From a virus: a DNA stretch of 26,338 bases. The notes under the pieces were generated by a model, which worked only from the letters and a program-made list of their open reading frames with translations, did no database searches and was not told the DNA's origin. Made by a program: the position numbers and the translations under genes. Location of the stretch: the IMG/VR virus record IMGVR_UViG_3300022072_000116, positions 1 to 26,338 of that record; one strand, 5' to 3'. Shown here in pieces: positions 1 through 26,338 of this stretch. The stretch's first letter is position 1. The number at the start of each line of letters is the position of its first letter.

Positions 1-2
1 AC

Positions 3-125
3 GCACTTAACTCGCTAGGCGCTAATGATGAGCAAGTAAAAGGATTTACACCAGCCGCTGAACCTGCGCATGTTGAGCAGGCAGCATACCAACCAGCAGA
101 AGAGTTTAAAGGGGGTGAATTTTAG
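3..125 (+). CDS. C-terminal end of an unidentified protein (partial)
   Basis: The frame beginning at base 3 is open to a TAG stop at 123-125 and gives the last 40 residues of a gene that starts before the window. The segment is rich in Ala, Pro and Glu and ends in an acidic stretch with a terminal aromatic residue (EEFKGGEF). Flexible acidic tails ending in Phe are known from phage and bacterial single-stranded DNA-binding proteins, where they recruit partners, so a DNA-metabolism role is possible. That is an inference from composition only. A terminator follows directly, and the gene converges on the structural genes, which agrees with an early or replication gene block lying to the left. 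Confidence 0.6.
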   Translation, partial: ALNSLGANDEQVKGFTPAAEPAHVEQAAYQPAEEFKGGEF

Positions 126-130
126 GTAAT

Positions 131-160
131 AAAAAAGCCACTTATTAAAGTGGCTTTTTT
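131..160. terminator. Bidirectional Rho-independent terminator
   Basis: A 7-bp stem (GCCACTT at 137-143, AAGTGGC at 148-154) with a 4-base loop has an A run on its left and a T run on its right, so it can work on both strands. It lies between the plus-strand gene ending at 125 and the minus-strand gene ending at 180 and would end both converging transcripts. Confidence 0.9.
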
Positions 161-179
161 ATTTAACTGCATTAAATAT

Positions 180-650
180 TTAGCTTAAACTTCTTAACAC
201 ATCAATGCTAATCGGTTCAATTGAAAACGTGCCAGCAGGTAAATCTTTGTTTGCTTCATCATTGCTGTAGCGGTAAACCCCAGAAGTTTTGAAATTTAGC
301 GTAACCGTAAACGCACCATTAACAACATCAACACCGAAAAGAGTTATCTCACCAGTATCGCGGCGTATTGGCATAGCGTACATTCTATCAGGTACTGCCA
401 ACTCACCACTAAAAACAATATTAGAATTTTCATAGCAAGTGATTTTAGTGAAATCACTGCTATTCATTAATGCGCCTGTAACGTTAGTGATGATGATTGG
501 TATAGCGGAATCAACCAATTCAACTGGCTCATAAAAATGCTTGTATTCGGTATGAGTTTCATTTTTAAATTGAGCAAACTCACCGTCAACAGGCAATCTA
601 TTTGGCTCTATAGCTGCGTTAATGTCTTTGTCCCATGCAATTATATTCAT
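180..650 (-). CDS. Hypothetical protein, last gene of the tail-fibre cluster
   Basis: This 156-residue protein is not recognised. It is acidic, has no signal peptide or membrane segment, and its alternating polar and hydrophobic pattern suggests beta structure. The start overlaps the previous stop as TAATG, so it is probably translationally coupled to the 209-residue protein. As the last gene after the tip, spike and deacetylase genes, it could be a fibre accessory protein, a distal receptor-binding piece or a fibre chaperone. Nothing in the sequence decides among these. The bidirectional terminator follows about 20 bases after the stop. Confidence 0.75.
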   Translation of the reverse strand: MNIIAWDKDINAAIEPNRLPVDGEFAQFKNETHTEYKHFYEPVELVDSAIPIIITNVTGALMNSSDFTKITCYENSNIVFSGELAVPDRMYAMPIRRDTGEITLFGVDVVNGAFTVTLNFKTSGVYRYSNDEANKDLPAGTFSIEPISIDVLRSLS

Positions 651-1279
651 TATAAACCCTTTGGTATAAACGTAGTGTAAAGAGCGTAAGCTTTAGCTGC
701 TGCGGTAGCTGACATGTTCACACTGCTTTGTACTGTTACTCGTAAAGATGTCTTGAACTTTAGGCCATAATCACTTTCATTTACAACTTGTAACGGAGTG
801 TGCACTGTTATGTACTCATTTGTTGAAAAGCCGTGGTCAGATACAGATCCTAATCCTATATTGTTTGCTGTTGCTGTGGATGCGTTAAAATTAGATACAT
901 ATCCTAAAATTAAAGTTTGACCAGTTGTTGATGTAGTAACTAAATATTCAATAGGAATACCGTCATCTACCTCAACCCTTACAGTGTAGGTGACAATAGG
1001 ACTGGTGTCGTTATATGGTGTGATCACATTAGTCAAAACACCTTCGCCAGTTATATCAACAATGACTTGTTCTAAAGTGTTGACCGCTGGCTGTAACTGA
1101 GCAGCAGACCAAAAAGGATTCGCAGCAGATGCGCTAGCAATTGTAGATGCAAATGTTGCGGCAGTTTGTATAGAGGAAGTGGTGTTTGATGTTTTTATGC
1201 TTGTTATACCAACAGTGCCTCTTGTTTTGTTAAGCATGGTGAATTTTGTCTCACCCTTATTTGGTACATTAATACTCAT
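650..1279 (-). CDS. Hypothetical structural protein, Ser/Thr-rich
   Basis: This 209-residue protein is of unknown family. It is very rich in Thr, Ser, Ala and Val, especially in residues 20-60, as is common in beta-rich phage fibre proteins. The C-terminal part has a sheet-like pattern. The ATG overlaps the stop of the upstream gene (ATGA), and a GGAGG Shine-Dalgarno lies just upstream, so the start is well supported. No catalytic motif is visible. By position it belongs to the adsorption gene cluster downstream of the J-like protein and may be a fibre or fibre-decorating protein. Confidence 0.75.
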   Translation of the reverse strand: MSINVPNKGETKFTMLNKTRGTVGITSIKTSNTTSSIQTAATFASTIASASAANPFWSAAQLQPAVNTLEQVIVDITGEGVLTNVITPYNDTSPIVTYTVRVEVDDGIPIEYLVTTSTTGQTLILGYVSNFNASTATANNIGLGSVSDHGFSTNEYITVHTPLQVVNESDYGLKFKTSLRVTVQSSVNMSATAAAKAYALYTTFIPKGL

Positions 1280-1656
1280 AAAAACCTCCAGTTATCTACG
1301 CCATTACTAGCAAGTTTAATCGATGTTGGTGCGTCAAATACAATGCTAGTATCCGTTATTTCAATGTTTGTTATAGTGTCAGACCCTGTAGCTGTTATCT
1401 TTGGGTTTACGCCAATGACGTTAAGAGTTACGTCCAAAGTCACGCCAGCATCAACAGAGTTAGCCAGTGGCAGCGTATAGCCTAAACTACCATCCCTTAA
1501 TTCGTTTATTCTTCTAGCGGTCAAAACACCGCCTCCAGTCATAGATATTACTGCGCTAATTACAGCAACATCTACACCGTCCTTTTTTAAATCACCTGTA
1601 AAATTAAAATCGCTGGACTGGTCTATCTGCCCAGAACTTGCTTTTAAGTTGGCCAT
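1276..1656 (-). CDS. Small beta-rich fibre-tip-like protein
   Basis: This is a protein of about 126 residues. A TTG codon at 1662 opens the frame, but an AAGGA Shine-Dalgarno lies immediately against that TTG and at ideal distance from the ATG at 1656, so I start there. That ATG overlaps the deacetylase stop (TAATG). The second half has a pattern seen at the ends of many phage fibre proteins: a GYTLPLA segment, a GSDTI segment about 45 residues on, and a terminal NWRFL. This suggests a compact beta-sandwich domain at a fibre tip or collar. A related pattern occurs at the end of the 326-residue protein at 18372-19352. Function is inferred from pattern and position only. Confidence 0.7.
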   Translation of the reverse strand: MANLKASSGQIDQSSDFNFTGDLKKDGVDVAVISAVISMTGGGVLTARRINELRDGSLGYTLPLANSVDAGVTLDVTLNVIGVNPKITATGSDTITNIEITDTSIVFDAPTSIKLASNGVDNWRFL

Positions 1657-2357
1657 TAACAATCCTTAACAGTGCAAAATTTAACGTTATTACTTTGACC
1701 GTAATTTAATACAGCCTCCAAGTCTGATGTGGTTATATGCCATTCATTAGCCCAAGGGCCAATGACATGGCCAGCAAAATAAACTGTTTCGCCCGGTTGT
1801 AGATTATCAATTGCAGTGGCTACTTTGTTAAAATTGTAGTGACCAGAATCAATACTATAAGCTGTTATTGATGGCTTACCAGATGGCAATGCAACGCTAT
1901 AATTTGTAGTGAACCCGCGAACAGCAACATAAGACTTCAACAACTCAGCATCATGCAATGGAGTTCTAGCGCCATAAGGGTAAGCAAAAGTATGAATGCC
2001 TAAGCCAATCCCACGAGCATAAGGGATAGCTGGATCAACATCAGTTGCCTTATGCTCTGTTGGCGCGAAGTCAGTAGCATTTCTGTGCCACAAACCATGA
2101 TTACCAACCTCATGGCCTGCTGCCTGAATAGCTAAGAGCTTCTGCTTCTGTAGGTTAGTAAGGTTAGGCCACTTTGAAACATACAAAGTAGCTTTTACAC
2201 CATACTTTTCAAACAGATATAAACTGTCGTAAAAACCATCAATAGCAAGGTCATCATCAAATGACAATGACACTTGCTTGGGTAGCTCGCACTGCTCAGT
2301 TGCTTGAGCAGTGACAGACATAATCGACAACATTAAAAAAACTAGATACTTAAACAT
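1656..2357 (-). CDS. Secreted NodB-type polysaccharide deacetylase
   Basis: This is a 233-residue carbohydrate esterase 4 (NodB homology) protein. Family members remove N- or O-acetyl groups from chitin-like, peptidoglycan or capsular polymers using a metal held by one Asp and two His. Visible motifs are SFDDD at 32-36 (catalytic base and metal Asp), His87-xxx-His91 in NHGLWH (metal ligands; the usual Ser/Thr after the first His is Gly here), FAYPYGAR at 124-131, and AGH with His197 as the likely late catalytic His. Residues 1-20 form a clear signal peptide (Lys3, hydrophobic core, cleavage likely after AQA), so the mature enzyme should reach the periplasm or outside. Cys23, Cys228 and Cys233 could form a disulfide. 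It lies between the tailspike gene and the fibre-tip gene. Substrate unknown. Confidence 0.88.
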   Translation of the reverse strand: MFKYLVFLMLSIMSVTAQATEQCELPKQVSLSFDDDLAIDGFYDSLYLFEKYGVKATLYVSKWPNLTNLQKQKLLAIQAAGHEVGNHGLWHRNATDFAPTEHKATDVDPAIPYARGIGLGIHTFAYPYGARTPLHDAELLKSYVAVRGFTTNYSVALPSGKPSITAYSIDSGHYNFNKVATAIDNLQPGETVYFAGHVIGPWANEWHITTSDLEAVLNYGQSNNVKFCTVKDC

Positions 2358-2359
2358 TA

Positions 2360-5110
2360 CTAACCACCTATGATTGTTACCGAAAGACCTAGATCCTCTG
2401 GCAGAGTACTTGTGTTACTCATAATTAAATTACCACCAGATATAGACAGCGTGAAAAACCCATCACTAATACTAAATCCATGTGACATTGCGTTACCAGC
2501 CCATTTAGCTACGCCATCAACCGCTAAGTTATTTGCATAACCGAATGCAGCAGGCATGTTAACGGATGTAACCGTTCCATCAGTCTTGATGTTTGCTAAT
2601 ATTACACCACTAACTCCATATGTGCCACCAGCAATTCTAAACCCGCTAACAGTTATTGTTAGATAGTGCGAAGTCTTTGTTAAATCAACGCCACTACGCA
2701 AAACCTGAGAGCTTAATGCTGTTTCAGGGAACGTCACGCGCTTGTGAGTGTAAGACCCAATATCAACCTCATATGGAATGAAGCCATTGAAAGACCCGCC
2801 ATTCTTTTTGGTTACTTCAGTAGGCACTTTTGGATCGAAGTTGCCTGACATTTGAAGTGTGCCACCGTCAAGAATAAGTCTTTTAACAACAGCGCCACCT
2901 CCAGTCATTAATGCCGTACCTGAGCCTTTAATTGTTAAAGACTCGAAGTTCATGTTTTGCGGTATAAATACGTTAGCTATTGTGCCGCCATTGTTATCAT
3001 AAACCGTTGAACCTGTGTGATCTAAAAATGATGTAGCATTGTTGCCATTGTAATAGCCAAGCGGGTAAGACGATCCACCTTCAGAGTTGCGCTTAATGAT
3101 GGCGTTTGACAATTCTTTGTTTGTAATATTAAAGCTGTTTAAGTTGTTAACCGATATATAAAAAGGTGCTGTTTCATTAAATATGCAGTTTCTTAATATA
3201 AGATTATCAACTAAAAAGTTTCTGGCATAGTTAATAAATGTCGTACCAGCTACAGCTCTGCGGTATTTAGTAAACGTACAGTCTGTTGCAATAAAGCCTT
3301 CAATAAGTGATACGGTTTCTGGTGCAGTAGGCTTTAATAGTTCACAAGTCCATACATGCAGCGAATCCTGTGCGGCATAGACAGAGTTAAGTGTTTGGCC
3401 AGTAATTGTATTTAATTGATCTTTAGCTATTGGTAAAGTCCAAGTGCCATTAAGATCACAGTTAACAAGCTCAACTAAACCAATTTTGCCACCAGCATCG
3501 TCGAACGAGTAGAAATCTAAATCATTGTTGCCGCGATGAATGCGAACTGATTCTAGTCTAACTTTATGGCCTGCAAAGTGACGAGTTACGAATAACTGCT
3601 TTGAGTAATCATAGCTGCCAATCATTGACCCGCCGTAAGCTAGGAATGATGAGTAGCCTGCAATGCGGAATCCGTCAAGAAATTGGCCGCTAAAATCTAC
3701 ATCGTGACACTCTACAATCAGACCACCATCAGTATCAACACCTTCAGTTGAAACGTAATATCCAGCCAAGCTTTCACGTATCTTGCCGCCACGAATAGTC
3801 ACCTTACCGTAACCGTTAAAGCGCAGACCTGCTCTATTAAAGTTAGCGTTACCTAACACCATGTTTTTCCATAGTGAATTAGTTGTGTTAGTGCCAGCAG
3901 CGCCAACAGGATATTGCACTGTAATGCTATCAGCAGTTTTTGCTATTACAGTGTTAAACTCATCACCAGCTACACGGATTGAGTTAGTCCACTTAGATCC
4001 GCCAGTTGCGCCAACCGCTTGGAATGATGTGGCGATAGTTTGGCCGACAACTATCTTTGCTGTCTCATAGCATGGAATGACAGTCGAACCAACAGCGACA
4101 TCAGCAGATGATGTTGTGTGACGTAAACCTAGTTGAATATCACCGCCTGCTGTTAAATCAAGATCTAAATGATGACCTGCCACACTAAAATCAAACTGAC
4201 CATCCTCTAGCCATAAAATAGCGTTTTGAACAACAATCTTTCTAACCTTTGCAGTATCAGGGATAGAATCAGCAGTTAAAGAGTAATAGCCATCGTTGAC
4301 ATAAACAACGCTATGCTCATTACATGCATTAATAAATGCCTGTGTAGCGTCGTTACCTTCGATACCTGTTGCACCATAGTCACGCAATGATGCAGATTCA
4401 GAAAGCTTATCTTCAACAGTTACAGTTACAGCGCCAACGCCTGCTTGCTTGAAAAATACAGAGTCTGCACTAGAGTTGTTATCACCGTTATCAATTGGTT
4501 GCCATAAACCACGACCAACTTCAACACCAGCTAATGGAGCTACAGAAAAGACAACTTCAAACTCATTAGGAAAGCCAACTTTTTGCTCAACGACCCATCT
4601 ATTATTGCTGGCAGAATCAACCTGAGTTTGGATCATGCCGTCCAAATAAATCTGATATCTAGTTGGCGAATAAAGCACAGTGCCCGGTACGCTAAAACGT
4701 GTTTGTGTTCCATTGGCAATGATAGGGGTTTCCCACACAGGCTTAACAGTGATCCCGTCTAAATCACCAGTGCCTTGTATTATTGCCCACTTAGTAGGAT
4801 CGAAAGTTGCACCAGTAACAAATGGAAGCGGCGCAATTGGCACATAAATATCGCCAGTAACAGCAGGATAGCGATGTGCCTCAACTTGACTAACAAGTAG
4901 TGACGCTGACCAGTCCTTGATTGGATCGCTATAAATAACACCAAGCCCATCTAATGTCTGTTGTAGCGACTTAATGACAACGCCGTTATAAGTGGTTACA
5001 TTTACACCACCTTCAACGACCTTGCCAAATGTCACTGCCATATCTTTGACTGCACATGGATCGCTATAGGGCGTGCCAGCGTTAGGTCTTGGATTGCTAT
5101 ATTCGCTCAT
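2360..5110 (-). CDS. Tailspike/tail fibre with beta-helix domain
   Basis: This 916-residue adsorption protein begins with an N-terminal region (about 1-230) like particle-binding domains of phage tailspikes, including a KSLQQTLDGLG segment at 47-57 and a sheet-rich segment around 130-205. The motif SLRDYGATG at 241-249, followed by ND-ATQAFINAC, is the classic entry into a pectate-lyase-like right-handed beta-helix, which continues with repeated V/I/L-x-G/N turns to about residue 760. The last 150 residues look like a separate trimerisation or receptor-binding domain. Such spikes bind and often depolymerise capsule or O-antigen. I cannot identify catalytic residues, so an enzymatic role is only likely. 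Its ATG directly follows the stop of the J-like gene. Confidence 0.85.
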   Translation of the reverse strand: MSEYSNPRPNAGTPYSDPCAVKDMAVTFGKVVEGGVNVTTYNGVVIKSLQQTLDGLGVIYSDPIKDWSASLLVSQVEAHRYPAVTGDIYVPIAPLPFVTGATFDPTKWAIIQGTGDLDGITVKPVWETPIIANGTQTRFSVPGTVLYSPTRYQIYLDGMIQTQVDSASNNRWVVEQKVGFPNEFEVVFSVAPLAGVEVGRGLWQPIDNGDNNSSADSVFFKQAGVGAVTVTVEDKLSESASLRDYGATGIEGNDATQAFINACNEHSVVYVNDGYYSLTADSIPDTAKVRKIVVQNAILWLEDGQFDFSVAGHHLDLDLTAGGDIQLGLRHTTSSADVAVGSTVIPCYETAKIVVGQTIATSFQAVGATGGSKWTNSIRVAGDEFNTVIAKTADSITVQYPVGAAGTNTTNSLWKNMVLGNANFNRAGLRFNGYGKVTIRGGKIRESLAGYYVSTEGVDTDGGLIVECHDVDFSGQFLDGFRIAGYSSFLAYGGSMIGSYDYSKQLFVTRHFAGHKVRLESVRIHRGNNDLDFYSFDDAGGKIGLVELVNCDLNGTWTLPIAKDQLNTITGQTLNSVYAAQDSLHVWTCELLKPTAPETVSLIEGFIATDCTFTKYRRAVAGTTFINYARNFLVDNLILRNCIFNETAPFYISVNNLNSFNITNKELSNAIIKRNSEGGSSYPLGYYNGNNATSFLDHTGSTVYDNNGGTIANVFIPQNMNFESLTIKGSGTALMTGGGAVVKRLILDGGTLQMSGNFDPKVPTEVTKKNGGSFNGFIPYEVDIGSYTHKRVTFPETALSSQVLRSGVDLTKTSHYLTITVSGFRIAGGTYGVSGVILANIKTDGTVTSVNMPAAFGYANNLAVDGVAKWAGNAMSHGFSISDGFFTLSISGGNLIMSNTSTLPEDLGLSVTIIGG

Positions 5111-7618
5111 TTAGTCAGCCTCAAAAATTTTATCGTTATATTCAGAAAGTGTAATGGTAGCTATTCCATCCCCACTGTTAGTCACTGATTTTAATGTATA
5201 GTCAGTGCCTTTTAGCTCATCATCTGGAGCTATTACATATTTAGATCCAAACTCATAATTACCGTCATTTGCAGTGTAAGCACCAGCCAAAGTAGATGAC
5301 CTAAAGCCCTTGTCAGTATAACTTAAAGCTGAACAAGTGGCTAGCGCGCCAATCGACCCATCATCCCTAGTTGTTTGAACGTAATAAGTTTTGCCCGGCT
5401 CAAAGTTAATGCGCTCACTTGTTAGATAATCACTGCCAAAAATATCAAGTATTTCACCGCCGAAAACATCATAGTCATTCATATCGCACCATCTAACCTT
5501 ATCACCTATTCGAGCTGATAAACCAAAATAATAGGTCTGAAATTCAACGCTATCACGCTGATATAGCAGGCTTCTTATTTCATAGTCCGCACGATTTTCG
5601 GCTTGATCATCACTTTGACATCCAACTAAGTTTATTTCAAGAGGGTAATTACCTGCTTCATCGCTAAGTATGTTGCCATTCACAATGCGCCTATACACTG
5701 TTTTCTCAACGTTATCTGGTTGCGTGACATAAGATATCGAAACAGAATCTTTATCACTTGGCAGCCACTGTGGGAACGATTGATTAGAATCACCAATAGT
5801 GTTACGTCGGTTAAATAGCATTGAATGTGAAGCCTTTGCTTCAATGCGGTTAAACGTCCAGCTTTGATAGTCTTTAAATGCCAACACTCTAGCGGCGTTA
5901 CAGATAACCGAAACCCTCTCTCGAAGGCCAACATCAGCGTCATCAAATGTAAAGTCAAACGTTCTTAACGCCTCAGGTAGCGCATCATTAATTCGATAAA
6001 GCTCCTCTAAGTCTACGCTGTTAATGTCGCGCTTACCTGCTATAACTAGCGTATACATAGCAGCATCAGCAAAGTCACGAGTTGCAACCAAGTTGCTGTA
6101 TTCAATTAATCCAGTTGAGCGATTGTAGTGCGGTAACTTTCTGGTCAGCTCAACATTAATCTTTGACTGATTACCTCCAACAACGCGATCACTTGCCTTA
6201 CGCTCAACCCATAGCAGTGTCACATCACCGTAATTCGGCACGTCTTGATATTCAACGCCAACAATTTGCTCAACAACAATTTTCTCAACAGTCGCACCGC
6301 CAATCTCGTCACTTGTTCTGCGCAATCTTCCTTGATATCGACCTTGTGGCAAACCCTCAAACTTATAAGTCCTGAATTGTGGATCTAGTGTTCCACCTGA
6401 TATTGATGCTGCTAATGTCTGGTCAGTACCGATAATCGGCAGCCCATCAACATCAACTTCTCTAATCTGCATCTCAAAATCAACAGTAATGTTGCCGCTA
6501 TCCTCTGCCCTTATGCCGCTTGGCATAATTACATGAAACCAAACTTGTTCGTTTTTATTGCCGCTAACGCCATACCAGCCAATCCAATTTTGAACCTCGC
6601 CACTTGAATCAGTTGCGGTTGCAGTGCCTTGGCATCCTGTGTCAGGATTTGGTGAGACAGCGCTAAGTAAAAGTATTGTCTTTGCTATTTCATTGATAGC
6701 ACCAACTTGGAATGTGCCAACCAAAGCTATCACTGTACTTGGTCCGACAACTTTTGCTAAATTTACCGTTAGATAATCACCAACAACAAGCTCCATATCG
6801 GTAATAAAATCAATGCCGTCATTATATGTTAGCTGGCAATCAGCTCCTATATTGGCAACATCAATATTTGTTCCGTCAAATTCAAACGACTTAGTATTTT
6901 TAGCCTCAAGTGATTGGCTAGTAATTTCGTTTGTTTCGCGTACCGTTATGCGCTGCTCCCAGTCTGGAATAATAACTGGTGGTATAGGTAGCTGACCGTC
7001 CCAGTCGCCAGTTTCGTATTTAGTCCAGCTTGAGTTTGGAATGCTATTAATATCGGTGTCGCTTGTTAATACTTTTGTTATGTCATATCTGCCCATGCCA
7101 ACACATAACAATTCACGCTGTATTTTCAGGTTGTTCTCGTAAAGATAAAAGCTTGGCTGAACAAAATCAGGATATGATGCGGGCGAACCAAACACTTCGG
7201 GTATGCCTTGATTCGGCCTAAATTCATTAGTTGCTGCATTTAGTTGATTGTTTGGTGAGCTACCTTGTCCTTCAGCTTGCCCCGGCACTTTTGGCGCAAG
7301 CAAAACCACCGCAGCAATTGCTAATGCTGCAACAATTACATAAAGCGCTGTAACTGGATCTGCTGGTCTAGTGATAACGGCAATACTGTCATTTTCAAGA
7401 ATAACACGGTCGGCAATATCGTTAAGCTTTTCGCTGTCGCTTATGTCTGCTGTTGAAAGTAGCAGTTCTTTATTGATGTAGATATCAGTGTGCAGCCCGC
7501 CAAAGTTAGCAGTAAAATTATCAGCTAAAAAGTCTAAAAGGTTATCACCCGCATTCGGATAATAAACCTCTTTAGCAGATAGGTTAGATGGATCGTTAAA
7601 TCTTACTAAAACTGGCAT
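5111..7618 (-). CDS. Tail tip attachment protein, lambda J / TipJ type
   Basis: This 835-residue protein resembles the J/TipJ central tip proteins of siphoviruses, which form the trimeric hub and often contact the receptor. The N-terminal 85 residues are a small globular domain. Residues 89-109 are a strongly hydrophobic Ala/Val/Leu segment, typical of this group. A Gly/Asn/Pro-rich linker then leads to a conserved FRPNQGIPEVFGSP region (133-146). The long C-terminal part is beta-rich. It follows the NlpC/P60 gene, overlapping its end by 23 bases, as J follows K and I in lambda-like tail modules. The C-terminus is shorter than in lambda J (over 1,100 residues), consistent with host recognition having moved to the separate spike gene next to it. 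Confidence 0.85.
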   Translation of the reverse strand: MPVLVRFNDPSNLSAKEVYYPNAGDNLLDFLADNFTANFGGLHTDIYINKELLLSTADISDSEKLNDIADRVILENDSIAVITRPADPVTALYVIVAALAIAAVVLLAPKVPGQAEGQGSSPNNQLNAATNEFRPNQGIPEVFGSPASYPDFVQPSFYLYENNLKIQRELLCVGMGRYDITKVLTSDTDINSIPNSSWTKYETGDWDGQLPIPPVIIPDWEQRITVRETNEITSQSLEAKNTKSFEFDGTNIDVANIGADCQLTYNDGIDFITDMELVVGDYLTVNLAKVVGPSTVIALVGTFQVGAINEIAKTILLLSAVSPNPDTGCQGTATATDSSGEVQNWIGWYGVSGNKNEQVWFHVIMPSGIRAEDSGNITVDFEMQIREVDVDGLPIIGTDQTLAASISGGTLDPQFRTYKFEGLPQGRYQGRLRRTSDEIGGATVEKIVVEQIVGVEYQDVPNYGDVTLLWVERKASDRVVGGNQSKINVELTRKLPHYNRSTGLIEYSNLVATRDFADAAMYTLVIAGKRDINSVDLEELYRINDALPEALRTFDFTFDDADVGLRERVSVICNAARVLAFKDYQSWTFNRIEAKASHSMLFNRRNTIGDSNQSFPQWLPSDKDSVSISYVTQPDNVEKTVYRRIVNGNILSDEAGNYPLEINLVGCQSDDQAENRADYEIRSLLYQRDSVEFQTYYFGLSARIGDKVRWCDMNDYDVFGGEILDIFGSDYLTSERINFEPGKTYYVQTTRDDGSIGALATCSALSYTDKGFRSSTLAGAYTANDGNYEFGSKYVIAPDDELKGTDYTLKSVTNSGDGIATITLSEYNDKIFEAD

Positions 7619-8021
7619 AGCGTCTGAACTCCACTTTATTTTTATATAAGCGCTTAAGTAAGCCTATTCTATCCCATTTTACTTGGCCTGTCCCGTTCGA
7701 GCCTTGCCCCCACGCATGAATAACACCACCCGACAAAACACGCCCGACATGTTCAAAGTCACCATTTTCATTAAACATCAGCATAATATCACCATCGCGG
7801 CCGTCTGATATTATTGTGTCATGCTCATTAACACCTTCAAGACCTGCTAAGTCGTTGGCACTAAAATCTAAGTAAGCGCTGATATCAGGCAGTTTAACAC
7901 ATTCAATTTTAGCAAATGAGTCTATAACTAGACCCCAGCAGTCATATGAGTCTGGGCCGCAAGCTCTACTAACCCAAGGCTTACCAACTGCATGGTTTAT
8001 AAATTCCGTTTGTGTCATCAT
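7596..8021 (-). CDS. NlpC/P60 tail-tip cysteine peptidase
   Basis: This 141-residue NlpC/P60 protein corresponds to the C-terminal peptidase domain of lambda K. The catalytic Cys28 lies in YDCWGLV, the catalytic His91 in EHVGRVL, and His102 in IHAWG fits the third polar residue. Such enzymes cleave peptidoglycan stem peptides during DNA entry or take part in tail-tip assembly. The JAMM domain found in front of this domain in lambda K is missing, as in many shorter homologues. Two ATGs are adjacent. The first (8021) overlaps the upstream stop as ATGA and is preferred. Confidence 0.9.
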   Translation of the reverse strand: MMTQTEFINHAVGKPWVSRACGPDSYDCWGLVIDSFAKIECVKLPDISAYLDFSANDLAGLEGVNEHDTIISDGRDGDIMLMFNENGDFEHVGRVLSGGVIHAWGQGSNGTGQVKWDRIGLLKRLYKNKVEFRRYASFSKI

Positions 8022-8518
8022 ATGATTACTTTTAAGCCGGGGAAGTCTTGCGACATATAGCGCTTTGCAACATTAATAAGTGCAGGGTTATCATCGCTAG
8101 CAGTTATCGCCACGCTATCACCTGATATTGTTATGTTACTAATCCATGCGCTAAATGTACTCGGTACGCCATTGATAAACTCTCTGTAAATATATTCAGT
8201 TTGCAGTGTGTTTGCAAAGTTTAGGTTATATAATTTAATATCCTTTAGCTTTGATTTAATATCAGTTCCTATGCGGCCTAGTTGAACCGTCATTGACATA
8301 ACACCGTCTTCGCTTACGTCTGGATGCTGTACCTGAAAATTGCCCGCTGTGAACGTTACGGTTTCGCCTGCATTTCTTGGTGCGCCACTTTCTAGCTTAA
8401 ACTCTTTATCATAAAATTGTTTATTGACGTATCGAATAACGCCAACCGCTGGATGATATACTTCGATAGTCTCGTATTTAGCTACACGCTCTCTTGTCTC
8501 GAAAAATGCCCTGCTCAT
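8018..8518 (-). CDS. Minor tail protein, DUF1833-like
   Basis: This is a 166-residue beta-rich protein between the tape-measure-side genes and the NlpC/P60 gene. Position, length and features (an N-terminal segment with a VYHPAVGVIRYVNKQF core, a central FTAGNFQV-type segment and a hydrophobic C-terminus) fit the DUF1833 group of phage tail proteins, which take the place of lambda minor tail proteins in many siphoviruses. The family call is from memory of the pattern, not a search. It probably forms part of the distal tail ring or baseplate hub. The start overlaps the previous stop (ATGA). Confidence 0.75.
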   Translation of the reverse strand: MSRAFFETRERVAKYETIEVYHPAVGVIRYVNKQFYDKEFKLESGAPRNAGETVTFTAGNFQVQHPDVSEDGVMSMTVQLGRIGTDIKSKLKDIKLYNLNFANTLQTEYIYREFINGVPSTFSAWISNITISGDSVAITASDDNPALINVAKRYMSQDFPGLKVII

Positions 8519-9015
8519 ACTTTAGGCCATCCCATATCAAACGCTTCACCAAAACAAGTGGCAGCCTTATCAAATGTTGATGTGCAGCTTTTATTAAGCA
8601 AGATATAAAGCGAACCTTCAGGGCAAGTTTTATCTTTGCTGATAATATCACGAGCCATTATTTTGGCTGAATAACTGAATGCGTCACCATTCTGACCAGT
8701 CGATTGCGGATATGTCAAAAATCTGACTTCCTGAGTTGTTAAACCTTCCTCAAGTTGAATCGGAAAATTAAACCAGCCAGAATTTTCACGGTAGTTATTT
8801 TGGTTAAGCCACATGATAAAAATGCGCGCATTGTCACGAGTAAATTTAAATGTGACATCCCAAAATGTAGGTAGGTCAGAGGTAAATAATTCCTGAAATG
8901 GCGGCCCACTATTTACATCGTTAAATCTAAACCCCTGCGGCTGATTGCGTGACTTGCTAGCCGTCTCGCAGCTAGGCAATATACTCGGCCAATTTTTATC
9001 TAATGAGCAAGCCAT
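8515..9015 (-). CDS. Probable minor tail (distal tail) protein
   Basis: This 166-residue protein is not assigned to a family with confidence. It lies directly after the tape measure gene, where siphoviruses encode lambda M-like or distal tail proteins that cap the tube. It is rich in aromatic residues (several Trp and Phe at 80-105) and has six Cys (positions 3, 16, 131, 144, 154 and near the C-terminal half), more than its neighbours. The start forms a TAATG overlap with the tape measure stop. A structural role in the tail tip is inferred from gene order. Confidence 0.72.
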   Translation of the reverse strand: MACSLDKNWPSILPSCETASKSRNQPQGFRFNDVNSGPPFQELFTSDLPTFWDVTFKFTRDNARIFIMWLNQNNYRENSGWFNFPIQLEEGLTTQEVRFLTYPQSTGQNGDAFSYSAKIMARDIISKDKTCPEGSLYILLNKSCTSTFDKAATCFGEAFDMGWPKV

Positions 9016-10853
9016 TATAATCTATCCTTTAAGTTTGAGTTTCTTTTTAATGCGCTAAATGCTGAGCCTCGAGAGTTAAAATCAGCAACTACGATGTTAA
9101 TAATTTCACGCCTATTCGCTCCGCTCCCTTCTGTGCGAGTCTGTACGTCAACCTCACTAGAGCCGTAATTGTTAACGTTGACCACCGTTTCTTTCTGTTG
9201 GCCAGCCAAATCATTAGCACTTGTTACATTGCCGCCTTTACTGCCAGTCATTAGAAAGTCGTTTTTACCATCGCTAAACATTTCAGCTTTGCCGCTTTCA
9301 TTGACTTTATACATGCTATTTGGTGCAGTGTAGCCACCGTATAAACGAGCGCCTGCTAATGCCACGCCTTCAGCCGCTGCCGTAGTTGCCGCTATACCTG
9401 CAATAGCTGGCGCACTGTTAGCGCCAAAGCTAGCCAACGATACTAATGCTGCTGCTGGTGCCATTGATGTGGCTATTGCTGCGCCAGTTGCTGCTGCCCC
9501 TGCTGCTGCTGTAGTCTGACCTATTAATGATTGAATGCCCATCTGAATTAGCGCGCCAATCATCTGTGTAAGTATTGACTGGGCTAGATTTCTGACGGCA
9601 GTTTGTCCATCCTGCGCTCCAGTTGCAATGCTAGCAAATGCACCTACAGCCGACGCTTGGAATGATTGCAAGCTAGCACCATTAGCAGCAAGCATATCAA
9701 CAAATGATTGGCCTGCAACGCTTTCAACAGTTTGCAGTTTGTCAACATAAGCCTGATTAGATCTTAATCTAAGTGCGTTGTATTCTTCCTCTGCAATTAG
9801 TTTTTGATCAAGTGCTGCCTTAAATATTTCCTGCTCTTTTTGGTACTGAACAATAGCTTCTTCAGTTGGATTTAGTAGGCCACCTTTAGCGCTTGATAGC
9901 TCAGATATAACTCTATTCTTTTCTTCTTCGGCTTCAATCAAATCATAAGCTGAGTTTATCTTTGCTCTGTCTGCATCCGTAGCGCCTAGCATGTTAGCGG
10001 TGTAAATTGTCATGCCACGGCTAGACATGCCAAGCGTATCAACTTGCGCCCTAAGTGCTAACTGAAGGTTGTTAAGCTCTTTGATGTTCTCTTTGTATTC
10101 TTTACTATTTTTACGTATTGCCTCGCTATCACCTTCAACGATGGCGGTATACTGTGCACGCTTACTGTTTGCGCTATCAATTGAGTCACCAACAATGCCA
10201 AGCTCTGCACGCAATCCTCTCAACTCTTGCTCATTGTCAAAAATTGATTTGGTCATGTTCTTGTAGGTTTTGCTGCTTTCATCATAACTAGATAGCAGCT
10301 TTTTGTTAATTTCTATCTGCTTTTCTTTTTCTTTGATGTTCTTGTTTATTTCAGCAGATTCACTTACCAAAGTTGCAATTAACCCTTCTGATGTTATCAG
10401 GAATTGCATGGCTGATGATTTGTTTAGCTTTTCGTATTCCTCAGAAAGCCCTGAAACTTCTTCAGCAAGTTCTTTGGTAGACTTCTTTGTCGTGTTCATC
10501 GCCATTGCTAAGCCGCCAAGAATAGCAACTAGCGCACCGATACCAGCAGCAGCAGCACCCATGCCAACAAGCATTTGTGGTAACTGTTGAGCCATTACTA
10601 GGAACGGGTTTTGACCACCAGCTAACTGCACTGCAATATCTTGTATTTGATAGCTAAAGTTTTGAGCAGCACCTTTCATGCCGTTCATACCCTTAGTAAC
10701 TGCTTTTGATGTTTTAGTTACTTGTGTATCAACACCTTTAAAGTTATTAACCATTGAAGCTGTAGATGTTGCAACTTGGGATTTTGCGTCAAGAACCGTT
10801 CCAACATTAGCGTCAACAGTATAATAAACACTGCCTAAATTCTCACCAGCCAT
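9015..10853 (-). CDS. Tail tape measure protein
   Basis: This 612-residue protein sets tail length and is ejected ahead of the DNA in siphoviruses. A segment widely conserved in tape measure proteins (YQIQDIAVQLAGGQNPFLV, 68-86) is followed by a hydrophobic stretch (about 94-118). A long charged helical and coiled-coil region spans about 120-380, and an Ala/Gly-rich hydrophobic region about 430-500. The C-terminus contains the AEMFSDGKNDFLMTG motif typical of the family. With about 0.15 nm of tail per residue, a rule from other phages, a tail near 90 nm would be expected. The ATG overlaps the chaperone gene stop (TAATG). Confidence 0.93.
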   Translation of the reverse strand: MAGENLGSVYYTVDANVGTVLDAKSQVATSTASMVNNFKGVDTQVTKTSKAVTKGMNGMKGAAQNFSYQIQDIAVQLAGGQNPFLVMAQQLPQMLVGMGAAAAGIGALVAILGGLAMAMNTTKKSTKELAEEVSGLSEEYEKLNKSSAMQFLITSEGLIATLVSESAEINKNIKEKEKQIEINKKLLSSYDESSKTYKNMTKSIFDNEQELRGLRAELGIVGDSIDSANSKRAQYTAIVEGDSEAIRKNSKEYKENIKELNNLQLALRAQVDTLGMSSRGMTIYTANMLGATDADRAKINSAYDLIEAEEEKNRVISELSSAKGGLLNPTEEAIVQYQKEQEIFKAALDQKLIAEEEYNALRLRSNQAYVDKLQTVESVAGQSFVDMLAANGASLQSFQASAVGAFASIATGAQDGQTAVRNLAQSILTQMIGALIQMGIQSLIGQTTAAAGAAATGAAIATSMAPAAALVSLASFGANSAPAIAGIAATTAAAEGVALAGARLYGGYTAPNSMYKVNESGKAEMFSDGKNDFLMTGSKGGNVTSANDLAGQQKETVVNVNNYGSSEVDVQTRTEGSGANRREIINIVVADFNSRGSAFSALKRNSNLKDRL

Positions 10854-11530
10854 TATTTAGCCCCTTTCTTTTTAGCTTCTTTTCTAGCTTCAACTTCATC
10901 AAGCCACTTCATAGCTGCTTCATGCTCTGACAATGTAGGCGCATTATTGCCACCACGTTTGGCTTCTGGATATTTCTTATCAATTAAACGATCATACTCT
11001 GTTTTGGTCAGCATCTCGGCACGCTCATATGATATACCAAGATGAGCAATAGCGTTTTCAACATAGTCATAAACATCAATTGAATCTGTTGCTTTGCCTT
11101 TTTTGCGTCTATCATCTGGATCTATCTGTCCAACAACACCGTGAGTTATTAATGCCCTTGCAATGCTTAGCACATTGTCAACATGCATAACGCCAGCACG
11201 CCAAGCTTTACGCCCTTTGTCATATGATGAAAAGCCAGTTAACTTGCTGACATCATCATCACAGCAGCATTGAATAACGAATGCAGCATCCTCATAAATG
11301 CGGTTAATGCTTTTATATATCAGCTTCTTACTAATTTGCTCAACGTATTTGTTGTCAGCAACAACCGAGATAAGCTCGGCGGTTGATTGCGTTTCGCGAC
11401 CAAATAATCCGCTAAAAAAGTTAGGCATTTCTTTTGGATCGCAAAGCTTGCGCATGTTTTTGAATGTTGGGTATAACTCATACGTGACCGAATCATACTC
11501 AATAGCAAAGTGACCGATTTCTGTGCGCAT
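10853..11530 (-). CDS. Probable tail assembly chaperone (tape measure chaperone)
   Basis: This 225-residue protein lies between the tail tube and tape measure genes, where siphoviruses encode the chaperone that coats the tape measure (lambda G/GT). The opening (GHFAIEYDSVTYELYPTFKNM) resembles phage proteins of the DUF6246 kind, a call from memory. It is helical with a charged, Lys-rich C-terminus. Lambda-like chaperones usually come as a short and a long form made by ribosomal slippage. Here one continuous frame reaches the tape measure start, and I see no convincing slippery heptamer in frame. A weak AAGAA lies upstream of the ATG. An extended -10 promoter and a terminator separate it from the tail tube gene. 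Confidence 0.75.
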   Translation of the reverse strand: MRTEIGHFAIEYDSVTYELYPTFKNMRKLCDPKEMPNFFSGLFGRETQSTAELISVVADNKYVEQISKKLIYKSINRIYEDAAFVIQCCCDDDVSKLTGFSSYDKGRKAWRAGVMHVDNVLSIARALITHGVVGQIDPDDRRKKGKATDSIDVYDYVENAIAHLGISYERAEMLTKTEYDRLIDKKYPEAKRGGNNAPTLSEHEAAMKWLDEVEARKEAKKKGAK

Positions 11531-11558
11531 AATTATTCTTAGTTGTTAGCAATGCTTT

Positions 11559-11567
11559 ATAATATCA
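11559..11567 (-). promoter_or_regulatory. Extended -10 promoter after the tail tube terminator
   Basis: On the minus strand this reads TGATATTAT, an extended -10 (TGnTATAAT type, one mismatch), with a weak TTGGGG 17 bases upstream inside the terminator. Initiation here would restart transcription of the chaperone and tape measure genes after the tail tube terminator. Confidence 0.5.
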
Positions 11568-11574
11568 CGGATAC

Positions 11575-11600
11575 AAAAAAGCCCCAATAAAGGGGCTTTT
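11575..11600 (-). terminator. Terminator after the tail tube gene
   Basis: The stem GCCCC (11581-11585) with GGGGC (11592-11596) is extended by A-T pairs and followed on the minus strand by six T. It sits 15 bases past the tail tube stop and would make the tube gene and those upstream more abundant than the tape measure side, as the tube protein needs the highest copy number. Confidence 0.85.
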
Positions 11601-11615
11601 AAACTTAGCCATTAT

Positions 11616-12107
11616 CTAAGGTGTAACTGAAACAATGCTAGAGTTGTAAGTTGATTCAGAAGCTTCAAAAGCCAAGCTGAATGTAACTTCTGAGCTAGTA
11701 TCGCCATTGCGGTCATACGTAGTCATAGCACTAAACACGGTGAAAGTTAGATCTGGAAATGTTAGACGAATATATAAATTAGTCGTAACTTTTGATGCTA
11801 AGTTTTCAAAGTATTGCTGAACCAATGCAATATGAGAATCCCAAGCTGTACTGCCTTTTGCGCAAATACCATCGCCTGAAACGCTGAATGTCGCGCCAGT
11901 TGCGATAGTGTCAGTAAATCCACCGCTTGATGTATCTGTCATTGTGCCAGTTGTTTCAGACGCTGCTGAAAACGACTTAACCGTTAATGAGCCTAATCGC
12001 TGGAATGTTAATGTTGACGGATCAATATCACCACACGCAACAGCGAACTCTAATGGTACTATCGAGCCAACATAACCGCCGCCCGTCGAGCAATCTTGAA
12101 CTGCCAT
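11616..12107 (-). CDS. Major tail tube protein
   Basis: This 163-residue protein is in the tail tube position, between the tail terminator gene and a terminator, followed by the chaperone and tape measure genes. The sequence is beta-rich with many Ser/Thr/Gly, and contains an FTVFSAMTTYDRNGDTSSEV segment (119-138) and a C-terminal strand that look like tube proteins with an internal beta-hairpin and final beta-strand. Tube monomers stack as hexameric rings around the tape measure. The ATG directly follows the upstream stop, with an AGGG site upstream. The terminator after it fits a strongly expressed structural gene. Confidence 0.85.
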   Translation of the reverse strand: MAVQDCSTGGGYVGSIVPLEFAVACGDIDPSTLTFQRLGSLTVKSFSAASETTGTMTDTSSGGFTDTIATGATFSVSGDGICAKGSTAWDSHIALVQQYFENLASKVTTNLYIRLTFPDLTFTVFSAMTTYDRNGDTSSEVTFSLAFEASESTYNSSIVSVTP

Positions 12108-12533
12108 TTATTGTATCCCTCTATCTATTAAAAGTGTGCATTGGATTTCAACCACTGGACGGCCTAAATCCGTATACATAACGGGTGAAGCTCCAGCAAT
12201 CGGATCAATCTCTATGATAGCGCATTTCTCTCTTGTTTCCAAAAGATACGTGTAAATGCGGTCTGCATAGTCTTTTACTATTACAGCATCTGATTTATTT
12301 TGCAGTCCAGCAAAAACAATTGATACACCTGAGCGCTGAACGTAACGATTACCTCCACCACCGCCACCTTCACGAATAAACAATATTCGCTTACCTTGGG
12401 TGTAAGTAGATTCTTCATCAAATGTTAATAGCTGCAATATTGGCGCAGGTTGAGCATCACCATTAAAATCAGTGAAGGGCGATAAAAAACCGCCATCCGT
12501 TAATATCTGCTCAACAAATTCTTCGACTATCAT
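12108..12533 (-). CDS. Tail terminator protein (lambda U type)
   Basis: This is a 141-residue protein directly before the tail tube gene. Length, position and alpha/beta pattern (helical start IVEEFVEQIL, central strand KRILFIREG, helix DAVIVKDYADRIYTYL, C-terminal strand VEIQCTLLIDRG) fit tail terminators that cap the finished tube and join tail to head. A run of six Gly at 56-61 is probably a flexible loop and is an unusual detail. The start overlaps the previous stop by ATGA. Its stop abuts the tail tube ATG. Confidence 0.78.
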   Translation of the reverse strand: MIVEEFVEQILTDGGFLSPFTDFNGDAQPAPILQLLTFDEESTYTQGKRILFIREGGGGGGNRYVQRSGVSIVFAGLQNKSDAVIVKDYADRIYTYLLETREKCAIIEIDPIAGASPVMYTDLGRPVVEIQCTLLIDRGIQ

Positions 12534-12913
12534 AGTTTGTATCCGTTAATGATTATTCGCTGATAATCTGATTTGTATGAAGGTGACTCGAAAGCGTTAG
12601 ATAAAAAGTGATGATTTGCGCCTTTCTTTTTAACTGGCCTCCAATCCATGTTCTTATGTAGAAACAGGCCATAATTAAAGCCTTTCGGTGTAAACCCTGC
12701 GCCGTAAAAAACAACGCCAGTTTTACCATCGTTAATTAATCTATAATCTAGGCTGTTAATTAGTGCGTTAGTGTCAACAGGCGTTTCTAGCTTAGCGTAA
12801 CCTGCCGCGGTCATAATGATAGTAAGCAAAACCTTTTCAGTGTATGCACTTTTAACGTTAGCAACCCACTTACCAACATTACGATTAATTTGTGCAACAC
12901 CTTTAACTGGCAT
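12530..12913 (-). CDS. HK97 gp10-like tail completion protein
   Basis: This is a protein of 127 residues with the features of HK97 gp10/lambda Z-like tail completion proteins: a basic N-terminus, a helix with AAGYAKLETPVDTNAL (the conserved PVDTG-like motif), a central GYGLFLHKNMDW-like segment (here GFNYGLFLHKNMDW) and a C-terminal helical region. A GTG codon at 12922 would add three residues, but AGGTG lies at proper distance from the ATG at 12913 and covers the GTG itself, so I prefer 12913. Gene order (before tail terminator and tube) agrees. Confidence 0.78.
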   Translation of the reverse strand: MPVKGVAQINRNVGKWVANVKSAYTEKVLLTIIMTAAGYAKLETPVDTNALINSLDYRLINDGKTGVVFYGAGFTPKGFNYGLFLHKNMDWRPVKKKGANHHFLSNAFESPSYKSDYQRIIINGYKL

Positions 12914-12914
12914 A

Positions 12915-13283
12915 TTAAACACCTAACACATAGTCTGGCATTTCAGCCGAACCAAACATACTAGCATCATCTACAGTGATTGATTTAATGTCTGCTGCTG
13001 TATCGATTGGTGAGCTAGCGTAAAAACCTAAAGCCATTTTGTCACCAAAAGTCGGTGCATTAATAAATGATGATTTATCTTGGCTGAGCAATTCTGTCCA
13101 ATAAATAGTGCTTGGCATAAACTCAACGCCATATTGATTTGTGTAACTATCTTTGCCACCTACACGATATGAGCACCAACAATATTCTGGTGCGCCGTAA
13201 GTGACTGTGCCATATTTATCAGGTTCACCAGCTCGCCAAACAGTCAATAAATTAGTGTTAGCCCAACGCGCAATGCTGCTCAT
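12915..13283 (-). CDS. Probable head-tail joining / head closure protein
   Basis: This is a 122-residue protein between the connector-like protein and the gp10-like protein, the position of head closure or stopper proteins (SPP1 gp16, HK97 gp7 or lambda FII type). It has three Trp and a Cys-Trp-Cys in the N-terminal third, a beta-rich body and a hydrophobic C-terminal strand. I do not recognise a named family, so the call rests on gene order and size. The start overlaps the previous stop (TAATG). Confidence 0.68.
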   Translation of the reverse strand: MSSIARWANTNLLTVWRAGEPDKYGTVTYGAPEYCWCSYRVGGKDSYTNQYGVEFMPSTIYWTELLSQDKSSFINAPTFGDKMALGFYASSPIDTAADIKSITVDDASMFGSAEMPDYVLGV

Positions 13284-13681
13284 TAATAATCCTTACACTT
13301 ACGGCCCAAACCAGCAATGCCAAACGATCCGCTAGGAAACAAACTGGTAAAACATGAAGCGGTATCAACCATCTCAAGTATTCGCCCTTGAGCAGTCATT
13401 TTAAGACCTTCTAGCTTGTTCATGTATTCGAATGAACGACTCGCGCCAGACGGGGCACGTTGTGATTTAATCACCCGACCAGAACCAAGCGCGACAAAGT
13501 GACCGATTGCATTTAACTTGATCGCATTTTGTGTGCAATCATCATCGGGATAATTACTATCAAGACAACTATCAATTTTATTAACCAAACAAATATATGT
13601 TTCAATAGTTGAAGTGGTAATGTCTGCATAGTCTGGCCCCATAAATTCGCGCACTTGCTCAACTGTAATTACAACTGCCAT
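13283..13681 (-). CDS. Head-tail connector (adaptor, gp6-like) protein
   Basis: This 132-residue mostly helical protein opens with the pattern VEQVREFMGPDYADITTSTIETYI...VNKIDSCLD, typical of connector adaptors of the HK97 gp6/SPP1 gp15 kind that bind under the portal as a 12- or 13-subunit ring. The middle part (NAIKLNAIGHFVALGSGRV) is a conserved helix, followed by SFEYM as in related phage head-tail connectors. The family call is by pattern and position. It overlaps its neighbours by TAATG at the upstream junction. Confidence 0.75.
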   Translation of the reverse strand: MAVVITVEQVREFMGPDYADITTSTIETYICLVNKIDSCLDSNYPDDDCTQNAIKLNAIGHFVALGSGRVIKSQRAPSGASRSFEYMNKLEGLKMTAQGRILEMVDTASCFTSLFPSGSFGIAGLGRKCKDY

Positions 13682-14043
13682 TACGTTAACCCTTTTGTTA
13701 GTACATAGCCAGCACCAGCAACCGCTATCGATGAGGTGATCATAACGCCAATAATCATCATAATAACCTTATTATACATTGAGCGCATTAAATCAATTAA
13801 TGGCTGATTACGGTCATTGTGCTGATTGATAATCTTAAGCTCTTTATCGTGACGCTCAAGCCTAGCATCAACTTTGTCTAGCGCTTCTCTGGAATGTCTT
13901 TGCTCAATAGTGTTTTCAAGCAATGCACTAGTTGATTCTGACATTTTATTACCCAGCTCGCGCAGGGACGTTACAACATCATAAATCAATTTTTCTTGGC
14001 TTGCTTGCTTGGCTTCTATTTGGGCAATCTTCTCGGCAGTCAT
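13681..14043 (-). CDS. Coiled-coil protein with C-terminal membrane anchor
   Basis: This 120-residue protein has a long charged coiled-coil region (about 1-80, regular Leu/Ile spacing) and one transmembrane helix (about 93-114), ending in a short basic tail. This architecture is shared with XhlA-type holin partners, small phage membrane adaptors and some superinfection proteins. With the next protein upstream, which has several membrane spans, it forms a pair placed between the Unit B leader and the connector genes. A lysis-related role is possible but unproven. The stop overlaps the connector gene start. Confidence 0.72.
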   Translation of the reverse strand: MTAEKIAQIEAKQASQEKLIYDVVTSLRELGNKMSESTSALLENTIEQRHSREALDKVDARLERHDKELKIINQHNDRNQPLIDLMRSMYNKVIMMIIGVMITSSIAVAGAGYVLTKGLT

Positions 14044-14063
14044 TACGAAACACCTTAGTTAGT

Positions 14064-14564
14064 TTAATTAAAGTTATTGCGATTATCAGCATCGTTACCA
14101 TCACCACTATTATTAAGAGTGATATAAAATTTTCGACTGACAAAATTATCACTCCCTAAAATCGCAAATATTATATCTAATGGTATCGCAATTTGCTGTC
14201 TAATTGAATAAATATTAATAAACCAATTTGATTCTATTGACATACTTACCGCTTGAGTTGCGTTAAATATCATGGACGTAAGCACAAAGACTGAGTAAAT
14301 GATGCCAATCTTTTTATATTTGTTTGAGTTGATGCAGAGGGTGATGATAATTAGTAGTTCTATGGCTGCAAATGATATGTAGTAGATTGTTGCAGTAGAC
14401 TTGCCAGCATAAAGCCCGCCAGATAAGTCCTGTATAACACCAAATGTTATGTACTCAACAGTCAAATACCCAGCGTAGTAAGCTATCAGCGCTATTGGTA
14501 TGAACTTTTCTTTAGATAAAAAAATGACCGCTACTATAGCGATCATTGCAATAATGTTTTCCAT
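14064..14564 (-). CDS. Multi-pass membrane protein, unknown
   Basis: This 166-residue protein has at least four hydrophobic helices (about 2-16, 21-44, 56-78 and 84-107) and a weaker one near 124-138, then a hydrophilic Asn/Asp-rich tail. It is longer and has more spans than most holins (two or three spans), but phage holins or membrane-acting exclusion proteins with four spans exist. It directly precedes the coiled-coil membrane protein gene. No motif identifies it. Confidence 0.72.
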   Translation of the reverse strand: MENIIAMIAIVAVIFLSKEKFIPIALIAYYAGYLTVEYITFGVIQDLSGGLYAGKSTATIYYISFAAIELLIIITLCINSNKYKKIGIIYSVFVLTSMIFNATQAVSMSIESNWFINIYSIRQQIAIPLDIIFAILGSDNFVSRKFYITLNNSGDGNDADNRNNFN

Positions 14565-14573
14565 TATATTAAA

Positions 14574-14591
14574 TCAGGCAGTTAAGCCTGA
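14574..14591. terminator. Weak hairpin over the end of the 25-residue gene
   Basis: TCAGGC (14574-14579) pairs with GCCTGA (14586-14591) across a 6-base loop that contains the TAA stop of the small gene. On the minus strand it is followed by TTTAAT only. It may be a weak terminator or an mRNA-stabilising hairpin before the membrane protein gene. Confidence 0.5.
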
Positions 14592-14659
14592 CTTTCCTTT
14601 TTATCATCATCTTCTTGACGCTGCTGTTGCTTAGTCTTTACTGGCTGACCTGCTGGCAT
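14582..14659 (-). CDS. Small 25-residue charged protein
   Basis: The ATG at 14659 opens a short frame of 25 residues (MPAGQPVKTKQQQ, then RQEDDDKKESQA). A GAGG Shine-Dalgarno sits at good distance and an extended -10 promoter (TGCTATAAT) lies about 30 bases upstream. The peptide is entirely hydrophilic, first basic and Gln-rich, then Asp/Lys-rich, and has no membrane segment. Its function is unknown. It could be a leader peptide, a small regulator or a linker-like structural peptide. Confidence 0.6.
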   Translation of the reverse strand: MPAGQPVKTKQQQRQEDDDKKESQA

Positions 14660-14686
14660 AGTAATTCCTCTTATAAGTGAGCTTTC

Positions 14687-14695
14687 ATTATAGCA
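14687..14695 (-). promoter_or_regulatory. Extended -10 promoter for the 25-residue gene and downstream genes
   Basis: On the minus strand TGCTATAAT matches the extended -10 consensus exactly. No strong -35 is seen, which extended -10 promoters do not need. It overlaps the end of the 80-residue gene and could add transcription to the membrane, neck and tail genes. Confidence 0.6.
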
Positions 14696-14697
14696 CC

Positions 14698-14940
14698 TTA
14701 GTCACGCATAAACTCTATTGCTTTTTCAACTCTGACTTTAAATGAGTAAACACTATTACGATTTACCTCGTCAGTCGCACCAGAACAGCCTGCACCAGAG
14801 CCTTTGACGCAATCAACAACTGGCACACCATAAACCATATGCAGCTTAGTTGAGTGAATTACCGTACCTTTAACCTTGCTACCAGAGGCCAGAATAACCT
14901 TAACCGCTGACTCAAAATCCTTTAATTCTACATTGCTCAT
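14698..14940 (-). CDS. Hypothetical 80-residue protein, first gene of Unit B
   Basis: This small protein has no recognised family. The N-terminal half has helix-strand character (VELKDFESAVKVILASGSKVKGTVI) and the middle is Gly/Ser/Cys-rich (DCVKGSGAGCSG, two Cys). It is the first gene read from the minus-strand member of a pair of overlapping promoters at 14969-15002, only about 30 bases away, with a weak AAAGG upstream of the ATG. Being first suggests either a regulator or a small protein wanted early, but the sequence does not tell. Confidence 0.7.
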   Translation of the reverse strand: MSNVELKDFESAVKVILASGSKVKGTVIHSTKLHMVYGVPVVDCVKGSGAGCSGATDEVNRNSVYSFKVRVEKAIEFMRD

Positions 14941-14968
14941 TATTTAAACCTTTTATTTGTAATTGATG

Positions 14969-14997
14969 TTGACAAGATAACTAATAACTATTACATT
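14969..14997 (+). promoter_or_regulatory. Sigma-70 promoter for the plus-strand island
   Basis: TTGACA at 14969-14974 is a perfect -35. After exactly 17 bases, TACATT at 14992-14997 is a 4-of-6 match to the -10. An AAAGGAG Shine-Dalgarno at 15017-15023 and the ATG at 15031 follow. Confidence 0.75.
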
Positions 14998-15002
14998 GTC
15001 AA
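14974..15002 (-). promoter_or_regulatory. Face-to-face sigma-70 promoter for Unit B
   Basis: On the minus strand a perfect TTGACA -35 (complement of 14997-15002) is followed after exactly 17 bases by TATCTT (complement of 14974-14979). Each promoter's -10 shares its outer base with the -35 of the other, so polymerase cannot occupy both at once. The two -35 boxes form a perfect 7-base inverted repeat (TTGACAA and TTGTCAA). Confidence 0.72.
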
Positions 15003-15030
15003 TCGTCAACTAACAGAAAGGAGCAAATAA

Positions 15031-15618
15031 ATGAATATCGAACTAATGATGAAAGCGGTGAATTATTTCAACGCAGATGTTTCGAACAGCGAATATGACC
15101 ATATTTATAAGTTCGGCAGCAACTACAGTACGTTGATAGGATGCAATTACCATCAAACTGACAAAAACTACAAGCTAGTGTGCTCTGTTGCTGAATTTAA
15201 CCAGCTAGTAACCGAGCTATCAAACTGGCAGCCAACATTGCCGAAAGCTGAAACAGTTGAGTATGAGGGTAGTGTTTATGAGCTAAACTGCCTCTATGAA
15301 ACGCCTGATGGTATTAAAGTTGTGCTTGACTCTGTGACTGACCGTGTTGGTTTGAAGGTATCAAAACTAGACAATCAGGATAAATGGTGGATGGAGCAGG
15401 AACTTTTTAATACTGCTATAAAGCTAGGCACAATAACCCCTGCGCCAGTTAAGTTGGTAGATGGCGCGGCTTATATGTTCGAGATTAATAGAGATCTTTG
15501 CGCTGGATTTTATCGTGAGCGAAGAAAGTGCTTCTTTACGAAAATTAATGGCGGGAATAAGATTTGCGGATTGGCAGAGTCAAGCAAGATTACCCGCCTA
15601 GTGCCAGAGGTTAAATAA
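15031..15618 (+). CDS. Hypothetical 195-residue protein
   Basis: This protein is not recognised and has a mixed alpha/beta pattern. The two parts starting near residues 75 and 135 both read like small sheet-rich modules of the kind VEYEGSVYELNCLYETPDGIK and VKLVDGAAYMFEI, similar to short modules in phage proteins that handle nucleic acids or polymers, but no motif confirms this. The start is strong: AAAGGAG lies 7 bases ahead of the ATG, and the dedicated promoter is at 14969-14997. It is co-directional with the metallophosphoesterase gene and may be expressed with it in an early or middle phase, apart from the minus-strand structural genes. Confidence 0.75.
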   Translation: MNIELMMKAVNYFNADVSNSEYDHIYKFGSNYSTLIGCNYHQTDKNYKLVCSVAEFNQLVTELSNWQPTLPKAETVEYEGSVYELNCLYETPDGIKVVLDSVTDRVGLKVSKLDNQDKWWMEQELFNTAIKLGTITPAPVKLVDGAAYMFEINRDLCAGFYRERRKCFFTKINGGNKICGLAESSKITRLVPEVK

Positions 15619-15687
15619 ATGAAACTCAAATACCGCAACCAACAAAACACCCGTAACTGGTTTAAATTTCTCAGCATGCACAAATAA
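15619..15687 (+). CDS. Possible 22-residue basic peptide
   Basis: An ATG directly follows the TAA of the upstream gene, with GAGG 8 bases ahead. The frame encodes 22 residues rich in Lys, Arg, Asn and aromatic residues and ends 10 bases before the metallophosphoesterase gene. It could be a translated coupling peptide or a chance frame. Evidence is limited to its start signal and position. Confidence 0.4.
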   Translation: MKLKYRNQQNTRNWFKFLSMHK

Positions 15688-15697
15688 GGATATAACA

Positions 15698-17011
15698 ATG
15701 TCAGATCATTACAGCGACCTAAGACCAAGCACATCAGCATCATTTGACGCTCGCATAACTGAGCAATGCAAATCTAAGGTGTTAGATTTTAACGATGATA
15801 ATTACCTACAATTTTGCACAGAAAAACAAGAGGAAGCATTTTTAGCGTGTCGAAACAATAGCAATATGGATATTGTGGCTGGAAAACTTGGGATAACCCG
15901 CGCAGGTGTCAGAAAGCACATTGCACTAATTAAGGCCAAGGCTGTTAAACAAGGTTATAGCCCTGAACATAAGTTAGATCGAGTTGTGCCGGATACGCTT
16001 GAATTAACTGGCTTGTCCGATATGCAAGTCAATGAGCATGGGAAACCGATTTGGTATAAGTTTGGTAAGTCACAAATCCAGCAAGCCAAAGCGATAATGA
16101 TTGCAACCGATTCGTTTATGTCTGACTTGCCACGTATCGAGCCTAGTGACTATATCGGTGTAGACTATGACACTGATATCATTCCTTGGTTTAACATCGG
16201 TGACGCGCACATAGGAATGCTTGCACACGATGCAGAAGTCGGACACAACTTTGATTTAAAGATTGCTGAGCGTGAATTAACTATCGCAATGAAAATGCTT
16301 ATTGATAGCGCGCCAAATACTGAGCGCTGCGTTATTCAAGATATGGGCGACATGACGCATTACGATAACTTTATTGGTAAGACATCTAATTCTGGTCACG
16401 ACCTTGATTATGACACCCGCTTTCCAAAAATGATTGAAGTTTACACTCGTACAATGCGCCGTATTGTTGAGTTTGCATTGGCTAAGTTTAAATTTGTCGA
16501 TGTGATTATTAACCAAGGCAATCACTCGCAAATAAACGACCATTGGATGAATGTTTTACTTCGCAACGTGTACGAAAAAGAACCTCGCTTACATGTATTG
16601 CACAACGAGTCGATATTCATACCTTACCGCATGGGTAATACGTTTGTACTTTGCCACCATACTCACATGTGCAAACCAACTGCATTGGCTGGCGTGATGG
16701 CAAATGACTTTGCACAAGACTGGGGCGAAACAACTTATCATTACATTGATGGCGGTCACATTCATCACAACATGGTTACAAAGGAAGTTACAGGTGCAAA
16801 GTTTGAATCATTCAATCAGTTAGCGCCAAGTGATAAATACGCACATGATGGCGGTTGGCGTAGTAGATCACTATTAACTTGTGTGTTGCGCTCTAAAACA
16901 TATGGCGAAAAAGGACGTATTACATTGACGGCTGAAGAAGTTAAAGACCGCATATTAAAATGCAAGCCCGGTGTTTCTGCTGCTACTCGTCGAACCGTCT
17001 ACACTGTCTAA
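15698..17011 (+). CDS. Phage HTH-metallophosphoesterase protein
   Basis: This 437-residue protein has an N-terminal helix-turn-helix segment (about 53-80, VAGKLGITRAGVRKHI) and a metallophosphoesterase domain of the Mre11-like exonuclease superfamily. Metal-site motifs in order are GDAHIG at 168-173, GDMTHYD at 217-223, NQGNHSQ at 272-278, HHTH at 320-323 and GHIHH at 353-357. The family's usual GNHD/E is GNHS here, but the metal-binding Asn and His remain. Similar proteins occur near replication or recombination genes in many siphoviruses and are presumed DNA nucleases or phosphatases. AAGGA precedes the ATG, and a terminator follows the stop. A DNA-processing role is inferred from the fold. 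Confidence 0.85.
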   Translation: MSDHYSDLRPSTSASFDARITEQCKSKVLDFNDDNYLQFCTEKQEEAFLACRNNSNMDIVAGKLGITRAGVRKHIALIKAKAVKQGYSPEHKLDRVVPDTLELTGLSDMQVNEHGKPIWYKFGKSQIQQAKAIMIATDSFMSDLPRIEPSDYIGVDYDTDIIPWFNIGDAHIGMLAHDAEVGHNFDLKIAERELTIAMKMLIDSAPNTERCVIQDMGDMTHYDNFIGKTSNSGHDLDYDTRFPKMIEVYTRTMRRIVEFALAKFKFVDVIINQGNHSQINDHWMNVLLRNVYEKEPRLHVLHNESIFIPYRMGNTFVLCHHTHMCKPTALAGVMANDFAQDWGETTYHYIDGGHIHHNMVTKEVTGAKFESFNQLAPSDKYAHDGGWRSRSLLTCVLRSKTYGEKGRITLTAEEVKDRILKCKPGVSAATRRTVYTV

Positions 17012-17045
17012 CCGTTAAACTAAAACTTACACGCTATAATAAGTA

Positions 17046-17070
17046 AAGCCCCTAATTAAAGGGGCTTTTT
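17046..17070. terminator. Terminator between converging genes
   Basis: GCCCC (17048-17052) pairs with GGGGC (17061-17065) around an AT-rich loop and is followed on the plus strand by TTTTT, ending the metallophosphoesterase transcript. On the minus strand the tail is TTTACTT, so it would also stop, less efficiently, the spike-cassette transcript, whose last gene ends at 17072. Confidence 0.85.
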
Positions 17071-17071
17071 G

Positions 17072-17950
17072 TTAAACGTTAACTAGCTCATTAAATTCGC
17101 AGTGGACTATTGCACTGTTTGTATCATGCCTAAATATATCAAAGTCAAAAACCAATGGCGCAAAGTAAGTGCCACCATAAGCAGACAATATTATTCTTGC
17201 CTTTGTGTGACTAGCTCCAGTAAATAATAACGCGTCAAGACTGCCTGTGGTTGCCAATCTATCGCGCCTCATTTTAGTTGTGGCTGTGGATAGTGTTGAA
17301 TTTGATGATGTTTGATTATGCTCTGTCACGGTCATATAATAATCAACTAGCACTTGATTATTGAATACAACCTTATTACCAGACAGGTTTATCTGTATAG
17401 AGTGTATACCGCTGTTCACACTCATAAAAGACCAGTAAGGCGCGCTATTTGTAGGGTACTGCATTATCTGGACTTTCTTTGTGGAGTTTATTGATGCGGC
17501 TGACATTGTGCTGGCAGATATTTTACCTGAACCATCACTTATTAACACCTTATTTCCAGTGAGGTTGCTTGTGACAACACTAGACACTGCACCATTCATC
17601 TTGCCAAGAATCCAAGCCCATACTCTAGTGAATGATGTTTGCCTCATTGTCCCTGCATCATTGTGAGCAAACCTATCGGCATCGGCTATAGTCACTCCGC
17701 TATCAGTAGCTCCACCGTCAAGCGCGCCTAGTTCCGCGACGGTAATCGGGCTAGGCTGGATTACTCCGTTCGTGTCAGTAACTACAACCTTGCTTGCTGA
17801 TAGCTTGTTGTAAGCTACGTTGCTGCAAGCGCCAGCGTTAATTTCTGCCTTGGTCATTGCATCGTCTTTTGATATAGGGTCTATATACTCGGAAGTTCCA
17901 TCTGCTTTTCTGCTTCTGACCCCTACCATATTTGAAGTATTAAATGCCAT
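17072..17950 (-). CDS. Fibre-like structural protein with NKVLxSDxxGKI repeats
   Basis: This 292-residue protein carries two copies of a motif common in phage fibre shafts: LSASKVVVTDTNGVIQPSPIT near residue 51 and LTGNKVLISDGSGKISAS near residue 129, the first leading into ELGALDGG. The N-terminal 30 residues may be a particle-binding segment. The C-terminal half (150-292) is beta-rich and is a likely receptor- or glycan-binding domain. It ends the spike cassette that begins at 22091 and overlaps the stop of the 140-residue gene by one base. The lack of tail-fibre neighbours and closeness to capsid genes leave open whether it is a head or tail fibre. Confidence 0.7.
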   Translation of the reverse strand: MAFNTSNMVGVRSRKADGTSEYIDPISKDDAMTKAEINAGACSNVAYNKLSASKVVVTDTNGVIQPSPITVAELGALDGGATDSGVTIADADRFAHNDAGTMRQTSFTRVWAWILGKMNGAVSSVVTSNLTGNKVLISDGSGKISASTMSAASINSTKKVQIMQYPTNSAPYWSFMSVNSGIHSIQINLSGNKVVFNNQVLVDYYMTVTEHNQTSSNSTLSTATTKMRRDRLATTGSLDALLFTGASHTKARIILSAYGGTYFAPLVFDFDIFRHDTNSAIVHCEFNELVNV

Positions 17951-18372
17951 TAGTCACCTTCCCACGTATATATTTTAGTTACCAGTAAGTTTATTTGTGT
18001 AGCTGTTTTTATCATATCTATTTCAAAATATGCAGCTTTATTTGTTACGTCCTGAATACCCTCAACTTTTAATTTACACAAGGTGTTTTGCTGTGATGGT
18101 ATAGGAAGGGTATCTGTCCTTGAACCAAAACCCAAGCTGAATGTTCCAGTTGTCTTACCTACACCACCCTCAAGCATTAACCACTTACCAACAAACCTGT
18201 TTGTTGAGTAATTTCTTATTGACCCATGTATGTTTTTATACATTAGTGCTATAAAGGAGTTATCAGTATCCACATAAACAAAAGATGTCGATGATATATC
18301 AATGTCGTATGAGCTAGTTGTTACCTTTGAGTAGGATAAGGAAGGAGTTTGTGGGCTTGTTGTAAATGCCAT
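17950..18372 (-). CDS. Hypothetical beta-rich structural protein
   Basis: This 140-residue protein is of unknown family. The N-terminus has Ser/Thr-rich strands, and the middle has a GKWLMLEGGVGKTTGTFSLGFG segment. The apparent GKT pattern there is not a P-loop, since the helix and Walker B partners are absent. It overlaps both neighbours by a single base (TAATG type), so it is co-translated with the 326- and 292-residue proteins and is probably a component of the same fibre or spike. Confidence 0.68.
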   Translation of the reverse strand: MAFTTSPQTPSLSYSKVTTSSYDIDISSTSFVYVDTDNSFIALMYKNIHGSIRNYSTNRFVGKWLMLEGGVGKTTGTFSLGFGSRTDTLPIPSQQNTLCKLKVEGIQDVTNKAAYFEIDMIKTATQINLLVTKIYTWEGD

Positions 18373-19352
18373 TACACTACCCCACCACTTTTAGTATTTA
18401 AATCAAGATAACGCCAAGTATTTTCTGCCCAGTAGAATAAATATGAGTCATTCTTTGTTTGTAAAACGGCATTACCATTTGCACCACCAAATGAAACCGT
18501 GCATGGAGATGTGTTGAAATTCTGGTCAGCGTCAAACACTGTAAAAGAGTTTAACCCTGTTGACCTATCTGGCGTCAAAACAACTGCACCGGAAGATGTA
18601 TCTACAGCGTAAATCGTGCTGTATAAAACAGGTTGACTAGCTGTTATGTATTTAACCCCAGCGCTAACCTCAACGTCTTCATAACCCATCAGCGTTAACT
18701 TAAGCCAAGGCAGTGAGGTATCAAGTCCTGATTTTGTCAGGAAGTAGTCAACAGCACCGCCTTCCTCATCGATCTTAACTATTTCAACGTGAATGACATC
18801 ACCAGCCTTTGATTCTGCTGGGTGAGTGAACTCAAATAATACAGGGTCGCCAATCTGAACATCGACATCAACAAACTGATTGTATTTTACCAGTCCATTT
18901 GTTGTTTCGTTCTTTATTTGATACCTAAGCCTACCAGCGAACGCCTCGCCAGCTTTAACCTCAAGCATCACAACAGACTCATTGTTTTGCAAAGTAACAT
19001 CTAGGTCATATGGTAAGTTGTTAGCTGTTGGAGTAACGCCGTTTGTTAATAGCTCAAATGGTGCTGTATATTGTCGTGATGATGGATTGATAGTCATTGG
19101 CTGACCGTTAGCCACAAATGGTTTAACACCCTGCCATACAGGAAACCAATTAATTAATGATATGTTGTTTTGGTCGAATACGTTTTCACCGCCGCTGTGA
19201 GTAGTGTGCATATCGCCAAGCTTAAATGAGTTAAGACCAGACTGAACGCTGTACGATGTAGCTATTACATTGCTTTGAGCGTCAACAGTCCAAAGGTCTA
19301 GTTTATCCTGATCTGACTCACTTAACCCGCCGCCCGTTTGTGGATATGACAT
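18372..19352 (-). CDS. Fibre/spike component with a terminal beta-sandwich-like domain
   Basis: This 326-residue protein has a short N-terminal Gly-rich region and a central beta-rich region with GRLRYQIKNETTNGLVKYNQF. The C-terminal domain (about 240-320) has the pattern YAVDTSSGAVVLTP, FTVFDADQN, TVSFGG, then NTWRYLDL, which occurs in the end domains of many phage fibres and decoration proteins. The 126-residue protein at 1276-1656 shows a related layout (TLPLA to NWRFL). A GAGG site lies ahead of the ATG, and a 6-bp hairpin precedes it. A role in a glycan-contacting appendage is inferred. Confidence 0.7.
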   Translation of the reverse strand: MSYPQTGGGLSESDQDKLDLWTVDAQSNVIATSYSVQSGLNSFKLGDMHTTHSGGENVFDQNNISLINWFPVWQGVKPFVANGQPMTINPSSRQYTAPFELLTNGVTPTANNLPYDLDVTLQNNESVVMLEVKAGEAFAGRLRYQIKNETTNGLVKYNQFVDVDVQIGDPVLFEFTHPAESKAGDVIHVEIVKIDEEGGAVDYFLTKSGLDTSLPWLKLTLMGYEDVEVSAGVKYITASQPVLYSTIYAVDTSSGAVVLTPDRSTGLNSFTVFDADQNFNTSPCTVSFGGANGNAVLQTKNDSYLFYWAENTWRYLDLNTKSGGVV

Positions 19353-19370
19353 TTTAATTCCTCTTAGTTT

Positions 19371-19389
19371 AGCCGCTGGTTAGGCGGCT
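19371..19389. promoter_or_regulatory. Intercistronic hairpin in the spike cassette
   Basis: AGCCGC (19371-19376) pairs with GCGGCT (19384-19389) over a 7-base loop, between the 731- and 326-residue genes. Neither side has a T run, so it is more likely an mRNA-stability or processing element than a terminator. Confidence 0.5.
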
Positions 19390-19396
19390 TATTTGG

Positions 19397-21592
19397 TTAA
19401 TATACATAATCAGAGTAATTAACTAGAGGTATTACCCCTTGGTTTAATATGCTGTAGCCATCGAACGCCGCGCTTACGCCTCTAGGCTGGTTGCCGTTGC
19501 TCATTTTCAACTCTCCACTCCAAGTCAGAGAAGCTAAATCCTTAACTGCAACAGAAGTTTTTACGCCAGCAGTCCACCATCCGCATTTAAGGAATGATCT
19601 TGAGTTGAATGATGCGCCTGTTGCAACATTTAATGATGAATCCACTGCTCCTATAAACGTACATTTGTACGCTTTTAATACATTACTCCCACCAACGATT
19701 GTAATGTGGGAGTTACCCATTAGAAACAATGAATCCTCCACATAATAGTCTGACTCACCAGTGGCTTTACTGTCAAAAGCGCCCTTAACTATGGACGGGT
19801 GAAGCTCCATTACGCAACTATATACATAGGTTTTGCATCGGTAGCTTCTTAGTAATCTACTGAATTTTGTAGCCTTGTCCTTGTATTCACCCCATATGCA
19901 CCGCACGGTTCTGAACTCATGCGTCCCTGTAAGTGGAGCATCGAACGTTTCAACTCCATTGACAGTGCTTTTTTCCGTCTTAACCCACAGGTCTCTAAAC
20001 TCTAACTTTTGAGGCGTGTTGTTGGCGAAGTTGACAAAAGTAGTGCTTGATGCATCTGCGGTATACACGGCATCTGTCTTTGTTGCTCCGTCACCCTGTA
20101 GTGTTGCAAATTCCGCAGGATCTCCACCTTTAGCGTTACCAGATAGTGACGGCTGGATGGCGTTTTTAACATCAAGTCTATCACCAACTATTTGAAGTCT
20201 GCCGCCATAAGTTACACGACCACCAGTAAGCGCGTATTCTGCATTCTTGAATGGTACTCTTGGGTTCCAGCCTGTGTTAGCATCTGAGCCGTTAATGCTA
20301 TCTATCCAGTACACGGGGTGAATTGTATCAGGGGTGTAAAGAGTTTCATAATCACCTTTAAAATCGTTTTCAGTAGTAACGAACGAAACTGTTGTGCCGT
20401 CGCTTTTCCCGCTACCAGTAGAGCAGGACGCAAAAACCTCACTACCGTTTACGAATAAGTCTAGTGGCACTATAAATGTGCTTGCGTCAGTACCCCTATA
20501 TGCTCCAACAGTTTTCCACTCTGTTAAGTCGTGATTAGATAGTATTATGCAGTTGTATTTCTCGCCAGTCTGGATTATCTCATTGCCAGCCAACCAAACC
20601 TGCCGACCATCTGGCAGCCAAACTGCGAGCCATCCAGCTATGCCAGTCATGTGTGTGGAAACTGTTGAAATTCGCTTTAGCGTTGATATATTTAAATCTG
20701 ACGATATAGTCCATATCCCGCACTCAGTATCATTTCCGAACGCCCCAGTTGGTGCATCTGGCATCATGTATATGGTTGAGTCTTTAAATAATAGATCTAC
20801 CGTTCTGAACGCCTGCCTTCCTGATACGTTGATAAGCCCAGACGTTTGGATTACGTTAGCAGGATTTACATTAGCTGGCCATGCTGACAGTCCGTCCCAA
20901 CTATAAACAGACGACTGCGCATTACTATCACCAGTAATAACGTAAATCCTCCCATTGTTTGGGTTTTGCTTTACGGCGTGGATATGCCTAACGTTATTAT
21001 TTGAGCCATCAGTATTCCACTCGGTTACGGCGATCCATGTATCCCCCATATCGTCTGAGCGCAATAATCTTATTCTATCGTTGGTGCTACCGTTAACCCT
21101 TGATGAGTTTATATTGTACTCACCCATGAGCAACACCGTAGACCCAGATATATTTGCAATGCAAATGCTTCTGTTTGTCAGCGTTCTTACATTTGATATG
21201 TCTTGAGTCAATACTAATGACCAAGTGGCGCCGCTGTTGATTGTTTTGTAGTATCTATAAAAATTTGTTCCAGCACTAACTTCAACAATCATAGATGTAG
21301 GGCTTAGAGCTTTTATATTCCTAATTCCAGCTACAGGAAGGGCGACACCGTAGTTAATTTGCTCCTTAGTTTTAACATTTACCCTAACAACCTGATTATC
21401 ACCAGTAGTTGATTGGCCATACATAAAATCACCAAGACTGTCATAACAGTTTATTGGAAAAAAATCTGTAGGAGTGACGGATTTTACTTTTTCACTTGAC
21501 CCTGTTGCGTCAATCAACCCATTAACATTGCTAATCAATAAATCAGTTTTACCAAGCGTAGCGTCACCGCATATCATTTTAGTTAAAGACAT
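19397..21592 (-). CDS. Beta-propeller plus beta-helix spike protein
   Basis: This 731-residue protein appears to have two parts. Residues about 40-410 look like a sialidase-type beta-propeller, with two Asp-box motifs of the S/T-x-D/N-x-G-x-T-W type at 117-124 (TINSGATW) and 179-186 (SDDMGDTW) and propeller-like strands between. From 427, YWIDSINGSDANTGWNPRVPFKNAEYAL is the typical entry of right-handed beta-helix surface proteins, and strand-turn repeats continue to near the C-terminus. Asp boxes mark the fold and are not catalytic, so glycosidase activity is unproven. GAGGTGAT precedes the ATG, inside the 51-residue gene. It may degrade or bind host polysaccharide. Confidence 0.75.
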   Translation of the reverse strand: MSLTKMICGDATLGKTDLLISNVNGLIDATGSSEKVKSVTPTDFFPINCYDSLGDFMYGQSTTGDNQVVRVNVKTKEQINYGVALPVAGIRNIKALSPTSMIVEVSAGTNFYRYYKTINSGATWSLVLTQDISNVRTLTNRSICIANISGSTVLLMGEYNINSSRVNGSTNDRIRLLRSDDMGDTWIAVTEWNTDGSNNNVRHIHAVKQNPNNGRIYVITGDSNAQSSVYSWDGLSAWPANVNPANVIQTSGLINVSGRQAFRTVDLLFKDSTIYMMPDAPTGAFGNDTECGIWTISSDLNISTLKRISTVSTHMTGIAGWLAVWLPDGRQVWLAGNEIIQTGEKYNCIILSNHDLTEWKTVGAYRGTDASTFIVPLDLFVNGSEVFASCSTGSGKSDGTTVSFVTTENDFKGDYETLYTPDTIHPVYWIDSINGSDANTGWNPRVPFKNAEYALTGGRVTYGGRLQIVGDRLDVKNAIQPSLSGNAKGGDPAEFATLQGDGATKTDAVYTADASSTTFVNFANNTPQKLEFRDLWVKTEKSTVNGVETFDAPLTGTHEFRTVRCIWGEYKDKATKFSRLLRSYRCKTYVYSCVMELHPSIVKGAFDSKATGESDYYVEDSLFLMGNSHITIVGGSNVLKAYKCTFIGAVDSSLNVATGASFNSRSFLKCGWWTAGVKTSVAVKDLASLTWSGELKMSNGNQPRGVSAAFDGYSILNQGVIPLVNYSDYVY

Positions 21593-21738
21593 TCTATCAC
21601 CTCATTACACGGAATTATTGCTCCACATACTATAACGCCAGTTATTTTACTATACCAACCAATAGCGCCGCCAGCATTAGGCCACCCATTAGCTAAGCCC
21701 AGCCCCAACCCAATAAACAATCTGCTAGGATATGCCAT
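21583..21738 (-). CDS. Small 51-residue Gly-rich hydrophobic protein
   Basis: The frame starts at an ATG overlapping the stop of the 117-residue gene (TAATG) and ends inside the start of the 731-residue gene, overlapping by 10 bases. The peptide begins MAYPSRLFIGLGLGLANGWPN and continues with a hydrophobic C-terminal half containing three Cys. The coupled start and tight overlap on both sides support real translation, which would carry ribosomes to the spike start. It may be a small membrane or particle-associated protein. No family is recognised. Confidence 0.65.
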   Translation of the reverse strand: MAYPSRLFIGLGLGLANGWPNAGGAIGWYSKITGVIVCGAIIPCNEVIECL

Positions 21739-22091
21739 TAACTAACTCTCCAGAAATGCGCCTCAAATGTTGTTGCTGTACCAGTTATTCCAGCCAAAGT
21801 TAAACGCCCACTAACAGCAGCGCCTACGAATACAGGCATAACATAAGTTGCAACGCCAGCAATAACTTTGGTTGCGTCAATAGTGATGTCGCCGCTAGAT
21901 GGTTCGTGCCATTGACCTGCAATTGGTGACATTTCAGGTTTAATTGTGCCGCCTGTAGGAGTTACCGGATTGCCGCCTGCATCATAGAACGCAATAACGA
22001 ATGTGCCTGATTGATAATCAGCGCTCATAACTTCATCTGTAACATATGTTCCGTTAGCGACTGAGCCGACTATTTTATAACGTTGTGCCAT
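21738..22091 (-). CDS. Hypothetical 117-residue structural protein, first gene of the spike cassette
   Basis: This beta-rich protein (GTFVIAFYDAGGNPVTPTGGTI, then ATYVMPVFVGAAVSGRLTLAGI) ends in an aromatic FWRVS. Proteins of this kind and size after the capsid gene are often minor decoration or fibre-base proteins, but no family is certain. An AAGGA Shine-Dalgarno precedes the ATG, and an extended -10 promoter at 22122-22130 sits about 30 bases upstream, so it is the first gene of its transcript. Confidence 0.72.
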   Translation of the reverse strand: MAQRYKIVGSVANGTYVTDEVMSADYQSGTFVIAFYDAGGNPVTPTGGTIKPEMSPIAGQWHEPSSGDITIDATKVIAGVATYVMPVFVGAAVSGRLTLAGITGTATTFEAHFWRVS

Positions 22092-22121
22092 TTTGAGTAA
22101 TCCTTGTTTGTTGTTTAGACA

Positions 22122-22130
22122 ATTATACCA
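22122..22130 (-). promoter_or_regulatory. Extended -10 promoter of the spike cassette
   Basis: On the minus strand TGGTATAAT is an exact extended -10 match, with no clear -35. It lies between the capsid-side terminator at 22155-22178 and the 117-residue gene, so it would drive the six spike-cassette genes independently of the capsid genes. Confidence 0.65.
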
Positions 22131-22154
22131 TTAACACAATAAATTGCAGGCAAT

Positions 22155-22178
22155 AAAAAGCCCCGCATGTGCAGGGCT
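22155..22178 (-). terminator. Terminator at the end of the capsid genes
   Basis: An 8-bp stem with a 4-base loop (hairpin 22159-22178, one G-T pair) is followed on the minus strand by TTTTTATTG. It sits 6 bases past the stop of the 54-residue gene and would end the capsid transcript. Confidence 0.88.
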
Positions 22179-22183
22179 ATTAT

Positions 22184-22348
22184 TTACTTAGACTTCTTTG
22201 GCTTTTCTTCTGCCACTTCGGCCTGTTTAGGTTCTGCCCATTCAGCATCAAATAACAATGCTGTAGGTAATTTACCTTGTTCGTGCCTTAGCTCATCACC
22301 AACACTCAACTCAAGCGATGGAACTGCTCGCGTGATAATGTAAGGCAT
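22184..22348 (-). CDS. Small 54-residue protein after the capsid gene
   Basis: The ATG overlaps the capsid gene stop (TAATG), and the frame gives 54 residues: an N-terminal part with VGDELRHEQGKLPTALLFDAEW and a charged Glu/Lys-rich tail ending KPKKSK. Small proteins translationally coupled to the capsid gene are common in phages, where they may be decoration proteins, head-tail factors or assembly aids. This one is unassigned. It is followed immediately by a strong terminator. Confidence 0.7.
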   Translation of the reverse strand: MPYIITRAVPSLELSVGDELRHEQGKLPTALLFDAEWAEPKQAEVAEEKPKKSK

Positions 22349-23430
22349 TAGGTAATGTTGCTCGCATAGAACACGCCATACTTGTCATTCATCGTTTTCT
22401 TAATCTCAATACCTTGAGCAGTAACGATGCGAGTTGCATAGCCTTCAACTGGTGTTTGGCGAGGCATCAAGAATGAACCTGTAGCCATTGCAACGATTGG
22501 ACGGATGATGCTTGAGTCTTTGCGGTATGCATAAAACTCGTTACCAACCAAAGCAAAGTCTTTTAAGAAGTTGCGAACGTTAGACACGCGCTTAATGTAA
22601 TCCATCAACGGCTCACCCTCAACACCACCTTTAAATTCGGTAGTCTTAGAAATTGGAGCCATTAAGCGGCGGTATACTGTTGGAGACAAGCCCATAGTGT
22701 CAACGAAACCTAATGACTGATCGTCCAATTCTTTAGCAAAACCTTGGTTGAAGAATGCAACCAATTCATCATTCGTAGCAGTTGCTAAGTTGATGTTATA
22801 GCCGCTTGCGCCCAAGTCGATTTTCTTAGTGTTGCGATGATTCTTGATGCCTTCACCAGCCTGACCATCAGCTTTAATAGTGATATCACCATTAAGCATG
22901 TATGAGCCAACTTTTTCAGTCAACTTGCGAGTTTTAAGCGTAACTGAATCACCGTATAGATCAATGCTTTCAGAGTCTAAACCAGCGCGGTGACGATAGC
23001 CCATAGTAACGCCAGCCATAAACGCTGGAATTGGGTTACGGTCAGAATCGGCACTGATATGATCGTGCTTGATTTGCGCGTTGAAATCCATAGACACAGA
23101 TACATCATCGCTAATGTCGCTAGACTTTAACGAAACAGCAGACAGCTTGCCAACGCTAACAGTTTTAGCTAAACCTGATAGGTCGTCCATGAATAAGAAT
23201 TTTTCATCTAAACGAACACCTTCAACAGCGCGGTCAGTTTCACGGAAGAAATCAAGGATTGGGATACCAGCGTTAACATGCACTGCTGCATCGCGAGGCA
23301 AGTCTAATAAATGACGTTCGTGGCGAGCAGCATAACGGCGAGCGTTACCGATAAATTCGATATGAGATTGTTTACGCGCATCAGTTTTGGCTAGTTCGCG
23401 GAACTCATTGTTAATTACAATAGTCTTCAT
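22348..23430 (-). CDS. Major capsid protein
   Basis: This 360-residue protein is in the capsid position: after protease/scaffold and a small decoration-type protein. The sequence resembles major capsid proteins of the DUF6260 kind (HK97-like fold), with an N-terminal helical arm (1-40), a central region containing repeated acidic Asp/Ser stretches, a GYRHRAGLDSE segment, and a C-terminal part ending in the beta-hairpin IEIKKTMNDKYGVFYASNIT. The family name is from memory. No sign of a cleavable scaffold is fused to it, which agrees with the separate scaffold next door. A weak GGAG-type site precedes the ATG. Confidence 0.85.
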   Translation of the reverse strand: MKTIVINNEFRELAKTDARKQSHIEFIGNARRYAARHERHLLDLPRDAAVHVNAGIPILDFFRETDRAVEGVRLDEKFLFMDDLSGLAKTVSVGKLSAVSLKSSDISDDVSVSMDFNAQIKHDHISADSDRNPIPAFMAGVTMGYRHRAGLDSESIDLYGDSVTLKTRKLTEKVGSYMLNGDITIKADGQAGEGIKNHRNTKKIDLGASGYNINLATATNDELVAFFNQGFAKELDDQSLGFVDTMGLSPTVYRRLMAPISKTTEFKGGVEGEPLMDYIKRVSNVRNFLKDFALVGNEFYAYRKDSSIIRPIVAMATGSFLMPRQTPVEGYATRIVTAQGIEIKKTMNDKYGVFYASNIT

Positions 23431-23442
23431 TTTCTATAGCTC

Positions 23443-23850
23443 CTAAGCCATTGTTACAGCGATTTGAGCAGTAACGCCCGCGCCAGTTGTTACGTTTTCA
23501 GATGCATAACCAACCAAACCACCAGTTACTGTTTTAGTTACTTGACCAAGTGCGCCAATGTAAAGCTTGTCATTTTTTAGCACTGTTTGTGATGCAGCAA
23601 GAATTAACGTACGTAAATCGCCATCGTTAATCTGATAAGCGTTACCACCAGCAGAGGCAGCAACTAATTCGCAACCATTCGTTGAGTATTGATTATCGCC
23701 AAATACGAACAAGCGAAGTGTGCTATCGGCTGCGGCAGCGAATGCGCCAGCGGCAGTAACGTTACCTAAAGTGCCCGGTGTAACTGCTGCGGCATTGGTC
23801 ACAACTTGAGATACTGCGTGGCCATCTAATAAAACGGTTTTATAAGCCAT
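23443..23850 (-). CDS. Probable capsid decoration protein
   Basis: This 135-residue Ala/Val/Thr/Gly-rich beta protein lies between the protease/scaffold and the major capsid genes, exactly where siphoviruses encode head-stabilising decoration proteins (lambda D or DUF2190-like). Short strands alternate with AAGA and TTG turns. No motif gives a firm family. It starts two bases past the protease start region, with a good ATG (23850) and tight spacing to both neighbours, so it belongs to the same capsid transcript. Confidence 0.75.
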   Translation of the reverse strand: MAYKTVLLDGHAVSQVVTNAAAVTPGTLGNVTAAGAFAAAADSTLRLFVFGDNQYSTNGCELVAASAGGNAYQINDGDLRTLILAASQTVLKNDKLYIGALGQVTKTVTGGLVGYASENVTTGAGVTAQIAVTMA

Positions 23851-23852
23851 GA

Positions 23853-24266
23853 TTAAAATACCTCATCTTGTGTTTCTGTCGCGTCAAAACCAGCAGAAGC
23901 ATTGCCAGTAATCGCGCCAACATTTTTAGCATATAGGTTATCTAACGTAGCGCTATTCATTGCTAGCAATGACGCTTCATCAAGACCTAATGCAGCAATT
24001 TTAGAATTACCTGCAAGTGCTTTGGCTTTTTTGGCCTTAGCTTCTTCTTCGGCGGTCATTTCTTTTTTCTTCATGTCCGACATTTCTTTTTTCATGTCAG
24101 CCATGTTTGCAGCTAAATCTTTAGCCCATGCAGGCACTTTATCAGTGTTAGCCGCTGGAGCTGCTGCATTTACTTCTGTGTACTTTACAAGCAGATCGGC
24201 ATCAGTGATTTCAGCGTTAACCGAAATACCCTTAGCCTCCAATCCTGCCAACATTAATTTGCGCAT
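23853..24266 (-). CDS. Nested scaffold protein from an internal start
   Basis: Inside the protease-scaffold gene, an in-frame ATG at 24266 is preceded by GAGGAT with 6 bases spacing, an almost ideal Shine-Dalgarno. The product would be 137 residues (MRKLMLAGLEAKGIS onward), that is, the scaffold part without the protease. Many phages (for example lambda C and Nu3) make scaffold from such an internal start. Here the signal is seen directly, but use of it is inference. Confidence 0.6.
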   Translation of the reverse strand: MRKLMLAGLEAKGISVNAEITDADLLVKYTEVNAAAPAANTDKVPAWAKDLAANMADMKKEMSDMKKKEMTAEEEAKAKKAKALAGNSKIAALGLDEASLLAMNSATLDNLYAKNVGAITGNASAGFDATETQDEVF

Positions 24267-24998
24267 TGAGTTATCCTCGTTAGTGTTTAATTCTGTGACA
24301 TTTACGTCATCAGTATGATTGTATCTTGTTTTATCGTCATGTGCAAAGTTTAGCGTTTGCATGAACTGTTTGAATTTATCAAACAAACCTTGATCTTCAT
24401 TCGCTTCAACAAACGCATCCAGGTTAACGATTATTTCAGTTGCATCAGCATTGAAGTTGATGAACGTATCTTTACCGCCTGCTGGGGCTTCTGATTCGTG
24501 CAGTAACGCAAGGTGATCGTATTTCTGGTTAGTCGCAATAGCAAAGTATTTTGTGCCTGAGTTATTAACGCCCTCAGTCATTTCACGCGAACTAAACAGG
24601 CCAGTTGATACTCCAATAGGTTTTTTGCTTTCCAACTGATTGTAATACCACTCACCATCTTTTTGAGCTTTTAACGTGGCCTTTCTGATTTTAGCATCGA
24701 CATAGTGAACGCCATTCACATGGTAATTCTTTTCAACACTACCACCAGAAAAATGATTCACTAACGCTTCACCCTCATTAGCGCTAATGAACTCGCCAGC
24801 ATCGTTCTTAGGGTGACCTAATGTCATAACTCGACCATTGATACTCGGCATACCTTTTGCGTTGTCCTCAGCTCGATACAGTAAGCCATTCATAACAGCG
24901 CCGTCGACAGTCACAGGAATTTTCTTTAAGTGAAAGAACTCCTTTGATTCTGAAATCTGGCTCTTGCCAACGTTTGTGATTAATCTAATTTTTTGCAT
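23853..24998 (-). CDS. Prohead protease-scaffold fusion, DUF2213-like
   Basis: This 381-residue protein has an N-terminal region (about 1-190) like DUF2213-type phage prohead proteases: FHLKKIPVTVDGAVMNGLLYRAE, GRVMTLGHPKN near residue 57, and a YDHLALLHESEAPAG segment near 160-174 with His and Ser residues that may be catalytic. The C-terminal half is highly charged and Ala/Lys/Glu-rich with coiled-coil character (290-345), as expected for the scaffold that guides capsid assembly and is then destroyed. A GGAGG site lies 5 bases ahead of the ATG, and a promoter lies about 30 bases upstream. It is the first gene of the capsid transcript. Confidence 0.82.
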   Translation of the reverse strand: MQKIRLITNVGKSQISESKEFFHLKKIPVTVDGAVMNGLLYRAEDNAKGMPSINGRVMTLGHPKNDAGEFISANEGEALVNHFSGGSVEKNYHVNGVHYVDAKIRKATLKAQKDGEWYYNQLESKKPIGVSTGLFSSREMTEGVNNSGTKYFAIATNQKYDHLALLHESEAPAGGKDTFINFNADATEIIVNLDAFVEANEDQGLFDKFKQFMQTLNFAHDDKTRYNHTDDVNVTELNTNEDNSMRKLMLAGLEAKGISVNAEITDADLLVKYTEVNAAAPAANTDKVPAWAKDLAANMADMKKEMSDMKKKEMTAEEEAKAKKAKALAGNSKIAALGLDEASLLAMNSATLDNLYAKNVGAITGNASAGFDATETQDEVF

Positions 24999-25023
24999 TG
25001 CGCCCTCCAGCGTTGATTAACTG

Positions 25024-25053
25024 ATTATACCGCCAATCACTGATTTAGTACAA
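25024..25053 (-). promoter_or_regulatory. Promoter for the capsid genes (Unit A)
   Basis: On the minus strand a perfect TATAAT (complement of 25024-25029) has TTGTAC 18 bases upstream as a weak -35 (3 of 6). The transcript would start about 20 bases ahead of the GGAGG site of the protease gene. Confidence 0.62.
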
Positions 25054-25097
25054 AATTTAGTTCATGGGTGATTGTGGATTTTTCAGGGAAAAAGTTG

Positions 25098-25435
25098 CCC
25101 TAACGTAAAAGCCAGTGTTTATGCGGTTTTCAGACGATTTACTAAATGTTGTGGATTATCGTTGGATTTGTTAATTTTTTGGTAACTTATTATAAATAAA
25201 GAAGAATATACTATATATATGTATTAATGGGGTAATTATTACTAATTCTTTATATTTATTAATTCTACTAAATTATTTTGTAGTTAGATTTTTATCTTTG
25301 GATAGGTATTTAGTCTACTAGACCGTATTTTTGCCCTAAACAAAGCTAAAAACGTATTAAAACATCATGCAATCAACAGCTTGTGAGCCTTTTATTTTTC
25401 CTTAAATTTTCCCTAAAAAATCCAATTTACCCTAA
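25098..25435. repeat. Four scattered CCCTAA motifs
   Basis: CCCTAA occurs at 25098-25103, 25334-25339, 25411-25416 and 25430-25435, each preceded by a T-rich base context (TTG, TTTG, TTTT or TTTA). All lie in the same orientation in a non-coding region. They may be iterons for a replication initiator or a regulator, or arm-type sites; which is unknown. Confidence 0.5.
25313..25323. repeat. 11-base palindrome
   Basis: GTCTACTAGAC has perfect 5-base arms around one central C. It lies in the middle of the intergenic region and is a possible binding site for a dimeric protein. Confidence 0.4.
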
Positions 25436-25502
25436 GATTATGCAAGTGCATGATTATTAACTGGAATAGCCAAGGCATTTAAAATCCAGTGATTTTTACG
25501 CC

Positions 25503-25579
25503 TGTTTGAATTTGTATGTTTTAGGCGTTTATTTTGTTTGAATTGCGGATTATGTCAGCATATTGATAAGAATTGATAA
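25503..25579. repeat. Direct repeats upstream of the right-hand gene
   Basis: TGTTTGAATT occurs at 25503-25512 and 25535-25544, 32 bases apart. ATTGATAA occurs at 25562-25569 and 25572-25579 with a 10-base period, placing both copies on the same face of the helix just before a possible -35 at 25585. They may bind an activator or repressor. Confidence 0.5.
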
Positions 25580-25584
25580 AGTTG

Positions 25585-25613
25585 TTGCGCTTTGGCTGGT
25601 TAGTTAGTATTAT
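25585..25613 (+). promoter_or_regulatory. Possible promoter for the right-hand gene
   Basis: TATTAT at 25608-25613 has a weak TTGCGC 17 bases upstream (25585-25590). It lies next to the ATTGATAA repeats and about 140 bases before the coding start. Confidence 0.4.
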
Positions 25614-25691
25614 TTGCCCCGTTCGGATGTGTGGCGCATATGAACAAAGCAAACCTTAAAACGAAAGAATTTGACTATGAGCGAAAAGGAC

Positions 25692-25710
25692 AGGAGGCAC
25701 TTTCACCTCC
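25692..25710 (+). other. Hairpin holding a consensus Shine-Dalgarno with no start codon behind it
   Basis: GGAGG (25693-25697) pairs with CCTCC (25706-25710) over an 8-base loop, forming a hairpin that buries an AGGAGG ribosome site. No ATG, GTG or TTG follows at usable distance. It may be a leader-RNA hairpin or a false signal. Confidence 0.3.
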
Positions 25711-25750
25711 GCGCCACCCTTAGTAGCTCGCCCAAATTAGGTAACTCACA

Positions 25751-26338
25751 ATGCAAGAAATTCCGACACAACCAACAATAAGTAGCTTATCACTAGCTTT
25801 ACTCATTGGTAGCAATAACTATCAAGAAATAAATTCCATCGCAACTAGATTGTATTGTGCAGGAATTATATCAACAAACCCAAACCATAAAAATGCTGGC
25901 GAATGCAACCTAACTAGAGTGGACTCAATTATAATTGTCGCCCAATCTTACCCCCTATTAGCGTCTAAGGTAATTGATTACTGGGATCGCATTCAAGACA
26001 AAACAAACCAACTAATATCATATACGGATTTAGATCAAAGATTAACCGCTATTGAGAGTGCTGGTGATATTTATAGTAACTCTGATTTGCTATTCAAACA
26101 GGATAAGTTTGACCGACAAGATGTAGGGTTATCTATTCAGGTTGCTAACGCTAACCACCTAAGCACATGTGAAGCTATTGAAGTTAGACTTAATTACTTT
26201 AACGGCTTGCAACCTGACGGAATGGAATCAAAATCAGCTAGCGGCATAAAAGGCGTCGCCTCATCTGCTTCGCAATATTGGCGCGTAATACTTGCGCCGG
26301 ATGGATGGTCAAGAGGAACTGATCGCATTGATTATTTT
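25751..26338 (+). CDS. Partial gene with Rha-like N-terminal resemblance
   Basis: The ATG at 25751 opens 196 codons that run off the window end without a stop. A weak AGGT precedes it. Residues 53-82 (NLTRVDSIIIVAQSYPLLASKVIDYWDRI) match, in order of hydrophobic and polar positions, the end of the Rha/phage regulatory domain (pattern LT-rxx---lvxgY---l--kVIdrWxel). The rest of the protein is not recognised. If correct, it would be a phage regulator and the first plus-strand gene of a block beyond the window. The similarity is by eye and weak. Confidence 0.5.
   Translation, partial: MQEIPTQPTISSLSLALLIGSNNYQEINSIATRLYCAGIISTNPNHKNAGECNLTRVDSIIIVAQSYPLLASKVIDYWDRIQDKTNQLISYTDLDQRLTAIESAGDIYSNSDLLFKQDKFDRQDVGLSIQVANANHLSTCEAIEVRLNYFNGLQPDGMESKSASGIKGVASSASQYWRVILAPDGWSRGTDRIDYF

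Follow-up and report, generated by a model that had tools for sequence, protein, structure and literature searches.

A promoter-led gene cassette behind the capsid genes of a marine phage: a conserved candidate anchor with a predicted jelly-roll fold and an exchanged payload

What is the role of a gene block that follows directly after the capsid genes of a marine phage and has a promoter of its own? The question was raised by the phage DNA IMGVR_UViG_3300022072_000116, whose full stretch of 26,338 nt was analysed (the window). A sequence-only reading had described the block as an acquired unit, inserted between capsid and neck genes and bounded by terminators, that encodes a beta-propeller/beta-helix spike and a fibre. 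Its account of the capsid side was confirmed. An intrinsic terminator on the minus strand (22159..22178; 8-bp stem followed by TTTTT) closes the capsid transcript, and an exact extended -10 promoter motif, TGGTATAAT (22122..22130, minus strand), heads the cassette. The bare 9-mer alone is not beyond chance, TGNTATAAT being found three times in the window; the terminator together with TGGTATAAT is beyond chance because each of the four near relatives retains both although the neighbouring sequence has diverged, the motif being invariant across five aligned sequences. The six tightly coupled minus-strand genes that had been proposed (117, 51, 731, 326, 140, and 292 aa) were also found at the same coordinates and sizes, with spacing near zero except for a 44-bp gap (19353-19396).

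The far side of the cassette was less simple than had been claimed. The hairpin at 17045..17068 is real, but its T-run is better on the plus strand, and a plus-strand exonuclease-type gene that the earlier reader omitted (15698..17011; phrog_704, E 1.2e-88) ends ca. 35-60 bp away. The terminator lies between convergent genes and is therefore shared and two-way, not the cassette's alone. Likewise, the cassette is a separate unit between capsid and neck genes as proposed, but two plus-strand genes (15031-17011) separate it from the neck genes, and the neck/tail operon is headed by a second conserved extended -10, TGCTATAAT (14687..14695, minus strand), found at the same place in G001-G003; neither had been taken into account. 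A moron is a gene unit between phage operons with its own promoter and terminator, and the cassette has consensus matches to both, the downstream terminator being the one shared with the convergent gene. The atypical base composition of a moron was not found: the GC content of the cassette is 0.42-0.45, as in the remaining window, and only the 140-aa gene is lower (0.35). Recent foreign acquisition on the basis of base composition was thus rejected.

The gene-order comparison that the sequence-only reading had proposed as a check was carried out with four near relatives, and the payload proved to be present or absent while the flanks were conserved. On one side, the major capsid protein (22348..23430, minus strand; phrog_771, DUF6260), which is related to Sf11 gp39 (PDB 9ocb), is 77-99% identical in relatives; on the other, an 80-aa gene downstream of the cassette is 85-86% identical. 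Between them, the 117-aa protein is retained in all four relatives at 74-77%, while none of the four has a match to the 326-, 140-, or 292-aa gene and the match of the 731-aa protein is confined to its first 43 residues. Since all near relatives retain the promoter and the first gene and exchange the remainder, the whole unit does not read as a single recent insertion, and the claim of an acquired cassette holds for a separate unit with exchanged payload but not for one recent event. In the more distant phage Seahorse, which belongs to the same capsid family, the cassette is wholly absent, including the anchor, and the neck genes follow right after the capsid gene and one small gene.

What occupies the same site in the relatives is an SGNH esterase, a lectin-type protein, or an uncharacterised 526-aa protein. 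The payload of L002 has an SGNH/GDSL esterase domain (E 1.8e-11) and shares 81% identity, along 393 aa, with a protein from a Shewanella phage whose N-terminus differs. An SGNH protein is also encoded by Shewanella phage 1/44. The payload of L004 is an FGE/C-lectin-type protein, 54% identical to VHML ORF35 and also with tail-family matches; its start is 65% identical to residues 1-43 of the 731-aa protein of the window. VHML ORF35 is encoded among P2-like tail genes, with a tail-fibre gene on one side and a reverse-transcriptase gene following it on the other, and its relatives in Pseudoalteromonas phages are annotated as antireceptor. A search for a diversity-generating retroelement (DGR) in the relatives' records, which are 34 and 39 kb long and may be incomplete, found no reverse transcriptase and no template repeat or second variable-region copy. 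The small 51-aa gene (21583..21738, minus strand) is 67% identical over 51 aa in two relatives and 75% over 24 aa, in fused form, in L003; its N-terminus, MAYPxRLFxGLG..ANGWPN, also begins the 526-aa protein of L003. Searches of phage collections with the N-terminal segment of L003 and with the 526-aa protein returned nothing. Short N-termini are common to proteins with different remainders, and the same enzyme domain is found behind different N-termini. That the relatives' payloads are recognisable surface-acting domains was counted in favour of a hot spot of exchange.

Within the window, the largest payload gene (19397..21592, minus strand) encodes the 731-aa protein, which carries Asp-box motifs (S/T-x-D/N-x-G-x-T-W) at aa 117 and 179 and a beta-helix-like G-S-D-x-N-x-G motif at aa 435. 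Two Asp boxes, here 62 aa apart, were obtained in none of 20,000 shuffles, and repeated Asp boxes are a mark of sialidase-like beta-propellers. These motifs fit the proposed beta-propeller/beta-helix spike. The fold itself is unproven because single-sequence AF2 prediction gave a pLDDT of 32; the score against Pfam BNR was E 0.24, and the 50,697 phage records searched contained no homologue and hence none from which an alignment could be built. The protein may bind glycans. The 326-aa protein (18372..19352, minus strand) has relatives in Vibrio phages, being 51% identical to KZY1 ORF39 and 31% to a protein of 340E47.2, in which the related part lies inside the gene next after the anchor. For the 140-aa protein (17950..18372, minus strand), no relatives were found. 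The 292-aa protein (17072..17950, minus strand) has a shaft-type sequence and is a probable fibre protein, in which it may form the shaft; its residues 50-144 are 39% identical to a protein that is annotated in Vibrio phage VPALA as a virion structural protein. For the 731-, 140-, and 292-aa proteins, searches of Pfam, NCBIfam, and PHROGs yielded nothing usable.

The conserved first gene (21738..22091, minus strand) encodes the 117-aa protein, which belongs to phrog_25621 (E 1.2e-29) and is DUF7265-like below the cut-off. Its AF2 model (pLDDT 85, pTM 0.79) is a predicted jelly-roll whose best structural match is capsid chain c of Vibrio cholerae phage VP1 (Z 10.8), followed by the KHP40 cement protein (Z 8.3). 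The model thus has a cement-type beta fold, a match that by itself is not proof of function; identity in the alignments with cement proteins is 14% or less, and sequence searches of the PDB gave no meaningful match to a proven cement protein. Jelly-roll folds are common in general. The literature searched contained no publication on DUF7265 and no description of the VP1 capsid (PDB 9in6). In L002 and L003, there is a second anchor-like copy fused to another domain, which Vibrio phages P23 and phiHSIC encode as a gene of its own, next behind the capsid gene. Cultured phages that carry the anchor include Vibrio phages 1.076.O and 340E47.2 and a Jedunavirus. Scans of bacterial genomes with the anchor and with the capsid alignments found no prophage relatives; an alignment of a broad set of anchors was too diverse for such scanning.

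Based on these results, we favour with modest confidence the explanation that the locus is a hot spot of exchangeable adsorption modules with its own promoter, built on the jelly-roll anchor, with the head or neck as their probable place on the particle. The conservation of promoter, anchor, and flanks and the replacement of the payload are observed. The conserved promoter would drive the block, and the 117-aa anchor would attach to the virion, its most likely site being the capsid or neck. Behind it are encoded the larger proteins, which we infer to be incorporated into the virion as fibres or spikes; these would bind bacterial surface glycans or modify them. Related phages would retain promoter and anchor and exchange the payload by recombination. 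Where this happens inside a gene, a short docking segment at the N-terminus would be kept and the receptor-binding or enzymatic part replaced. For the placement, we lean towards head or neck because of where the genes lie and because the predicted fold of the anchor is cement-like. In Sf11, whose capsid is related, the usual decoration protein occupies three-fold sites (PMC12724387), and the anchor is accordingly predicted to sit at another position.

The alternative that survives best, although we regard it as unlikely, is that the block adds to the host-range module downstream of J another one that is borne on the tail, as side fibres or neck-to-tail appendages, with the anchor as a tail or adaptor docking protein whose gene position does not reflect its place in the virion. 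VHML ORF35 and the tail-family matches of L004 link the payload to proteins that belong to the tail elsewhere; in addition, in a podovirus, the gene for a relative of the 326-aa protein is flanked by tail tubular genes A and B, the anchor-like domain of Vibrio phage P2 adjoins tail-fibre genes, and in podoviruses the anchor gene lies directly behind a gp4-type adaptor gene. Against this, the anchor is common to siphoviruses, myoviruses, and podoviruses and is found mostly among head genes (terminase to neck), and capsid cement proteins are among the structures closest to its predicted fold. The anchor is apart from capsid genes in pYD6-A, Shewanella 1/44, Aeromonas 4_L372X, and L023, and adjacency to the capsid gene in every genome was rejected as a rule. 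These anchors, the P2 neighbourhood, and the podovirus relative among tail-tube genes were counted against the favoured explanation, as were the commonness of jelly-roll folds and the absence of the anchor from Seahorse.

It is improbable that the 117-aa protein acts as a cement for stabilisation alone, with the remaining genes being unrelated cargo that recombination placed behind a convenient promoter. The cement-like fold and the conservation of the first gene beside variable others would agree with it, but the window already has a usual-type decoration protein gene (23443-23850; phrog_766), and the payloads are repeatedly surface-binding or glycan-modifying and stand behind the anchor in unrelated phages. 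Equally improbable are non-virion, moron-type products that the infected cell makes and releases, for instance free enzymes that modify polysaccharides or blockers of superinfection, since the cassette lies inside the late structural region and the 292-aa protein matches a virion structural protein, despite the cassette's own promoter and terminator and the occasional anchor among non-structural genes in other phages.

A bolder form of the hot-spot explanation is offered tentatively, as a possibility short of probable: that phrog_25621 is the jelly-roll capsid anchor of a mobile, promoter-led, head-mounted receptor-binding platform common to sipho-, myo-, and podoviruses, in which domains of tail type (a DGR-type lectin, an SGNH esterase, or a propeller/beta-helix spike) are inserted and exchanged, giving a second, capsid-borne host-range determinant that evolves apart from the tail. 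Host range is usually inferred from tail fibres. If proteins for binding or for glycan editing are exchanged in a capsid-side cassette, many marine and enteric phages would have a second host-range locus that is overlooked, because the 48 phage records of the anchor family are nearly all annotated as hypothetical. Such modules could be searched for simply through the conserved anchor, and phages with near-identical capsids whose payloads have been swapped in nature are ready host-range comparisons.

Among known systems, the cassette may resemble in its working the head fibres and capsid adhesins of phi29 (gp8.5), Agrobacterium phage 7-7-1, Seahorse, T4 (Hoc), and T5 (pb10), which are optional capsid-borne proteins thought to aid binding to the host surface (PMC7602432, PMC12796354, PMC7012835). 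In Vibrio phage Seahorse, whose capsid protein is related (36%), knobbed capsid fibres were seen at the vertices by cryo-ET (PMC7012835). Unlike these, the cassette comprises several genes behind a promoter of their own, and the ends of its products, enzymatic or lectin-type, are exchangeable. The predicted fold of the 117-aa protein is like that of the jelly-roll cement proteins of KHP40, BPP-1, Pam1, and VP1 (capsid chain c), from which it differs in its low identity and in a genome that already has a standard decoration gene. The likeness to DGR tail lectins of the VHML/BPP-1 type concerns L004 only, through VHML ORF35 and the reverse-transcriptase gene next to it; the L004 protein has a different N-terminus and is encoded after the capsid gene, and the window is without such a domain. 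Similarly, only L002 resembles the SGNH-esterase receptor-binding proteins (G7C type and Klebsiella prophage fibres), in having a GDSL/SGNH domain in a structural-region protein. Phage fibres bearing SGNH domains are active esterases (PMC13123978), whereas the putative esterase of L002 is encoded behind a capsid gene and a cement-like anchor and not in a tail-fibre locus.

The window, a 26,338-bp virus record that is a fragment of a tailed phage, carries its capsid-side structural genes on the minus strand in the order protease, decoration protein (23443-23850, the customary position of this gene), major capsid protein (MCP; phrog_771) and a 54-aa gene, followed by a terminator (22178-22159, minus strand). 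An exact extended -10, TGGTATAAT (22130-22122, minus strand), lies upstream of six coupled minus-strand genes encoding products of 117, 51, 731, 326, 140 and 292 aa, as had been claimed by the sequence-only reading of a self-contained spike/fibre unit. The terminator which that reading placed at the far end is present as a hairpin (17068-17045), but it sits between convergent genes, with a plus-strand exonuclease-type gene (15698-17011) opposite. Between the cassette and the neck operon lie this gene and a 195-aa gene (15031-15618), so read-through from capsid to neck genes is not expected in this lineage; the neck operon is headed by a separate extended -10 at 14695. A TTGACA...TGTCAA inverted repeat in the divergent intergenic region (14941-15030) between an 80-aa gene and the plus-strand genes is possibly an operator.

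Four near relatives were picked up by MCP similarity (99, 95, 77 and 77% identity to the window). Their decoration proteins were 96, 89, 87 and 87% identical, the 54-aa gene 82-91%, and the 117-aa product of the first cassette gene (21738-22091, minus strand), hereafter the anchor, 74-77%; the 80-aa downstream gene was 85-86% identical in the three records reaching that far. The terminator and extended -10 were kept in all five aligned sequences (window and relatives), and the neck-operon promoter recurred in the three relatives' records covering that site. No match to the 326-, 140- and 292-aa genes was found in any of the four relatives, and for the 731-aa protein only residues 1-43 had a counterpart (65%), in records G003 and G004. 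Because G001 and G002, which span to the neck genes (MCP 99% and 95%), lack a payload match, the same site holds a different payload. Comparison of gene order with the nearest relatives, proposed earlier as a check, thus revealed conserved flanks around a differing payload. The earlier idea of an acquired module was supported in part: the payload was replaced between relatives, but the promoter, terminator and anchor were kept in all four, and the unit is not a single recent insertion. The 166-aa tail gene (8515-9015), single in the window, has two adjacent copies in both G001 and G002.

In relative L002, a 116-aa gene and a 119-aa anchor precede a 472-aa GDSL/SGNH protein (E 1.8e-11); next comes a 285-aa protein whose N-domain is anchor-like. 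Residues 79-471 of this SGNH protein were 81% identical to that of Shewanella phage 1/44, which also lies behind an anchor-family gene and has a different N-terminus. L003 has an anchor, a 526-aa protein whose opening sequence is that of the window's 51-aa gene, and a 285-aa protein. In L004, an anchor and a 51-aa homologue precede a 416-aa protein whose start resembles that of the window's 731-aa protein and whose remainder is of FGE/C-lectin type (phrog_2889); it is 54% identical to ORF35 of VHML, whose gene is flanked by tail-fibre and reverse transcriptase genes. The relatives' records yielded neither a reverse transcriptase nor a second copy of the repeat. Judged by these alignments, the relatives' payloads are within-gene exchanges keeping an N-terminal segment; conservation, replacement, within-gene swaps and the domain identity of these payloads are established at the sequence level. 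The 285-aa proteins (L002 13641-14498, L003 13398-14255) pair an anchor-like domain (DUF7265) with a second domain that Vibrio phages P23 and phiHSIC encode as a stand-alone gene immediately behind that for the capsid protein. At the other cassette border, the exonuclease-type gene is another whose N-terminus is kept in relatives (first 85-114 aa, 50-71%) and whose remainder is replaced; its counterpart in L004 (13274-14047, minus strand), opposite in strand to the cassette, is apparently shortened to 257 aa.

The window's 731-aa protein contains two Asp boxes (TINSGATW at 117, SDDMGDTW at 179), a pair found in 0 of 20,000 shuffles, and a GSDANTG motif at 435; Pfam BNR matched with E 0.24 at best. 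A propeller/helix protein is plausible. The 326-aa protein showed 51% identity to podovirus KZY1 ORF39, which is flanked by tail tubular genes A and B, and 31% to part of the protein behind the anchor in 340E47.2, so the anchor/326-type domain link recurs in an unrelated podovirus. Residues 50-144 of the 292-aa protein (17072-17950) matched a protein of Vibrio phage VPALA that carries a virion-structural annotation. Elsewhere, behind a 916-aa spike candidate, a 233-aa protein (1656-2357, minus strand) begins with a signal-peptide-like stretch and contains a polysaccharide deacetylase domain (PF01522, E 3.3e-12); a search of 50,697 phage records gave no match to it.

Anchor matches occurred in 48 phage records, each below 60% identity (tblastn, 117-aa query). 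The anchor lies between MCP and neck genes in Jedunavirus KpV79, Yokohamavirus PEi21 and Vibrio phage 1.122.A, behind MCP and before an SGNH hydrolase in Vibrio phage 1.076.O, behind a gp4-type adaptor gene in podovirus 340E47.2 and contigs L024 and L025, and between terminase and portal in 1.046.O. In contig L021 it follows head-completion-type genes and is 77% identical, though the capsid gene set looks different. Exceptions to head-gene placement were pYD6-A, Shewanella 1/44, Aeromonas 4_L372X and contig L023. None of the direct anchor contexts examined was a tail-tip or tail-fibre neighbourhood; in Vibrio phage P2, an anchor-like domain adjoins tail-fibre genes. Since the module is common to three tail types and stands mostly amid head genes, we infer that head or neck placement fits it better than the tail.

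An AF2 model of the anchor, built on a 10-row alignment, was a beta sandwich (pLDDT 85, pTM 0.79). PDB sequence searches with the anchor gave no match. Foldseek placed two PDB entries at the top for the model, the trimeric cement protein of KHP40 and one chain from the capsid of V. cholerae phage VP1; Pam1 and BPP-1 capsid chains were also among the matches. A second aligner ranked VP1 chain c first (Z 10.8; 104 residues, 2.5 A), clearly above its quoted background Z of 7-8, which KHP40 (8.3) and BPP-1 (6.5) were not.

The cassette would be transcribed late in infection from its own promoter. By analogy with cement proteins, the anchor may trimerise, and it would bind the virion at a putative head or neck site, with the short N-terminal segments docking the payload proteins. 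The payload might then bind or modify surface glycans, the presumed target, and increase adsorption to particular hosts. Recombination could swap it, with the conserved promoter, anchor and N-termini as one boundary and the opposite-strand genes as the other. In Sf11, whose MCP is related, a lambda-D-like decoration protein occupies three-fold sites (PMC12724387), and the window already has a decoration gene in the customary position, so a further anchor would be expected at another place, e.g. the vertices.

Exchangeable tail fibres are commonplace. Vibrio phage Seahorse (MCP 36% identical to that of the window) has knobbed fibres (PMC7012835), a possible model for an anchor at vertices. However, the anchor had no match in Seahorse, where MCP is followed by one 108-aa gene and then directly by the gene corresponding to the 132-aa neck gene of the window; the vertex parallel is an analogy only. 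Head fibres and capsid adhesins are already known (PMC7602432); a block of anchor and exchangeable payload at the capsid/neck boundary, apparently recruiting tail-type receptor-binding domains, looks new.
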